From positions 1-64,000 of the forward strand of contig CAMQYS010000002.1 of the NCBI GenBank assembly GCA_947039395.1: a stretch of 64,000 nt of DNA, written 5' to 3'. Positions 1 to 64,000 of this stretch are shown here, in pieces. The first letter of the stretch is position 1. Each line of letters begins with the position of its first letter. This DNA is from an uncultured Deferribacteraceae bacterium. Its GTDB lineage: Bacteria; Chrysiogenota; Deferribacteres; Deferribacterales; Mucispirillaceae. The translations under genes were made by a program, and so were the position numbers. The notes under the pieces were generated by a model that worked only from the letters and a program-made list of their open reading frames with translations, did no database searches and had not been told where the DNA came from.

Positions 1-185
1 ATTGAGTAATTGGCGTTTGGGATTGAGTTGCGTGCTTGACTTTAGGGTTGAGTTGCGTGCTTGACGTTTGGTGTTGGATTGGGTAATTGGGATTGGGATT
101 GAGTTAAGTGTGTATATTAGGTGCGTAGGCTAGTTGGCGTTGGTTAGGCATGGTAGAGAATCGGCGTGTTAGGTAATATATATTA
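1..185. repeat. G/T-rich degenerate repeat stretch
   Basis: The plus strand here is almost free of C and is built from short recurring words. An 18-base word (TTGAGTTGCGTGCTTGAC) occurs at 23-40 and again at 48-65, a period of 25. Variants of GATTGGGATTGAGTT recur around 11-30 and 90-115. No open frame of note crosses it, and its composition is more G-rich than anything else in the window. It may be the decayed edge of a repetitive gene lying to the left of the window, or a non-coding repeat. Its role is unknown. Confidence 0.5.
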
Positions 186-292
186 AACCGATTGTCATAG
201 ATTATTTTATTATAACTACACACATAAAAACTTGTATGCATCTAATTAACTTGCTGTGTGTACATATATAAAAACGATAGATAGTCATTTAA

Positions 293-514
293 GTTATCAA
301 TTTTATCTTACTATTAATATATCTGTTAAATTATTTTGTAGATAAATATGAAATTTTAAATGATTCTAATCAATACTGTTTTGATATAGAGCATATAAAA
401 GAGATTATTTTGATAATTACATAGCACTTGATTTTCTCTTATGCTTTAGATAAAATTCAAAAAGAAAAGAACGTAACAATATCCGTTAATATGTTTACTG
501 CGAAAGGGAGTTAA
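293..514 (+). pseudogene. C-terminal fragment, possibly of a polymorphic toxin
   Basis: One frame stays open from 293 to a TAA at 512-514 except for a single TAG at 422-424. The readable protein has a segment like YEILNDSNQYCFDIEHIKEI and, after the stop, a tail like SYALDKIQKEKNVTISV, ending in TAKGS. There is no credible start codon. The stop lies 8 bases before the ATG of the next small gene, and the AAAGGGAG inside this fragment serves as that gene's ribosome binding site. A toxin C-terminus directly followed by its immunity gene would look like this, but I do not recognise the toxin family. The call as a toxin tail is inference from context. Confidence 0.35.
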
Positions 515-522
515 TTAAAAAT

Positions 523-820
523 ATGAAATCATTTATTGAGAAAATAGAAAACTTGCTTGAAGAGAGTAAACTTGAGAAGATAGATGAGATCACTTTTCTC
601 TCTTACGGATATGAATTGTTAGTTGAACTTTACGATTTAGGATATGAAAAAGAGAGTATATAAAACACTACATGAGAAATATCTGATATATCAAAATCAA
701 GATGAAGTTAAAAGTGATCTAATTGCAGACTTGTTAGATTTCGTTGTAGGGTGGTGTGCTCCATCTAAAAAAATATGGGATAATGATGAGGGAGGCTTTG
801 ATAGAACTTTGATTAAATAA
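523..820 (+). pseudogene. Frameshifted small gene, possible immunity protein
   Basis: An ATG at 523 opens a 46-residue frame that ends at 663 (MKSFIEKIENLLEESK...). A second frame starts with an ATG at 644 and runs 58 residues to a TAA at 818-820, ending CAPSKKIWDNDEGGFDRTLIK minus its first residue. The two frames overlap at a run of five A's (647-651). Removing one base there joins them into a single acidic protein of about 103 residues, so this is most simply one gene with a one-base insertion. Two translationally coupled genes are the alternative. Size, acidity and position fit a toxin-immunity protein, which is inference. Confidence 0.5.
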
Positions 821-899
821 TATCTTGATATGAGTAATGAGTAATAAACAATAAGCGACAAGCAATGAGCGACGAGAGTTGATGACAGTAGAGCAGAGT

Positions 900-1001
900 A
901 TGAAAACCAAAAATATAAAATTCACATATTTTGGATTGAATTATAAAGGTGGTTACTATACGATACATGGTACAGGTTATTTTGATAATAATGAAAAATA
1001 A
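900..1001 (+). pseudogene. Short coding fragment, 33 codons
   Basis: An ATG at 900 opens a 33-residue frame (MKTKNIKFTYFGLNYKGG..., then YYTIHGTGYFDNNEK). The composition, rich in Gly, Tyr and Asn with ordinary codon use, looks protein-coding, but no ribosome binding site precedes it and it is far too short for a domain. It is probably the N-terminus of another truncated gene of the same cassette type as its neighbours. The bases between 821 and 899 are rich in GAG/AAC words and hold nothing recognisable. Confidence 0.25.
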
Positions 1002-1071
1002 TGAATGTGGTATAATACTGTAAAAATAATATTTTTTGTGCACTCAAAACTCATATGATTGGAGATTATAT

Positions 1072-1503
1072 ATGCAACTTAATTTACAATTAAAGGAAAA
1101 ATTAGATATAATAATTGATAAATATAATATTACAATGATGGGTTCAGGTTATCTTGAATGCATTTGCCCTTTTAAGAATATAAAAAATTTTTTAGATGAA
1201 ATTAATAATCTTAATATCAAAATATGTGGTTTTAACTGGTGGTGCTTTGTGTGTGATGATGGATCGCATGAGCCATGTGGGCATGGTGGTCCTAAAACAA
1301 AAGATGGATACTATTCAGAAATTAATATGTCGGAATTTTGGGAATTTGACTCAATTTTAGAAATGAAAAAATATTTGATACATGATTATGTTAATAGTAG
1401 TGAATATAAATCATGTTATAATCCCTCATTTTATATTGAAGTCGATAGTAGTTGGGAAAATAAAACTATGATTGAAAAAAAAGTTTACCACTACAGATTA
1501 TAA
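1072..1503 (+). CDS. Small hypothetical protein, possible immunity protein
   Basis: This 143-residue protein is intact. An in-frame TTG exists at 1036, but I chose the ATG at 1072 because GGAGA sits at 1061-1065, 6 bases upstream. It has no signal peptide or membrane segment. A Cys/Trp/Gly-rich centre reads FNWWCFVCDDGSHEPCGHGG, followed by an acidic C-terminal half with several Trp and Tyr. I do not recognise a named family. A compact cytosolic protein with a conserved-looking aromatic/Cys core inside a row of broken small genes suggests a surviving immunity gene. A hairpin terminator follows at 1583-1618. Function is inference only. Confidence 0.6.
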   Translation: MQLNLQLKEKLDIIIDKYNITMMGSGYLECICPFKNIKNFLDEINNLNIKICGFNWWCFVCDDGSHEPCGHGGPKTKDGYYSEINMSEFWEFDSILEMKKYLIHDYVNSSEYKSCYNPSFYIEVDSSWENKTMIEKKVYHYRL

Positions 1504-1582
1504 CCATTGCACGTAAGTACCCCTATTCCCTAGCGACCAAGTAAAATACAACTTATCCAAACAACTAAATACGTACAACACA

Positions 1583-1618
1583 AGCACTTATCCACTAAAA
1601 ATCGGTAGGTGCTTTTTT
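1583..1618 (+). terminator. Rho-independent terminator
   Basis: AGCAC (1583-1587) pairs with GTGCT (1609-1613), and the stem extends inward through G-U pairs (TATCC with GGTAG). A run of T's follows. It would end transcription of the 1072-1503 gene. Confidence 0.6.
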
Positions 1619-1620
1619 GC

Positions 1621-1849
1621 GTCATTGAAAGTATAGATATCCGCTTCTTCACTATTACAGATAAAGAAGGAAAAAAGCTTGGAGTTGGAGTTAAAGATTA
1701 TGCATCTATTGTTGTGGATATACATTGCTTTAATATTCCAATAAGCGGTGAAATGAATGACCTTGCAGCGAGATTTTGGATTAAAGTGGATTAAAAAGGT
1801 TGATGAACACAATATTACTTTAGCATTTCAAAATATACATATGATGTAA
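1621..1849 (+). pseudogene. Remnant of a small immunity-like gene
   Basis: A frame open to 1794 encodes a segment ESIDIRFFTITDKEGKKLG, then VKDYASIVVDIHCFNIPI and FWIKVD before a stop. A second frame from about 1796 continues KKVDEHNITLAFQNIHMM and stops at 1847-1849. Joining the two at the A-run around 1793-1797 gives a continuous C-terminal piece. The only available start (GTG at 1609) lies inside the upstream terminator hairpin, so the true N-terminus is missing. The result is a truncated and frameshifted gene. The family is not recognised, and an immunity role is inferred from neighbours. Confidence 0.45.
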
Positions 1850-1880
1850 GTAAAATAACAATTAGGTAAAGGGTGGTTTT

Positions 1881-2371
1881 ATGAATAAAGATGAAGCTAG
1901 GGAAACACTATCCCATCATACTTGCAGCCATACTGATATTAATAATGAAAAATGGAAAGGAGGATTTTTGGATAATTTCAGAGGAGGATATTCTCATCAA
2001 ATAGGGGAAAAAATCCACGAGGTGATAATGTGCCTAAGGTGTTTAGCAGACGACTTAGGTAAAGATTTGATAGATACTTAGTTATTGATATTTATTCCAT
2101 ATTGTACTTTTTGCAAAATTGGGTTCTGTATGAAAATGCACGCTTGCAAAGTACTTTAACAAAAGAGCAATTCAAAACCATTGAATGTTGGTATTATTTG
2201 ATTTCTAAATGTTTTTACTCTTTGCTACATAATGATTTGGAAGGTCCTTTAATATGTATGAAGACTATTGTGAAGGAAATTTTCATAATATGGCTACTTA
2301 ACTTATATTCGCCTACAAATAGAGTTCAAGTTTCTATAACACATAAAATAACCATTTTATTATATTGCTAA
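1881..2371 (+). pseudogene. Frameshifted immunity-like gene
   Basis: An ATG at 1881 opens a 66-residue frame (SHHTCSHTDINNEKWKGG..., FHEV-like IHEVIMCLRCLADDL) that stops at 2081. A second frame, open from about 2063 to 2371, continues RYLVIDIYSILYFLQNWVLY and TLTKEQFKTIECWYYLISKC. The two parts read naturally as one protein of about 150 residues split by a frameshift near 2060-2065. The cytosolic, acidic, Trp/Cys-rich character and size resemble immunity proteins of polymorphic toxin systems; I cannot assign a numbered Imm family. The far 3' part after about 2290 may be read-through rather than original protein. Confidence 0.5.
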
Positions 2372-2453
2372 GATTACTCTGTATCGCTACCATTATATAG
2401 ATATGGTTCGTAAAGATCAACTTAATCAACTAACCTATCCAATCCATAAATAT

Positions 2454-2486
2454 AAAAAAGCCGACATATATTATATACATCGGCTT
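2454..2486 (-). terminator. Rho-independent terminator of nifJ
   Basis: AAGCCGA at 2458-2464 pairs with TCGGCTT at 2480-2486. On the minus strand the stem is followed by a T-run (the A's at 2454-2459), placing it just downstream of the nifJ stop. Confidence 0.8.
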
Positions 2487-2524
2487 AATTATATGAAATT
2501 TAATAATTTAATATTTTAACAATA

Positions 2525-5500
2525 TTACTCTACTACAAAATCCATTTTTTCTGCTAACTGTTTAGTGTATGAGTTTCTACGTTTCTGTTTCAACGAAGCC
2601 TCTTCTACTATTTCAGCAAACTTATCTGGATCAGCTTTCTTAGTAATCTTAAATCTGTTCTCCATAGACATAAACTCAGCAAGCTCTATAGTCGCATCTT
2701 TACTATCAACAATAAGTGGATTTTTACCTTCACTTACTAAATCAGGGTTATATCTGATTAACTGCCAATAACCTGCCTCAATAGCTTTCTTCTGATGATC
2801 AACACCGTACGTCATATCTAAACCTTGTGCGATACAATGAGAGTATGCAATTATTAACGAAGGTCCATTATACGCTTCTGCCTCAATAAATGCTTTTAAA
2901 CATTGTGCAGGGTTCGCTAATGAAACTCTTGCAACATATATAGATCCGTATGTCATAGCGATCATAGCTAGATCTTTCTTCTCTTGCATTTTACCCGATG
3001 TTGCAAACTTAGCCGTTGCACCAAGTGGTGTAGATTTTGACGCTTGTCCACCAGTGTTAGAGTAAACCTCTGTATCTAATACTAAAATATTAAGGTTCTC
3101 TCCTGATGCAAGTACGTGATCTAATCCACCGTAACCTATATCGTAAGCCCAACCATCTCCTCCCATCATCCACGTAGATTTTGGAAGTAAGAAATCTGCC
3201 ATAGATAAGAAATCTTTAGCCTCTTCTGTTTTAATACCTTCAAGTTTAGTTTTTAACTCTTTAACTAATACACGTTTAAGCTCTATCTCATTTTGAGTTT
3301 TTGAAGGAGCTTCACTTATCTTACCGTATAAATCACCGATTTCACCTTTAAACTTCTCAAGATAATCGTTCGCTTTACCAGTGAAATAATTTACAGTCAT
3401 CTTCATTCCATAACCGTACTCAGCGTTATTCTCAAATAATGAGTTACCCCAAGCTGGACCTAAACCATCTGATCTATCGCAATATGGAGTAGTTGGAAGG
3501 TTACCACCGTAAATAGATGAACAACCTGTTGCGTTTGCTAGATATAATCTATCTCCAAATAGTTGTGTTAATACTTTAATGTATGGAGTCTCTCCGCAAC
3601 CTGCACAAGCACCAGAATATTCAAAACCGTATGGAGCAAACTGAAGCCCTTTAATAGTTGCTTTATTATATTGATCTGGTGCTAATTCTGGAAGGTCTAG
3701 GAAGAATTTATAATTTTCTACTTCACTATCTCTAATAGGCATCTGCGGACGCATATTAATAGCTTTTAAATTAGGATCTGTTTTGCTAACTGCTGGACAG
3801 TTGATTACACATACCGAACAATCAACACAATCTTCAGGTGCAACTTGAACTGTGAAAGCGTAATCTTCAAACCCTTTACCTTTTGCTTGAACATGTTTAA
3901 ATGTTGAAGGTGCTTTATCTAACTCACTCTTAGGATATGATGCAACACGTATTGCAGAGTGAGGACAATGGAATGCACATAATCCACATTGAATACAAAT
4001 ATCTGACTCCCATACAGGTATCTCAACAGCTAGATTTCTCTTCTCATACTGCGTTGTAGCTATAGGCCAAGTACCATCTGCTGGTAACTGTGATACAGTT
4101 ATTTGTTCACCTTCATTAGCAACTAGCTTAGATGTAACCTCTTGTACGAAACTAGGTGCTGATGGATCTAGACAACCATTAATTAAATCTAATTGAATAT
4201 AAGGTACATGTCCTTCTTTAGATGGAGTATCAACTCTACCTGGATATATTACCTCTTCAAACTTAGTAGCACCGTATTCAGCTGCATTATTGTTCATAGT
4301 AACTACGTTATCTCCGTATTTACCATAAGACTTTTTATTAGCTTTCTTAATAGCTTCTAACACTTTATCAACAGGGATAATTTTAGAAATAGCAAAGAAT
4401 GCTGTTTGCAATATAACGTTATATCTGCTACCTAAACCAAGTTCTTTAGCAATTGCTATTGCATCTATTACATAAAATCTTGCTTCTCTTGCAATAATTT
4501 GTTCTCTAATATAAGAAGGTAAGTTATCCCAAACCTCTGTTGCAGAGTATGGACTATTTAATAAAAAATTACCACCCTTATTAAGAGGGCCTAAAACATC
4601 AAACCTTTCAAGGAAAAAGAAGTTATGACACGCTAGGAAATCTGCATGCTCTACTAAGTATGAGCTTTTAATTGCTTTATCACCAAAACGTAAATGTGAT
4701 GTTGTAACTGATCCTGCTTTCTTAGAATCATAAACAAAATATGCTTGAACTTCTTTACCTGCTTCTGTATTAATAATCTTAGCTGTGTTCTTATTAGCAC
4801 CAACAGTTCCATCTGATCCTAAACCGATAAATATAGCTTCAAATGTTTCAGGTGTAGATATATGCCATGAGTAATCAACCTCTAATGAAAGATTGGTAAC
4901 ATCATCTATTATACCAACAGTAAATGAATTTTTAGGAGCTTTTGACAATAAGTTATCGTAAACTGCTTTAACCATTGCTGGAGTATAATCTTTCGATCCA
5001 AGTCCATATCTACCACCAACTATAAGAGGATAATCTTTAAAATCTACCATCTTCTTACACATAATTTCGCCAACTGCTGTTCTAATAGTTAAATATAAAG
5101 GCTCTCCTATTGCTCCAGGTTCTTTTGTTCTATCAAGAACTGCGATACCTTTAACTGTTTTAGGTAGAATTTTTGCAAACGTTTCAACATCAAATGGTTG
5201 GAATAATCTAACTTTTATCACACCAGTCTTATAACCAGATTTATTTAATACTATTGAAGTTTCTTCAGAAATATCACCTGCAGAACATAATATTATTATT
5301 ACCTGCTCTGCATTAGGATCTCCAACATACTCCATCGTGTCGTAATATCTACCCGTTAAATCACCAAACTTCTTGAACTCTTCCTTCAATGTAGGGATAA
5401 TTTTATCAAAATATGAATTAACTGTCTCTCTTCCTTGAAAGTATACGTCAGGGTTTTGAGCAGTACCACGCATTGATGGATGATCTGGAGATAGACTTCT

Positions 5501-6115
5501 TTTTCTATGTTCACGAACAAGATCGTTATCTATCATATGTCGCATATCATCAAATGTTAGCTCTTCAACAACATTTAACTCATGTGATGTTCTAAATCCA
5601 TCAAAAAAATGCATTATAGGAACTCTTGTTCTAAGCGTAACTGCTTGAGAAATAAGTGCAAAATCCATAACTTCTTGTGGATTATTTGAACATAAAAAAC
5701 TCCAACCAGTTGTTCTTGTTGACATAACATCTGAATGATCTCCAAATATAGATAAACCTTGAGATGCGATAGCTCTTGCACTAACGTGGAATACCGTAGG
5801 AATTAACTCTCCTGCTATCTTAAACATTGTAGGGATCATTAATAACAACCCTTGTGATGCTGTAAATGTTGTAGTCATTGCTCCTGTTGCTAATGATCCG
5901 TGAACAGTACCAACCGCTCCTGCTTCTGACTGAAGCATCATTACATCAGGTACTGAACCCCATATATTTTTCTCCATGCGAGTTGTTTTTTCATCAGCTA
6001 TCTCGCCCATAGCCGATGACGGTGTTATCGGATAGATAGCTATAACTTCATTCGTCGCATGCGCAACATGTGTAGCTGCCATACTACCATCCATTATACT
6101 TTTTACTCGTGCCAT
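2525..6115 (-). CDS. nifJ: Pyruvate:ferredoxin (flavodoxin) oxidoreductase
   Basis: This 1196-residue protein oxidises pyruvate with CoA to acetyl-CoA and CO2 and reduces ferredoxin or flavodoxin in the cytoplasm. It has the single-chain architecture of about 1170-1200 residues. The N-terminal thiamine/pyrimidine domain opens with the AIYPITPSSAMGE motif, followed by the CoA-binding and EKR-type domains. Then come two [4Fe-4S] motifs (CIQCGLCAFHCP and CVDCSVCVINCP), the third-cluster Cys in ACAGCGETPY, and the TPP-binding GGDGWAYDIGYGGLDH with the YSNTGGQ segment. AAGGAG lies just upstream of the ATG. The gene is monocistronic, with its own terminator at 2454-2486. As the main pyruvate-oxidising enzyme it points to anaerobic metabolism. 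The assignment is secure. Confidence 0.97.
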   Translation of the reverse strand: MARVKSIMDGSMAATHVAHATNEVIAIYPITPSSAMGEIADEKTTRMEKNIWGSVPDVMMLQSEAGAVGTVHGSLATGAMTTTFTASQGLLLMIPTMFKIAGELIPTVFHVSARAIASQGLSIFGDHSDVMSTRTTGWSFLCSNNPQEVMDFALISQAVTLRTRVPIMHFFDGFRTSHELNVVEELTFDDMRHMIDNDLVREHRKRSLSPDHPSMRGTAQNPDVYFQGRETVNSYFDKIIPTLKEEFKKFGDLTGRYYDTMEYVGDPNAEQVIIILCSAGDISEETSIVLNKSGYKTGVIKVRLFQPFDVETFAKILPKTVKGIAVLDRTKEPGAIGEPLYLTIRTAVGEIMCKKMVDFKDYPLIVGGRYGLGSKDYTPAMVKAVYDNLLSKAPKNSFTVGIIDDVTNLSLEVDYSWHISTPETFEAIFIGLGSDGTVGANKNTAKIINTEAGKEVQAYFVYDSKKAGSVTTSHLRFGDKAIKSSYLVEHADFLACHNFFFLERFDVLGPLNKGGNFLLNSPYSATEVWDNLPSYIREQIIAREARFYVIDAIAIAKELGLGSRYNVILQTAFFAISKIIPVDKVLEAIKKANKKSYGKYGDNVVTMNNNAAEYGATKFEEVIYPGRVDTPSKEGHVPYIQLDLINGCLDPSAPSFVQEVTSKLVANEGEQITVSQLPADGTWPIATTQYEKRNLAVEIPVWESDICIQCGLCAFHCPHSAIRVASYPKSELDKAPSTFKHVQAKGKGFEDYAFTVQVAPEDCVDCSVCVINCPAVSKTDPNLKAINMRPQMPIRDSEVENYKFFLDLPELAPDQYNKATIKGLQFAPYGFEYSGACAGCGETPYIKVLTQLFGDRLYLANATGCSSIYGGNLPTTPYCDRSDGLGPAWGNSLFENNAEYGYGMKMTVNYFTGKANDYLEKFKGEIGDLYGKISEAPSKTQNEIELKRVLVKELKTKLEGIKTEEAKDFLSMADFLLPKSTWMMGGDGWAYDIGYGGLDHVLASGENLNILVLDTEVYSNTGGQASKSTPLGATAKFATSGKMQEKKDLAMIAMTYGSIYVARVSLANPAQCLKAFIEAEAYNGPSLIIAYSHCIAQGLDMTYGVDHQKKAIEAGYWQLIRYNPDLVSEGKNPLIVDSKDATIELAEFMSMENRFKITKKADPDKFAEIVEEASLKQKRRNSYTKQLAEKMDFVVE

Positions 6116-6448
6116 AGAAAATTCTCCTTATTTTTTCTTAATTTATAACTTGATACTCATAAAATAAAACTTACTATATACTCTTGAAACTAAAACAATA
6201 TAATCAATTAAACTGTATTAGTTAGTAAAATACTTCACCGAATATATCAAACAGATTATATCCCTTTATACACCGTTAGTCAAACAAAATAGAACAGATT
6301 ATTTTTTTTGTTATAGAACTCGTGTTATATTGTATAAACAAATAAATACACAGTGAAATAAATATATAGATCACTACCTATTTTATATAAATACATAAAA
6401 TTTTAATTTAAAATTGATAAAATAGCGTCATTATGATAGAATAAATGT
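6116..6448. other. Divergent intergenic region, nifJ / Mla operon
   Basis: These 333 bases separate two divergent transcription units and must hold both promoters. Near the plus-strand operon a TTGTTA (6308-6313) and a TATAAA (6333-6338) are spaced 19 apart, a weak candidate promoter. No palindromic operator or RNA gene is visible. The sequence is very A/T-rich. Confidence 0.4.
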
Positions 6449-7240
6449 ATGTTTATGTATTTTATAAAATTTGTAGAAAATATCGGTAAATGGACAGTAA
6501 ATATAATCCTATTTTTTACTGGAATAGTAATTTTTACTATAAAAATATTTATCGCAGGGCTATTCTCTAAAGCTTTCCTAAACCCAGTATCTGTAACTTT
6601 TATATTAAGACAAATCAACTTTATCGGTGTAGAATTAATTAAAACTACAACTATTGTTGCAATGATACTTGGCCTAGCAATAGTTGGAACATTAAGTAAT
6701 ATATTAATAAATTTAGGAGCTACAACATCAATAGGTGTTGCACTTACTGGAATTCTTGTAAAAATAGCCGCTCCTTTTATAACAGGGCTACTATTTATTT
6801 TTAGAGCCGCAAGTGCTATATTTATAGATATTGCACTTATGAAAAGTAATAATGATTTTAAAACTTTACAATCAATGGATATTGATGAATATCAAATGGT
6901 ATTCTTTCCAAGAGTTATTGCATCTATTATATCTATGTTTATTCTATCTAGCTACTTCATACTTCTATCTATTATAGGTAGCTTTACATTACTATCTTTT
7001 CAATTAAATACAACCTTATCAGTTGTAGGACAACAAGTTGTATCAGCGTTACAAGTAAGTGATGTGATATCATTTATATTTCAAATATTTTTCATAGGGC
7101 TAATAGTTGCCATCATACCGATGTATACTGCAATGGAACAGAAACGATCTCAACTTTGGATTATTGTATCAATGAATAAAAGTATGTTAAGATTGTTCTA
7201 CCTGTTTATTCTAATTGTTTTTATAGGACAATTAATATGA
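6449..7240 (+). CDS. mlaE: MlaE-type lipid ABC transporter permease
   Basis: This 263-residue membrane protein matches the MlaE permease family, which moves phospholipids between inner and outer membrane in the MlaFEDB system. It has about five or six hydrophobic segments and the family's N-terminal amphipathic stretch (residues 1-40). The central segment with ILVKIAAPFITGLLFIFRAA and MKSNNDFKTLQSMDIDEYQM corresponds to the conserved MlaE R-x-G...E-ID-MK...EA-LDAL region, but degenerately. No clear ribosome binding site precedes the ATG. The stop overlaps the next ATG by four bases (ATGA), so translation is coupled. It is the first gene of a five-gene operon (6449-10208). The family call is firm; the retained activity is uncertain because the partner ATPase is degenerate. 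Confidence 0.85.
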   Translation: MFMYFIKFVENIGKWTVNIILFFTGIVIFTIKIFIAGLFSKAFLNPVSVTFILRQINFIGVELIKTTTIVAMILGLAIVGTLSNILINLGATTSIGVALTGILVKIAAPFITGLLFIFRAASAIFIDIALMKSNNDFKTLQSMDIDEYQMVFFPRVIASIISMFILSSYFILLSIIGSFTLLSFQLNTTLSVVGQQVVSALQVSDVISFIFQIFFIGLIVAIIPMYTAMEQKRSQLWIIVSMNKSMLRLFYLFILIVFIGQLI

Positions 7241-7770
7241 CAAAAAATAAAGCCATGACAACATTTTTAGAAACTACTCACGAGACTAAAAATATAGTGA
7301 GCGATCTGATTGAAAAATATAGCTGGGGGAAAGTATCTGTAGTAACCGAAGAAATACCTCTTATGAGTGCATTAACTGTGCTAGATAATATCGTATTATA
7401 CAAGTGTTACTCTAAAAGATTATCTATCTCTAAAGTAGAAAATGAAGTAATTGAGTTTTTAAATAGATATAATGAACCAAATATCATATACTCTCATAAA
7501 GGGCAATTAAATAAGTATCAACATTTTATTGCAAAACTTGCTAGAGCAACTATACATAAACCTGATATAATAGTTATATGTATGCCTGTTGATTATCTAG
7601 GTATTGAAAATTTTAACTTATTTATTGATATTATAAAAGAAAGCAATACAGATCTTGAAAATATTATGATATTAGAAAATATTAGATTCTCTAACTTGTA
7701 CGATAACCTTGATATAAATAAAGTAGGAATTAACGAATGGCTGACCCACGTTATAAAAATATTGAACTAA
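7237..7770 (+). CDS. Degenerate ABC ATPase-like protein at the MlaF position
   Basis: This 177-residue protein lies where mlaF belongs, between mlaE and mlaD, overlapping both (4 and 34 bases). Residues about 32-60 (VTEEIPLMSALTVLDNIVLY) align with the post-Walker-A region of MlaF (FQ..ALF..LTV.EN). Residues about 85-125 (GQLNKYQHFIAKLARATIHK, PDIIVICMP) align with LSGGQ...RVALARA...P.ILLLDEP. The N-terminal Walker A half is absent, the Q-loop Gln is Glu, the signature is LNKYQ, Walker B has CMP for DEP, and no switch His is seen. It cannot bind or split ATP in the usual way. It may be a structural pseudo-ATPase or a decaying gene kept by overlapping frames. The homology is my reading by eye. 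Confidence 0.65.
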   Translation: MTKNKAMTTFLETTHETKNIVSDLIEKYSWGKVSVVTEEIPLMSALTVLDNIVLYKCYSKRLSISKVENEVIEFLNRYNEPNIIYSHKGQLNKYQHFIAKLARATIHKPDIIVICMPVDYLGIENFNLFIDIIKESNTDLENIMILENIRFSNLYDNLDINKVGINEWLTHVIKILN

Positions 7771-8531
7771 AAGTAGGCTTCTTTATTCTATTTGCAATAG
7801 TATCAATCACATCTTTAGTGGTGACTGTTGGAATTGATAAAGGAATTTTTACTGCTAAATTAAGTGTGTTTGTATACTCAAACACTGGTGAAGGTATCAA
7901 TCAAGGTATGCCTGTCAATTATGCTGGGTTTCAAATATCTAGAGTTGATGATATTAAACTACTTGATGATGGACGCGTACAGATGAGAATAAAAATACCA
8001 GAAACTTATAATAGATGGATAAAAACAACCTCTGATTTTAGACTCGGTACATTAAATATTTTAAGTTCACCTGTGATAAATGTATCCACCGATCTTGCTA
8101 GAGTTTCTCCTCTTGTTAAAGATGGTGATGAATTCTACTTAACAAGAGACACAAGAATTAATGAAGTTATTGAAGCAGCGTTGCCTATTGTTAACGATCT
8201 TAAAGAAATTATCGCATCTGCAAACATTATTATCAAAAACTTTGCACTTGAAGATAGTGATTTTAATATGTTAATGAAAGCAGCTGGAGTTCTAGGGGAA
8301 AGCCTTCAAGCAAACGGTGATACAATAATCAACGAAACAATGCTTGCTATTACAAATATAAAAAATATATTATCAAATCTTAGCCCTGCAACTAAAGAAT
8401 CTTCTGAAATAGCTGAAGAACTTAGGTCTACTATTGACAACCTAAATATACTCATCTTAAAACTTCAAGATACATGGCCTCTTAGAGGTAATGGCCCTAC
8501 TAATCAAAATGGAGAGGTAAATCTTAAATGA
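7737..8531 (+). CDS. mlaD: MCE-domain lipid transport protein, MlaD-like
   Basis: This 264-residue protein has an N-terminal membrane anchor (residues about 12-33) followed by an MCE domain (about 38-120) with the typical NTGEGINQGMPVNYAGFQIS pattern and a V..I.L...G.V...I.I progression. A helical C-terminal region rich in Asn and Leu (about 150-250) follows. MlaD-type proteins form periplasmic hexamers that carry phospholipid between membranes. The ATG at 7737 overlaps the end of the preceding gene by 34 bases and has AGGA 8 bases upstream. The stop overlaps the next ATG by four bases. The MCE assignment is firm; direction of transport is unknown. Confidence 0.9.
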   Translation: MADPRYKNIELKVGFFILFAIVSITSLVVTVGIDKGIFTAKLSVFVYSNTGEGINQGMPVNYAGFQISRVDDIKLLDDGRVQMRIKIPETYNRWIKTTSDFRLGTLNILSSPVINVSTDLARVSPLVKDGDEFYLTRDTRINEVIEAALPIVNDLKEIIASANIIIKNFALEDSDFNMLMKAAGVLGESLQANGDTIINETMLAITNIKNILSNLSPATKESSEIAEELRSTIDNLNILILKLQDTWPLRGNGPTNQNGEVNLK

Positions 8532-9277
8532 TAAAAAAAATATTTATTATTTTTATTATAACTATATCCTCTACATTAATATCTGCTTGTGGATCTAAAA
8601 GTAACGGTGTGTCATATGAAAATTACAGAGGATTGAAAAATCTTGATAACTCATTAAATTATCTATTAAACGGATCAAACAACGCTGCGATGAATAGCTA
8701 TAATAGAGCTGTTGATATATTTATTAGAGTTAATGATTTCTGTAACGCTGCTAAAGCTGGAATTTTTCTATACACTGCTGAACCTATCTCTGAAAATATA
8801 CACTTTCTAAAAGATGCTGAAAATTACTCTCATCTTGGCAAATGCAATAACGAACTACTGATAATAAGCCTACTGCTTGATATAGATGATAACAAAACAA
8901 TTAATATAGATGATTATATTAATCTTGATGAACCGTTCTTATCTTTCGCAGAAGCGTATCACAATAAATCTATTGAACCAATTAAAGTACTGATCGATCA
9001 GAAAGATACATCAAATAGATTGAAATCTGTTCTTTACAGAAAGCTTACAGAGCATTACATTAATATAAAGAGTGATGAGGCTTTAAGTCTTGCAAATATT
9101 ATGATAGAAAATGCTTTAAAAATAGATCAATCAAACAGTTGGTTAAAAAATATATTGTACGATGAAAAATTGAAATTGAAATTGATGCAAACCCAAAAAA
9201 CAAATACTGATACACAAATAAAAAAAATTGATATCTTATCAGAGAAAATTAACGTGGTGAAAGAGATAGATGAATAG
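8528..9277 (+). CDS. Lipoprotein of the Mla-like operon
   Basis: This 249-residue protein begins with a lipoprotein signal (lipobox LISAC, Cys at residue 21), so it should be lipid-anchored in the periplasm. The mature part is almost entirely helical, with repeated short amphipathic helices containing Asn, Ala and Tyr that look like a TPR/SEL-type solenoid (for example ALSLANIMIENALKIDQSN near residues 195-215). GGAGAGG lies before the ATG. It overlaps mlaD by four bases and the next gene by eight, so it belongs to the operon. I do not recognise a family. A role as an outer-membrane or periplasmic partner of the MCE system, in the place of MlaA or PqiC-like lipoproteins, is inference. Confidence 0.7.
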   Translation: MIKKIFIIFIITISSTLISACGSKSNGVSYENYRGLKNLDNSLNYLLNGSNNAAMNSYNRAVDIFIRVNDFCNAAKAGIFLYTAEPISENIHFLKDAENYSHLGKCNNELLIISLLLDIDDNKTINIDDYINLDEPFLSFAEAYHNKSIEPIKVLIDQKDTSNRLKSVLYRKLTEHYINIKSDEALSLANIMIENALKIDQSNSWLKNILYDEKLKLKLMQTQKTNTDTQIKKIDILSEKINVVKEIDE

Positions 9278-10208
9278 AAAACTATCCTACATTATTACAA
9301 TCCTGTTATCACTTACACTTATGAACTGTGTAGGAAATTTTGATCTTGATAATGTAACTGATGCTTATGAAAAGTTCGGATATTACTCTGATTATACAGG
9401 TGCCGTCAACGAAGCTCAACTACCTACTCAAGCCGATCTTGAAATCATCGCAACAACTATTAGAGAGGTGATAAATACCGCTAACGCAATCTCGTTAAAC
9501 CTTACATATTCATTAACTCCTGCAATATTGTTTGATAATATTAGTAATATTTACGGGATAGATGTGAGAGATAATAGTACATGTTTTATAAACGGAAGCA
9601 ATACTATCACAGACAATTCCACTTATAGAGAGTATCCTGAGTTTGACATAAATAAAGTTAAAGATAAATTCCTTGAAAATGATCAGATAAAGTACACAAA
9701 CTACTGTAGACAAAATACTCTAAACGGAGACGCTTCAGAACAAAAAGCAACTCTTAACGGTTACCCTGTTGAAAGCAGAAGCACAGCTGATAATAATACA
9801 TTAGTTTTCTATATGCGGTTTGATGAGAATGCTAGCAATCTAAAGGCAACTATTGTTGATGATTTTAGTGAGTTTGGTGGTGTCTATAATTTATTCGGTA
9901 TCATCGATAAAACATCAGCACTTGATGGTATCGCTAATACTAAATATAGATTAGGACTTGACATACAGATAGATGGAGAGGTGGGTAGGTTTGATCTAAA
10001 CTATACTAGAAGTAGTCAAAATAGAGTACTTACATTTTATCATCCAACGTTCGGATATGTAACGTCTGATATATCTAGCATAACCTCTAAAATTAAAGAT
10101 GATGAAACTTATATAACTTTTAAATATTCTGGAAATGAGTGTAGATTTAGGTTCTCTGATATCGCTAACGAGCCTTTAGAATTTAGAGAGAATTGTCCGA
10201 AAAATTAA
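9270..10208 (+). CDS. Lipoprotein of the Mla-like operon, unknown family
   Basis: This 312-residue protein has a lipoprotein signal with LMNC as the lipobox (Cys at residue 20). The mature protein is polar and predicted largely beta, with several isolated Cys residues (for example STCFING, YTNYCRQNTL, GNECRFRFSD, FRENCPKN) that could form periplasmic disulfides. It is the last gene of the 6449-10208 operon and overlaps its predecessor by eight bases. I do not recognise a family. A beta-rich lipoprotein at the end of an MCE operon could act at the outer membrane in lipid hand-off, which is inference. Confidence 0.65.
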   Translation: MNRKLSYIITILLSLTLMNCVGNFDLDNVTDAYEKFGYYSDYTGAVNEAQLPTQADLEIIATTIREVINTANAISLNLTYSLTPAILFDNISNIYGIDVRDNSTCFINGSNTITDNSTYREYPEFDINKVKDKFLENDQIKYTNYCRQNTLNGDASEQKATLNGYPVESRSTADNNTLVFYMRFDENASNLKATIVDDFSEFGGVYNLFGIIDKTSALDGIANTKYRLGLDIQIDGEVGRFDLNYTRSSQNRVLTFYHPTFGYVTSDISSITSKIKDDETYITFKYSGNECRFRFSDIANEPLEFRENCPKN

Positions 10209-10324
10209 TCGGCATAAATAGAGTATTGTCAATATCAGATTATCTAACGTCTACCGTTGCAACAGTTATACGACAAGATACTGCTCGACTTTAGAACATA
10301 TCCATTTACACAATATCAACGCAT

Positions 10325-11161
10325 TTATACAGCACTAGGTTTAATATATTTTGTTAATGTAACAATATTGCCTTTACCACTATATACAATAGAATCGTAA
10401 TACATCTTAGCCATTCTTATCCCTCTGCCATGAAGCTTTAGAATATCATCTATACTAACTATTTCATTATTTAGATTATCTAGTTGATGATAATCAAATC
10501 CATTACCTGAATCCGTAATAATAAACTCTAGCTTACTGCTTGATAAAGAAAGTTTAATATTTGTGTTAAGATGTTTTATTCTCTCTTCTGCTAGCCTGTT
10601 CTCAATAAGCTGATGAAAAGTCCCATGCTCAGTTGAATAATTCTTTTCTTGATATGTTATACCAAGATTACCATGTTCAATTGCATTTGTTAACAGCTCT
10701 GCTAAACCTAATCGTATTTTCTCTAAATCTGAAAAAGTGAAATAAGTAACTAATTCATATGTGATAGCACATACAATTCTATCAACATTAAAATAGTCAT
10801 TACATAACTCATACTCCTTCGCTATACTTTTTATATCAATTGATGGAAGATAATTGTTTACAATTTGACCATGATATAAAACATCAACCAAAAACCGTAT
10901 ATGAGATGGTTTGAAATCTGGCTTAAGATAAAATACTCTATTATGTTCAACTTTACGATTTGTTATATAACAAATAAAAGTAGGAGTATCAACATATCTT
11001 TTTACAACTTCTTGAATATCTGTAATACAAAACAAATATTGATTTAAATCAATATATTCTAAATTATCTACTAAAAATAAAGAATAATGTTCCTCATCAC
11101 AAAAACTTTGAATTCTTTCAAGATAAATATTACGGTTTAATATAGCAAGTACCTTTTTCAT
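10325..11161 (-). CDS. RsbW-like anti-sigma regulatory ATPase
   Basis: This 278-residue cytoplasmic protein carries a GHKL ATPase domain of the RsbW/SpoIIAB serine-kinase type in its C-terminal half. The N-box is LGLAELLTNAIEHGNLGI (around residues 152-170), G1 is ITDSGNGFD, and G2 is LHGRGIRMAKMYYD. Such proteins bind a sigma or other regulator and are opposed by an anti-anti-sigma factor and PP2C phosphatase, neither of which is adjacent. The N-terminal 100 residues (KVLAILNRN...LFCITDIQ...YLKPDFKP) have the rhythm of a receiver domain with a possible acceptor Asp in ITD, but this is tentative. It is transcribed divergently from the membrane protein at 11262. The target is unknown. Confidence 0.8.
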   Translation of the reverse strand: MKKVLAILNRNIYLERIQSFCDEEHYSLFLVDNLEYIDLNQYLFCITDIQEVVKRYVDTPTFICYITNRKVEHNRVFYLKPDFKPSHIRFLVDVLYHGQIVNNYLPSIDIKSIAKEYELCNDYFNVDRIVCAITYELVTYFTFSDLEKIRLGLAELLTNAIEHGNLGITYQEKNYSTEHGTFHQLIENRLAEERIKHLNTNIKLSLSSSKLEFIITDSGNGFDYHQLDNLNNEIVSIDDILKLHGRGIRMAKMYYDSIVYSGKGNIVTLTKYIKPSAV

Positions 11162-11261
11162 ACTGTATCGTAACAGAGAATAACAATAATTTAAAGAAAA
11201 ATATTTCTAATATATCCATACAATACTTGTATCGTAGATATATTTAATGCTATCATGAGAG

Positions 11262-12152
11262 ATGACAAAATCTTATCACTCAAAACTTTATATGATAATG
11301 GTACTATTAATTGTATTTGTACTATCTACTGCGATACTCTCAATGTATCTACCTTTTATTATAACTACGATACTTTTGCTTATAATTATTCATAAATCAG
11401 CGTTAAACGCAAACCTATTAATAGAGTTAGCACCGACACTAATTATCATAAATCTAGCGTTTATACTAACTAATAATTATTTTGCATATAATACACCATT
11501 GTTTGCAATCGCTATAATAATTATCGGATACTATATTGATAGAAAAAATATAACCGTATTATCTACATTAATTATATCACTATTTATATACCTAGCCTTT
11601 CTGTACGGATTAAATATTATAGATATAATATTAATTACGTATGCTTGTTTAAACTTAATATTAAACTTTTTATTACTACCAAGAGATGTTACTACCCCTA
11701 ATAAAATAGCAATTATAAGTAGTGATGCTGAAAGAGATATGATGATTATTAAAGTATTAAAATCGCAATTGAAATTAGAAAAAAAAGAGTCTCAAGTTAT
11801 AGATAATAAAAAATTGTCAGATGAATATAGTTCAGTAATTTTAATTAATGATTTTACATTTAATAGTAAAGATGATCGTATTAAGTATAAAAGTTTAAAA
11901 GGAAAAAATATTTTACTGCTTTATAAATCTAATTTGCTAAATGATACAATTTCACTTATCCCAACAATAAAGACTATTTTATACGGAGGGATATTTATGG
12001 GTAGGCTAGATATTACAAGATATTATAAACATATTAGTGATCAACCTATTAGAGATGCAGTGATAAATTTTGCAAACGGATATAGAGCAGGCATACCACC
12101 GATATTATATTTTACACCATCAATTTTGATTAATATTTTTAAGAGCAGATAA
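11262..12152 (+). CDS. Unknown membrane protein with soluble C-terminal domain
   Basis: This 296-residue protein has about five or six closely packed hydrophobic helices in its first 145 residues and a mixed alpha/beta cytosolic domain after that. The soluble part contains IAIISSDAERDMMIIKVLKS, a KGKNILLLYKS strand and a YRAGIPPILYFTPS tail. No catalytic motif or known family is apparent. The ATG at 11262 was chosen because a GAGAG lies a few bases upstream. It is divergent from the RsbW-like gene, with 100 bases between, so the two may share regulation, but no functional link can be shown from sequence. Confidence 0.6.
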   Translation: MTKSYHSKLYMIMVLLIVFVLSTAILSMYLPFIITTILLLIIIHKSALNANLLIELAPTLIIINLAFILTNNYFAYNTPLFAIAIIIIGYYIDRKNITVLSTLIISLFIYLAFLYGLNIIDIILITYACLNLILNFLLLPRDVTTPNKIAIISSDAERDMMIIKVLKSQLKLEKKESQVIDNKKLSDEYSSVILINDFTFNSKDDRIKYKSLKGKNILLLYKSNLLNDTISLIPTIKTILYGGIFMGRLDITRYYKHISDQPIRDAVINFANGYRAGIPPILYFTPSILINIFKSR

Positions 12153-12193
12153 AGATAATTTTAAATATCGGTGAAAGGTGAGATTTAAAAGCA

Positions 12194-12228
12194 TAAAAAA
12201 CCCCTACAGGTTATTAGATTATAGGAGT
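12194..12228 (-). terminator. Terminator after the DUF2310 gene
   Basis: On the minus strand ACTCCTA pairs with TAGGGGT (12222-12228 with 12200-12206, one G-U pair) and is followed by six T's. It lies about 80 bases past the stop of the 12308-13021 gene. Confidence 0.7.
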
Positions 12229-12277
12229 GTTATTTTATCTGATTTTTGTTAAGTTATTACCTACTAATTACTTAGTA

Positions 12278-12292
12278 ACCACGCGTGGTGCA
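12278..12292. repeat. Palindrome ACCACGCGTGGT, shared with 14693-14707
   Basis: The 12-base perfect palindrome at 12278-12289 lies in non-coding DNA. A 15-base word containing it (CCACGCGTGGTGCAA) also forms part of the 3' end of the GLUG lipoprotein gene at 14682. Read on the minus strand, both copies spell Ala-Pro-Arg-Val shortly before a stop codon. This copy may be the remains of the 3' end of another family member. Confidence 0.5.
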
Positions 12293-12307
12293 ATAAATCT
12301 ATAATTA

Positions 12308-13021
12308 CTATTTGAAAGTGGCTATATGACACTGATTACATAAAAGATCAGCACAACCACAATTATTTATTTCCTGCCATATCTGTGAACATCTTGGACA
12401 GTGCGTTGGAGCTTTATCTTGAAAAGATATATAGTAATAAACAGGGCGTTGTAACACACGATCTAATTCATTTCGTATCTCCATAGCAGTGATAAATAAC
12501 ATCGAGCGTGGAGATTCTAATTGTCGCTTTGTAAATCTATCAGCTAAACTTTGCATCCATAAGCGATCAATAGCTTTATAGTTTCTTTGCCATGATAAAA
12601 TTGAAATATGCTCACTCTCACTCAATATATAAGGTATTTTATATAAAGGAATACCTTTACTACATTTACCACATTTTATCGGGCTTGCATTATCTATATA
12701 ACTACTCTTAAGAAAAAATGTTGTTACATCTGCACAATTACAGCACTCATCAATATCTATATTTTCTCCCATGTTTTCTATCGAAAATGAAATACTTTCT
12801 AAATAATTCAACAAATAGCTGTTCATATATTTACTATCAAGTGCATCTTCTTCTGCTGTTGTAACGTAAGCAACATATCCTTTTTCTTCTTTTATCAGCT
12901 GGTAATCATAATAAATTTGTCCGTTTTTATAGAGAGCTGATAAAAACCAAACTAACTCTTCTTTAATATCATCAGATATCTCTCTTGTAGAAAAATTAAT
13001 TTTTTTAAATATCCCAATCAT
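12308..13021 (-). CDS. DUF2310 zinc-ribbon protein
   Basis: This 237-residue protein matches the DUF2310 family, described as a zinc-ribbon and possibly nucleic-acid-binding protein. Cys pairs are visible in ECCNCAD (around residues 92-96), IKCGKCSKGIPLYKIP (around 115-130) and near the C-terminus in HCPRCSQIWQEINNCGCADL followed by CNQCH. The last two look like zinc-binding knuckles. It has no signal peptide. The cellular role of the family is not established. A CCACGCGTGG palindrome and a terminator follow within about 110 bases. Upstream, CACCTCC-like sequence gives a GGAGGTG ribosome binding site. Confidence 0.8.
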   Translation of the reverse strand: MIGIFKKINFSTREISDDIKEELVWFLSALYKNGQIYYDYQLIKEEKGYVAYVTTAEEDALDSKYMNSYLLNYLESISFSIENMGENIDIDECCNCADVTTFFLKSSYIDNASPIKCGKCSKGIPLYKIPYILSESEHISILSWQRNYKAIDRLWMQSLADRFTKRQLESPRSMLFITAMEIRNELDRVLQRPVYYYISFQDKAPTHCPRCSQIWQEINNCGCADLLCNQCHIATFK

Positions 13022-13079
13022 ACACCTCCTACCTAGATGTATAAGTTAATACTAAAATTTACAATGCAACTGCTTGTAG

Positions 13080-14393
13080 TTATCTTAGCAATGGATACTC
13101 TGTACCCATTATCCAAATACCAGTATCTTGAGTAAAATCCCAACCTATAAAATTAGTACCAATATTAGTTGTATCTTTAAACTCTGCAATAGTGAGTGCA
13201 TTACTTCCTGTTAATGTAACCATGCTATCTGTATCATTTTTACCTACTGCTTTATCAATACCACCTGTCCCAGCTATAGCAGTTGCATCATATAACCAAT
13301 AACTGTTTGTTGCTGTAATTGTTGAATCATTATATATACCACCTAATATACCACCTGTTGTTAAAACATCTCCAACAACTTTTGTTGAATAGCTATGCAC
13401 GTTAGTTATTATCATCGTTGTATCTGCATCAGCTCCTCCAACAACTCCTCCAACATCGCCTAATCCTTCAACAGTTCCACTATTAAAACTATTATCTATC
13501 TTTAAGGTTGAAACACCATTATAAGAACCAACAAGCCCTCCAATACGAAACGCTATACCATCTGATTTTACAGATCCAACGTTTGAGCTATTATCAATTG
13601 TTAAACGATCAAAACCTATGCCTACTAGTCCACCTACAAATACGTTGCCACTAATCGTTCCAACGTTTGAACTGTTTGCTACACTTGATACTGATAGAAT
13701 ACTACTAGATCCAATAAGTCCTCCAACGCTACTAACACCAAATATATTACCCGTATTTAAACTATCCGTTACAACTAAATCAGACTCTGTACCAATAAAA
13801 CCAACAAGCCCTACTAACCCACCTACAAAACCAAGACTTGTATCATCACTCGATATTGACGTCTTTCCTCTAACTTCTGCACTGTTTGTAACACCAATAA
13901 TAGTTCCCTTACCTTTAAGGTAACCTACAAACGAACCTACTGCAGAATTTCCATAAATCCTACCGTTTGATATCGTAAGGTTTTCTATGTGTCCACCATC
14001 TTCTAATATATTAACTAAACCGATAAAACTATCTGTACCATCACCGATCATCAAATTACTTATCGTTTTATTATTACCCTCTAACTTTCCTGCAAAAGAT
14101 AGTATGCCTGAAAACTGATAATAATTCATATTTATATCAGCCATAAATCGTACTGTTTTTCCATCAAAATCATCTGTTACAGATCTATTTGCTATCCATA
14201 CAAGCTCTTCCATTGTATATATCTCATAAACACCACCCACTGGTATAACCTCTGTTTCTGATAACCCCGGATTAGGGTGAGGGGTAGGGATAGGATTAGG
14301 AGTCGGACATCCTGCCGAATCATTAAAATCGTAACATGCACTGATAAATACCAACATAAAAACAACTAATAAACTTTTTAACCTACTTAACAT
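13080..14393 (-). CDS. GLUG-repeat lipoprotein, paralog 1
   Basis: This 437-residue surface or periplasmic lipoprotein has a lipobox FISAC (Cys 20), then a Pro-rich linker (TPNPIPTPHPNPG, residues about 31-43). A conserved segment follows (GGVYEIYTMEELVWIANR...MADINMNYYQFSGI), then GLUG-type repeats of the form VGGLVG/GGLIG...N(S/T)...SG.(V/I) from about residue 150 to 350. The C-terminal segment contains SYWLYDATA and WDFTQDTGIW. GLUG repeats occur in bacterial adhesins and fold as beta-helices. GGAG lies 7 bases before the ATG. It is the first of three tandem paralogs, each with its own promoter. The function (adhesion or cell-surface structure) is inferred from the repeat family. Confidence 0.85.
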   Translation of the reverse strand: MLSRLKSLLVVFMLVFISACYDFNDSAGCPTPNPIPTPHPNPGLSETEVIPVGGVYEIYTMEELVWIANRSVTDDFDGKTVRFMADINMNYYQFSGILSFAGKLEGNNKTISNLMIGDGTDSFIGLVNILEDGGHIENLTISNGRIYGNSAVGSFVGYLKGKGTIIGVTNSAEVRGKTSISSDDTSLGFVGGLVGLVGFIGTESDLVVTDSLNTGNIFGVSSVGGLIGSSSILSVSSVANSSNVGTISGNVFVGGLVGIGFDRLTIDNSSNVGSVKSDGIAFRIGGLVGSYNGVSTLKIDNSFNSGTVEGLGDVGGVVGGADADTTMIITNVHSYSTKVVGDVLTTGGILGGIYNDSTITATNSYWLYDATAIAGTGGIDKAVGKNDTDSMVTLTGSNALTIAEFKDTTNIGTNFIGWDFTQDTGIWIMGTEYPLLR

Positions 14394-14465
14394 ACTTTAT
14401 CTCCAATATGCCTATTTTTTTCATATAAACACATATTATTTTAAGTTCAAATATATACTAAATAT

Positions 14466-14494
14466 ATTTTAAAGAGTAAATTTACTCTTGTCAA
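14466..14494 (-). promoter_or_regulatory. Promoter with palindromic spacer operator
   Basis: On the minus strand a TTGACA (14489-14494) and a TAAAAT (14466-14471) are 17 bases apart. The spacer is covered by a perfect 18-base palindrome (AAGAGTAAATTTACTCTT, 14472-14489), an ideal place for a repressor. The start codon of paralog 1 is about 70 bases downstream. Confidence 0.7.
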
Positions 14495-14573
14495 TATAAT
14501 TAAACTGTTATACTTTTAAATATATGATAGTTCATATATATTAATTTGCTCTTAAAATATAACCTAATATAAC

Positions 14574-14603
14574 ATAAAACCCCATAGCGTTAAAACTATG
14601 GGG
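14574..14603 (-). terminator. Terminator of GLUG paralog 2
   Basis: CCCCATAG (14580-14587) pairs with CTATGGGG (14596-14603) around an 8-base loop, with T's following on the minus strand. The hairpin and about 100 surrounding bases are nearly identical to those at 16159-16187. Confidence 0.85.
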
Positions 14604-14681
14604 TAATTATTTATTTCTAGCGTAATATTTTAATATTAAATCTATCTACATACTTCGCTTACTTAATTATACTCAATACTG

Positions 14682-15986
14682 TTACGGTGCAGCCACGCGT
14701 GGTGCAACTGTTGGCGAATTTATAAGTGTAGGATAATCAGCATCTGTTTTAATCTCCCAAATACCCGTAACAGCTGTAAAATCCCAACCTACAAAATTAG
14801 CAGAAATATTAGTTGTATCTTTAAACTTTGCAATATCAAGTACCGATGTTCCTTCTAAAACAGTTTCAGAATATGTGCCTACTGCTTTATCAATACCACC
14901 TGTTCCATCTACAGCATTTTCAGCATCAACATCATATAACCAATAACTGTTTGTTACAGTTAGCGTTGTATCATTACCTATACTGCCTATGATCCCACCT
15001 GTTACTGTATCATTTCCTTTTATCTTCGTTGCATAGCTATGAACATTTGTTATATTTACAGTAGTAGGAGATTTGCCATTGATATCTCCTATAATACCTC
15101 CAACATCCTTTACTCCTTCTATAACTCCACTGTTATAACTATTAGTTATTGTTAAAAGTGATGACTTCGTAAAACTCACTCCAACAAGACCACCAACTTC
15201 AATAATACCTATTACATCGCCACTATTTGAACTGTTATCTATCAATAAGCTAAGATCAGTATTTCCAACAAGTCCACCTACATAATCATTTTTTCCAACT
15301 ACTGTACCACTATTTGAACTATGCTTAATTGTGAGCGTAGAGATATTTAACCCTAAAAGACCACCAACAGAGCTACTCCTACCCGTTACAATTCCCATGT
15401 TTGAACTGTTATCAATAGTGACAGTTTTATCCTCATAAAAACTCAACCCTACAAGACCACCAACGAAAGCATTACCTGAAACATCAGCTTTATTTACAAT
15501 ATTTGTAATTGTAACAGATCCTGTAATTCTACCTACAAATGAACCTACTCCGATACCACCACTTATGCGACCACTCTCTATTGTTAGATTTTCTATATGC
15601 CCACCATCGCCTAGCTCCTGAATTAAACCACGATCAAATTCAACACCATAACCGATTATTAAATTATGGATCTTCTTATAATTGCCATCTAACCTGCCTA
15701 AAAAAAATGGTATACCTGAAAACTGTATATTACCCATATCTATATCATCTACAAACCTTACCGTTTTACCTTTAAAAAAATTGCCATATTGCGTTTCTTT
15801 TACTATCCATGCAAGATGTTCAGGACGATAAATTTTATAAACATTGCCTTCAGGAATTACTTCTATCACTGGAATATCTGGATTTAAGTCAGAATGAAAT
15901 TCTCCTGATGGATATTCATCGTAACAACACGCACCAACAAAAACCAACATTGAAATAACTAATAAACTTTTTAATTTTTTAAACAT
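14682..15986 (-). CDS. GLUG-repeat lipoprotein, paralog 2
   Basis: This 434-residue protein is a paralog of its two neighbours. I start it at the ATG whose first base is 15986, not at an in-frame ATG 36 bases upstream, because GGAG lies 7 bases before it and the lipobox FVGAC then falls at Cys 20. A VYKIYRPEHLAWIVKE...DIDMGNIQFSGIPFFLGRLD segment precedes the repeats. The GLUG repeats (VGGLVGLSFYEDKTVTIDNS, VGGLLGLNIS, VGGIIGDI) follow, then SYWLYDVDAENAV and WDFTAVTGIWEI as in paralog 1. The C-terminus reads SPTVAPRVAAP. Promoter and terminator are its own. A surface role is inferred from the repeat type. Confidence 0.85.
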   Translation of the reverse strand: MFKKLKSLLVISMLVFVGACCYDEYPSGEFHSDLNPDIPVIEVIPEGNVYKIYRPEHLAWIVKETQYGNFFKGKTVRFVDDIDMGNIQFSGIPFFLGRLDGNYKKIHNLIIGYGVEFDRGLIQELGDGGHIENLTIESGRISGGIGVGSFVGRITGSVTITNIVNKADVSGNAFVGGLVGLSFYEDKTVTIDNSSNMGIVTGRSSSVGGLLGLNISTLTIKHSSNSGTVVGKNDYVGGLVGNTDLSLLIDNSSNSGDVIGIIEVGGLVGVSFTKSSLLTITNSYNSGVIEGVKDVGGIIGDINGKSPTTVNITNVHSYATKIKGNDTVTGGIIGSIGNDTTLTVTNSYWLYDVDAENAVDGTGGIDKAVGTYSETVLEGTSVLDIAKFKDTTNISANFVGWDFTAVTGIWEIKTDADYPTLINSPTVAPRVAAP

Positions 15987-16058
15987 ATTTTCTCTCCAAG
16001 AATTACTATTTTTTATGTTCATACCTAATAACGATATGTATATATACTCACTATTGAT

Positions 16059-16087
16059 ATTTTAAATAGTAAGTAGGTAATTGTCAA
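16059..16087 (-). promoter_or_regulatory. Promoter of GLUG paralog 2
   Basis: On the minus strand TTGACA (16082-16087) and TAAAAT (16059-16064) are 17 bases apart, the same boxes and spacing as for paralog 1, but the spacer lacks the palindrome. The start codon lies about 70 bases downstream. Confidence 0.7.
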
Positions 16088-16158
16088 TCTTATTAATAGT
16101 GTAAGTTTTAATTAACTCTCTGATTAGTTTCTACTTTATTATTAATTAAATCCAATAT

Positions 16159-16187
16159 AAAAACCCCATAGCGTTAAAACTATGGGG
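16159..16187 (-). terminator. Terminator of GLUG paralog 3
   Basis: CCCCATAG (16164-16171) pairs with CTATGGGG (16180-16187), with a short T-run after it on the minus strand. The loop and flanks copy those at 14574-14603, so the terminator was duplicated together with the gene end. Confidence 0.85.
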
Positions 16188-16267
16188 TAATTATTTATTT
16201 CTAGCGTAATATTTTAATATTACATCTATATACTTAGCTTACTTAATTATACTCAATACTGTTACGG

Positions 16268-18505
16268 TTACGGTGCAACTGGTAGGTTTCTAAGTGTAGG
16301 GAATTTCTTGTTTGTAAGCTTCCAAGCACCAGTACTACTATTAAAACTCCAATCTTTAAAATTAGCAGCTTTTTTATACCAACCAACTGATAATTTCTTA
16401 TAAGTTCCTCTCGGTACAATGTTACCACTAGCTTTTACTGTTCCAAAACCTTTGCCAGCATCATGCAACCAATAACTATTTTCAACTGTCATCGCTCCAT
16501 AATAAAAACCTATGAAACCACCTACATAATGAGTAGTGCCTGTTATTTTCATCGCATAACTATGAACATTTTTCAGTTTGATGTATACACCATTGTCGCT
16601 ATATCCTACAATTCCACCAACATTCTTTGTTCCTGCTATATTACCACTGTTAAAACTATTGTCAATGTTTGCATACTTCCCTTGAACATATCCAATAAGC
16701 CCACCTGTATGATCAGATGTAGCATTTATAGCACCACTATTTGAACTGTTGTCAATATCTATAGCTACATAATACATATATCCGATAAGTCCACCTATAC
16801 TGCCAACTCCTGTTATAACACCACGATTTGAACTACTGTCAATATCTAAAGCTCCATAAGTACCCACAGCTCCGATAAGCCCACCTATATAACTCCCAGT
16901 TCCTGTTATAGCACCACTATTTGAACTACTGTCAATATCTGTAGTTATATAATAATACGTATATCCGATAAATCCACCTATATGACTAGTACCTTTTATA
17001 GCACCACTATTTGAGCTATTATCAATATCTAGAGTTACATAATAATACACATACCCAAGAAGTCCACCTGCATGACTATTACTATTTATAGCTCCACGAT
17101 TTGAACTATTATCAATATCTAGAGTTACATAACTATACACATACCCAAGAAGTCCGCCTGTATTGTTAGTACCATTTACAGCACCACTATTTGGACTATT
17201 ATCAATATCTAGAGTTACATAATTATACACATATCCAATAAGTCCGCCTGTATTGGTGGTACCTGTTACAGCACCACGATTTGTAGAGTTAGATATACCT
17301 ATAGTAGTGTGTTCTTCACTACTACCGATAAATCCACCTGTATTATCAGCTCCTGTTACAGCACCATGATTTGTAGAACGAGATATATCTAGAGTAGAAT
17401 TAAGCTTACTACTTCCAATAAATCCACCTGTATAACCACCACCATTTATAACACCACGATTTGAACTATTATCTATCTTTACAATGTTATATGATGATCC
17501 AATTAGTCCACCTGTATAACTTACTCCTGCTACGTAACCACGATTTATAGAACGAGAGATATCTATAGTATCATCACTTTCAGCTATTTCTTCTATTCCA
17601 GCTCTTCCAACTATTCCACCTATATAATGATTTCCTATTACATTAGTATAATTTTTAATATCAACAACAGTAACTGATCCGTTTGCCTGACCTATAAATC
17701 CACCAACATTATCCTTTCCTTTAATTATACCAGTTATTGTTAAGTTATCTATCTGTCCACCTGAACCCATAGTACGAATAAATCCTATGTTATCTTCAGA
17801 CTCATAACTAATATTTAAGTTACGTATCTCCTTACGGTTACCTTGAAACCTACCTGCAAAATTTATCAATCCCGTAATAGGAAGGCTATTCATATCTATA
17901 TTTCTTTTAAGTACTACTGTGTCGCCAGCAAAATTATGGTATGACGACATCTCTATTACCCATGCAAGTTCGCTAGGGCTATATATCTCATAAACACCAC
18001 CAGTAACAGTTGATGCTGTAGCTATAGGGGCTACTGGTTCAGTTACCGTCCCATCCCATACTGGAACATCTCCACCAAACTCTACATTAAAAACATAGCT
18101 TTCAGTTTTTTCACCATCTACTGTTGCAATCGTTGAGGGGATTGTAACCGTTAACTTAGATGTGTCACTTACCATACCACTGATACTATACGCTCCGATA
18201 GTAACTTCGCTACCATTGTTCGCCTCAAGTTTCTCTTTCACAATATTTTCTAACTCAGTTGCAATAGCCGTTTCTAAAGCAGTTGCATCTTGCTCCTCAG
18301 AAAATGTACTATTAACATTATATTCTAACGGATTTACAGCATCACTTGTAAACACTGCCCCATCTATACTAGCTATAGTTAAATCCTCTCCTAAATAAAA
18401 CTCTGAAGTAGATGTATTTACTCCATCTGATTTATCAGCCTCTGCACATGCACCGATAAACAGTAACATAAAAACCATTAATAAACTTTTAATCTGATTC
18501 GTCAT
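16268..18505 (-). CDS. Large GLUG-repeat lipoprotein, paralog 3
   Basis: This 745-residue lipoprotein has the lipobox FIGAC (Cys 20). Residues about 35-160 form an extra domain absent from the paralogs (YNVNSTFSEEQDATALETAI..., KLTVTIPSTIATVDGEK). Then comes the shared VYEIYSPSELAWVIEM segment and an expanded array of GLUG repeats (about residues 260-690). Many units are close variants of GGLLGYVYYYVTLDIDNSSN plus SGAIKGTSHI, 30 residues long. The C-terminal SYWLHDAGKG and WSFNSSTGAW segments match the paralogs. AGGGG precedes the ATG. It is probably a surface beta-solenoid adhesin or structural protein. Repeat number could differ between strains because the DNA units are 90 bases and nearly identical. 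Confidence 0.85.
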   Translation of the reverse strand: MTNQIKSLLMVFMLLFIGACAEADKSDGVNTSTSEFYLGEDLTIASIDGAVFTSDAVNPLEYNVNSTFSEEQDATALETAIATELENIVKEKLEANNGSEVTIGAYSISGMVSDTSKLTVTIPSTIATVDGEKTESYVFNVEFGGDVPVWDGTVTEPVAPIATASTVTGGVYEIYSPSELAWVIEMSSYHNFAGDTVVLKRNIDMNSLPITGLINFAGRFQGNRKEIRNLNISYESEDNIGFIRTMGSGGQIDNLTITGIIKGKDNVGGFIGQANGSVTVVDIKNYTNVIGNHYIGGIVGRAGIEEIAESDDTIDISRSINRGYVAGVSYTGGLIGSSYNIVKIDNSSNRGVINGGGYTGGFIGSSKLNSTLDISRSTNHGAVTGADNTGGFIGSSEEHTTIGISNSTNRGAVTGTTNTGGLIGYVYNYVTLDIDNSPNSGAVNGTNNTGGLLGYVYSYVTLDIDNSSNRGAINSNSHAGGLLGYVYYYVTLDIDNSSNSGAIKGTSHIGGFIGYTYYYITTDIDSSSNSGAITGTGSYIGGLIGAVGTYGALDIDSSSNRGVITGVGSIGGLIGYMYYVAIDIDNSSNSGAINATSDHTGGLIGYVQGKYANIDNSFNSGNIAGTKNVGGIVGYSDNGVYIKLKNVHSYAMKITGTTHYVGGFIGFYYGAMTVENSYWLHDAGKGFGTVKASGNIVPRGTYKKLSVGWYKKAANFKDWSFNSSTGAWKLTNKKFPTLRNLPVAP
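16734..17544 (-). repeat. Tandem 90-bp repeats inside GLUG paralog 3
   Basis: The word CCAC(T/G)AT followed by TTGaact recurs at 16734, 16821, 16914, 17004, 17094, 17184, 17274, 17364, 17454 and 17538 (seen on the plus strand). From 16914 to 17454 the spacing is exactly 90 bases, one 30-residue GLUG unit. Neighbouring units are most alike between about 17000 and 17270. Confidence 0.85.
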
Positions 18506-18744
18506 TTGACATATCCCCTTGAAATATTATTTTGTAAATCCTGCACAATACACATGTACCTAATACATACTGCTATTAACCTTAAACATGATGACTTAAA
18601 TAAAAACTACTTCATGTATCAACATTTATACATAAATAATAGTTGTATTTATAAAACACACCACAAAATATATCTTATTAAACAAACTAAAACTTATATA
18701 TAAATGATTTATCATCTATTTACATAACAATATATTTATTTTTA

Positions 18745-18773
18745 AAAGTAACACAGCTCTGTATAAATGTCAA
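18745..18773 (-). promoter_or_regulatory. Promoter of GLUG paralog 3
   Basis: On the minus strand TTGACA (18768-18773) and TACTTT (18745-18750) are 17 bases apart. The ATG is at 18505, so the transcript would have a leader of about 230 bases, much longer than those of the two paralogs. The rest of the 464-base gap holds only the terminator at 18816-18878 and A/T-rich sequence. Confidence 0.6.
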
Positions 18774-18815
18774 TACACATTACGTTATTAATTATATAAT
18801 CATATATTTACAAAA

Positions 18816-18878
18816 TAAAAAAGGGCTAGGTATCGTAGTAATTACTATTTAGTAAGTACTATAATACTCTAAGCCCTA
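18816..18878 (-). terminator. Terminator of the ccs operon
   Basis: AGGGCT (18822-18827) pairs with AGCCCT (18872-18877), and shorter complementary pieces (TATCGTAGTA / TACTATAATA) extend the hairpin inward. On the minus strand a T-run follows (A's at 18816-18822). Confidence 0.7.
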
Positions 18879-18969
18879 ATATAAAAAATAATCACTATTT
18901 TAATTAATTTATAAAACCATCTGATCTGAAATTTAATAAAAAAATAAAATTACTATCCTTTTCAAACCT

Positions 18970-19986
18970 CTAATTTGAACCGTATGAATGAAGCCCTGTA
19001 AGTAATAGGTTTACACCTAAGAACGTAAATATCGTTACTATAAATCCAAATATCACAATCGTATTCACAGCCGATCTATCAAATCGTTTATATAATCTTG
19101 CATGAAGATAAAATGCGTAGACTAACCATGTGATAAATGCCCATGTTTCTTTCGGATCCCAAGACCAATATCTACCCCACGAATTTTCAGCCCATACTGC
19201 TCCAAAAATTAATCCCCCGATTGTGAAAATTATAAATCCTAATACTGTGAAATTATAGATATATCTATCTAGCTTATCTATATCTTTACTAAATGTCGAA
19301 AAATAGTACGGAATATTTCTTCCAAAATAAAATAAACTCGCAAAAATAATTACAAATAATACTATGCAAATAGAGATAAATATCATCTGTTTAAATAGCA
19401 GATGAATTATTAATGATAACAGTAAAGTTACTAAAATTGATACCGTTGTTACCCATAAAGCATATTTAGGATCTTGCCTACCTTTTGATACTAATATAAA
19501 ATAAAATATCGCAGCGATCGCTGATAATGTAAAAAATACATACGCTATAAATGATAATAAAACATGTGCTATTAACCAATTACTTTGAAGTACTGGTATT
19601 AACGGTTTAACATCAGCTGGTGCGTTAATTGAACTTATTAAAATTATTAATATACCTGCAACGCACGTTGAAAAAATACCTAATACTTTGATCTTTGTTG
19701 AAAACTCAAATATTAAATATATAACCATTAAAAGAAGTGCAAAAAATTGTAACGATTCATATAAGTTTGCAATAGGAATTGAATCTAGTATCGATCCTGA
19801 TATCTTGTATAATAATGTAATCCTGATTACAAACGCACTTATACCTAACAAAACACCGATAACTGAGAACATCGTCGCTATATAGCCTATTTTTATGTTC
19901 TTAAAAATAGCTGACGACATATAGAATACCATAGCTAAAAGGTATATAAAACCTGATAACTGTAAAAATATCTGATCATTCATCAT
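18970..19986 (-). CDS. ccsA: Cytochrome c biogenesis protein CcsA (ResC)
   Basis: This 338-residue membrane protein is the haem-handling half of System II cytochrome c biogenesis. About eight hydrophobic segments are visible. The tryptophan-rich WWD signature is near residues 270-300 (WAENSWGRYWSWDPKETWAF), followed by TWLVYAFYLHARL. Conserved His residues lie in ALLMH-like and HVLLSF positions. It starts five bases after the ccsB stop and is the last gene of the pair, followed by the terminator at 18816-18878. It would export and attach haem to the many CXXCH proteins encoded nearby (nitrite reductase, NapM, the sensor kinase). The assignment is secure. Confidence 0.93.
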   Translation of the reverse strand: MMNDQIFLQLSGFIYLLAMVFYMSSAIFKNIKIGYIATMFSVIGVLLGISAFVIRITLLYKISGSILDSIPIANLYESLQFFALLLMVIYLIFEFSTKIKVLGIFSTCVAGILIILISSINAPADVKPLIPVLQSNWLIAHVLLSFIAYVFFTLSAIAAIFYFILVSKGRQDPKYALWVTTVSILVTLLLSLIIHLLFKQMIFISICIVLFVIIFASLFYFGRNIPYYFSTFSKDIDKLDRYIYNFTVLGFIIFTIGGLIFGAVWAENSWGRYWSWDPKETWAFITWLVYAFYLHARLYKRFDRSAVNTIVIFGFIVTIFTFLGVNLLLTGLHSYGSN

Positions 19987-19991
19987 TACAC

Positions 19992-21371
19992 CTATATATC
20001 TTTTTCGTCTTTATCTATTAATTTATAAAACATCTGTGCAGGTACACTTCTGCCAAATCTACGTTGTTTAAATACTTTATAAAATATCATCTCGCCTGTC
20101 TCTTCATCTTTTGTTAGATGGATAAATATAATCGTGTAGTTAATTAAATATGTTAATATTAACGCTATTGAAATAATTAAAAAACCTAGATAAACAACAG
20201 CTGTACCCGGATCTTTTTTGATAGCTAAACCTGTATACTGTACACCGTATAGTTTATCAAACGTCATCTTAAATCCGTAATCTTTTGAAAAATCACCAGA
20301 TGTTTTCTGTTTACTTAATAACCACGATCTAACAACTGGTTCACCTTCCATTGTATACGCTTCTAACAGTATCGCAGGGTTTATCATCTCATCAGACATA
20401 GTTGAAAATTTACCATCATCACCTACTGCAAGTGCTGGTGCAAAATCTGTAATCTTACCATATAAATCATCTTTTATCTTAAAGCTTTCACCAAATTTCA
20501 CTTCATACTTTTTACTTACATTATCTATCTCTACATCAAATAAAAACTTAGCATCTTTTTTATTTAAATAAAAACCGTAGCTATGTTGATAGATAGATAC
20601 ACCCTCGTACTCAAGAGGTGAGTTTACATTTAATATATAATTAAACGATTGATTATCGTTACTCTTATTATCAACAATACGACTCTCTTTAGTGATCGTT
20701 AGATCTGAAACAAATGCAGATGGACGTGTTGTGTTATCGTAATATTTAACATCAAAACGATTAACATTTATATCAAACCCTAAAGGAACAAATTCACCAG
20801 TACTTAATACAGCTACATTATCTGAACTTCCCTCAAGGATATTTATATAACCTTTAAATCCGAAAATATAACCGATCAATGCACCCAGTAATATAATCAA
20901 AATACCTGCATGAATTATAATCACTGTGTACTTGCCGAATGAATTTTTTGATGCCGTAATCACATCATCTTCTTGTTTGATATCAAATTTGCAAATCTTT
21001 AAAAAAGATATAACTTCAGCGTGCTTAATAGCAACCCTACCATGCTCTTTAAAGTTTATATTATTCATATTTGATAACTTATTTATATCAAAAATAATTA
21101 ACTTTAATGTACACAATATTAGGTTCAATGCAAACAATACAATGAGTGATATGAATATAGGAGATGTGTAGATATTATCTAACCCTAAAGTGAAAACTAT
21201 ATCCGATACCAGTTCTGATGAGAAGTCAGACATCTCAACCTTAGGTATAAATGAGCCAGCTACAGCTAAAATAAGAATAGCCGCAGATATAATCATGGCA
21301 AACTGTGACGAACTAAGAAATGAGCAAAACATTCTAAGAATGAAATAACACTTATACATCTTTAGTTTCAT
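19992..21371 (-). CDS. ccsB: Cytochrome c biogenesis protein ResB/CcsB
   Basis: This 459-residue protein is the ResB/CcsB partner of CcsA in System II cytochrome c maturation. Transmembrane segments lie near residues 20-45, 60-90, 148-172 and 400-425, with a large periplasmic domain between the third and fourth (about 175-395). Family features include AGSFIPKVE near the N-terminus, VIIIHAGILIILLGALIG, SPLEYEGVSIYQHSYG and a KDPGTAVVYLGFLIIS segment before the last helix. GGAG lies five bases before the ATG. It is followed after five bases by ccsA. The sequence keeps the two proteins separate, unlike the fused CcsBA of Helicobacter and Wolinella. Confidence 0.92.
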   Translation of the reverse strand: MKLKMYKCYFILRMFCSFLSSSQFAMIISAAILILAVAGSFIPKVEMSDFSSELVSDIVFTLGLDNIYTSPIFISLIVLFALNLILCTLKLIIFDINKLSNMNNINFKEHGRVAIKHAEVISFLKICKFDIKQEDDVITASKNSFGKYTVIIIHAGILIILLGALIGYIFGFKGYINILEGSSDNVAVLSTGEFVPLGFDINVNRFDVKYYDNTTRPSAFVSDLTITKESRIVDNKSNDNQSFNYILNVNSPLEYEGVSIYQHSYGFYLNKKDAKFLFDVEIDNVSKKYEVKFGESFKIKDDLYGKITDFAPALAVGDDGKFSTMSDEMINPAILLEAYTMEGEPVVRSWLLSKQKTSGDFSKDYGFKMTFDKLYGVQYTGLAIKKDPGTAVVYLGFLIISIALILTYLINYTIIFIHLTKDEETGEMIFYKVFKQRRFGRSVPAQMFYKLIDKDEKDI

Positions 21372-21404
21372 TAAATCTCCTATATATAATTGATGAGAAT
21401 TTAT

Positions 21405-21434
21405 ATTATACCAACATCAATATGAATATACCAA
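21405..21434 (-). promoter_or_regulatory. Promoter of the ccsB-ccsA operon
   Basis: On the minus strand TTGGTA (21429-21434) and TATAAT (21405-21410) are 18 bases apart, about 30 bases before the ccsB start codon. Confidence 0.55.
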
Positions 21435-21540
21435 TACTTCGATAAAATTGATAGCGTTATTACAAATAAACATAAATTAGTAAAACAATGTAAATTAGTA
21501 AAGTAGTATAAACTAAATAATATAAATTAACAAATAAACA

Positions 21541-21562
21541 GGGCTGCCAAAAATGACAGCCC
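21541..21562 (-). terminator. Terminator of the octahaem nitrite reductase gene
   Basis: GGGCTG (21541-21546) pairs with CAGCCC (21557-21562) around a 10-base loop. On the minus strand the stem is followed by TGTTTATTTG, a weak T-tract. Confidence 0.7.
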
Positions 21563-21611
21563 ACTAGGTTTAATTTACTACAGTGCGACTACTTACTACA
21601 AACTACTTAAT

Positions 21612-23354
21612 CTATTTATTCTTCTTATATAAAGCTTTTTCGATTGCATTATAACCCTTCGTAGATATGTCTATTGATTTAGTCAACGACTCTCTAGCTA
21701 ACTCTGGATTATGAAATCCATCAGAATTTTCTGCTGTCCAATACTCCCAAAGGATATGAGCTTCAGATTGTGCTTTTTGAGCTTCTAATATAACTTTCTT
21801 ATTAACACCCATCATCTGAGCATCTCTTATAGCATCTGTCAACTCTGTCAACCAGAACTCAGCTTTTCTCATCCTGCCTTTAGTGTAAGATTTAATTGAA
21901 TCTATTGCATAAATAGCCTTTTCTTTATTCCAGTTTGTTGAAATCTTAATATATTCAGCAGAATATTTAGTTTTATCCCATTTTTTATCTGCTCCCTTAC
22001 CATGACAGTTAGAAGTTAAACAAGTTTGATCTAACTTAACTCTTGGCGTTTGAGCAAAATGTGATGTAACCTTTTTACCACCTTTTTTCACAGTTTCTCC
22101 AAAATGACATGAAGAACATTTTACACCTGCAAGTGAATGTTTAGACATATAGTATGTTTCTGATTCAGGGTGCTGTCCTTTCCATAAAGGCGCTCCAGAA
22201 AATTTATTGCTAAAATCTTGGAAATTAACTTTACTAAAGTAGTGATCATATAATTTTAGAGGATCTTTCATAGGAAAGTGATTAGTTATAGCATTATCAA
22301 ACCCTATTTTCTGACCGCTATTAGGGTCGGATCCTGGATTACAGTTATACTCAACGTGACACTGTGCACACTGAAGTAAAGATACTTTCGGATCTGTTGG
22401 ATCTTTAAATATAGCTATTTTTCTATCAAATCCACGTAGACCCATAGTAAGAACTTCTATCTCTGGCTTATCTTTATCTTGTTGAATAAGGTTATCTGAC
22501 CATTCAGGATTAATCATTGCATCTATTAACGCATCTCTAACAACTCTTGGTTCAGCTGAATGAGGATCATGACAAGTAAAACAGTTAAGTGCATAGTTCA
22601 TCTCTTGAGCCATCTCAACTGAGTTTGATTTTCTTGACCATTTAGGGTTACGTGCAGGATCAGGATCTGTTCCAGGCTCACCCATATATGCCCAATCTAA
22701 TATATGATCAAATGTCTTACAACTCATACAAACTGGATTATTCGCAGTAGCCGTTTGACGCATAAATGCTTTCTGATTAGGCTCTTCAGGATGAGTATCT
22801 TCTAAAATATCCCATACTTTACCTGTTTCAAATATATAGTTCCATCCGTTAATCGGTTGAAATCTTCCTCCGAATGCACGATCGACAACAAACTGATCAA
22901 CTAACATTACAGAGTGTGATCTGGTAACTCCATGTTCTTTCGTAAATCCATGTGGTGCCATAAGTTTATCCCATGCTGGATTTGGTGCTCTTCCGCCTTC
23001 GTTTGATTTCTCATTTCTTGCAGGACGATGTGTATCTAATTGCATGAATGAATCTAGCTGTTCTTCATGACACTGTCCACAAGCTTCCCAATCTACACGA
23101 GTTGATGGTCTTGTATCTATGGTTGGTTCTGTTAAATGTTGTACTGGTATTTCATGGCAACTGACACAACTAACTGATGTATGTTCACCTCTAGTATGTA
23201 ACATTTCAACTGTACTATGGCAACTATAGCACGTTTCTGCATCTACACTCTTAGCAGTTAAATTCTTCTCCTCTGCTACAGAGAATGCGTTGCCAATTGC
23301 AAAAAAAACAACCATTACAAAAGGTATAATAAAAAACTTTAATTTTATCCTCAT
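21612..23354 (-). CDS. Octahaem cytochrome c nitrite reductase (ONR/TvNiR type)
   Basis: This 580-residue secreted protein should reduce nitrite to ammonium in the periplasm. Eight haem sites are visible: CYSCH (42-46), CVSCH (63-67), CGQCH (92-96), the catalytic lysine-ligated CMSCK (209-213), CFTCH (258-262), CAQCH (329-333), CSSCH (413-417) and CLTSNCH (445-451), a CX4CH site. The NrfA-like catalytic features are present: CAQCHVEY with Tyr336, and K-G-Q-H-P-E at 392-397. Cys338 follows Tyr336 by two, as in the Tyr-Cys crosslink known from Thioalkalivibrio TvNiR. This separates it from pentahaem NrfA and from MccA or hydroxylamine oxidoreductases. A signal peptide ends near residue 27. The gene is divergent from napMADGH. 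Substrate range beyond nitrite is not deducible. Confidence 0.88.
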   Translation of the reverse strand: MRIKLKFFIIPFVMVVFFAIGNAFSVAEEKNLTAKSVDAETCYSCHSTVEMLHTRGEHTSVSCVSCHEIPVQHLTEPTIDTRPSTRVDWEACGQCHEEQLDSFMQLDTHRPARNEKSNEGGRAPNPAWDKLMAPHGFTKEHGVTRSHSVMLVDQFVVDRAFGGRFQPINGWNYIFETGKVWDILEDTHPEEPNQKAFMRQTATANNPVCMSCKTFDHILDWAYMGEPGTDPDPARNPKWSRKSNSVEMAQEMNYALNCFTCHDPHSAEPRVVRDALIDAMINPEWSDNLIQQDKDKPEIEVLTMGLRGFDRKIAIFKDPTDPKVSLLQCAQCHVEYNCNPGSDPNSGQKIGFDNAITNHFPMKDPLKLYDHYFSKVNFQDFSNKFSGAPLWKGQHPESETYYMSKHSLAGVKCSSCHFGETVKKGGKKVTSHFAQTPRVKLDQTCLTSNCHGKGADKKWDKTKYSAEYIKISTNWNKEKAIYAIDSIKSYTKGRMRKAEFWLTELTDAIRDAQMMGVNKKVILEAQKAQSEAHILWEYWTAENSDGFHNPELARESLTKSIDISTKGYNAIEKALYKKNK

Positions 23355-23571
23355 AACTTAGTACCCCACCTAATAAAATATTTAAACAATTCCCCATCTT
23401 TTAACTTATATAGCTATAGTATACCTGTAAATTCAGATACCTATTCTTACCTCACATTTCGTATTATATAGATAATAAAGTAAATTTGTAGTAAAGTTTG
23501 TAAAGAAAACTATGTAATAATTTTACAGTTTTTAACTACTATTTATCTGAACAACAGCATATTATAACAGG

Positions 23572-23597
23572 TGATCTATTATATCGTTAATAGATCA
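23572..23597. promoter_or_regulatory. Perfect inverted repeat in the nap control region
   Basis: TGATCTATTA (23572-23581) and its exact complement TAATAGATCA (23588-23597) flank a 6-base spacer. It lies in the 309-base divergent region between the nitrite reductase and napM, 67 bases before the napM ATG. The TGATC/GATCA outer parts recall CRP/FNR-family sites, but the spacing is not the classical FNR box. A regulator site for nitrate respiration is inferred. Confidence 0.55.
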
Positions 23598-23628
23598 ATA
23601 TTATTCTATGTTTAAAAATAAGAGAATA

Positions 23629-23646
23629 TTAAGATTTAAATCTTAA
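23629..23646. promoter_or_regulatory. Second palindrome before napM
   Basis: TTAAGATTTAAATCTTAA is an 18-base perfect palindrome that ends just before the AGAGGTG ribosome binding site of napM. It could be an operator or the base of an mRNA hairpin that affects napM translation. Confidence 0.45.
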
Positions 23647-23663
23647 ATTTTAGAGGTGAAAAA

Positions 23664-24050
23664 ATGAAACATATCTTTCTTTCTACAACTATACTTATCA
23701 TAGTAACTCTTTTTGCAGTATCTGTAAATGCGATAGAAAAAAGTGAACATCCTGTGCCAATTGATGATAAAAGTTGTGCAACATGTCATGAAAAAGGTTC
23801 AACTGATGAGATGCAAGCTGCTCCTGAAGCATATACCCAATGGGATACATCTCTACATAAATTAAATGGTGTCTCATGTATAACTTGTCATGGAGAAGAA
23901 TCAACTTTTAAGCCACAATCAACTATATCAACTTGTGCTTCTTGTCACTCCATTGAAGTTGACTCTATGAAAACTACTGAAACATGTGCATCATGTCATC
24001 AAGTACATACATTTAGACCTCTAAAAGGTTTTAAGTCTCCACATGATTAA
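23664..24050 (+). CDS. napM: Tetrahaem cytochrome NapM
   Basis: This 128-residue protein has a signal peptide (residues 1-23, ending VNA) and four CXXCH sites: CATCH (38-42), CITCH (72-76), CASCH (91-95) and CASCH (108-112). Small multihaem cytochromes of this kind, named NapM, occur in napCMADGH clusters of Desulfovibrio and related organisms and carry electrons to NapA. GAGGTG lies before the ATG. It is the first gene of the nap operon, and napA follows after 74 bases. No NapC or NapB gene is present nearby, so NapM is the only candidate haem electron donor in the cluster. Confidence 0.85.
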   Translation: MKHIFLSTTILIIVTLFAVSVNAIEKSEHPVPIDDKSCATCHEKGSTDEMQAAPEAYTQWDTSLHKLNGVSCITCHGEESTFKPQSTISTCASCHSIEVDSMKTTETCASCHQVHTFRPLKGFKSPHD

Positions 24051-24124
24051 TTTTACATTTTACTAAATCTTAAATTGTAATATCAAGTTCATAATTGTTT
24101 AAAATAACGGGAGGAAATAATATA

Positions 24125-26545
24125 ATGGAACTGTCTAGAAGAAATTTTATCAAATCTACATTAGCTGCATCAGCAGCAGTAGCAGCTGGAATATCAACAA
24201 ACAGTAGTGCTGTAGCTCAAACTCAAGAGGTTGTTGTTGAAAGATGGGTCAAAGGTGTATGTCGTCTTTGTGGAACAGGCTGTTCTGTTTATGTTGGCGT
24301 TAAAGGAAATAGATTAGTTGCGATGAAAGGTAACGTTGAGTCTATGACTAACACTAGAGGGTATCTATGTGTAAAGGGAATGAATATCTGGAAAGTTGCT
24401 CATCACCCTGATAGATTAACTAAGCCTCTTATTCGTGATGGTAAAGGTGTCTTGCGTCCTGCATCATGGGATCAAGCATTAACATTAATTGAGAAAAAAT
24501 TTAAAGAATATCATAAAAAATATGGCTACGATTCTGTTGCATATTATGGATCAGGACAGTGTACTACTGAAGAGAGCTATACTTTCAACAAACTATGGAA
24601 AGGTGGATTTGGATCAAATATGGTAGATGGTAATCCTCGTCTATGTATGGCATCTGCTGTTGCTGGATATATGTCTTCACTAGGATCAGATGAACCAGCT
24701 GGTGCTTACGCTGATATTGAAAAATCTAAAACGATCTTTCTTGTAGGATCAAACCTATCAGAAGCTCATCCTATTTTATTTAGAAGAGTTACTAGGCATA
24801 AAAAAGATAATCCAGATGTAAAAATTATCGTATGCGAACCTAGAAAAACATTAACATCTTCTGTAGCTGATCTATGGATGCCATCACTACCTGGAACTGA
24901 TCTTGCAATTTTCAACGGTATGGCAAGAGAGATCATTAAAAACGGTTGGTACGATAAAGAGTACGTTAAAACATTAGGTAGAGTTACAACTGGTGATGGA
25001 TCTAAAGAATTAACTTGGGATGATTATGTTAAACATCTTGAAAAATACACCCCTCAATATGTTGAGAAAAAAACTGGATGTCCTGCAGCTGATGTAAAAA
25101 ATGCAGCTAAAATGTTTGCACAATCAGATGCTACTTTATCTATGTGGTGCATGGGATTAAATCAACGTGCAAATGGTGTGTGGGCTAATAACCTAATACA
25201 TAACCTACATATTATTACTGGTAACTACGGAAAACCTGGTGCGGATGCTTTCTCTCTTACTGGACAACCAAATGCTTGTGGCGGAGTTAGAGAAACTGGA
25301 TCCTTAGCACATCTACTACCTGGTGCTAGACCTGTTGCTAATAAAAAATGGAGAGAGTTTGTTGAAGGATATTGGAATGTTCAAAAATATTCTATCAATC
25401 CATCTAAAGCTATTAATCCTAAACCTGGAATGCATGCAGTAAAATTATTTAGTTCACTTGGTGGTGAAAAAGATAAAACTAAACCTGTTAAAGCTGTTAT
25501 TATGTCAACGACTAACCCAGCACAAACTTTACCGAATGTAAATAAATTTATCGGTGGAATGCAAGATGCGTTTACAGTTGTTATTGATATATTTCCTACA
25601 AGAACAGCACAATGTGCAAGTGTTGTACTTCCTGCTGCTTTCATATATGAGAAAGGTGGCGTATTTGGCTGTTCTGAAAGAAGATCTTTCTTAACTGACA
25701 AAGCTGTTAATGCTCCAGGTGAAGCTAAAGCTGATATATGGATCGCTGCACAGATAGCTAAAAGAATGGGCTTAACTAAACTTATCGGTTGGGCTAATGA
25801 AACGAATATTGATAGAATGAACGAACTTGCATGGAACGATTATATCGGTTGTACTGCTAATACTGAAAAAACTCTAAAAGGTGCAACTTATAAAAGATTA
25901 AAAGAGTCTACAGTTGGTGTTCAGTGGCCTTGTCCTGATGAAAAAAATCCTGGCACTTACAAACGTTATGTTAGAGGAATGGATCCGATATTTGATAACC
26001 CTAAAAGATACGGTTATACTATCCCTGATGATGCTAAAGAGTTCTTCTATGCAAGACCACATGGTAAAGCAAATATCTTTTTAAGAGATGACCCTGATAA
26101 TAGTGAACAAACATCTAAAGCGTATCCGTTTATTATGACTACTGGACGCGTGCTTGAACAGTGGCATACAGGTTCTATGACTATGCGTATACCTGAAACT
26201 GCTGCTGCTCACCCTCATTCATTTGTAGAGATAAATGAGAAAGATGCAAACAGACTTAAAATTAAAAACGGTGATATCGTTAAAGTTGAATCTATTAGAG
26301 GATCAAATATCTTACCTGCAAAAATTGTGAACAACACTTTAGAAGGAGTAATATTTGTTCCGATGCATGATCAGAAAGCTGATCGTATGGTAAACTTTAT
26401 CTGCTCGGATATTGTTGATCCTATATCTGCTGAACCTGATTATAAAGTTTCAGCTGTCAAGATAACTAAAGTTAGTGGACCTAAAAAGATTGATGGTAGA
26501 TATCTTGTTACAAGAGAAGAGATGAATAAAAAATCGTTTAGCTAA
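24125..26545 (+). CDS. napA: Periplasmic nitrate reductase catalytic subunit
   Basis: This 806-residue molybdopterin enzyme reduces nitrate to nitrite. I start it at the ATG with GGGAGG upstream; the in-frame upstream start at 24095 would place ten residues before the Tat signal. The Tat motif SRRNFIK is at residues 4-10. The [4Fe-4S] ligands are C46, C49, C53 and C82 (CRLCGTGC...YLCVKG). The molybdenum-ligand Cys174 sits in NPRLCMASAVAG, as in NapA. GRVLEQWHTGSMTMR near the C-terminus is also NapA-typical. It lies between napM and napD. Formate dehydrogenase is unlikely because the ligand is in the NapA context and the neighbours are nap genes. Confidence 0.93.
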   Translation: MELSRRNFIKSTLAASAAVAAGISTNSSAVAQTQEVVVERWVKGVCRLCGTGCSVYVGVKGNRLVAMKGNVESMTNTRGYLCVKGMNIWKVAHHPDRLTKPLIRDGKGVLRPASWDQALTLIEKKFKEYHKKYGYDSVAYYGSGQCTTEESYTFNKLWKGGFGSNMVDGNPRLCMASAVAGYMSSLGSDEPAGAYADIEKSKTIFLVGSNLSEAHPILFRRVTRHKKDNPDVKIIVCEPRKTLTSSVADLWMPSLPGTDLAIFNGMAREIIKNGWYDKEYVKTLGRVTTGDGSKELTWDDYVKHLEKYTPQYVEKKTGCPAADVKNAAKMFAQSDATLSMWCMGLNQRANGVWANNLIHNLHIITGNYGKPGADAFSLTGQPNACGGVRETGSLAHLLPGARPVANKKWREFVEGYWNVQKYSINPSKAINPKPGMHAVKLFSSLGGEKDKTKPVKAVIMSTTNPAQTLPNVNKFIGGMQDAFTVVIDIFPTRTAQCASVVLPAAFIYEKGGVFGCSERRSFLTDKAVNAPGEAKADIWIAAQIAKRMGLTKLIGWANETNIDRMNELAWNDYIGCTANTEKTLKGATYKRLKESTVGVQWPCPDEKNPGTYKRYVRGMDPIFDNPKRYGYTIPDDAKEFFYARPHGKANIFLRDDPDNSEQTSKAYPFIMTTGRVLEQWHTGSMTMRIPETAAAHPHSFVEINEKDANRLKIKNGDIVKVESIRGSNILPAKIVNNTLEGVIFVPMHDQKADRMVNFICSDIVDPISAEPDYKVSAVKITKVSGPKKIDGRYLVTREEMNKKSFS

Positions 26546-26665
26546 TACCCTAAACTTTCTTTCTATAGCCCTATTTACTTATAGCTGTTAATCTTGATTA
26601 ACTACAAGTGAGTGGATAGGGCTTACATTTAAATCAAATAAATATATTTAATGAGGATTAATAAA

Positions 26666-26977
26666 ATGATTTTTACATCAGCTGTACTATATTTTGATAA
26701 AGACTCATATAAAAAGTTACTACCTTTTATTGAAAGTCATACAGAAGTTGAAGTATATGAAAAAGATATAGATGCAGGAAAATTAATACTTGTGATATCT
26801 ACTGAAGATGATGCTCAACTTGAAGTAATACAAAAGAATTTTCTTGCAAATGACTTAGTTATAGATTTTACATACCATGCTATACATTTTGGTGAAAGTG
26901 TTGATAAACTAATTGAAGGAAAAATTGAAATTGATTTTGAAGATATTAACTCTAAAAAGAAAAATAAACTGCAATGA
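26666..26977 (+). CDS. napD: NapD-type chaperone for NapA
   Basis: This protein of 103 residues matches the small NapD family, cytoplasmic chaperones that bind the NapA Tat signal and help maturation. The pattern I-F-T-S-A-V-L...VEVYEKD...GKLILVIST...FLANDLVIDFTYHAIHFGES is the NapD ferredoxin-like fold. I chose the ATG at 26666 because GAGGA lies 8 bases upstream; an in-frame ATG at 26651 overlaps that site. It begins about 120 bases after napA and overlaps napG by four bases. Sequence identity to classical NapD is low, so position adds to the call. Confidence 0.8.
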   Translation: MIFTSAVLYFDKDSYKKLLPFIESHTEVEVYEKDIDAGKLILVISTEDDAQLEVIQKNFLANDLVIDFTYHAIHFGESVDKLIEGKIEIDFEDINSKKKNKLQ

Positions 26978-27603
26978 GTTTGATCAATAAAATAAAACTA
27001 TTTCTAAATAGTTTTGATGACAATGAATACTATAGAATAAATCGTATGCGTCCACCAGGTGCTGTTGATGAAAAACTTTTCATGAAGCTATGTGTACGTT
27101 GCTCTAAATGTATTGAAATATGTCCATATAGAGTTATCAAGCGATCTGATTTAACAAAAAATCTTGAGGCGGGTACTCCATATATATATGCAGAGGAAAA
27201 AGGATGTCAGTTATGTATGAACTGTACATCTGTTTGTCCAACTGGTGCATTAGATAATAAGCTTACATATTTTCGGGATACAAGAATCGGTGTCGCAATA
27301 GTTGATGATACAATATGCCTTAATCATCTACTCTATAATCAAGAAGAGGCTGGCATAGCTGATGGAACTGTTGCAGTCTGTAATCAATGTTTTAATAGTT
27401 GTCCACTAAAATTTGATGCTATATATTTAGAGGATATGATCCTACCTACAATAACTGATAAATGTACTGGGTGCGGAATATGTACTGAAAGTTGTCCAAC
27501 TAGCCCTCAAAAAGCAATCAATATTTTACCGAACGGTATGGCAGATATTAATTCAGCTGGATATAAACAGTATCTTAAAAGAATTGAGAAAGGTGGAAGA
27601 TAG
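26974..27603 (+). CDS. napG: NapG-like iron-sulfur protein
   Basis: This 209-residue protein is a polyferredoxin of the NapG/MauM type. The N-terminal RPPGAVDEKLFMKLCVRCSK is characteristic of NapG. Cys clusters are CVRCSKCIEICP, CQLCMNCTSVCP, CNQCFNSCPL (one spacing short of canonical) and CTGCGICTESCP. Unlike typical NapG it has no twin-arginine signal: the chain starts MSLINKIKLFLNSFDDN. It may therefore be cytoplasmic, or carried out with a partner. It would pass electrons from NapH towards NapM and NapA. It overlaps napD by four bases and is followed by napH after two bases. Confidence 0.82.
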   Translation: MSLINKIKLFLNSFDDNEYYRINRMRPPGAVDEKLFMKLCVRCSKCIEICPYRVIKRSDLTKNLEAGTPYIYAEEKGCQLCMNCTSVCPTGALDNKLTYFRDTRIGVAIVDDTICLNHLLYNQEEAGIADGTVAVCNQCFNSCPLKFDAIYLEDMILPTITDKCTGCGICTESCPTSPQKAINILPNGMADINSAGYKQYLKRIEKGGR

Positions 27604-27605
27604 AT

Positions 27606-28397
27606 ATGCAAAAAATCAGAAAAATATCTCAACTCTTTTTTCTACTACTGATAGTAGCTATACCTATACTTAATCTTATGGAGATATATTTTATCAACGG
27701 TTCGTTCATATCATTAACAGTTGGTAACCTAGCTATATCTGATCCGTTAGCAGTTTTTCAAGCTATATTTTTATCACATAAAATTGTACCATTAATGCTT
27801 GTCTCAATATTGGCACCTATCTTTATAGTGATATTATTTGGTAGAGTTTGGTGTAGTTACGCTTGTCCATATTTTTTGATGACTGAATTTATTGATAAAG
27901 TAAAAATAAAATTAAAGATTAAAAGTGTAAGAAATAAAAATATAAATACAAATAAACAAAATATAATTAGATACGGATTACTCTTAATCGGTTTTATAGT
28001 TATAAGTATATTAGGCGTGCCGTTACTCTATCTTATCTCGCCTCCATCTGTTATATCAACACAGGTGATAATGATAATCAAACATTTTGCTATCACTCTT
28101 GAAGTTTTAATAATATTACTTATATTAATCATTGAGATATTTTTTATCTACAGATTTGCATGTAGATATTTATGTCCTACAGGGACCCTTCTATCTTTAT
28201 TTCAATTTAAAAACTTTGGATTAAAAGTTGAACATATCGGTAACTGTTCTGAATGTAAGGCGTGTATAAAAGTATGTCCGTTGATGCTTGATCCAAAAAT
28301 AGATGGAGACTCTAAGCAATGCAACAATTGTGGAATATGTGTTGATAGTTGTAAAGATAATCTAAAACAAAAAACATTATTTTTTAAAATGAAATAA
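27606..28397 (+). CDS. napH: NapH quinol-oxidising membrane ferredoxin
   Basis: This 263-residue inner-membrane protein has four or five transmembrane segments and the NapH/NosR/CcoG-type motifs GRVWCSYACP (around residues 79-88) and RFACRYLCPTG (around 192-202). Two C-terminal [4Fe-4S] motifs follow (CSECKACIKVCP and CNNCGICVDSC). NapH with NapG forms a menaquinol dehydrogenase that feeds NapA. It is the last gene of the operon. No terminator is obvious directly after it; the hairpin at 28579-28641 belongs to the opposite strand but might stop both. Confidence 0.88.
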   Translation: MQKIRKISQLFFLLLIVAIPILNLMEIYFINGSFISLTVGNLAISDPLAVFQAIFLSHKIVPLMLVSILAPIFIVILFGRVWCSYACPYFLMTEFIDKVKIKLKIKSVRNKNINTNKQNIIRYGLLLIGFIVISILGVPLLYLISPPSVISTQVIMIIKHFAITLEVLIILLILIIEIFFIYRFACRYLCPTGTLLSLFQFKNFGLKVEHIGNCSECKACIKVCPLMLDPKIDGDSKQCNNCGICVDSCKDNLKQKTLFFKMK

Positions 28398-28578
28398 CAT
28401 TATATGGTTATCAATCTATTAGATTACAATATCACTAAAATGTATATAAGTTACTTATACACATAAAGTAATTTAAATATAGTAATCTAAATCTAATGTA
28501 TATAAGTTATCTGTATGTATGGTTTATCTCAAATATAATAAAATAAATTTAATTCATAAAATCATAATATCTTTTTGA

Positions 28579-28641
28579 CAAAAAAAAAATAGCTACATAT
28601 CATAAACATTTTAATAAAAACATTCATAATATGTAAGCTAT
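28579..28641 (-). terminator. Terminator of the porin gene
   Basis: ATAGCTACATAT (28589-28600) pairs with ATATGTAAGCTAT (28629-28641) with one bulged base. On the minus strand the A-run at 28580-28589 becomes the T-tract. Confidence 0.75.
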
Positions 28642-28685
28642 AACTACATATCAATAAATATAGAGGTGAATCTATATACTAATCT

Positions 28686-29810
28686 CTACTCAAAACTAGC
28701 AACTAAATGTAAGCCACCGTAAAAAGCATTCTGATCTGTATATGTGTTTCCATACACATCTCCTAAATTAACTACATAACCTAACTCTGGATATATCGCA
28801 AAATACTCACCTATCGGTATGTTGAAGTTAAGGTATGTTGCAATAGAACTATCTATAGAATCAGCTACTGGATCACTCGATGTTGATCCCATATAACCAA
28901 CTCCTGCACCGATTGAGAACATCCCCATTATATCAAAATCTAACCCAACAGCGCCACCAAATGAGAATAAATTATGCGCTTTACCTGTTGTTGAATGATC
29001 TGCGTAATCAAAAAGTTGTTGCGAAAACACTCCAAATAACTCTCCATTATACGCCATAAATGCAGAGTAATTTAATGTGATAAAACCGAAAGATGCATTA
29101 CCACCTGCTCCTAATGTACCAGCTATTAACGGATCGAACGCTGTTGAAACTCCATCAGCATCAACTACATTATCAAATGTGAAGTAACCTAAAGATAAAA
29201 ATACCAACGTCTCACTTGAATCACCTATAGAGAAATTATACGTTGCTTCAACATGAGGGATATTTAACATTATACTCTCTGAATCAGTTGTTGATTCATT
29301 ATTTACTAACGCTACTTGAAAATCACTTATCTCGTATCTTATCTGTAAAAAACGATCACTACCTAATGTTCCTGTACCGCCTAATCCGTTCTCATCAAAC
29401 GCCATCTGACCGAACGTGTAAGTAGCTATCGTTGTGTCTCTACCAAATATTATCTTAGACTCATTTGCAAACTCATAACCAACATAAAGACGTCTTATAA
29501 TCTCATCTGTGCTTAAGCCTAACTCAAATAATGCAAACACATTGCCGTATGATACATCAACACCAAGATGTGATGAACCAGACTCTTGTAGTAAAGATAA
29601 ACCGTTAGGAATAACATCTCCACCAAAACCACTATCGTTATAAAAGAAATCCATATACACAGCACCATAAAAACCTATATCAAACTTACTGCTTCCTGAA
29701 GCACTCTCTTGTGCATAACTATTTTTAGTAACACTCATTATTGTAAAAACTGATAGCACCACTAATACTACTTTTTTAAACCCCATAAACACTGCTTTGA
29801 AATTACTCAT
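28686..29810 (-). CDS. Outer-membrane porin-like beta-barrel protein
   Basis: This 374-residue protein has a signal peptide ending at SYAQ (residues about 31-34). It then shows alternating amphipathic beta strands with Gly and aromatic residues throughout (FDIGFYGAVYMDFFYND, GNVFALFELGLS, RRLYVGYEF, FAIYPELGYVVNLGD). The last residues are LHLVASFE; porins usually end in Phe, and here Phe is the penultimate residue. GGAGGG precedes the ATG. It is flanked by nap genes and the feo locus but has its own terminator. A porin of about 16 strands is the best reading; the substrate is not predictable. Confidence 0.75.
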   Translation of the reverse strand: MSNFKAVFMGFKKVVLVVLSVFTIMSVTKNSYAQESASGSSKFDIGFYGAVYMDFFYNDSGFGGDVIPNGLSLLQESGSSHLGVDVSYGNVFALFELGLSTDEIIRRLYVGYEFANESKIIFGRDTTIATYTFGQMAFDENGLGGTGTLGSDRFLQIRYEISDFQVALVNNESTTDSESIMLNIPHVEATYNFSIGDSSETLVFLSLGYFTFDNVVDADGVSTAFDPLIAGTLGAGGNASFGFITLNYSAFMAYNGELFGVFSQQLFDYADHSTTGKAHNLFSFGGAVGLDFDIMGMFSIGAGVGYMGSTSSDPVADSIDSSIATYLNFNIPIGEYFAIYPELGYVVNLGDVYGNTYTDQNAFYGGLHLVASFE

Positions 29811-29989
29811 TAAACAAACCCTCCGTATAGTATATAAACACTATATAACTTATCGTACTTAAGTTATATAGTAAAAACACCTATATCAACATATATGCCA
29901 TACAAATCATATATATTGATATAAGCTACAATTTAAATATAAAAACTTTAACCTATAACAATATAAAAACATCGTATATGATAAAGATA

Positions 29990-30145
29990 CTACTTACCAC
30001 AACCTGAACCCGATCCACACTCTGACTTTGAAGAAGAACAACATGATGAGGTCTTCTTCTTTGAAAAAAACAAGCTATAACATTTATATGCTGAATATAC
30101 AATAACAGCAAGTACTATCATTGATACTACAAATATATCTACCAT
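29990..30145 (-). CDS. FeoB-associated Cys-rich membrane protein
   Basis: This 51-residue protein has one transmembrane helix (VSMIVLAVIVYSAY) followed by a Lys/Cys/Ser-rich tail (CCSSSKSECGSGSGCGK). That layout matches the FeoB-associated Cys-rich membrane protein family, which may take the place of FeoC. I start it at the ATG with GGAGGT about 7 bases upstream; a longer in-frame start at 30184 lacks a binding site. It lies 66 bases after feoB in the same direction. Its exact role in iron uptake is not established. Confidence 0.85.
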   Translation of the reverse strand: MVDIFVVSMIVLAVIVYSAYKCYSLFFSKKKTSSCCSSSKSECGSGSGCGK

Positions 30146-30211
30146 CAAGAACCTCCAATTTATCAATATGTTACACCTAAACAAAATATCTAATTAATAT
30201 ATACAATCAAA

Positions 30212-32341
30212 CTAGTAACCTAAAAAAGTACCTACTTGATACACGATCAATGAAATAATATACGCTAATAATGTCAAGCCTACTAACTGCATAGCTGCAT
30301 ATTTCCACGATCCTGACTCCTTCGCTGTTACAACCATAGTTGCAACGCACGGTGTAGATATCAATGCAAATAACATTATACATAACGCTACAAGTGATGA
30401 ATAATTGTATCGTAACTTCTCTCGTAATGTCTGACTCTCTTCTGTCGCCTCGCCTATTGAGTACACTATTCCTAGTTGAGCAACAAATACCTCTTTAGCT
30501 GCAAATGCACCAATTAATGCAACTCCGATCTTCCAATCAAAACCTAATAAAGATAATGGCGGTTCAATAGCTTTACCTATTCTTCCTGCTACACTATATA
30601 CTAAACCTGCTTCCAACTCTTTATTATCTATACCTAATATCTGACTTTCCTTCTCATCTTCTAGTATATCTGAACTTATAACCGCTGTACGCTCCGCCTC
30701 ATACATCTCGACCTCTGATGCTGGAAGTGCTGGAAATGTCATCATCGCCCATATGATAATAGATACCGCAAGAATCATCGTACCTGCTTTGCGAAGATAC
30801 ATATACGATCTATCCCATGTATGAATTAAAAGACCTTTAAAGGTTGGCATACGGTATGGAGGCATCTCCATAATAAATGTTCTAGCCTCTCCCTTAAATA
30901 CTGTTGATCCTAATATCTTAGAGAATATAATCGCAAGAACAATACCCACTATATATATCAAAAACAACATCGCAGCTTGAACGTCTTCTGCAAAAAATGC
31001 TGGAATGATAAGAGCATATATCGGAAGTCTTGCACCACAACTTACAAGTGGAGCAACCATCATTGTTATTAACCTATCTCGTTTACTATCTAATGTTCTT
31101 GTTGCCATAATAGCTGGAACTGTACAACCAAAACCAACTAACATAGGAATAATACTTTTACCTTGTAATCCAAACTTATTCATTATCTTATCCATGATAA
31201 AGGCAACTCTTGCCATATATCCTGTACCCTCTAATAAAGCTATTGCAAAAAAAAGTAAAATAATATTGGGAAGAAATACGATAACTCCACCAACACCACC
31301 TATTACTCCATCTATAAGAAGAGATCTAAGCAACGGAAGTGTCTCTGTATTCCAATTATTATGTACAGCTTCTGAAAGAATCCCAAAACCTGTCTCAATC
31401 CACTCCATGATAGGTCCACCAACGGTAAATACCATCTGAAAAAGTAAATACATTAATCCAAAAAATATCGGTAAACCGATAACTCTATTAGCTAACACTT
31501 TATCTAACTTATCTGATACATTAATCCTATCAATCACACGCTTATCAACACTCTCTCTTACTATTCCAGTAATATATCCATGACGTGCATAACTTACTAA
31601 AACTGCAGAATCATCCCCAGTTAATGAAAGTATTTTCTCTTTAGAACGACGAATATAATCTATATTCTTACCTACATATATCTTTTCATGAATCGACTCA
31701 TCATCTTCTAATAACTTTATAATAACATATCTTTTAGAGTATTTACTTGATATCTCATCTGGGATAACTAGCTGTTTACATAAATTCTCAATCTCTGCTT
31801 CTATATCTTGACCGTAATCAATCCTAGGATAATTATTTATCCACTCTCCGTTAGCTAATCGCTCTATCTCTGTTACTATGTTCTGACTACCTACACCCTT
31901 GCTTCCAACAGCTTTTACAACAGGCACTGCTAACATAGATGATAACTTAGTGTAATCAATACTATAACCATTTGATTCCGCAATATCCGACATATTTAAT
32001 ATCGCCACTATCGGTATATTTAAATCCATAAGCTGTAGTGTAAGATTAAGATTTCTATCAATATTTGAAACATCTATAACATTCAATATTACATCAATCT
32101 TCTCCGTAACAATAAAATCTCTTGCTATGATCTCTTCTTCTGATTGTGAAAATAATGAGTAGATACCCGGTAAATCATATATTACTATATTGATATCTTT
32201 GTGCTTTATAGTTCCTTGTTTAATATCTACGGTTACACCAGGATAGTTTGCAATCTTTTGCTTTGCTCCTGTTAAACTATTAAATATCGTACTCTTACCA
32301 GCATTAGGATTACCAACTAATGCTACTCTAATATCCTTCAT
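30212..32341 (-). CDS. feoB: Ferrous iron transport protein B
   Basis: This 709-residue inner-membrane protein imports Fe(II). The N-terminal G domain has G1 GNPNAGKST (residues 10-18), G3 DLPGIYSL and G4 NMSD. A helical linker follows, and then the gate domains with GFGCTVPAIMATRTL (about residues 400-415), the second Gate motif and a final helix. Length is normal for the family. GGGAAGG precedes the ATG. A candidate metal-regulator operator (32375-32396) lies 34-55 bases upstream, so iron repression by the neighbouring DtxR-like regulator is likely. No separate feoA is seen; a FeoA-like domain is fused to the regulator. Confidence 0.96.
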   Translation of the reverse strand: MKDIRVALVGNPNAGKSTIFNSLTGAKQKIANYPGVTVDIKQGTIKHKDINIVIYDLPGIYSLFSQSEEEIIARDFIVTEKIDVILNVIDVSNIDRNLNLTLQLMDLNIPIVAILNMSDIAESNGYSIDYTKLSSMLAVPVVKAVGSKGVGSQNIVTEIERLANGEWINNYPRIDYGQDIEAEIENLCKQLVIPDEISSKYSKRYVIIKLLEDDESIHEKIYVGKNIDYIRRSKEKILSLTGDDSAVLVSYARHGYITGIVRESVDKRVIDRINVSDKLDKVLANRVIGLPIFFGLMYLLFQMVFTVGGPIMEWIETGFGILSEAVHNNWNTETLPLLRSLLIDGVIGGVGGVIVFLPNIILLFFAIALLEGTGYMARVAFIMDKIMNKFGLQGKSIIPMLVGFGCTVPAIMATRTLDSKRDRLITMMVAPLVSCGARLPIYALIIPAFFAEDVQAAMLFLIYIVGIVLAIIFSKILGSTVFKGEARTFIMEMPPYRMPTFKGLLIHTWDRSYMYLRKAGTMILAVSIIIWAMMTFPALPASEVEMYEAERTAVISSDILEDEKESQILGIDNKELEAGLVYSVAGRIGKAIEPPLSLLGFDWKIGVALIGAFAAKEVFVAQLGIVYSIGEATEESQTLREKLRYNYSSLVALCIMLFALISTPCVATMVVTAKESGSWKYAAMQLVGLTLLAYIISLIVYQVGTFLGY

Positions 32342-32374
32342 AAAACCTTCCCACTTTAATAAATAATCTACTAA

Positions 32375-32396
32375 TAGTTTAGCCTAGCCTAAACTA
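32375..32396. promoter_or_regulatory. Candidate DtxR-family operator before feoB
   Basis: Arms TAGTTTAG (32375-32382) and CTAAACTA (32389-32396) are exact complements around a CCTAGC centre. The inner words TTTAG-CCTAGCC-TAAA resemble the DtxR/IdeR consensus (TTAGGTTAGCCTAACCTAA). It sits in the only promoter-sized gap before feoB. Confidence 0.65.
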
Positions 32397-32424
32397 TATG
32401 TGAAAAAAATACCCATTAACCGAA

Positions 32425-33159
32425 CTACACCAACTCTACAAATATCTTACTTGCATCTTTAATTCTTAAAGCTATACATGAATTATTAATTTTAATCTCA
32501 ATAGGGTCACCAAGTGGTGCATATCTCTCTACAGAGACTATTGCATTTTTTATCACACCCATATCTACTAATCTTTTTTGAGTGCTACCATCTAAACTTA
32601 ACTCAATTACTCTACAACTTTTACCAACAGGTATATCAAGTAGTGAAACAGCATTCTCACCTAACTCACTATCCTTTACAACCAAATTATCTACATCCAT
32701 TGAACACTCCTCACAACCTTTTTTATCAATACATTTATAACCAGACTTTTCAATCCATTCAAATGTTTTTTTCTCACAATTTTCAATATATTCAATATAT
32801 TGTGCCAATCTCTCTAAAATAACTTTAGGTATTACATGTTCCATTTTACATGCAGTCTCATCAGCAATCTGATGATCAACTAATAAAACTTTAGTAAAAA
32901 ATGTTCTTAATAGTTCATGCCTTCTAAGTATCTCTCTTGCCTTTTTAAGACCTGTGCTTGTAAGTTCAATAGGTTCATATGGTGAATATAAAATAAGTTT
33001 CTTTACAGCTAATGAACGAAGCGCTCCCGTTACAGATGCTTGCGATACATTTAATCTTAATGATATATCTTTAGGCTTTACAACATTCTTATCCTTAATG
33101 ATCATATATATCGTCTCAAGATAATCCTCAAGGCTTTGAGTTAAAAGTTGATCTTCCAT
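32425..33159 (-). CDS. DtxR/MntR-family iron-dependent regulator with FeoA domain
   Basis: This 244-residue regulator has an N-terminal winged helix (residues about 8-70: LTQSLEDYLETIYMI..., ISLRLNVSQASVTGALRSLA). The metal-binding dimerisation region follows, with RRHELLRTFFTKVLLVDHQI and CKMEHVIP. A Cys-bearing linker (CIDKKGCEECSMD) leads to a C-terminal FeoA-like SH3 domain (VSLLDIPVGKSCRVIELSLDG to the end). The ATG at 33159 is preferred over TTG-type starts upstream, since GAGG is 11 bases away and the helix begins there. It probably represses feoB and itself when Fe(II) or Mn(II) is bound; boxes are found before both genes. Confidence 0.87.
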   Translation of the reverse strand: MEDQLLTQSLEDYLETIYMIIKDKNVVKPKDISLRLNVSQASVTGALRSLAVKKLILYSPYEPIELTSTGLKKAREILRRHELLRTFFTKVLLVDHQIADETACKMEHVIPKVILERLAQYIEYIENCEKKTFEWIEKSGYKCIDKKGCEECSMDVDNLVVKDSELGENAVSLLDIPVGKSCRVIELSLDGSTQKRLVDMGVIKNAIVSVERYAPLGDPIEIKINNSCIALRIKDASKIFVELV

Positions 33160-33227
33160 AATTAAAAAAACCTCATCATACAATAACTTAACCATCAAAT
33201 ATATCAATCAGACATTAGATACATAAC

Positions 33228-33243
33228 TTTAGGCTTACCTAAA
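33228..33243. promoter_or_regulatory. Candidate metal-regulator box before the DtxR-like gene
   Basis: TTTAGGCTTACCTAAA has perfect 6-base arms (TTTAGG/CCTAAA) and matches the DtxR/IdeR-type half site. It lies 69 bases before the regulator start and 134 bases before the divergent sensor kinase. Confidence 0.65.
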
Positions 33244-33376
33244 TAATATAGTTTTCTAATTTAAATGTCAAGGAATAAATATAATATCTATAATATAACA
33301 TAATTTATTATTTTATTTTTACATGATATATATTTATAGTTATTGAAATAAATATCTTATCGTATATAATAACTGT

Positions 33377-34924
33377 ATGAAACTGATGGTTAAATTTATA
33401 CTTTATCTCTTCATCACAATATTAACAATAATGATACCTGCAGTATATCTTCTTTTATCAAATCAAAGCAGAACAATAATTGAGCAAGCTCATACACAAG
33501 CTAAAGCTGTACATAGTATGGTTGTGATAACTAGGCAGTGGGCAGCTGAAAATAGAGATCGTGTTGAACCTGTACCTGCTGTTGTTACAAAAGAGTTATC
33601 TAAATACGCTGAAAAAATGACAGCATTTAGATTTCATATCACCTCCGATAATCTTGTTAACTCCGATAATATACCTACAGAGTTTGAACTAGCTGCAATG
33701 GATGCAATACAAAATAAATATAAAAAAGAATATACAAAAATAGCACATGATGAAGTATTGGGAGCTGTGTACTATTATGCAGCACCACTATTTATTAACG
33801 AGTCTTGTCTTAGTTGCCATACAGATGGATATAAGTTAAATGATTTTAGAGGTTTAATATCTATCACCTTGCCTCTTGATGAAATTAAAACATCACTTAC
33901 TAGAAGTAATGAGATCACATTCTATACAATTATAATAAGTTTAATTGTAATAATTATCGTTATCTCACTACTTATTCATAGACTTATAATAAGACATGTA
34001 AACACGCTTACTAAAGCTACTATTCAAATCAAACAAGGAAACATAGTTGAAACCAACATTGATACTAGTGATGAAATATCTATACTCTCTGAAGCGTTCA
34101 ATCAGATGAGCGTACAGATTGCACATAACGAAGATATCTTAACTAGCAAACTAGCAGATGCTGCTGGAAAATATATTACTTTAGTTGATGAGCTTAAAGA
34201 TAAAAATGATAAACTCGATAGTATCAATCAATTAAAAACAGAACTACTTGATTCTATCGCTCATGAAATTAGAACTCCACTTACTAAAATATTATCGTAC
34301 TCTGAACTATTAGACGATAAACGTATACTTGATAATCATGAAATGAGGAGTAAATTTACTTACAGTTTAAAAAATAATATCAATACAATAAAAACTCTAT
34401 TCAACGATATAGTAACTTTATCAAGACTTGAGCATGGACAATATGATTATCACTTTATCCCTGTAAATCTATATAATATGGTTGAAGAAAGATTAGAGAT
34501 GTTTGATATTGATATAAAGAATAAAGGTCTCACTATATCTCTTAATATTAAAAATACGGATATCATATATGTTGATGGAGAAACTTTTATCACAGTTATC
34601 AACAACCTTATCTCTAACGCTGTGAAATATTCTCATAGTAACTCTACCATAGTTATTAAAGCTTATAGCTATAGAGAAAACTATATTATTATGTTTAAAG
34701 ATAACGGTGTTGGTATAAATAAAAATGATATCAAAACTGTTCTAACAAAATTTCATCGTGGTGAAAATGTTAAAAAAGAGTACCCCGGAACTGGCTTAGG
34801 ATTATCTATTGTTTCAAGAATTGTGAGAGAACATAACGGAAGAATTGATATTAAATCTAAAGAGAAAGAGTGGACTGAAGTTAAATTGATATTTGATAAA
34901 AATGATATATCAAATCAGAAGTAG
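33377..34924 (+). CDS. Haem-binding sensor histidine kinase
   Basis: This 515-residue membrane kinase has a first helix at residues about 5-28. A periplasmic Tll0287-like (DUF3365) domain carries one c-type haem site CLSCH (144-148). A second helix is at about 182-203, then HAMP (about 203-255), a coiled coil (about 255-285), and HisKA with phosphorylated His296 in SIAHEIRTPL. The HATPase has N-box NNLISNAVKYS, G1 DNGVGI and G2 GTGLGLSIV. DUF3365 kinases are thought to sense redox state or a gas through the haem. No response regulator is adjacent on either side. It needs CcsA/CcsB for haem attachment. The signal is unknown. Confidence 0.88.
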   Translation: MKLMVKFILYLFITILTIMIPAVYLLLSNQSRTIIEQAHTQAKAVHSMVVITRQWAAENRDRVEPVPAVVTKELSKYAEKMTAFRFHITSDNLVNSDNIPTEFELAAMDAIQNKYKKEYTKIAHDEVLGAVYYYAAPLFINESCLSCHTDGYKLNDFRGLISITLPLDEIKTSLTRSNEITFYTIIISLIVIIIVISLLIHRLIIRHVNTLTKATIQIKQGNIVETNIDTSDEISILSEAFNQMSVQIAHNEDILTSKLADAAGKYITLVDELKDKNDKLDSINQLKTELLDSIAHEIRTPLTKILSYSELLDDKRILDNHEMRSKFTYSLKNNINTIKTLFNDIVTLSRLEHGQYDYHFIPVNLYNMVEERLEMFDIDIKNKGLTISLNIKNTDIIYVDGETFITVINNLISNAVKYSHSNSTIVIKAYSYRENYIIMFKDNGVGINKNDIKTVLTKFHRGENVKKEYPGTGLGLSIVSRIVREHNGRIDIKSKEKEWTEVKLIFDKNDISNQK

Positions 34925-35182
34925 AAAGTAGATTAACTGAAAATATTAACATACTTTAAAATATTATTTATTTAGATTTCAAAATTAAGAGTTTAACAAC
35001 TGATCGTAATACCGATACTTTCAATACATAACATAAACATAGTTCTTTATAATTATTAATAGTAAACGCAATTACATATATATAACTTTTTACAACTGCT
35101 TTAATTTATCATATTTGCTATGAATAACAACTATTAAATTATTTTAAATCTGATTTTATAGACATCTAAACCTTGATAGAAA

Positions 35183-35887
35183 CTATATCCCTAAATACGC
35201 TTCTCTTACAGAATCATCTGTTAATAAATCTTTAGCTTTTGCCTCTAATTTGATATGCCCTGTTTCAACAATATAACCTCTATCTGCAATAGATAAAGCC
35301 ATTCTTGCATTCTGTTCAACAAGCAAAATTGTGACTCCGTTCTTATTGATCTCTTTGATGATATCAAATATACTTCTAACAAAAATAGGTGCTAAACCTA
35401 ATGATGGTTCATCTAGAAGAAGAAGTTTAGGTTTAGACATTAACCCTCTAGCTATAGCTAGCATCTGTTGTTCTCCACCAGATAACGTTCCTCCAGCTTG
35501 TTTAAATCTTTCCTTTAAGCGTGGAAATAACGTAGTCACATAATCAAAATCTCTATTAATTTCAGTTTTATCTTTTCTAAGATATGCACCCAGTTTAATA
35601 TTCTCTAAAACAGTGAGATGAGGAAAAATCTGTCTACCCTCTGGTACTTGAACAACTCCCTTACTTACAATAAAATCTGTTTCCTTAAGAGATATACACT
35701 CACCCTCAAAAAAAATTGTTCCATTAACTGGTTTTAATATTCCAGATATAGTATTCAAAATAGTAGACTTACCTGCACCATTTGCACCGATAATCGTTAC
35801 TATCTCTTTCTTTTTAATCTTTATATTTACTCTATCAAGAGCGTAGATATTACCGTATCTAGTAGAAATATTTTTTAATTCTAGCAT
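35183..35887 (-). CDS. livF: Branched-chain amino-acid ABC transporter ATPase LivF
   Basis: This 234-residue ATPase has Walker A GANGAGKST (around residues 34-42), signature LSGGEQQ, Walker B LLLLDEPSLGLAP and switch His replaced by Q in VEQNAR, which is normal for LivF. I start it at the ATG with AGAGG upstream, seven bases after livG; a longer in-frame start inside livG lacks support. It energises uptake of Leu/Ile/Val or other amino acids. It is the last gene of the purL-livHMGF transcription order on the minus strand. Confidence 0.93.
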   Translation of the reverse strand: MLELKNISTRYGNIYALDRVNIKIKKKEIVTIIGANGAGKSTILNTISGILKPVNGTIFFEGECISLKETDFIVSKGVVQVPEGRQIFPHLTVLENIKLGAYLRKDKTEINRDFDYVTTLFPRLKERFKQAGGTLSGGEQQMLAIARGLMSKPKLLLLDEPSLGLAPIFVRSIFDIIKEINKNGVTILLVEQNARMALSIADRGYIVETGHIKLEAKAKDLLTDDSVREAYLGI

Positions 35888-35894
35888 ATTATCT

Positions 35895-36671
35895 TTAATC
35901 CTCTTTACCAAGATAAGCTTCAATAACTTTTTTATTATCACGGATATCCTTAGGAAGCCCTTCAGCGATTTTTACACCATGATCTAAAACTATTACCTTA
36001 TCCGATATTCCCATAACTAACTTCATATCATGTTCAATAAGAAAGATTGTTTTAGATAGATCATCTCTTATATTTTTTATTAAACCCATTAAATTTTCAG
36101 TCTCTATCGGGTTCATTCCTGCTGCTGGTTCATCTAATATAAGCAGATCTGCACCTGTTGCAAGTGCTCTACATATTTCAAGTTCGCGTTGTCTACCGTA
36201 TGAAAGATTCTCTGCTCGCATATCTTTACAATCAATAAGTGAGAAATATTCTAAAAGTTTTACAGCTTCTCTCTCTACATCTTTTAACTCTTTACGATAA
36301 TTTGGAAAACCTAAAATAGACGCAATTATTCCACTCTTTCTTCTCATGTTCATAGCTAAAACTATATTTTCTTGCACTGTAAGTTGTTTAAATAATCTTA
36401 TATTTTGAAACGTTCTAGCAAGCCCTAATGAAGTTATTTTATGTGGTTTTAAATTATTTAATAATTTATCTTTAAAAACTATATTACCACTTGTAGGAGT
36501 ATACACCCCTGATATGAGATTAAATAGTGATGTTTTACCTGCTCCATTTGGACCGATTAAAGAAGTGATTTCTTTTCTCTTTAAAGAAAATGAGAGTGTA
36601 TCAATAGCTTGTAATCCACCAAAAGATAGTGAAACATCTTTTAATTCTAATATTGTATCTTTACTCTTCAT
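35895..36671 (-). CDS. livG: Branched-chain amino-acid ABC transporter ATPase LivG
   Basis: This 258-residue ATPase has Walker A GPNGAGKTS, the LivG-typical LARTFQNIRLF Q-loop region, signature LSYGRQRELEICRAL, Walker B LLILDEPAAGMNP and the switch His in IEHDMKLVM. It overlaps livM by four bases. It pairs with LivF as the nucleotide-binding heterodimer. Length is normal. Confidence 0.94.
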   Translation of the reverse strand: MKSKDTILELKDVSLSFGGLQAIDTLSFSLKRKEITSLIGPNGAGKTSLFNLISGVYTPTSGNIVFKDKLLNNLKPHKITSLGLARTFQNIRLFKQLTVQENIVLAMNMRRKSGIIASILGFPNYRKELKDVEREAVKLLEYFSLIDCKDMRAENLSYGRQRELEICRALATGADLLILDEPAAGMNPIETENLMGLIKNIRDDLSKTIFLIEHDMKLVMGISDKVIVLDHGVKIAEGLPKDIRDNKKVIEAYLGKED

Positions 36672-37498
36672 AAATTAACTCTAATTTTACCAAATAACCC
36701 TTGAGGTCTAAATATCATCATAGCTAATAAAACAATACCATACATTACCATTCTGTACTCTGATGCAAACCTTAAAACCTCTGGGATAACTGTTAAACCG
36801 ATAACACCTGCTATAACACCTATGATTGAGCCCATACCACCTAATACAAGCATTGAGATAAACTCAACTGATTTCATAAATCCGAAATCATCTGGTGCGA
36901 TAAAAGTTATCTGATGTGCATATAGTGCTCCGCCTAGTCCTGCGAATGCTGAACCTATTGTAAAAGCTAAAACCTTATATCTAGCTATATTTATACCCAT
37001 CATCTCTGCTGCAATTTCATCTTCTCTTATAGATCTAAGTGCTAAACCAAATCGTGATTTTTCAAATCTATACATAAATAGTATTCCAAATGCTAAAATA
37101 ATATAGACTGTACTAAGAGTCGTTTCATACGGAATTGAGCTAACCCCTAACGCTCCACCTGTTACCTTTAGATTAAGAAAAATAACTCTCACTATCTCTG
37201 CAAAACCTAGCGTTGCAATCGCAAGATAATCTCCTCTTAATCTCAATATAGGCATGCCCAATAACGCACCGATAAAACCTGATACTATTGTAGCTATCGT
37301 AATTGAAAGATAAAAAGGTACTGCAAACTTTATCATTATGATAGCTGAACAGTATGCTCCAACAGACATAAAGGCTGAATGCCCTAATGAAAGTTGCCCC
37401 GTCACACCTGTGATAAGATTTAAGCCAAGAACAATTATGATATTTATACCTGTTATTGTCATAACTTGGAAAACATAATCATTAAATAAAAAATCCAT
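36668..37498 (-). CDS. livM: Branched-chain amino-acid permease LivM
   Basis: This 276-residue permease has about eight hydrophobic segments and LivM landmarks GLNLITGVTGQLSLGHSAFM (around residues 25-45), LRLRGDYLAIATLGFAEI, GINIARYKVLAFTIGSAFAG and the GGMGSIIG loop. I chose the ATG at 37498 because GGAG lies six bases upstream; the in-frame ATG four codons earlier overlaps that site. It overlaps livG by four bases and is separated from livH by 197 bases. Confidence 0.92.
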   Translation of the reverse strand: MDFLFNDYVFQVMTITGINIIIVLGLNLITGVTGQLSLGHSAFMSVGAYCSAIIMIKFAVPFYLSITIATIVSGFIGALLGMPILRLRGDYLAIATLGFAEIVRVIFLNLKVTGGALGVSSIPYETTLSTVYIILAFGILFMYRFEKSRFGLALRSIREDEIAAEMMGINIARYKVLAFTIGSAFAGLGGALYAHQITFIAPDDFGFMKSVEFISMLVLGGMGSIIGVIAGVIGLTVIPEVLRFASEYRMVMYGIVLLAMMIFRPQGLFGKIRVNL

Positions 37499-37539
37499 TA
37501 AAGACTCCAAATCAACTATATCTACTTCTAACTAAATCG

Positions 37540-37670
37540 CTTCTCTCAAACAATCTATAAAACTTAGATTAATTTTTTAAATTCGAATTAGTCACTTCTA
37601 TCAAGTAATCTACAAAACCTAAATTAGATTTTTATACTTTTTAACTCAACTACTTATATCAACTAATCTA
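37540..37670. repeat. Three degenerate copies of a short repeat
   Basis: Between livM and livH a word of the form CTT(C/A)T(C/A)TCAA..AATCTA occurs at about 37540, 37595 and 37653 (periods 55 and 58). Each copy is followed by related A/T-rich sequence. The copies look like a decayed duplication; no hairpin or coding frame explains them. Confidence 0.4.
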
Positions 37671-37695
37671 AATCGTTTAAATTAAATCACCTAAA

Positions 37696-38763
37696 CTATA
37701 TTTTTTCTTTCGTGTTGCTACCAAATAATCCAGTAGGTTTAACTATCAATATAAATATTAAGATACCGAACGCTATCGCATCTCTATACGATGGAGATAT
37801 AAACGCTACACCCATGACCTCTACAACACCTAAAATAACTCCACCTATAACAGCTCCTGGAATCGAACCTATACCACCTAGAACCGCTGCAATAAACGCT
37901 TTAAGTCCATACATCATTCCTACATTGATATCAACTATATTGTAATACGTTCCAACAAGCACACCAGCAATCGCTGCAAGTAATGAACCTATCGCAAATG
38001 TGAATGATATAATTTTATCTGGATTTATACCCATTAGTTTCGCTGCAACAAGGTTATATGATACAGCTCGCATCGCAAGTCCGACTTTCGTTTTATTTAC
38101 AACAATATAAAGTATAACCATAAGTACAAATGAAAACGAAATAATAAACAGTTGTAATAGTGATACTGTTATGCCAAAAACATTAAACATCACCTCTGGA
38201 ATAAGTTTAGGATATACCTCTCTATCAGGACCTTTAATCAATGCAATCATATTAGATATAACTATACCCATTGCAATCGCTGAAATTAATGCATTAATTC
38301 TTGAGTTTGAAGATCTACTTTTTAAGTACGATTTAGATCTAACTAACCATAAGATTATAGCTACTAAAAACAGTACCCCTAACCAGAAAAGTATTGATGT
38401 TAATAGATCAAAAATAGTATTTTGTGATAAAAATGCAACGAAAACTATTGCAAATAATCCAACTGCTGAAAAAACTATTGTTGATGTTTTTGAATCCCTA
38501 AGTGGACGATACGCCACTCTCTCAACAAATAAACCTAGTAGTACTGATGTTATTGATGCAAAAATTATCGCAATTATAAACGAATCTCCGAAGATCATCG
38601 TCGCTAAAAGACCAGCAAATGCACCTACAACAAAAATCTCGCCGTGTGCAAAATTAATCAACCTTAATATACCATAAACCATAGTATAACCTAAAGCTAT
38701 TAACGCATAAATACTTCCAACTATCAAACCATTCAATAGCTGATGAACAATTGTTTCAAACAC
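37696..38763 (-). CDS. livH: Branched-chain amino-acid permease LivH with an insertion
   Basis: This 355-residue permease has the LivH start LLNGLIVGSIYALIALGYTM and LRLINFAHGEIF. It has GLAMRAVSYNLVAAKLMGIN and the LGGIGSIPGAVIGG loop near the C-terminus. LivH is usually 290-305 residues. Here about 60 extra residues with two or three hydrophobic stretches lie between VERVAYRPLRDS (about residue 90) and SRINALISAIAMGIVIS (about 155). I use a GTG start at 38763, since GAGAG lies six bases before it; the TTG two codons earlier abuts that site. It begins 10 bases after purL ends. No substrate-binding protein gene is in the cluster. Confidence 0.88.
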   Translation of the reverse strand: MFETIVHQLLNGLIVGSIYALIALGYTMVYGILRLINFAHGEIFVVGAFAGLLATMIFGDSFIIAIIFASITSVLLGLFVERVAYRPLRDSKTSTIVFSAVGLFAIVFVAFLSQNTIFDLLTSILFWLGVLFLVAIILWLVRSKSYLKSRSSNSRINALISAIAMGIVISNMIALIKGPDREVYPKLIPEVMFNVFGITVSLLQLFIISFSFVLMVILYIVVNKTKVGLAMRAVSYNLVAAKLMGINPDKIISFTFAIGSLLAAIAGVLVGTYYNIVDINVGMMYGLKAFIAAVLGGIGSIPGAVIGGVILGVVEVMGVAFISPSYRDAIAFGILIFILIVKPTGLFGSNTKEKI

Positions 38764-38773
38764 CCTCAACTCT

Positions 38774-41700
38774 CTATAAAAAATATTTTATACCAGATGC
38801 AAATATCATCTGGTTCATGCTATCATATCTATTATTAATATGCAAATTTTCTCCAAATCTTTCTGAATGTCCCATCTTACCAAGCACCCTACCATCAATA
38901 GATGTGATACCCTCTATACCGTGAGCTGAACCGTTTGGATTATACGGATATTTCATCGTTACATTATCGTATCCATCTATATATTGGAACGCAACTTGTC
39001 CGTTTTTAAATAGTTTATCTATATACTCTTGTGGTGCAACAAATCTACCTTCACCATGTGAAACAGCTACAGTATCAACATCTCCAACCTCTCTTAAAAG
39101 TAACCAAGGTGATTTTATTGATGATACTCTTGTTCTAACAAATCTTGATACATGTCTATTTATCTTATTAAATGATAATGTCGGATCATTATCCTCTTGT
39201 TCACCTATATAACCTTTACTCAATAAACCTGATTTAAGTAACGCTTGAAACCCATTACAAATACCTATAACTAATCCATCTCTTTTATGTACAAGATTAT
39301 GTATAGACTCTTTTATTTGAGGGTTCATAAAAACTGATGTGAAAAATTTTCCAGAACCATCTGGTTCATCACCTGCTGAAAACCCACCCGGAATAGCTAA
39401 GATCTGTGAGTTATCCACCAATTTTGCAAACTCATCACAAGACTCTTGTATATCAAGAATACTTCTATTTCTAAAAACAAAAATATTAGCGTCGCTACTT
39501 CCAGATATCTCAAACGCTCGCTTAGTATCGTACTCGCAGTTACTTCCAGGTAAAGCTAATATCGCAACTCTCGGTTGTGCCTTAAATGTACTACTATATT
39601 TGTTACGATCTACATACTCTCCTAAAATAGGTTTATACTCAAGCGATTCATCTTCACAACTTGATGAATACACAGATGATAAAGTATCAATACTGCTACC
39701 AGCAAGATCTGTTAATAAAAGCTCGCTATCTTGATATCGTATATAAGGCTCATCAATCGTTACACCTATCTCTATTACCTCTCGTTCATAATCAAATGAA
39801 TCAATAGATGTAGATATAATAAACGATCCGTAATATGGAATCTGTAACTCTTCTAAAGTTATATCAGAATTAATCTCAACACCTATCATATTACCTAACG
39901 ACATCTTAACTAATGCCGTAATCATACCACCATCTTTAACAGTATAAATAGATGATATCTCCTCATCGGTTATAGACTCATCAATCAACTCTATGTTATA
40001 TAGATACCTTTCAATATCAATCAATTTATCATCATCTATATCAGTCTTAATAAAATAAACTTTCTCGCCTGATTTCTTAAACTCACCTGTTACTACCCTA
40101 TCCACTTTAGTTGTTGCAAACGCAAATGATATTAAGGTTGGAGGAACTGTTAACTCGATATCATTTACAGTATCTTTATACGTTCCAGACATAGAATCTT
40201 TACCACTAATTGATGCAAGTGATAATGAGTTTAAAGCTTTTAATGCTCCAAGTAATGAGAGCAACGGGATACCCCATTTAAATTTATTATCTCCCAATTT
40301 TTCAAAATACTCTTGAAAAGATAATCTGATATCCTTTAACTTTACACCAGCTGCAATCATCTTAGTTACAGACTCAATCACTGCAAAATAAGCACCATGA
40401 TACGGAGACTCATCTGATAGATACGGATTATAACCGTAGCTCACAACCGATACAGTAACTGTATCTCTATTGTTTGATGTAGGAATTTTAGATACCATAC
40501 TTTCAGCTTCTGTTAATTGATATCTACCACCGTAAGGAGATAGAACCGTTCTAGCTCCAATAGTTGCATCAAAACATTCAACTAATCCTTGCTGTATAGC
40601 AAGATTTATATCTGTTACCTTATTTACAACCATAAGATAAAAATTATCGTATTTACTATATTTTTCACTATCAAAAACCGTTACATTAAAATCAGTTGCA
40701 ACGACAACATCTTGCTCTCTTACAGCTCCTGCTGTATCTAAAAACTCTCTTGATATATCTACAACTAAAGCATCTTTATACTTCATTGTTAATCTATTTT
40801 TATCCGTTACGGTTGCTATAACTACTGCTTCAATATTCTCTTTATGGCACTCTTTAATAAACTCATCAAGATCAGAACTATCAAGAACTACCGACATTCT
40901 TTCTTGAGATTCTGATAATGCTAACTCACTAGGTGTTAAGCCGTCATACTTCTTTAAGATAACTTCTAAATTGATCTCAACACCATCTGCAATCTCTCCA
41001 ACAGATACAGATACACCACCTGCTCCAAAATCGTTAGATTTCTTGATCATCTTACTTATCTTAGGTTTTCTAAAAAGACGTAATATTTTATGCTCTTCAG
41101 GTGCGTTACCTTTTTGAACCTCAGCAGATGATATATCTATTGATTTGCGATTCTGCTCTCTTGATGATCCTGTTGCACCACCTACTCCATCACGACCTGT
41201 CCTGCCACCTAACATAATTATTAAGTCGCCGTTTTGAGGCGTCTCTCTAGTTACATCATCTTTTAAAACAGCACCAATTACAGCACCAACTTCCATTCTC
41301 TTAGCCTTAAAACCAGAGTGATAAAACTCTTTAACATGACCTGTTGCAATACCTATCTGATTTCCATATGATGAATACCCTCTTGCAGAGTCTCTACATA
41401 TTTTTATCTGTGGAAGTTTACCTGCTAATGTTTTATCTATCTTTTCACGTGGATCACTAGCACCACTTATTCGCATAGCTTGATACACATATGATCTACC
41501 AGATAATGGATCTCTTATAGCTCCACCTAAACAAGTTGCAGCTCCACCAAATGGCTCTATCTCTGTTGGATGATTATGCGTTTCGTTCTTAAACATTAAT
41601 AAAATTGTATCGGTATCAGTATCGCCACTACCACTCTCATACTCTATATCTACAACGATTGATGCTGCATTATTTTCTTCAGATATCTCTAAATTATCAA

Positions 41701-42574
41701 GAGTACCATCTTTTAATCTAGCTCTTGTAGAGATAATAGCTAGATCCATCAAGGTAACTGGTTTGCTTGATAATCTACCCTCAAACACATCTTTACGGAT
41801 AGCTATATATTCATCGTACGTTGAATTAAATAATTTTTTATATCTTCCATCTTGAAACTCTACATCTGTTAAAATAGTGTTGAATGTTGTATGGCGACAA
41901 TGATCTGACCAATAAGTATCTAGGACTTTAATCTCGGTTACAGTTGGATCACGTTTCTCTATATTTTTAAAGTAATCGTATGCTACTTTTAAATCATCAA
42001 TACTCATAGCTAGCGATAATTTCTCTAGTAATGCTACTAAATCATCATCTGTTAAATCTATAAAACCTTTAATATACTCTATACTTTCATCTAATACAGT
42101 ATCTAGTTTTAATGTTACAGGTTTATCTAATGATGCCTCTCTTTGATCGACTTCATTTATTAGATATTTTTTAATTCTTAAAATATCAGCATCAGAAATA
42201 TCTCCCCTTACAACATAAACTTTAGCCGATCTAACATCTATATCTTCTGCGTTTGTGATAACTTTTATGCATTGAATAGCAGAGTCCGCTCGCATATCAA
42301 ACTGTCCCGGTAGATACTCTATTGCAAAATATTTATCGTTTGATAAAAATAGATACCTCTCTTCATAAAGTGTATCCATCATAGGCTCTGCAAAAACTAT
42401 CTTAGCTACAGAGTTAAACTCATCATCGTTTAACCCCTCTATATCGTAACGATTGAGAATAATTAGATCTTCAATTCCATTTATACCTAAAAACACTTTT
42501 AGATCATCTTTTAATGAGTTCGCCTCAATAATATGATCTATTTTCTTCTCAACATATATTCTTCTTATAGACAT
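38774..42574 (-). CDS. purL: Phosphoribosylformylglycinamidine synthase
   Basis: This 1266-residue enzyme converts FGAR, ATP and glutamine to FGAM in purine synthesis. It is the large single-chain form. The N-terminal part has DTYWSDHCRHTTF (around residue 225), the ATP-binding NETHNHPTEIEPFGGAATCL and GGRTGRDGVGGATGSS. From about residue 1000 the protein is a class I glutamine amidotransferase (PRVAILALPGSNCEYDT, PGGFSAGDE) with catalytic Cys in GICNGFQ and the His/Glu of SAHGIEG-type motifs near the end. GGAA precedes the ATG at 8 bases. It is directly upstream of livH, probably cotranscribed by proximity only. Confidence 0.96.
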   Translation of the reverse strand: MSIRRIYVEKKIDHIIEANSLKDDLKVFLGINGIEDLIILNRYDIEGLNDDEFNSVAKIVFAEPMMDTLYEERYLFLSNDKYFAIEYLPGQFDMRADSAIQCIKVITNAEDIDVRSAKVYVVRGDISDADILRIKKYLINEVDQREASLDKPVTLKLDTVLDESIEYIKGFIDLTDDDLVALLEKLSLAMSIDDLKVAYDYFKNIEKRDPTVTEIKVLDTYWSDHCRHTTFNTILTDVEFQDGRYKKLFNSTYDEYIAIRKDVFEGRLSSKPVTLMDLAIISTRARLKDGTLDNLEISEENNAASIVVDIEYESGSGDTDTDTILLMFKNETHNHPTEIEPFGGAATCLGGAIRDPLSGRSYVYQAMRISGASDPREKIDKTLAGKLPQIKICRDSARGYSSYGNQIGIATGHVKEFYHSGFKAKRMEVGAVIGAVLKDDVTRETPQNGDLIIMLGGRTGRDGVGGATGSSREQNRKSIDISSAEVQKGNAPEEHKILRLFRKPKISKMIKKSNDFGAGGVSVSVGEIADGVEINLEVILKKYDGLTPSELALSESQERMSVVLDSSDLDEFIKECHKENIEAVVIATVTDKNRLTMKYKDALVVDISREFLDTAGAVREQDVVVATDFNVTVFDSEKYSKYDNFYLMVVNKVTDINLAIQQGLVECFDATIGARTVLSPYGGRYQLTEAESMVSKIPTSNNRDTVTVSVVSYGYNPYLSDESPYHGAYFAVIESVTKMIAAGVKLKDIRLSFQEYFEKLGDNKFKWGIPLLSLLGALKALNSLSLASISGKDSMSGTYKDTVNDIELTVPPTLISFAFATTKVDRVVTGEFKKSGEKVYFIKTDIDDDKLIDIERYLYNIELIDESITDEEISSIYTVKDGGMITALVKMSLGNMIGVEINSDITLEELQIPYYGSFIISTSIDSFDYEREVIEIGVTIDEPYIRYQDSELLLTDLAGSSIDTLSSVYSSSCEDESLEYKPILGEYVDRNKYSSTFKAQPRVAILALPGSNCEYDTKRAFEISGSSDANIFVFRNRSILDIQESCDEFAKLVDNSQILAIPGGFSAGDEPDGSGKFFTSVFMNPQIKESIHNLVHKRDGLVIGICNGFQALLKSGLLSKGYIGEQEDNDPTLSFNKINRHVSRFVRTRVSSIKSPWLLLREVGDVDTVAVSHGEGRFVAPQEYIDKLFKNGQVAFQYIDGYDNVTMKYPYNPNGSAHGIEGITSIDGRVLGKMGHSERFGENLHINNRYDSMNQMIFASGIKYFL

Positions 42575-42727
42575 CTAATAAATTCCATTCCTTCATAATA
42601 TAAAGTTACAAACTCAAAAAGGAGCAGTATTATATATCGTCATCTAACGATTTACAAGCGTTAATAACAGTGATCACAATTTAGGTTCTTGACTGAACAA
42701 AATTAAAACTTTATAATCGTAGTTATT

Positions 42728-44176
42728 ATGGAAAATATAAATAAAATAATCGACAAAAATTTTGATGAAGAAGTAAAGTTTCTACAGAAAATCATATCAT
42801 TTAATACGGTATATGATTTTAATAATGCAAGTGATAAGTATCCGTTTGGTAAAAATATCTCTGACTGTCTAGATTATGTGCTAGAAAGGAGTGAAGAGTT
42901 AGGATTTATTACTAAAAATATAGAAAATAAAGTTGGATACTCTGAAATAGGTGATAAAAATGGTGATCTCTACGGAATATTATGTCACCTTGATACTGTA
43001 CCTTATAATAATTTAAACACTTGGAAAGCACCACCAACATCTGGTGCAATAATAGATAATGAAATAATCGGAAGAGGAACAATTGATAATAAAGGATCAG
43101 TTGCTGCAACATTTTATGCCATTAAAGCGTTACTTGAGGCTGGAGTAAAACTTAATAAAAGGTTTAGAGTGATCTTAGGGTTAGATGAAGAAACTGAATT
43201 TAGATGTGTTAATAGATATCTTGCAACTGAAGAGATACCTAAATATTCATACACACCTGATTCAAAATTTCCTGCAGTTTACGGCGAAAAAGGTATCTTA
43301 AGACTTGCTATAAAAAGAAAGTTTGAAGCTATGCCTCTTGAACCTCTTATACTGCTTGGAATGAATGCTGGAGAGAAAGTGAACGTTGTACCAGATAAAG
43401 CTACAGCATATTTTGGCGGTAAAGATATAGCAAAAATCTATATACAATTAGAAAAGTTTGATTACGATTATCTAAAATTCGATTACTTTGAAGATAAAAT
43501 GATTAAAGTAGAAATAGAAGGTAAAGCTGTACATGCTATGAATCCTGAAAAAGGTATAAACGCTATTCAACGACTATTTGGCGTATTAGAAAAATTAGAT
43601 TTTGCTCCTATGGAACTCAATCTATGGATAAAAGATATCTATAAATTATTTAAATACGAAACTGATGGAAAACTATTAGGAATTGATATGAAAGATGATA
43701 TTTCAACTCCTCTATCTATCAACTTCGGTATCTTAAGATATGATAGTGAAAATCTACAAGCTAACTTTGATATCAGATATCCTGTTACAATTAATCCTGA
43801 ATATGCAGAAGAAACGGTTTGCAATGCTATGAAAAAAACTGGTACTTCTATATCAATACTCAATCACAAACAACCGTTGTATGCTGATAGAAATTCTCCT
43901 TTTGTTAAAACTCTACTAAATGCTTATGAGTCTATAACTGGTGATAGTAGCGAACCAGTTGTAATAGCAGGCGGAACTTATGCAAGAGCGTTTCCTAACA
44001 CACTCGCATTTGGTCCTAATATGCCTACTGATGAAGATTTAGCACATCAATCAAATGAACGGATATCTCTTGAGAAACTTAAAACGATAACAAAAATATA
44101 CGCAAAAGCTATATTTGATCTTAATCAAATAGAAAACCAAAATGTTACAGTTAATAAAGTTAAAATAGATAAATAA
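42728..44176 (+). CDS. M20 family dipeptidase, PepV-like
   Basis: This 482-residue cytoplasmic metallopeptidase fits the PepV/Xaa-His dipeptidase branch of family M20. Zinc-site motifs are CHLDTVP, GRGTIDNKGSVAA (the bridging Asp), DEETEF (catalytic Glu and ligand) and PDSKFP, and a later AHAMNPEKG carries the lid-domain His. Near the C-terminus GGTYARAFPNTLAFGP is also typical. Length agrees with the family (about 465-480). It is monocistronic and ends at a strong terminator. It would cleave short peptides for amino-acid supply. Confidence 0.88.
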   Translation: MENINKIIDKNFDEEVKFLQKIISFNTVYDFNNASDKYPFGKNISDCLDYVLERSEELGFITKNIENKVGYSEIGDKNGDLYGILCHLDTVPYNNLNTWKAPPTSGAIIDNEIIGRGTIDNKGSVAATFYAIKALLEAGVKLNKRFRVILGLDEETEFRCVNRYLATEEIPKYSYTPDSKFPAVYGEKGILRLAIKRKFEAMPLEPLILLGMNAGEKVNVVPDKATAYFGGKDIAKIYIQLEKFDYDYLKFDYFEDKMIKVEIEGKAVHAMNPEKGINAIQRLFGVLEKLDFAPMELNLWIKDIYKLFKYETDGKLLGIDMKDDISTPLSINFGILRYDSENLQANFDIRYPVTINPEYAEETVCNAMKKTGTSISILNHKQPLYADRNSPFVKTLLNAYESITGDSSEPVVIAGGTYARAFPNTLAFGPNMPTDEDLAHQSNERISLEKLKTITKIYAKAIFDLNQIENQNVTVNKVKIDK

Positions 44177-44189
44177 TTTTTAACAATAA

Positions 44190-44233
44190 AAACTCTAGCT
44201 AACAATAAAAGTAAAGTTAGCTAGAGTTTTTTT
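44190..44233 (+). terminator. Strong terminator after the dipeptidase gene
   Basis: AAACTCTAGCTAAC (44190-44203) and GTTAGCTAGAGTTT (44216-44229) are exact complements around a 12-base loop, with a run of T's. The A's to the left make it usable for the convergent M16 gene too. Confidence 0.9.
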
Positions 44234-44379
44234 ATATATCAAAATAATAGATCTAAATTTAATACAATTAAACTATCTCAATTAAAATATAGTATAATAC
44301 AATAAAATAAACTAATATCATCTTATATGAAACTTGATCTAATACAATCTACATCATTGTAACATTATAAAATTATTAA

Positions 44380-45777
44380 CTACTTCTTCACTTCTTTACT
44401 TGCTTTATCAGTTTCTTTATTGCCTATAGTTTTAGCATAATACATAGGCTTATCAAGTAGCTCTGTAGCATATTTCATCAAATCTTTCTTTGTAACAGAA
44501 TCAATACCTTTAACAAAATTAAGATAGTAATCTTCCATATCTAACGTATAAGCGTAACCTAACTCATTAGCTAGTGATGACACTCTCTCATAAGAGTAGA
44601 TATTATCAGACTTTAATCTGTTTTTAGCTTTCTCAATAACTTTATCATCAACCTTACCATCAGCTATATCTTGAATAATTTTTAACGCCTCATCTCTAAA
44701 TTTATCAGCATTATTAGGTGGAGTTACAGCAAACGCTCCCATCAAACCGTTATACTTATGGTTGAGTGATAGATCCGATGTATAGATAACTAATCTTTTC
44801 TGATTTTTTAATATCTCATTAAATAAAGAAAACTCTCCTCCAGCTAACATCTCTGAAAGAACCTCATTAGTATATATCGTGCTACTAAGTTTCTCTTCGG
44901 TTGGAAATGCTAAAACAACATACTCCATATCTATATCTGCTGTGAAAACTTTATCAACAGATTTTGTAAACTCAACTTTAGCCGATCCTTTATAACGTTT
45001 CCCTAAATCAACATCTCTTGTCTGATTGAAATACTTTAATGCTAATTTCTCTACCTCTTTCTTATCAATATCGCCAACTACCGTTAGAAACATATTCTCT
45101 GGATGATAGAAACTATTATAATACTCTAAAAGATTCTCTTGAGTTAAAGTGTTCACTGTATCAACTGTCCCTATAACCTCTCTCTCATACGGCGTTCCTA
45201 AAAATATCGTATGAAGCAAGTCTTGCCACATCATATATGACGGATCATTATATTTACGCATTATCTCTTGAACTACAACAGGTTTCTCTTTCTCGATTTC
45301 ATCTTTAATAAATAGAGCGTTAAAAACCATATCACTAACTACTTCAAACGCTGCCTCAACATTTTTTGTTGGGATAGTTACATAGTAGTTTGTTAGATCA
45401 CTACTTGTAAATGCATTGTTCTCTCCACCTAGCGAATCAAGATAAGTATCTATCTCACCAGGTTTAAAATTTTTCGTACCTTTAAACAATATATGTTCTA
45501 AAAAATGTGATATCCCTGATATCTCTATACTCTCATTTACAGAACCTGTACCTATAAATGATTGAACCGTTACAACTCCAACATCTGGCACATTTTGATA
45601 TATCAACGTAACACCGTTCGGTAACTTACTTATATCTGGTAGCTTTACAGATGAAGTATCTTTTGCTAACACATTACTCATAAAAACTCCTAAAATAAGA
45701 ATCAAAAAAAGAGTGAGTAAGCCCACTCTTACAAATATATCTTTTATCTCTTTAACATCAACCAATCTACTTATCAT
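44380..45777 (-). CDS. M16 family zinc metallopeptidase
   Basis: This 465-residue protein has an N-terminal hydrophobic segment (residues about 17-36), so it is exported or membrane-anchored. The inverted zinc motif HFLEH is at residues 91-95 and the distal Glu ligand probably lies in the EKEKPVVVQEI segment near residue 165. The second half is the inactive M16 C-terminal domain (about 230-450). Families of this type (pitrilysin/PqqL-like) degrade small unfolded peptides. It is convergent with the dipeptidase. Substrate is unknown. Confidence 0.88.
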   Translation of the reverse strand: MISRLVDVKEIKDIFVRVGLLTLFLILILGVFMSNVLAKDTSSVKLPDISKLPNGVTLIYQNVPDVGVVTVQSFIGTGSVNESIEISGISHFLEHILFKGTKNFKPGEIDTYLDSLGGENNAFTSSDLTNYYVTIPTKNVEAAFEVVSDMVFNALFIKDEIEKEKPVVVQEIMRKYNDPSYMMWQDLLHTIFLGTPYEREVIGTVDTVNTLTQENLLEYYNSFYHPENMFLTVVGDIDKKEVEKLALKYFNQTRDVDLGKRYKGSAKVEFTKSVDKVFTADIDMEYVVLAFPTEEKLSSTIYTNEVLSEMLAGGEFSLFNEILKNQKRLVIYTSDLSLNHKYNGLMGAFAVTPPNNADKFRDEALKIIQDIADGKVDDKVIEKAKNRLKSDNIYSYERVSSLANELGYAYTLDMEDYYLNFVKGIDSVTKKDLMKYATELLDKPMYYAKTIGNKETDKASKEVKK

Positions 45778-45880
45778 AAACGCCTCAAACTAATCCTTAT
45801 ATAAATATATATATAAAACAAGTATCGCTACATAAAAATAAATACAACTAACATAAAAATAACTACTTTGAATTTATAAA

Positions 45881-46339
45881 TTACTTTAAACCAACTTCAA
45901 TAGAGAAAACCTCTCCATCTAAATTAAAGTTGACTCCGATACACATAATATCTTTAGGTTTATTAACAGTATGATCTTTACCCGTTACAACACTTGGAAG
46001 CCCTAAATCATACTTCATACCTTGTTTTGCAAAAGTTGTTTTCGCACTACCAACAACCATATTGATAACTTCACCGATAGTGTCAATGACATCATCATCA
46101 AGAGTATTTTTATCCTCGCCAAGAAATGCAGCTGTAATTTTCAATGCAACCGACTCTGGAAAAGACATCGCAACAAAACCTGTAAGATTACCCGCAATAC
46201 CTATTATACCAGATATATCATTTCCCGCAGCAATCTCTTGCTTTACATAGATCTCTTTTTTCGAAACACACAATCCAGCCATTGTGTCAAACACATTAAT
46301 AGTTGCTGTAATAAAAGGATTAACCATTTCTACTTTCAT
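45881..46339 (-). CDS. CheX-like chemotaxis phosphatase
   Basis: This protein of 152 residues matches the CheX/CheC-like family: NPFITATINVFDTMAGL at the start, ISGIIGIAGNLTGFVAMSFP in the middle, and DDDVIDTIGEVINMVVGSAK, where the D-x-x-x-E...N pattern (Glu and Asn) forms the CheY-P phosphatase site. I start at the ATG at 46339; the TTG three codons earlier abuts the AGGATGG. CheX dephosphorylates CheY-P in the cytoplasm. No other chemotaxis gene is near. The window itself holds no flagellar genes. Confidence 0.87.
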   Translation of the reverse strand: MKVEMVNPFITATINVFDTMAGLCVSKKEIYVKQEIAAGNDISGIIGIAGNLTGFVAMSFPESVALKITAAFLGEDKNTLDDDVIDTIGEVINMVVGSAKTTFAKQGMKYDLGLPSVVTGKDHTVNKPKDIMCIGVNFNLDGEVFSIEVGLK

Positions 46340-46424
46340 ATTTATCAAACCATCCTAAAAAATTTATAATCAATAATCTAAAAGAAAACAACTAAAACAC
46401 CAAGTTAATATATTAACAGATAAC

Positions 46425-49043
46425 CTATATGATGTCTATTAATGAATTCAATAATTCATCTATTTTACTTATATCATCAATACCTGCTTGTGCCATCTCA
46501 GGACGACCTCCGCCCTTTACATCAGTGATACTATTAGCTTTTTTAATAACATCATTTGCCGTAATTTTTGATGTAATATCTTTTGTAACACCGATAAGCA
46601 ATATACCTTTACTATCATTGATACCTGCCATTATAACTATACCACTTCCAATTTTCTGCTTAGCTTTATCAAGTAGAGATCTCATATTATCTATACTATT
46701 ATTATCTATACGCAATACTATATAACTTATACCATTTACTACTTTAATATCAGATAACATATCTTCAGCATTAATAGATACTAACTTCTCTTCAAGCTCT
46801 TTAATATGTTTATCCCTACTCTTTAAATCTAAAAACATATCATTTATTTTCTTAACAATATCTTGTGTTTTTAACAGTTGTAACAAATCTTTTCTTAAAT
46901 TATCAGCATCATTGAGATACGATAAGGCACGGTATGATGTTAAACCCTCTATTCTACGGACTCCTGATGCAACTGATTGTTCTAAAACTATTTTACATAG
47001 CCCTATTTCAGATGTGTTCTCAATATGACAACCACCACATAACTCAGTTGAGTAATCTCCTATTGTAACAACTCGAACCGTATCAGAGTACCTCTCTCCA
47101 AAAAGTGCTGTTGCACCTGCTTTAATAGCCGCATCTTTATTCATATACTCTTTCTGAACAATATGAGAATTAAATATTTCACTATTTACTTGTTGCTCTA
47201 TACTCGCAATCTCTTTATCTGTTAAAGCTCTATCAAATGTAAAATCAAAACGGAATGACTCGTTATCAACATGGCTACCAGCTTGTCTAACCGTTGCACC
47301 TAATGTTGATTGTAACGCCTTGTGAAGCAGGTGTGTCGCTGTATGATTATACTCTGTTTTAAATCTTCTATCTTTATTAATCTGCTGATTAAAAACATTA
47401 CCGACCTCTATCTTACCAGTTTTAAGATATCCAGAATGAATGATAGCATCACCAACTTTAAAGGTATCATCAACTTCAAACTCAATATCATCAGATATGA
47501 TTTCTCCCGTATCCCCTGTCTGTCCACCACTTTCAGGATAGAAAGATGTCTTATCAAATATTAAATAAGCTTTATCTCCAGAACTTATCGTACCAACCTC
47601 TTTCTCATCTTTAACAATAGATATAACCTTACCACTATTATTAAAATCGCTCTCTCTATATCCTAAAAACTCAGACTGATATTTAGATCCTAAAGTTGTA
47701 AAAATATCAAGAACCCTATCAAGCTTTACACCTAGCCCTCCAAGTTTAGCTCTCTCTTGCTGTTCTTGCATAAGTATATCAAACCTTGCCATATCTAAAG
47801 TAAGATTACTATCTGTTGCGATATCTTCTAACAGATCAACTGGAAAACCGTAGGTATCATATAATTTAAAAATATCATCGCCTACTATTACTCCATTAGA
47901 TTTTGAGCGTGGAATGATATCACTATTTAATATCTCTAAGCCTGATGATAATGTTTTAATAAAAGATCTTTCCTCTTTCTCAACAATACCTTTTATATAC
48001 TCTTTTTTATCTGCAAGTTCTATATAATATCCTTTCATGAAATCTATCACAAAAAGGACAACCTTATAAAAAAATATATCTTCGTAACCTAACAATCTAC
48101 CGTGACGCATAGCTCTACGCATTATACGCCTTAGTACATACCCTCTGCCGTCACTAGATGGAATAACACCATCTCCTATCAGAAAGGCTGCTGCTCGTGA
48201 ATGATCTGCAATTACTCGCATAGATACATCACTTAAATCACTACTACCATATTTAATGCCTATATCTGATGATATAAACTCTATGATAGGCTTGATAAGA
48301 TCTGTATCGTAATTACTAACTACATTTTGCATGATACCTGCAACTCGCTCAAGCCCCATACCTGTATCAATAGATGGCTTAGGAAGTGGGGACATATTAC
48401 CTGTTTCATCTCTATTAAATTGCATGAATACAAGGTTCCAAATTTCAAGGTGTCTATCACACTCACATTCAGCATCACACTCTGCACGATTACAACCTAC
48501 ACCTTTACCTTGATCGTAGAAAATCTCTGAACAAGGACCACAAGGACCTGTATCTCCCATCTGCCAAAAATTATCTTTCTTACCACGTCTATATATTTTA
48601 TCAACTGGAAGACCTATAACATCTTTCCATATATCATGTGCTTCATCATCTTCTTCAAATATTGTAACGAACATCTTACTTTTATCAAGTTTTAGATCTT
48701 CAGTTAAAAAGTTCCATGCAAACTTTATCGCATCTTCTTTAAAATAATCTCCAAATGAGAAATTGCCTAACATCTCAAAAAAAGTATGATGTCGTGCCGT
48801 TCTTCCTACATTCTCAAGATCGTTATGCTTACCGCCTGCTCTTACAACTTTCTGACATGTTGTAGCTCTATTATAATCTCTAACCTCCTTGCCTAAGAAA
48901 ATATTCTTAAACTGGTTCATACCAGCATTTGCAAAAAGTAGAGTATCATCATCTATCGGAAGAATTGGTGATGATGAAATAATCTTATGACTATTTAACT
49001 CAAAAAATTTTAGAAATCTTTCACGTATTATATTACCTTGCAT
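46425..49043 (-). CDS. alaS: Alanyl-tRNA synthetase
   Basis: This 872-residue enzyme charges tRNA-Ala. The class II catalytic core (residues 1-about 350) has SSPILPIDDDTLLFANAGMN and GDTGPCGPCSEIFYDQG. The editing domain has HTATHLLHKAL (around 565) and the CGGCHIENTSEIG zinc site (around 665). The C-terminal DHHA1/C-Ala domain includes VKGGGRPEMAQAG. Length is standard. It is encoded alone; the next gene upstream is a small HNH protein 248 bases away, a gap of A/T-rich DNA with repeated ATAATCAA words and nothing else recognisable. Confidence 0.97.
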   Translation of the reverse strand: MQGNIIRERFLKFFELNSHKIISSSPILPIDDDTLLFANAGMNQFKNIFLGKEVRDYNRATTCQKVVRAGGKHNDLENVGRTARHHTFFEMLGNFSFGDYFKEDAIKFAWNFLTEDLKLDKSKMFVTIFEEDDEAHDIWKDVIGLPVDKIYRRGKKDNFWQMGDTGPCGPCSEIFYDQGKGVGCNRAECDAECECDRHLEIWNLVFMQFNRDETGNMSPLPKPSIDTGMGLERVAGIMQNVVSNYDTDLIKPIIEFISSDIGIKYGSSDLSDVSMRVIADHSRAAAFLIGDGVIPSSDGRGYVLRRIMRRAMRHGRLLGYEDIFFYKVVLFVIDFMKGYYIELADKKEYIKGIVEKEERSFIKTLSSGLEILNSDIIPRSKSNGVIVGDDIFKLYDTYGFPVDLLEDIATDSNLTLDMARFDILMQEQQERAKLGGLGVKLDRVLDIFTTLGSKYQSEFLGYRESDFNNSGKVISIVKDEKEVGTISSGDKAYLIFDKTSFYPESGGQTGDTGEIISDDIEFEVDDTFKVGDAIIHSGYLKTGKIEVGNVFNQQINKDRRFKTEYNHTATHLLHKALQSTLGATVRQAGSHVDNESFRFDFTFDRALTDKEIASIEQQVNSEIFNSHIVQKEYMNKDAAIKAGATALFGERYSDTVRVVTIGDYSTELCGGCHIENTSEIGLCKIVLEQSVASGVRRIEGLTSYRALSYLNDADNLRKDLLQLLKTQDIVKKINDMFLDLKSRDKHIKELEEKLVSINAEDMLSDIKVVNGISYIVLRIDNNSIDNMRSLLDKAKQKIGSGIVIMAGINDSKGILLIGVTKDITSKITANDVIKKANSITDVKGGGRPEMAQAGIDDISKIDELLNSLIDII

Positions 49044-49291
49044 CTATCCCCATCCCTCATAAAATTATAATCAATATTTTGATATCTCAAATATTTTGAC
49101 ACTTTTCATACTTAAATAATTTACAACTTAATAACTATTTTTAATTTATAACTAAAAATCAGTAATCAATAATTAACTTCTCATCGTTAACTTTCTATAC
49201 TAATAATCAATATGTGATAACTATTAATTATAATCAACAACCTAAAACTATAATCAACATAACTAATCAGAATTTACTACAAGATAAATAT

Positions 49292-49579
49292 CTATCTATC
49301 TAGTTCACCGTTCATCTCAATAGGTAGATAATACTTCTTTTTATTGTTACATTCCTTGCAACAACATACGATATTTCCCTTAGTAGATTTGCCACCTCTA
49401 ATAATTGGAACAATATGATCCATCGTTAATTGATCCTTTTTAAACTTATCTCCACAGTAGTAACAAACCCCTTTATTGATCAAAGTTTTCCACCACTCTT
49501 TAGATCTAAGTTCGCGTGCTTTTAACTTTTCTGCCTTTATCTCTTTTTCTGACACAGAAGAAATAAAGAAATTATTCAT
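49292..49579 (-). CDS. HNH endonuclease-like protein
   Basis: This 95-residue protein is basic, with a Lys/Glu-rich helical N-terminus and an HNH domain: CYYCGDKFKKDQLTMDHIVP, then RGGKSTKGNIVCCCKECNNKKK. The DH of DHIVP and N of GNIV are the catalytic-type residues and the two CXXC pairs bind zinc. Short stand-alone HNH proteins of this kind are common in bacteria and are assumed to be nucleases; the target is unknown. No mobile-element signs flank it. Confidence 0.85.
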   Translation of the reverse strand: MNNFFISSVSEKEIKAEKLKARELRSKEWWKTLINKGVCYYCGDKFKKDQLTMDHIVPIIRGGKSTKGNIVCCCKECNNKKKYYLPIEMNGELDR

Positions 49580-49638
49580 AATAACATTTGACCTCTTATA
49601 AAAATTATACTATAAATGAATAAGTAGATGTCGTTACA

Positions 49639-49668
49639 TTGACACCTATTTTATCAATTTCATAAATA
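49639..49668 (+). promoter_or_regulatory. Candidate pckA promoter
   Basis: TTGACA (49639-49644) and TAAATA (49663-49668) are 18 bases apart, about 70 bases before the pckA ATG. Confidence 0.5.
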
Positions 49669-49741
49669 CCTTAAACTAGAAATATTATCCTATGGATTGT
49701 AACAGATAAAACTATGAAAATCAACTGTGGAGGAATAACGT

Positions 49742-51412
49742 ATGAGCATTTACAAAACTGGTAATGACTATCTTAAGAAATACAATATTCAATCACCACG
49801 ATCAATCTTTTTAAACATGCCTACTGAGGCATTAACTGAAGAGATTATCAAACGTGGCGAGGGAGCTTTTGTTAAAGGTGGTGCATTAGTATTTAACACT
49901 GGAAAACATACTGGCAGATCTGCTAAAGACAAGTATGTGGTAAGAGAACCATCTTCTGAAAAAGATGTGAACTGGGCTAGCTCAGCTGCATCGGAAATGA
50001 GTGTATCAAATTTTCATTCTATTAAAGAAAAAATGATCAAATTCTGTGACAATAAAGAACTATTCGTGCAAGAACTTTACGCTGGAGCTGATGAAACTTC
50101 AAGACTTAAAGTAAGAATCATAACAGAGTACGCTTGGCATAGCATGTTTGCAAGAAATATGTTTATTTGTGAAACAGTACTTAAAAAACTTGCTAACTTT
50201 AAAGAAGATTTCACTGTTCTATATCTACCTAATTTCAAATGCGATCCTAAAGTAGATAACACAAAATCTGAAACAGCTATAATGTTAAACTTTGCAGAGA
50301 AAATAGTGCTTATCGCTGGAACCGAATATGCTGGCGAAATGAAGAAATCTATCTTCACTGTTATGAACTATTATCTTCCTAAAAAGAACGTTATGTCTAT
50401 GCATTGTTCCGCAAATATCGGTAAGAAAAATGATACAGCATTATTCTTCGGTTTATCTGGAACAGGGAAAACAACTTTATCTTCTGATTCTGAAAGATAT
50501 CTAATCGGTGATGATGAACACGGATGGAGTGATACTGGAATATTTAATATCGAAGGTGGATGTTACGCAAAAGTTATAAATCTATCTCAAGAAATGGAAC
50601 CAGATATTTATAAAACTACACACTCATTTGGAACAATATTAGAGAACGTTGTGTTCGATGAATCAACAAGAATTGTTGATCTTGATAGTGAAGCTAAAAC
50701 AGAAAATACTCGTTCATCGTATCCATTAACTCAAATGCCTCGTATCTCTAAAGATAATAAAGGCGGACATCCTAAAAATATTATCTTCTTAACTTTTGAT
50801 GCATTTGGTGTATTACCTCCTGTATCTAAACTAGATACTAATCAGGCTATCTATCACTTCATCTCTGGGTACACAGCAAAAGTTGCTGGAACTGAGAAAG
50901 GGGTAACTGAACCAACTGTAACTTTTTCTACCTGTTTCGGAGAACCGTTCATGGTATGGCATCCTTATGAGTATGCTAGAATATTAATGGAAAAAATGAA
51001 GAAACATCGTGCTAAAGCATATCTTGTGAATACTGGATTATGTGGTGGGAAAAAAGGTTCAAGATTTAAAATTAGTGATACAAGAGCTATTATCAATGCA
51101 ATCCTATCTGGAGCGGTTGATAAAGGTGGATATACTGTTGATCCTATTTTTGGATTTGGAATACCTAAAGCTGTACCAGGTGTTAATAAAGCTGTGCTTG
51201 ATCCTAAAAAAGGATGGAAAAGTAGAGATGAATATGATAAGACTTTAGCTTTACTTGCTAAAAAGTTTGTTGAAAATTTTACAAAATATTCAGATCATCC
51301 TATGGCTTCTACTGTGCTTAAAGGAGCGCCTAAACCTGATGCTTTAGCTAAAGCAACAACTAAGAGCAAACCTAAGACTAAGGCTAAGGCTAAACCTAAA
51401 GCTAAAAAGTAA
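49742..51412 (+). CDS. pckA: ATP-dependent phosphoenolpyruvate carboxykinase
   Basis: This 556-residue enzyme interconverts oxaloacetate + ATP and PEP + ADP + CO2 in the cytoplasm. Motifs are FNTGKHTGRSAKDKYVV near the N-terminus, the P-loop GLSGTGKTTLSSD, YLIGDDEHGW for the metal site, and RTAYP-like segment ENTRSSYPLTQMP. ATP-type enzymes end near residue 530; here the last 20 or so residues are an added tail rich in Lys, Ala and Pro (KTKAKAKPKAKK). GGAGG precedes the ATG. A terminator follows directly. With nifJ and pyk it forms part of the central carbon node. Confidence 0.96.
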   Translation: MSIYKTGNDYLKKYNIQSPRSIFLNMPTEALTEEIIKRGEGAFVKGGALVFNTGKHTGRSAKDKYVVREPSSEKDVNWASSAASEMSVSNFHSIKEKMIKFCDNKELFVQELYAGADETSRLKVRIITEYAWHSMFARNMFICETVLKKLANFKEDFTVLYLPNFKCDPKVDNTKSETAIMLNFAEKIVLIAGTEYAGEMKKSIFTVMNYYLPKKNVMSMHCSANIGKKNDTALFFGLSGTGKTTLSSDSERYLIGDDEHGWSDTGIFNIEGGCYAKVINLSQEMEPDIYKTTHSFGTILENVVFDESTRIVDLDSEAKTENTRSSYPLTQMPRISKDNKGGHPKNIIFLTFDAFGVLPPVSKLDTNQAIYHFISGYTAKVAGTEKGVTEPTVTFSTCFGEPFMVWHPYEYARILMEKMKKHRAKAYLVNTGLCGGKKGSRFKISDTRAIINAILSGAVDKGGYTVDPIFGFGIPKAVPGVNKAVLDPKKGWKSRDEYDKTLALLAKKFVENFTKYSDHPMASTVLKGAPKPDALAKATTKSKPKTKAKAKPKAKK

Positions 51413-51443
51413 TTTAATAACATAGAATATGTTTAGTGCATAT

Positions 51444-51483
51444 AGACAAGATATAAGTGAAATTTTATATCTTGTCTTTTTTT
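51444..51483 (+). terminator. Terminator of pckA
   Basis: AGACAAGATATAA (51444-51456) and TTATATCTTGTCT (51465-51477) are exact complements, followed by a T-run to 51483. Confidence 0.9.
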
Positions 51484-51573
51484 ATACTAATTTATTTTAT
51501 ATTTATTTGAAAAGTTTATTTTTCTATTTACGTTTTATATTTTTTAAAGTTTACTAAATAATTAAATAATTTT

Positions 51574-51884
51574 CTACGCCAGTCTTAAGCAGTAATCTTT
51601 ATTTACAGCAGCTTCACTATTATTTGGATCATGTTTTAACGACTTCTCATAACTACTAACAGCTTTTTTATACTGCTTCAATTCTTGCAAACAAACACCT
51701 TAGCTGTATATATATCTATCGCTGTTGGATATAACAAAATTGTTTCATCAATATAGTTAAGCGCTTTATCAAAATATCCTTTCTCCATCAACGATATAAC
51801 CTCTTTTAGAGCTTGCTTTTTAGGGTCTTTTTTCCAAAATTGCCACCATGCAATTTTCTCTAATTTCTGATTTATTATATCCAT
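51574..51884 (-). pseudogene. Frameshifted small TPR protein
   Basis: Reading from the ATG at 51884 gives MDIINQKLEKIAWWQFWKKD and a TPR-like unit (GYFDKALNYIDETILLYP), ending after 68 residues. A different frame continues GVCLQELKQYKKAVSSYEKS and LKHDPNNSEAAVNKDYCLRL, stopping at 51574-51576. Joined at about 51705-51715 (AAGGTGTTTG), they make a protein of about 102 residues with two clear tetratricopeptide units. This is a one-base frameshift, either a real mutation or a sequence error. TPR proteins mediate protein contacts; no partner is evident. Confidence 0.6.
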
Positions 51885-52337
51885 TTATATATATCCTCTT
51901 TATCACTAAATCATAGTATAAAATCATTTATAAATTATATCAATATTTAAAATTTAAAATAAATAACTGTATAAAACTTAGATATACAACTTTTTCATCT
52001 ATATTATTGTTGTTGACATTTTAATATATAGAATGAATAATAAAACTGCTTTTTAAATGTGAATACTTTCTTGGTAACGTTCAATAAACTATTCATCTTT
52101 TTTTGCTATAACATTAATAATCTCTTACTGTAAACAATAGTAATGCACATAACATAGTCTTGTAAGCATTACCGTAAATTAATAATAAATTGTAGAAACT
52201 AGTTTTCTATATACAGTATGATTTATTTCATCTTTTTAAAAAATAAATATGTTGTATGAAAAACTATATTTATATATCTAGCAATAAAAGAAGCAAAAAG
52301 CAAAATATAAATCAGAAATTTATGTTGGATTTTACAA
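51885..52337. other. A/T-rich intergenic region without recognisable genes
   Basis: These 453 bases lie between the divergent TPR fragment and waaA. A TTGACA occurs near 52015, but no well-placed -10 box follows. No tRNA, hairpin with a T-run, or open frame of note was seen. Confidence 0.5.
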
Positions 52338-53576
52338 ATGAACATTGTCTTAATTTTATATAATATAATACTCATAATATTTTCACCTATATGGGTTCCT
52401 ATTGCATATATAACACTCTATTTTAAAGGAAAAAGTAAGTACTTCTACGAAAGATTAGGCTTTATAAACTTGAATAGATCTAGCAATAATAAAAAAACTA
52501 CTATACTCTTTCATGCTGCATCTGTTGGAGAAGTAAGAAGTATCAATAATCTTATTACAGAAATAAGAGGCAAGTTTAATAATATTAATATCGCCATATC
52601 AACGATGACAATAACAGGAAGAGATATTGCGATCAACGAAATTAAAGCTGATTACGCATTTCTTATACCGATAGAAAATAAAATCGCAATCAGATTGATT
52701 ATCAAAAAACTTAATATCAAACTTGCTTTTATTGTTGATACAGAACTTTGGCCAAATACGATTATAACCTTAGCAAAACACAGTAAGCTAATAATGCTAA
52801 ACGCAAGAATATCTGATAAAACATTTAATACATACTATTTTTTTAAACCGTTCTTTGCATATCTTCTAAAACATTTCACAATCATTTTTGCAAAATCATA
52901 CGAAGATAAAAAGAAAATTGATTCAATTAACTCTACTACAAAAACGATAGCTTTAGGAAATATAAAATTCCAAAAAAGAAAAAATATTAACGATATAATA
53001 TCTATTGAAAATTTATCTAATCTTAACTATCTATTAATCGCTAGTACACATAGTAACGAAGAAGAGATATTCATTAAAGCATTTAAAAGAAATAGAGATA
53101 AATTTGATAAATTAATAATCGCACCAAGACATATTGATAGAGCTATAAATATCAACACGTTAGCTATATCTTACAACCTTACATCATCGCTATATTCCGA
53201 TGCTGAAACAGATACAGATGTAATAGTTATAGATAAGCTCGGCGTACTTGAACCTCTATATTTAACCGCATCTAAAATATTTATAGGTGGAAGTATTATA
53301 AATATCGGTGGACATAATATTTATGAAGCATTACAATTTTCAAAAAATATAGCTACAGGAAAGTATCTATATAATTTTAAAGAATTGCAAACTATTGCTA
53401 ATGAATACTCTTTAATTGATTACTTAGAAACTGATGAAGATATAGATAAATGGATCACATCAAATGATAAAAATAAAAAAACAGATTTCATATCTTTTTT
53501 TGAAAAAATAGATACAATAAATAGTAATGTGATAAATAAAGTTGTTGAAACTATACAAAACATTATAAAGGAGTAA
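52338..53576 (+). CDS. waaA: 3-deoxy-D-manno-octulosonic acid transferase
   Basis: This 412-residue glycosyltransferase adds Kdo to lipid A at the inner-membrane face. The N-terminal membrane segment (residues 1-30) is followed by the family motifs FHAASVGEV (around 57-65), STMTITGRD and VDTELWPN (around 132-140). In the second half GGSIINIGGHNIYEALQF is the sugar-nucleotide binding region. Length is normal. It is followed after 10 bases by gmhB, forming an LPS-core operon. It shows that the organism makes lipid A with Kdo. Confidence 0.92.
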   Translation: MNIVLILYNIILIIFSPIWVPIAYITLYFKGKSKYFYERLGFINLNRSSNNKKTTILFHAASVGEVRSINNLITEIRGKFNNINIAISTMTITGRDIAINEIKADYAFLIPIENKIAIRLIIKKLNIKLAFIVDTELWPNTIITLAKHSKLIMLNARISDKTFNTYYFFKPFFAYLLKHFTIIFAKSYEDKKKIDSINSTTKTIALGNIKFQKRKNINDIISIENLSNLNYLLIASTHSNEEEIFIKAFKRNRDKFDKLIIAPRHIDRAININTLAISYNLTSSLYSDAETDTDVIVIDKLGVLEPLYLTASKIFIGGSIINIGGHNIYEALQFSKNIATGKYLYNFKELQTIANEYSLIDYLETDEDIDKWITSNDKNKKTDFISFFEKIDTINSNVINKVVETIQNIIKE

Positions 53577-53586
53577 TATACTTACC

Positions 53587-54174
53587 ATGAGTAATAATAT
53601 AAACCTAAGACCAACAGTCTTTTTAGATAGAGATGGAACAATAAATTTTGACGCTGGATACATTAACCATATAGATAGTTTTCACATATATCCATTTGCA
53701 GCAGAAGCTATAAGAATACTTAATATGCATAACTTTCTTGTTGTAATCATAACAAACCAATCAGGTATCGGTAGAGGATTCTTCGATGTTAATACACTCA
53801 ACTTATTACATGAAAAAATGTACGCTGAACTTATAACTCAAGGTGCAAAAATAGATGGATTATATTTCTGTCCACACGATATAAGTTCTAAAGATGAAAG
53901 ATATAAAGTTGATTGCGATTGTAGAAAACCTAAAGCAGGAATGCTTATAAAAGCTATGAATGATCTACCAATAGATAAAAATAAACTGTTTTTTATTGGA
54001 GATAAAGAGTCTGATATCACTGCAGGAAAAACCGTTAATGCTAAAACGTATCTAGTAGAAACAGGATACGGTAAAGGGAGCGTACAAAATGATATTGAAA
54101 AATTTAAAATCAAACCTGATGTTATAACTGCTAATATCTTAACTGCAACTATAGATATTTTAACCAACTCATAA
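53587..54174 (+). CDS. gmhB: D-glycero-D-manno-heptose 1,7-bisphosphate phosphatase
   Basis: This 195-residue HAD phosphatase makes the heptose precursor for LPS core. Motif I is FLDRDGTIN (residues 12-20). The S/T motif is ITNQSGIGRG. The zinc loop contains CPHD and CDCRKPKAGM, typical of GmhB. The final acid motif is FIGDKESDI. It follows waaA closely and probably shares its transcript. The identity is firm for the family; the anomeric specificity cannot be read from sequence. Confidence 0.92.
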   Translation: MSNNINLRPTVFLDRDGTINFDAGYINHIDSFHIYPFAAEAIRILNMHNFLVVIITNQSGIGRGFFDVNTLNLLHEKMYAELITQGAKIDGLYFCPHDISSKDERYKVDCDCRKPKAGMLIKAMNDLPIDKNKLFFIGDKESDITAGKTVNAKTYLVETGYGKGSVQNDIEKFKIKPDVITANILTATIDILTNS

Positions 54175-54346
54175 AATAACTATTCGTATCATAGCATCAT
54201 GATCTATAAATGTCCTTAATACATTGAAATTTAAATAAGTTAAGATCTCAATATCATAATCGTTTATCATCAATGTTTTTCATGATTTGATATCACAACA
54301 CACTAAACATTATAAAAAATTTTAAACAGTTAAGCTCATCTAAATT

Positions 54347-55015
54347 CTAATAATGTTTTACTACAAATAAAACCTTAAAATATTCTGACAAATCATCATC
54401 ATTAATTTTAACATTATTTTTAGGTGATTTTCTATCAATTAGTAACTTCATTTTTTCTTCTTGGAAATAGTAAAATACTTTGCTATACCTACCATGAGTA
54501 ATAATTTTGTCAAAATTTTCTAACTTTGTAGCATCACATCTAACTGATATAATGAGATCATCTTTTTTGAGTGAATCAAAAAAATTATCCGCTGTACAAA
54601 TAAAAGCTTTTAACGCAAGTTTATCCTTTATACCACTAAATAATACAGTGGGAAAAGATATCTTTCTATAAGGTATATCTGTTTTTTTGCCAGACATACT
54701 TAGAAGTGGGATTGATAGAATATCTTCATTCTCACTCACCTCACACATTGTTGAAAAAGGTGTACTAAACTGATACCCTTCATTCAAACCTGTCACATCT
54801 CTATCTAAATAACTTTGAGATGAGCCATCGTGCGTAAAATAATTAACATCAATTTGTAAATACTTCGCAACCATTATTAACATCATATGGCTAGGCTCTC
54901 TTTTACCAGTAATATAGTTTGACAACCTTGAAGGAGATATTCCTAATGCCTCCGCCATATCTTTTTGTACTATATCTCTACTTATAATAAGACTTTTTAA
55001 TTTTGAACTAATCAT
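54347..55015 (-). CDS. CI/LexA-like regulator lacking the protease serine
   Basis: This 222-residue protein has an N-terminal HTH of the Cro/CI type (residues about 2-60: IVQKDMAEALGISPSRLSNY, with YITGKREPS) and a C-terminal S24-like domain (about 95-220). In active S24 proteins the nucleophile lies in a GDSM motif; here that position reads CTADNFFDSLKKDDLI, so the Ser is replaced. It is probably a non-cleavable repressor. I start at the ATG at 55015, since AGG lies about 6 bases upstream and the HTH begins there; the longer TTG start is unlikely. The gene is isolated, near the repeat array at 55.5 kb. Confidence 0.75.
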   Translation of the reverse strand: MISSKLKSLIISRDIVQKDMAEALGISPSRLSNYITGKREPSHMMLIMVAKYLQIDVNYFTHDGSSQSYLDRDVTGLNEGYQFSTPFSTMCEVSENEDILSIPLLSMSGKKTDIPYRKISFPTVLFSGIKDKLALKAFICTADNFFDSLKKDDLIISVRCDATKLENFDKIITHGRYSKVFYYFQEEKMKLLIDRKSPKNNVKINDDDLSEYFKVLFVVKHY

Positions 55016-55173
55016 TTTATACCTGTAATAAATTATATAGTCATAGTGTAGCATAAATTGATTAGTATATATACATATATCTGCATGTTTCAAAAATATA
55101 TTCTTATTAAAATTAAAATTTATTGATATTTGTACGATAACGTATTAACATAAAATATGATAAGGAGAGTATC

Positions 55174-55356
55174 ATAAATATTAAAAAAATTAACTGTTAT
55201 AAATGCATTCATCTTACGATAACATGGCAGCCAGCACACCCATATTCATGTAAAGTTTTCGGATTTAAATCTAAAAGTATTCCTTCTAGAGAAGTCTTTA
55301 AAAACTCTGGAGAACTATGTAAATTATTTGAAAAAAAAATAATTCCAAAAAAGTAG
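55174..55356 (+). CDS. Small Cys-rich protein with no ATG start
   Basis: An open frame ending with TAG at 55354-55356 encodes about 60 residues with the pattern CYKCIHLTITWQPAHPYSCK, then VFGFKSKSIPSREVF and SGELCKLFEKK. I recognise this as a widespread small conserved protein family with CxxC...TW.P..PY.C...GFKS...P; its function is unknown. AAGGAG is at 55162-55167, but the in-frame codons after it are ATC (55171), ATA (55174) and ATT (55180). No ATG, GTG or TTG fits. ATA at 6 bases spacing is my choice; ATT is equally possible. Recent loss of the start codon is the alternative. Confidence 0.5.
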   Translation: MNIKKINCYKCIHLTITWQPAHPYSCKVFGFKSKSIPSREVFKNSGELCKLFEKKIIPKK

Positions 55357-55460
55357 ACTACTATATATTTATAGAATATATTTATCTTTTCAATAATAAG
55401 ATATCAAAACTTATTATAATGAACTTTAAGTTATAATTAAAAACAATAGATAGAAACATG

Positions 55461-56108
55461 CAACATATCATATATTTATAATATCTCTGTATCGCACCTA
55501 TGACTATTATTTTAACATTTCTAATTGAAAATTATTTTGTGAGTTTGAAAAAAATATTGAAAAAATCTAGAAAAAAATCTGCTCAACATTGAATATATCT
55601 ATAACTTTTACGACTAACATATCAACATCTCTAATTGAAAATTATTTTGTAAATTTGAAAAAAATATCTAGAAAAAAGTATGTTCAACATTGAATATACT
55701 TATAACTTTTACAGCTAATATATCAACATCTCTAATTGAAAATTATTTTGTAAATTTTGAAAAAAATATCTAGAAAAAATATCTTCAACATTGACTATAT
55801 CTATAACTTTTACGATAAATATATCAATATTTTTAATTGCAAATTATTTTGTAAATTTTAAGAAATTATTAAAAATAGTTAGAAATATCTGCTCAACATT
55901 GAATATATCTATAATTTTTACGACTAATATATCAACATCTCTAATTGAAAATTATTTTGTGAGTTTAAAGAAATTATTAAAAATAGTTAGAAATATCTAT
56001 TCAACATTGAATATATCTATAATTTTTACGACTAATATATCAATATCTCTAATTGAAAATCATTTTGTGAGTTTAAAGAAATTATTAAAAATAGTTAGAA
56101 ATATCTGA
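55461..56108. repeat. Six-copy tandem satellite, period 101-110 bp
   Basis: The word CTAATTGAAAATTATTTTGT or a variant recurs at 55521, 55631, 55732, 55833, 55941 and 56049, giving periods of 110, 101, 101, 108 and 108. Each unit also holds TCAACATTGAATATATCTAT, a TTTTACGACTAATATATCAA word and an A-rich stretch with TTAGAAATATCTG or TCTAGAAAAAA. The last three units keep a reading frame open because 108 is a multiple of three, but the protein would be low-complexity and no ribosome binding site fits. It is not CRISPR (no spacers). The 798-base gap otherwise holds no gene, and its role is unknown. Confidence 0.85.
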
Positions 56109-56154
56109 CCTATTTAAAATTATTTATCTTTATGCTAAATAATCTTTAGAAGTT

Positions 56155-56754
56155 CTAAAGAGGTGGTTTATCCTTATTTTTATATCTGATATCCTCATCG
56201 TGATACCATCTTTCAGCATTAATCTCTCCCATGTTTTTAATATCACTTCCATACATATCCATGTATACAAGAGTAACAAATGGAATGCTCTTTTTTATCT
56301 TTAGCATAACACGTTCAACTCTTGAGATATCTCCATCTATTACCATCTCTGCCCATGAACAATTATCATAATACTTAACTTCAATATTTCTATCCATAGA
56401 TGCTACTCTAATTGAATAATGTCTACCTGGATCTATCTCTTTAATCTCTGATATACCAAATGCTAATTTTCTCTCTATAAATGACATTTCACTTCTTCTA
56501 TCATCTTCATCAAATAGCTTCCAATAAAAATCTACAGGTTTTTTACTGTCGATCAATCCGTTTTCATCGAGATTAATATCATAAAATGCAGTATTGGTAT
56601 TATCATTTTTTTCTATATAGAAAAGATTACTTGGATCGTATGTATCTCTATTGTTATATGTACGGTTATCACACTGCATATCTGCAAATAAGTTTGTAGA
56701 AAATAAAAATACAGCTAAAAATATGTTTAGGTATAAAAACAAATCAGTCCTCAT
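56155..56754 (-). CDS. Secreted DUF4833 protein
   Basis: This 199-residue protein has a signal peptide ending at NLFA|DM (residue 24). The mature part fits the DUF4833 family: LFYIEKNDNTNTAFYDINLD, KKPVDFYWKLFDED, FIERKLAFGI and a beta-rich C-terminal half with EVKYYDNCSWAEMVIDGD. The function of the family is not known; it is periplasmic or secreted. The gene ends close to the satellite array and lies downstream of the methyltransferase gene in the same direction, 33 bases away. Confidence 0.75.
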   Translation of the reverse strand: MRTDLFLYLNIFLAVFLFSTNLFADMQCDNRTYNNRDTYDPSNLFYIEKNDNTNTAFYDINLDENGLIDSKKPVDFYWKLFDEDDRRSEMSFIERKLAFGISEIKEIDPGRHYSIRVASMDRNIEVKYYDNCSWAEMVIDGDISRVERVMLKIKKSIPFVTLVYMDMYGSDIKNMGEINAERWYHDEDIRYKNKDKPPL

Positions 56755-56787
56755 TAAAAAAAATAATAACAGTAATAATACAATATA

Positions 56788-57519
56788 TTACTTCCAATTA
56801 CAATTAAAAACTTTGTTAAACTCAAATATTGAAGTATCATCTCCATATTGAATAATAGGTTTCTCTATTTTAAGCTCTACTCCTGCTGTCTTAATTGAAT
56901 CAATCAAAACTATTTTTGCCCTTTTATCAATAGCAGAATGCACAAATTGTAGCGATTTTGGCTCAATCATATTATCTCTTAAAACAGTAAGAAGATCTAT
57001 CAACATATCTGCATTGTACGATAATGTTAACCTACCTCCATCTGCAAGATATCGTTTTGCAAAAAGAGCTATATTATCTAAAGTTAACTTACTATTAAAC
57101 CTTGCAATAGACTCAATATCATTTTTAGCCGATTCCCCAGTACCTATTTTTCTGTACGGCGGATTACAAACAATATGCGTATAGCAACTACTGTTCTTAG
57201 GTTTAAAGTTGTTAAGATCTCCTAATATAGGATTAACCTTATCTTCTACTCCTGATAGTTCAATACTTTTAAGAAGTGTTTCATAAATCGGATTTTGCAG
57301 TTCTAGTGCATCAATATTGACACCATATTTTTTAGCTATCAGTATAGATATTATACCCGATCCAGCACCTATCTCAAGCATACACGCCTTACGTTTAGGC
57401 TTACTAAAATATGCCAACAAAACAGAATCTATTCCAAATCTGAAGCCTCCTCTTTTTAATTGACATATCTTAATATCTTTATCTATTATAGTATCAATGG
57501 TGTAATCAATTGTACTCAT
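56788..57519 (-). CDS. TrmN6-like adenine-N6 methyltransferase
   Basis: This 243-residue SAM-dependent enzyme resembles TrmN6/YfiC, which methylates A37 of tRNA1-Val. The SAM-binding loop is LEIGAGSGIISILIA (around residues 47-61) and the catalytic NPPY motif occurs in CNPPYRKIGTGESA (around 118-131). The N-terminal RGGFRFGIDSVLLA is typical of the family. It lies 21 bases downstream of the hydrogenase protease gene and may be cotranscribed with it. The tRNA substrate is inferred. Confidence 0.82.
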   Translation of the reverse strand: MSTIDYTIDTIIDKDIKICQLKRGGFRFGIDSVLLAYFSKPKRKACMLEIGAGSGIISILIAKKYGVNIDALELQNPIYETLLKSIELSGVEDKVNPILGDLNNFKPKNSSCYTHIVCNPPYRKIGTGESAKNDIESIARFNSKLTLDNIALFAKRYLADGGRLTLSYNADMLIDLLTVLRDNMIEPKSLQFVHSAIDKRAKIVLIDSIKTAGVELKIEKPIIQYGDDTSIFEFNKVFNCNWK

Positions 57520-57540
57520 ATATTACCGATATAAATAATA

Positions 57541-58005
57541 TTATTTATTAAATTCATCTATTAAGTCTAAAACTATTTTTACAACTTCTGGTAGAGACTT
57601 CTGACACTCTTCCGTTAGAACTATAGATGCATCAAGAGATTTCGGTACAACCCCTACTAACTTAACTATATCAGGTATATCTCCACGCAATTTAGCATGT
57701 AATAATGTTTCTTGAAAACCTATCTGATGTGGAGAAATTTTCATAGGAACACGAGAAAGCATTATATCTTCTTTATCATATATCACTATCGTTCCTGGAT
57801 CTTTATCAGAAGCTATCGCATCTATCGCAATTAATATATCTGCATCAGCAATATAGTTGTTTGTTAAAATACTTGCCGTACCACAATCAACTAGTTCTAC
57901 ATTATCAGGTAGTTTTAGTTTTGCTAATTCCATAATTGTATGAACACCAATTCCTTCATCTGTAAAAATATAATTTCCTATACCCATAACTACAATCTTC
58001 TTCAA
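57541..58005 (-). CDS. hybD: Hydrogenase maturation endopeptidase
   Basis: This protein of 154 residues cleaves the C-terminal extension of the hydrogenase large subunit after nickel insertion. The family motifs are GIGNYIFTDEGIGVHT (Glu nickel-site ligand in DEG), VDCGTAS, and a His in SPHQIGFQE. I start it at a TTG at 58005, since AAGGAG lies 6 bases upstream and this gives the usual LKKIVVMGIGN beginning; a longer in-frame ATG has no binding site. It is the last hydrogenase gene of the operon, 90 bases after hybC. Confidence 0.88.
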   Translation of the reverse strand: MKKIVVMGIGNYIFTDEGIGVHTIMELAKLKLPDNVELVDCGTASILTNNYIADADILIAIDAIASDKDPGTIVIYDKEDIMLSRVPMKISPHQIGFQETLLHAKLRGDIPDIVKLVGVVPKSLDASIVLTEECQKSLPEVVKIVLDLIDEFNK

Positions 58006-58095
58006 TGTAGACTCCTTAATATATATAATAAAATGAGGAGATATCAATCTCCCCATATATTATAAACACAAAATGTAAATTCAATTAATAACTTA

Positions 58096-59772
58096 CTATC
58101 TTACCTTAACTTTAACAAACTCAACACCTTTTTCATCAACAGTATGTACTGCACATGCAATACAAGGATCAAATGAGTGTATAGTTCTAACAACTTCTAA
58201 AGGGTTATTCGGATCAGCAACATTAAGTTTCATTAATGATTCCTCATAAGGTCCTTTCTTATTCTCATTATCCCTAGGTGATGCAACCCAAGTTGATGGA
58301 ACAACTGCTTCATAGTTTTTAATTAATTTATCTTCAATTACAACCCAATGAGATAACATTCCACGTGGCGCTTCATTAAAACCAACACCTTTATACTCTC
58401 CTGATGGAATCTGAGTTGGATTATTATATGCAGTATCTCCACTACCATAATTATCTATCAATAACTGATAACACTCTTTCGCATTTTCAACCATTATAAG
58501 AGTTCTTATAGCTCTAGCAGCGTTACGACCCATAGTTGAATTCAGTTGTTCTACAGATAAACCTAATTTTGATCTAACATAATCAACATATTTCACTGTC
58601 GCTGGATGACCTAATTTATAGTTAACCATAATTTGAGCAACTGGACCAGTTTGAGTTACATTACCATCATAACGAGGTGCTTTACACCATGTATATTTAC
58701 CATCATCTTCAAAATCAGTATAGTTAGGAGTTTGCTCTCCAACATATGGATGAAGAGGTTCGTTCTCTTTATACCAAGCATGTGCAGATGTTTCTGTTAT
58801 TTTTGTACGAAGATCAGTATCTTTCCAATCTACGAACTCTTTAATGTAATCACCTTGAATAACTCCACCCTTAATAGCAAACTTAGATGCTTTACCATCA
58901 AGAGGAATATCTGGAGTAGATATATAGTTCTTCGAACATTTACCCATGTTAAACCAATCTTTATAAATTCCACCGATAGCTAGAACATCTGGTACGTATA
59001 CTTGATTGATAAATTTATCAACTGTATTAATGATATCTCCTAACCAATCTATCTTCTCAATATTTAGACCTGTATATCCATCCATGTTAAGTTGAGTTGA
59101 AACTCCTCCTACACACAGATTCTGAATATGAGGGTTTTTACCTCCAATTATAGCAACAGCTTGAGAAGCTTGTCTTTGAGCATCTAATGCTTGAAGATAA
59201 TGAGAGAAAGCCATTAAATTTATCTCTGGAGATAAACGCATATCTTTATGTCCCCAATATCCTGCATTATATATTCCTAGATTACCTGTACTTACAAAAG
59301 CAGTTAATTTATCTTTAGCTTCTTTCATATCATTAATAGAATTTTTTGGCCAACCAGATAAACCTTCAGCTATTTTACCAGCTTTTATAGGATCAGCTTT
59401 AGTAGCAGAAACTATATCTATCCAGTCAAGAGCTGTTAAATGATAGAAATGAACTATATGATCTTGTAACGCCTGTATCGTAAGAACAAGATTTCTTAAC
59501 ATCTGTGCATTGAAAGGTATCTCAACATTTAAAGCGTCTTCAACACATCTAATTGACCCTAGTGCGTGAGTAGTTGTACAAACCCCACAAAATCTTTGAG
59601 CTAATGACCATGCTGATGCTGGATCAGAACCTCTTAATATTGTTTCAATACCCCTAAACATCTGTACCGATGACCAAGAATCATCAACAATATTATTATC
59701 ATTTATCTGCACATCTATTCTAAGATGACCTTCTATCCTCGTGATTGGATCTATGGTAATTCTCTTTGCCAT
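58096..59772 (-). CDS. hybC: [NiFe] hydrogenase large subunit
   Basis: This 558-residue subunit carries the Ni-Fe active site. The N-terminal ligands are Cys62 and Cys65 in RFCGVCTTTH. The C-terminal ligands are Cys537 and Cys540 in DPCIACAVH, after which a 15-residue extension (from Thr544) would be removed by HybD. RIEGHLRIDV near residue 12 is also conserved. The set with HybO, HybA and HybB matches the membrane-bound, periplasm-facing group 1 uptake hydrogenases of the Hyb type. It would oxidise hydrogen and feed quinone. It lies between hybB and hybD. Confidence 0.95.
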   Translation of the reverse strand: MAKRITIDPITRIEGHLRIDVQINDNNIVDDSWSSVQMFRGIETILRGSDPASAWSLAQRFCGVCTTTHALGSIRCVEDALNVEIPFNAQMLRNLVLTIQALQDHIVHFYHLTALDWIDIVSATKADPIKAGKIAEGLSGWPKNSINDMKEAKDKLTAFVSTGNLGIYNAGYWGHKDMRLSPEINLMAFSHYLQALDAQRQASQAVAIIGGKNPHIQNLCVGGVSTQLNMDGYTGLNIEKIDWLGDIINTVDKFINQVYVPDVLAIGGIYKDWFNMGKCSKNYISTPDIPLDGKASKFAIKGGVIQGDYIKEFVDWKDTDLRTKITETSAHAWYKENEPLHPYVGEQTPNYTDFEDDGKYTWCKAPRYDGNVTQTGPVAQIMVNYKLGHPATVKYVDYVRSKLGLSVEQLNSTMGRNAARAIRTLIMVENAKECYQLLIDNYGSGDTAYNNPTQIPSGEYKGVGFNEAPRGMLSHWVVIEDKLIKNYEAVVPSTWVASPRDNENKKGPYEESLMKLNVADPNNPLEVVRTIHSFDPCIACAVHTVDEKGVEFVKVKVR

Positions 59773-59806
59773 TTTTAATTATCTCCTATTTTATTATTTA
59801 TTAGTT

Positions 59807-60991
59807 TTAATGACTCTTACTTACATTAGGTAATACTTGTAACAACTTAACGATAACCATATATCCAACTATTTCAATAGAAATAAGTCCTACTGTTATC
59901 ATAAACTCATTGATACTAGGAAAGTAATTACCCCATCCAGGTCCTGGTTCAAATCCTATTAAGTAAACAGAGAAACGATACAGCCCCGCACCTAACATTA
60001 AAGTCATTGCTGAAACAAATAATCCCCTTTGACTCTTTCCAAATTGCGTAGCATAAATTATAAATGATGGAATAAGCAATAAGATAATTTCAAGCCAAAA
60101 AACCACTGATAATGTACCGCTAGTAAAAACACTTCCCCATGCTCCGCTTGTTGTAAGAGATACAAATCTTATTAGAATAAACGCAACAGCGACATATGGA
60201 ATAATTCTTGATAACGATATAATCTCTTTCTCAAAAGACCTTTTAAATAAAGATGTTGTGAGCATTGTTTCAAAAACTATTACAGAAAACCCCATTAACA
60301 CTGCATTTGTTAAAAATAGCAGAGGAAGAAAATTTGTTTGCCATAAATCATCTAGCCTAAATCCTGTTGCAACCATCAATGTTCCAAGCGACGACTGATG
60401 CATCGTTGGTAACAACACACCTACAGAAAGAAATAAAAATAAAAGTTTATCTATATATTTATATCCCATCTTAGAAAATGCTGCTATTCGTGGATATTTA
60501 GTTAAAGTTGATGTACGCTCATATACCGCTGGCAAAAATTCAATTATAAGAACAAGTGAATAAGCCATAATACATAATGCAACCTCAAATAAAGCAGAGT
60601 TAAATTGCCATTGTGATGGTACAAAGAAATTATATGAATTCCATGGTCGTCCTATATCAACCATAACTGATAATCCAGCTAAACAATATCCAAACATAGA
60701 TGCAAGAACAGCTGATCTAATCATAGGATGATATTTAAAGTTATTCATTACGTAAATAGTAATAGCTAAAACATATCCACCACACGCAATAGATGTTCCA
60801 ACTGCAACATCGTAAGCAATCCATATCCCCCATGGCCAACCATCATTTAAGTTTGATACATATCCTATACCCATAACATATCTGTATATAATGATAAAAA
60901 CACTGATCAATACAATTACTGAAAAAACATAGAAAGCAGGTGTAAAGATTTTTGACTTTTGAACATCATATTCATTTTTATGACTACCCAT
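59807..60991 (-). CDS. hybB: Hydrogenase membrane subunit HybB (NrfD family)
   Basis: This 394-residue protein has about ten transmembrane helices and belongs to the NrfD/PsrC family, which moves electrons to quinone. WPWGIWIAYDVAVGTSIACG near residues 55-75 and MVDIGRPWNSYNF are typical. I start at the ATG with AAGGGGGG upstream, one base after hybA; a longer in-frame start inside hybA lacks support. It anchors the HybOC-HybA complex in the inner membrane. Confidence 0.92.
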   Translation of the reverse strand: MGSHKNEYDVQKSKIFTPAFYVFSVIVLISVFIIIYRYVMGIGYVSNLNDGWPWGIWIAYDVAVGTSIACGGYVLAITIYVMNNFKYHPMIRSAVLASMFGYCLAGLSVMVDIGRPWNSYNFFVPSQWQFNSALFEVALCIMAYSLVLIIEFLPAVYERTSTLTKYPRIAAFSKMGYKYIDKLLFLFLSVGVLLPTMHQSSLGTLMVATGFRLDDLWQTNFLPLLFLTNAVLMGFSVIVFETMLTTSLFKRSFEKEIISLSRIIPYVAVAFILIRFVSLTTSGAWGSVFTSGTLSVVFWLEIILLLIPSFIIYATQFGKSQRGLFVSAMTLMLGAGLYRFSVYLIGFEPGPGWGNYFPSINEFMITVGLISIEIVGYMVIVKLLQVLPNVSKSH

Positions 60992-60992
60992 C

Positions 60993-62045
60993 TTAATTCC
61001 CCCCCTTATTCTTTTTATTTTTATCAATAGTAGTATTCGGATTATTATCATGACTATCTGTATCATCATGGTTTTTATGTTTATTTATATTACCTTTAAT
61101 AACCGTTACAAGTGCAATAAAAACCCCTATCGGTGCAATACCATACTTATAAATAGTATGAATAAGGTTTTCTGAAGTCTCTGCAAACGATATATGCTCC
61201 ATTCTTTCATCAAAACCTAAATGTTTATAATCTACAGCTGAAAGATATATAACATCTGTACCGCCATTTTCATACTCACCATAAACAATATCTTTAAAAT
61301 ATTTACCAGGATTATTAGAGATACGTTGTTTTGCATCTTTCATAAGATCAACACGCTTACCGTAAATAACAGCTCCTGTTGGACAAGCATTCGTACAACC
61401 AGTACCTGCTATATTATTAGCTCCAAGTGTTGACTTACACATATCACACTTAACAATTTTTGGAACAGCTCTTTTCCACTCAAACTTAGGAATAAAAAAT
61501 GGACATGCTATCTGACAATATCTACAACCTATACACCTATTAGCATCGTAATCAACAACACCATCTACTGGATCTTTTGTAAGAGCTGTAACAGGGCAAA
61601 CCGATACACACTCAGGATGGTTACAATGCATACATTGGTGTTTAATAAAATGTACATTATCTTCTGGATCAACATATTTTTGTATAATGTTTCTAAATCT
61701 ATAATCATTTGTTTGAACATTTAACCAAGGTCTTTCAGGATTAAATTGATCCTCTGGTGCTAGCTTAGGGATAAGATCCTCTCTTTCAATAAAGTTTTGA
61801 TCTTCTGGAGCAATTACATTATCAATATATGATTGACGATTAACAAAATTAATCTCATAACAACTTATAACGCAAGCTTGACACCCTATACACTTAGTAG
61901 AGTCATAAAACATACCTACAGCATCAGGAGAAAACTCCCTTTTATCCGCAGCAAAGACCTCTTCAGGTAGTATAGATGCAGTAGCTCCTATCGCTGTAGC
62001 AGCACCCACACTCATCTTTAAAAAGTTGCGTCTACTTGTTTTCAT
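60993..62045 (-). CDS. hybA: Hydrogenase ferredoxin subunit HybA
   Basis: This 350-residue protein has a Tat signal (SRRNFLKMS, residues 4-12) and four [4Fe-4S] clusters: CIGCQACVISC, CMHCNHPECVSVCP, CIGCRYCQIACP and CDMCK with CTNACP. A C-terminal hydrophobic anchor lies at about residues 305-322, followed by a His/Asp/Lys-rich tail. It carries electrons from HybO to HybB on the periplasmic side. It overlaps hybO by 14 bases and is followed by hybB after one base, showing tight coupling. Confidence 0.93.
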   Translation of the reverse strand: MKTSRRNFLKMSVGAATAIGATASILPEEVFAADKREFSPDAVGMFYDSTKCIGCQACVISCYEINFVNRQSYIDNVIAPEDQNFIEREDLIPKLAPEDQFNPERPWLNVQTNDYRFRNIIQKYVDPEDNVHFIKHQCMHCNHPECVSVCPVTALTKDPVDGVVDYDANRCIGCRYCQIACPFFIPKFEWKRAVPKIVKCDMCKSTLGANNIAGTGCTNACPTGAVIYGKRVDLMKDAKQRISNNPGKYFKDIVYGEYENGGTDVIYLSAVDYKHLGFDERMEHISFAETSENLIHTIYKYGIAPIGVFIALVTVIKGNINKHKNHDDTDSHDNNPNTTIDKNKKNKGGN

Positions 62046-63135
62046 CCTCTGGCTCCTTAGATAGTTTTGAAGCTAATACAGCACCGCCACCAACCACAGC
62101 ACCAAGAACAGTACCTACTACAGCTCCTTGGAAAGCAGTCGGACTTTTACCTAAATCTTCTGGTGTAGCTGGAGGAACATTAGAATTAAGCCTAGGCTGT
62201 ATAACCATTGCATGTGAAAATAAGCTCTCCTTAAATAACACATCTCCCTCTGTACAACCGATACATGGATTACCATTACCTATTGGCCAAACAATACCTT
62301 CATTAAACTTAATAGATGAACAGTTCGCATGTGTAATTGGACCTTTACAACCTAATTGATATAAACAGAAACCGTTTCTATGCCCTTCATCCCCAAACTC
62401 TTTTGCAAATCTACCTGCATCAAAATTAGCTCTACGTTCACAATACTCATGTATTAATGTACCGTATGCAAATAAAGGTCTCTTCTTAGAATCTACCTCT
62501 GGTAACTTATTAAAGTTTAGTAAAAACATTACTACCCCTAATAAGTTATACGGGTTTGGAGGACAACCCGGTAAGGATATATAAGGAATACCCTCTGGAA
62601 GAAGCTCTGGAGCACCTACTGCACCTGTTGGATTAGATCCAGCAGAAGCGATACCACCTGATGTTGCACATATACCTAAATTAATAACAGCAGCAGCTGA
62701 TGCAGCTGTGTGCTTTAATATGTCAATAGCAGTCTTACCACCTATCTTACAGTAAACACCGTTATCCTTAAGAGGAATAGAACCTTCTACTATTAAAATA
62801 TACTTACCAGCATATTTTTTGATAGACTCTTCTAATAACCTTTCTGCAGAATGTCCAAAATCCGCCATTAACGTCTCTTGATAACATAAATTGATTAACT
62901 CTAAAATCAATTCTGCTGGAGATGGATGTGTTGTTTTTAATATAGCCTCTGAACAACCTGTACACTCTTGAAAATGTAGCCATATAACTGGTGGACGATT
63001 ATCAACATTTGATGCTGCCTCTGCTGCCTTGTCTGCTACAGTTAACGGTAATCCAAGTGCAGTAGTAATTGTACCTAATGCTTTAACAAAATCTCTTCTT
63101 GACAAATTAGGGGTCAACAAGCTCTTTTCTACCAT
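62032..63135 (-). CDS. hybO: [NiFe] hydrogenase small subunit
   Basis: This 367-residue subunit holds three iron-sulfur clusters. The Tat signal LSRRDFVKALG begins at residue 11. The proximal cluster motif is ECTGCSE (Cys58, Cys61), followed by later Cys in GICATSGG, and LPGCPPNP. Distal and medial ligands occur in the HEYCERRANFDAG, YQLGCKGP and GNPCIGCTE segments. A C-terminal helix (about residues 335-355) anchors it. GGAGG precedes the ATG. It is the first gene of hybOABCD. The overall pattern is standard group 1. Confidence 0.95.
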   Translation of the reverse strand: MVEKSLLTPNLSRRDFVKALGTITTALGLPLTVADKAAEAASNVDNRPPVIWLHFQECTGCSEAILKTTHPSPAELILELINLCYQETLMADFGHSAERLLEESIKKYAGKYILIVEGSIPLKDNGVYCKIGGKTAIDILKHTAASAAAVINLGICATSGGIASAGSNPTGAVGAPELLPEGIPYISLPGCPPNPYNLLGVVMFLLNFNKLPEVDSKKRPLFAYGTLIHEYCERRANFDAGRFAKEFGDEGHRNGFCLYQLGCKGPITHANCSSIKFNEGIVWPIGNGNPCIGCTEGDVLFKESLFSHAMVIQPRLNSNVPPATPEDLGKSPTAFQGAVVGTVLGAVVGGGAVLASKLSKEPEDENK

Positions 63136-63175
63136 ATAATACCTCCATATTTACCTTAATATAAAATTCCAGTGC

Positions 63176-63204
63176 ATAATACTATTATTAATATGTTTTT
63201 TCAA
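63176..63204 (-). promoter_or_regulatory. Promoter of the hyb operon
   Basis: On the minus strand TTGAAA (63199-63204) and TATTAT (63176-63181) are 17 bases apart, about 40 bases before the hybO ATG. Confidence 0.6.
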
Positions 63205-63333
63205 GAACTATTATCTATAATTATAAAACAATACTTTATAATTATACAGTAAGCTTAAAAAAGTTGTTTATTGATTTAAAGTTAGGCTATTTCAAATATT
63301 CATATATAAAAATAAAAAATCTTATAATAAGGT

Positions 63334-63374
63334 AAAATAGTGGTAAAAGAAAATTCTTTTAACCACTATTTTAT
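63334..63374 (-). terminator. Terminator of pyruvate kinase
   Basis: AAAATAGTGGT (63334-63344) pairs with ACCACTATTTT (63362-63372), with an inner AAAAG/CTTTT pair. It lies just past the pyk stop codon and has a T-rich end on the minus strand. Confidence 0.75.
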
Positions 63375-63418
63375 ATAATAAAAGGAAAAAAATAATAACT
63401 TATATAACTATGTTATAT

Positions 63419-64000
63419 TTAAAATATATCAACTACTCTCAAAAAATTTATAGGCGCATGAGTGCCAAATGGTAATCCTGCAACTACTACTATCTTATCA
63501 CCTTGTTCTGCATAACCTGCAGTTCTTACTTTTTCTATAGCTATAGATATCATCTCTTCACTACTATTCACCTCTTTTATCAAGATGGCTTCTGTACCCC
63601 ATATCAACGATATCTTTCTACAAGCTTCTGCTGTTGGAGCAAGTGCTAAGACTATTGATGATGGTCTAAATCTTGCGATACTATACGCTGTGTATCCTGT
63701 ACTTGTCATCGCAACTATCGCTTTTGCATTAATATCTTTAGCTAACCAACATGCAGCTCTTGCTAAACCTAAAATAAGATCCTCTGCATGCTCATCACTA
63801 CCTTGTGAGTTATCTAATCGTTTAGAGTAATCTAATGGTGCAAAATCCATACTTAATGAAGATAATGAGTAACGCTCAGCTGCTTTAGCAATCTTTGATA
63901 ATGTCTTTACTGCTTCTAATGGATATTGTCCGTTCGCTGTCTCATCTGATAACATAAGTGCATCTGTTCCTTCTGATACAGCGTTAGCTACATCTGTTGT
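63419..64000 (-). CDS. pyk: Pyruvate kinase, C-terminal part (cut by window end)
   Basis: The frame is open to the window edge, so the visible 193 residues are only the C-terminal part; an internal Met at 63955 is not a start. The first residues TTDVANAVSEGTDALMLSDE plus TANGQYP are the family's DVANAV-DG-DA-MLS-ETA-G-YP motif of the active-site barrel. The rest is the allosteric C domain (AKAIVAMTSTGYTAYSIARF, FGTHAPINFLRVVDI). The enzyme makes pyruvate and ATP from PEP. A terminator follows at 63334-63374. Confidence 0.95.
   Translation of the reverse strand, partial: TTDVANAVSEGTDALMLSDETANGQYPLEAVKTLSKIAKAAERYSLSSLSMDFAPLDYSKRLDNSQGSDEHAEDLILGLARAACWLAKDINAKAIVAMTSTGYTAYSIARFRPSSIVLALAPTAEACRKISLIWGTEAILIKEVNSSEEMISIAIEKVRTAGYAEQGDKIVVVAGLPFGTHAPINFLRVVDIF

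Follow-up and report, generated by a model that had tools for sequence, protein, structure and literature searches.

A conserved pseudo-ATPase in the MlaF slot of a divergent MCE operon suggests a lipid conduit without its own ATP motor

How can an Mla-type operon serve lipid transport when the protein in the place of its ATPase has none of the expected catalytic motifs? The question is raised by a 64,000-nucleotide stretch of DNA (the window), in which a gene that we call psF sits between mlaE and mlaD of an MCE operon, the position of MlaF. As the earlier note had described, this gene encodes a 177-residue protein and overlaps both of its neighbours. The overlaps measure 4 nt with the end of mlaE (ATGA) and 34 nt with the start of mlaD. 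The genes of the operon, with the evidence for each, are:

6449-7240, + strand: MlaE2, a divergent MlaE-family permease of 263 aa (PF02405, E = 4.7e-30; tree)
7237-7770, + strand: psF, a degenerate ABC ATPase in the MlaF slot, 177 aa (motifs, family profile, AF2/Foldseek, dN/dS)
7737-8531, + strand: MlaD2, an MCE-domain protein of 264 aa with a TM anchor and C-terminal helices (PF02470, E = 2.1e-9)
8528-9277, + strand: lp1, a lipoprotein of 249 aa (alignment of homologs, AF2, weak TPR matches)
9270-10208, + strand: lp2, a conserved protein of 312 aa with an N-terminal lipobox-like LMNC (sequence)

Both flanking proteins scored above their Pfam cut-offs, MlaE2 with 105 bits to PF02405 (cut-off 22.5), its coupling helix being present and altered, and MlaD2 with 37.9 bits to PF02470 (cut-off 25.1). 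Profile matches of MlaD2 in the PDB were YebT/LetB, Mce1, and MlaD, and the protein measures 264 aa in the window versus about 340 aa in most relatives. The AF2 model of lp1 (pLDDT 91) is all-helical and TPR-like, with weak TPR matches, and an alignment of 20 homologs showed the lipobox Cys21 together with two further invariant cysteines, Cys72 and Cys106. This second pair could form a disulfide in what is a TPR-like periplasmic lipoprotein family barely recognised by Pfam. Homology of lp1 to PqiC/MpcA was considered and rejected, as no PqiC-type match appeared in Pfam or the PDB. No Pfam match was obtained for lp2, which occurs in the window's own family only, and no MlaB was found next to the operon.

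A single-sequence Pfam scan gave no ABC family match for the window's psF, and phmmer with the same single sequence against the PDB returned a weak ABC match (9e-4). We therefore relied on an alignment and profile of 30 psF homologs from the window's phylum. Searched against the PDB, this profile retrieved 41 sequences at E ≤ 0.01, every one of them an ABC ATPase, with a best value of 4.7e-10 and matches spanning residues ~23-145. The best hits were YtrE/MacB, and psF itself is too diverged to show a closest kinship with MlaF. Against genomes, full-length ABC-ATPase-like frames scored up to 2.7e-17 with the same profile, while PF00005 detected only 2 of the 30 family members. The AF2 model of psF (pLDDT 90.3, pTM 0.87) gave top Foldseek matches that were all ABC ATPases or NBDs, including MceG of Mce1 (8fed; TMq 0.73, rmsd 2.8) and E. 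coli MlaF (6xbd; TMq 0.68). A chance resemblance is ruled out by these profile and fold searches, and judged by homology and by its predicted core fold, psF is a genuine member of the ABC ATPase (NBD) superfamily. It is almost certainly an ABC-derived pseudo-NBD occupying the MlaF slot.

The model also indicates which parts of the domain have been retained. Its secondary structure runs from a strand (7-11) through a turn into a helix (14-27), followed by a strand (33-36), a helical subdomain, and two further strands (111-115 and 143-148). The P-loop strand and P-loop helix would thus be kept, whereas the P-loop itself and the antiparallel ABC-beta subdomain seem to have been deleted; the absence of the latter is read from helix 14-27 leading directly into strand 33-36 before the Q-loop region. 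The helical subdomain, the Walker-B strand, and the strand that follows are likewise predicted to persist, minus their motifs. The claim that psF aligns with the second half of MlaF thus stood as regards the ABC relation, which profile and structure searches both recovered, but not as regards its extent, since an N-terminal P-loop strand and helix are present in the AF2 model. Residues 1-31 are the least conserved part of the protein, and the reading of their fold rests on a single prediction.

The positions at which an ABC ATPase would carry its catalytic residues were located in the window as follows:

7270-7275, + strand: P-loop position, a short ET turn (residues 12-13) that joins strand 7-11 to helix 14-27 (AF2 secondary structure, poorly conserved columns)
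7342-7416, + strand: most conserved segment, residues 36-60, consensus V....PLI.NLSV.ENI.LP..Y (conservation)
7507-7521, + strand: signature position, LNKYQ instead of LSGGQ, family form L[NSD]x[FY][EQ] (sequence, family alignment)
7579-7587, + strand: Walker B / catalytic Glu position, CMP instead of DEP (sequence, family alignment)
7675-7680, + strand: switch-His position, EN, with an acidic E/D conserved in the family (family alignment)

Every motif replacement that the earlier note had listed, namely the missing Walker A, LNKYQ, CMP for DEP, and the missing switch His, is as it had been described, and the family extends the picture. Walker A (GxxGxGK[ST]) is absent in all members, its position being a short variable turn; the Walker B Asp-Glu pair is not conserved across the 30 aligned proteins; His occupies the switch position in 11 of 30; and the Q-loop Gln has been lost in the window's psF. 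By motif analysis, psF would therefore fall short of a catalytically competent ABC ATPase at every point. Conservation among the 30 members instead peaks at residues 32-60 and 89-107 and is low at the P-loop position. The segment at residues 36-60, after the Q-loop, is what we take to be the face turned toward the permease coupling helix in ABC NBDs. The signature region appears to have been re-invented in a highly conserved form, L[NSD]x[FY][EQ], and Trp168 is invariant, with a conserved acidic residue at position 147. In E. coli, ATP hydrolysis by MlaF is essential to Mla, and the K47A and E170Q variants of MlaF (Walker A Lys and Walker B Glu) do not complement (PMC7367683); psF unassisted therefore cannot power transport in the known way.

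Such a protein might also be what remains of an ordinary mlaF that was lately frameshifted or truncated, or misassembled. In favour of this stand the length of psF, only two thirds of that of MlaF, and an in-frame TAG within the psF of one relative. We compared this expectation with the distribution of the gene. In Deferribacterota, the phylum of the window's genome, 38 of the 51 genomes have psF, and the fetched orthologs measure 162-180 aa, one truncated copy excepted. The shrunken subunit has thus been retained throughout an entire bacterial order. A scan of genome contigs with the window's psF as a single protein found same-genus MAGs only. In the survey of related genomes, which had been proposed earlier, homologs in close and distant relatives alike are all short and without Walker A, so psF is not a recent frame loss. 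The gene order mlaE2-psF-mlaD2-lp1 holds in the fetched psF loci, the window included, and the overlaps of psF in the 14 loci measured are 4 nt and 28-40 nt. Among four genomes of the same genus, dN/dS was 0.10-0.19 for psF (the overlapping neighbour frames touch its ends only), 0.03-0.06 for mlaE2, 0.04-0.07 for mlaD2, and 0.18-0.25 for lp1. The coding constraint suggested earlier from the overlaps is thus borne out both by their conservation and by a psF dN/dS well below 1. A missing N-terminal half of MlaF in another upstream frame was also considered, but there is no room for it: mlaE occupies the region and the psF frame opens just 19 codons upstream, within mlaE (open frame 196 aa). With the short form present in 38 genomes and in a second phylum besides, recent frame loss is refuted by the survey and the dN/dS values, and an artefact of this kind is vanishingly improbable.

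psF was found in all 38 genomes that have a second, divergent MlaE (MlaE2) and in none of the 13 without it, a co-occurrence that amounts to co-inheritance rather than 38 independent events because the two genes are neighbours. The gene is an ancient one that purifying selection maintains, and it does not occur apart from MlaE2.

Three loci of relatives deserve mention in their own right. At L049 (genome G042, 3378-3806) the in-frame TAG of psF falls at the switch-strand position, where relatives have Glu, and leaves 142 of ~172 aa, by truncation or sequencing error. At L032 and L033 (G046 and G047, 1.3 Mb genomes of the same class), MlaE2 has diverged to an extreme degree, with an end branch of 5.27 and a PF02405 score of 35-40 bits, and psF and MlaD2 stay recognisable despite this divergence.

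If psF does not hydrolyse ATP, the permease might obtain an ATPase from elsewhere. All 38 psF genomes carry another, canonical MlaE, and another MlaE was present in every checked genome with a dead NBD; an intact MlaF adjoins it in the window's genome and in five others. The search for another mlaF in the window's genome accordingly turned up a complete canonical mlaEFD on contig C18 (L057, 5501-8640), with an intact MlaF and a 514-aa MlaD of the long type. Given these second copies, trans-complementation of the psF system could take place: MlaE2 would borrow the active MlaF of the canonical MlaEFD, and psF would be an assembly factor or an exchangeable placeholder. The single-MlaE case points the same way, in that G353, the sole checked genome of the subfamily with one MlaE, has a near-intact NBD in that operon, and for these two reasons borrowing is the main rival to our reading. 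A precedent also exists in mycobacteria, where MceG is common to Mce1 and Mce4 (PMC9947336). We nevertheless consider borrowing unlikely. Selection retains a dedicated protein of the NBD fold in the MlaF slot, and this protein would be a competitor for that site; in addition, the EExDA-type motif by which the coupling helix touches active ATPases is altered in the MlaE2 group.

This alteration was examined in an alignment of 33 canonical and 38 pseudo-NBD-linked MlaE proteins, the role of the coupling helix in MlaE being taken from PMC7790496. The corresponding segment of the window is:

6821-6889, + strand: MlaE2 coupling-helix segment, ~residues 125-147, IDIALMKSNNDFKTLQSMDID, with the canonical TEQxDAL replaced (alignment of the 33 and 38 proteins)

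The canonical helix reads G.M..TEQ.DAL, with G, D, and A in 33 of 33 sequences, and its Q position is occupied by either Q or E. In the pseudo-NBD-linked permeases M, E, and L are kept, whereas D and A are no longer fixed; E stands at the Q position in 35 of 38 and N at the T position in 25 of 38. The helix thus appears to have changed in step with its NBD partner, from TEQxDAL to NxExxxL. A coupling helix that is kept but re-tuned would fit docking on a non-standard NBD, and would fit the borrowing of a canonical MlaF less well, although the retained M, E, and L positions could fit an active NBD too. Between the two mechanisms originally put forward, an ATP-independent bridge and a borrowed ATPase, we infer that the former is favoured, with the coupling-helix motif altered group-wide and a dedicated psF kept under selection.

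Another way of retaining ATP would be an asymmetric arrangement, in which psF and an active MlaF form a mixed NBD pair on the MlaE2 dimer, or psF locks the transporter in the manner of a dominant regulator. Heterodimeric ABC transporters with one degenerate site are known (PMC7756269), and the signature position of psF is conserved in its new form, so that surface of the protein is still used. The known degenerate-site ABC proteins are milder than psF, however, which cannot complete either composite site because its ABC-beta subdomain and P-loop are missing; moreover, each operon has one MlaE2 gene, so a symmetric dimer is expected. We regard a mixed or regulatory pairing as rather improbable. 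The new conserved features that lie off the catalytic motifs (the invariant Trp and the acidic residue) might instead indicate that psF has left transport for some other task in the cytoplasm and owes its place in the operon to history alone. In two phyla, however, psF strictly co-occurs with mlaE2 and is translationally coupled to it, and its permease-facing segment is strongly conserved, which makes such a departure very improbable.

We consider it somewhat more probable than not that psF is a structural or gating subunit docked on MlaE2, in a system that needs no ATP hydrolysis in cis. The operon would then encode a specialised MCE (Mla-like) lipid conduit with a dedicated pseudoenzyme derived from its ABC ATPase. 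If the complex is built like MlaE2F2D6, a pair of MlaE2 permeases would carry the MlaD2 ring, whose helical tail may reach the TPR-like lipoprotein lp1 in the direction of the outer membrane. On the cytoplasmic side, two psF molecules would dock on the MlaE2 coupling helices, and the pair would stabilise the permease dimer or control its gating, with neither binding nor hydrolysis of ATP. Lipid might pass through the conduit down its own gradient or by another energy source, like in the ATPase-less Pqi and Let MCE systems. The docking of psF on MlaE2, the stoichiometry, the independence from ATP, and the lipid cargo are all presumptive elements of this scheme.

Compared to characterised systems, the psF operon resembles MlaFEDB (Mla) in uniting MlaE and MlaD families with an NBD-like gene, the protein in the F slot having an ABC-NBD fold and a relative without Walker A (L123) being nearest to MlaF; it differs from it in that psF has no catalytic motif at all, its ABC-beta subdomain is deleted, and no MlaB is adjacent. 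The nearest characterised gene order is that of mpcEFDA of Brucella, the Mpc system of Brucella and other Hyphomicrobiales, which likewise runs from permease through NBD and an MCE protein with a helical needle to a lipoprotein; there MpcF is a conserved MlaF-like ABC ATPase, MpcE has a STAS domain, and MpcA is PqiC-like (PMC12436622). An active MpcF, a STAS domain on MpcE, and a PqiC-like MpcA have no counterpart in the psF operon, in which the NBD is dead, MlaE2 (263 aa) has the MlaE domain only, and lp1 is TPR-like. The minimal trans-envelope MlaEFD system of the Veillonella parvula type shares with it a three-component core without MlaA/MlaC (PMC10665443), but its MlaF is normal and its MlaD is of a long beta-barrel kind. 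The long-MlaD operon on contig C18 is of this type; next to it, the psF operon is a second, paralogous one, in which MlaD2 is shorter and helical and a lipoprotein is included. PqiABC and LetAB differ from the psF operon in having no NBD-like subunit. PqiA and LetA are also a different kind of membrane protein from MlaE. Their likeness lies in MCE tunnels that function without an ABC ATPase (PMC12436622). Mycobacterial Mce1 with MceG, finally, has MlaE-like permeases, and few structures match psF as well as MceG does; unlike psF, MceG is an active ATPase common to several systems (PMC9947336).

The wider search covered a sample of 385 genomes, in which one match led to a second phylum, and 28 genomes of this phylum were then searched. 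In the inspected loci, mlaE2-psF with mlaD2 and lp1 occurs in several genera, the psF proteins being ~130-170 aa long and mostly having DRPF where DEP is expected. When the MlaE loci of the 385 genomes were ranked with a profile built from the MlaE2 proteins of these loci, the psF-linked permeases among the matches listed scored at least 280 bits and the next best MlaE 185. We examined 60 high-ranked MlaE loci outside the two phyla and found an adjacent NBD at 55 of them. At 18 loci, from 15 families, this NBD was catalytically dead, 12 lacking Walker A and 6 having Walker A but no catalytic Glu; both Walker A and the catalytic Glu were present in the 37 others. These counts (18 of 60 loci) are not estimates of prevalence because the sample was picked by similarity. 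One of the NBDs, that of L123, has 218 aa, lacks Walker A, and still has the beta subdomain in the alignment; its closest PDB entries are MlaF proteins (8.5e-21) and MceG, which supports an MlaF origin beyond what the diverged psF shows by itself.

A maximum-likelihood tree of 76 MlaE proteins separated 41 members of the MlaE2 subfamily from 35 canonical permeases by a branch with 100/100 support. None of the canonical permeases is linked to a dead NBD, and every permease linked to psF or to a degenerate NBD falls on the MlaE2 side, together with the near-intact L125 and L131, whose NBDs lack the switch His only. Permeases with psF group together across the two phyla (100/99), which makes a single origin of the extreme shrinkage probable. 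Resolution is weak at the deepest intermediate branches, those of the less eroded lines, and some branches of the tree are long. Grouping the dead-NBD permeases in a clade without L125 and L131 was rejected at the borderline (AU p = 0.0495); erosion therefore probably occurred repeatedly, unless this part of the tree lacks resolution.

psF is a real, conserved, and extreme case of a wider erosion series, with eroded NBDs in related systems of at least fifteen other bacterial families. We lean, if only slightly, toward the view that the MlaF ATPase of a divergent MlaE subfamily, one that occurs across many families and phyla of bacteria, has been turned into a structural pseudoenzyme, yielding ABC-derived MCE conduits without ATP hydrolysis in cis, with all stages of erosion visible from a near-intact NBD (only the switch His missing) to a remnant of 130-180 aa without P-loop and ABC-beta subdomain. 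Our literature search found no description of this family of pseudo-NBD-linked MCE operons, which may have been overlooked because Pfam fails to call most members. The energy source and the direction of lipid flow through MCE bridges are a long-standing open question. Here the hydrolysis machinery has been lost repeatedly in nature, yet selection has preserved the NBD body along with the permease and the bridge, and the sequences suggest a lipid conduit between two membranes that would run without its own ATP motor. With two paralogous systems in one cell, the role of ATP becomes directly testable by comparison.

Two variants were seen among the loci of the wider search. In genus g113 of the second phylum (L090, L106, L108, L110, and L113), mlaE2-psF is a two-gene unit alongside which mlaD2 and lp1 were not detected, and its MCE partner must be elsewhere or gone. 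Outside the two phyla, the NBDs of L128 and L133 (both f27), L119, L120, L127, and L137 have a perfect or near-perfect Walker A with no catalytic Glu and no switch His (WDNP, for example), and from these motifs they may be intermediates that bind ATP and do not hydrolyse it.
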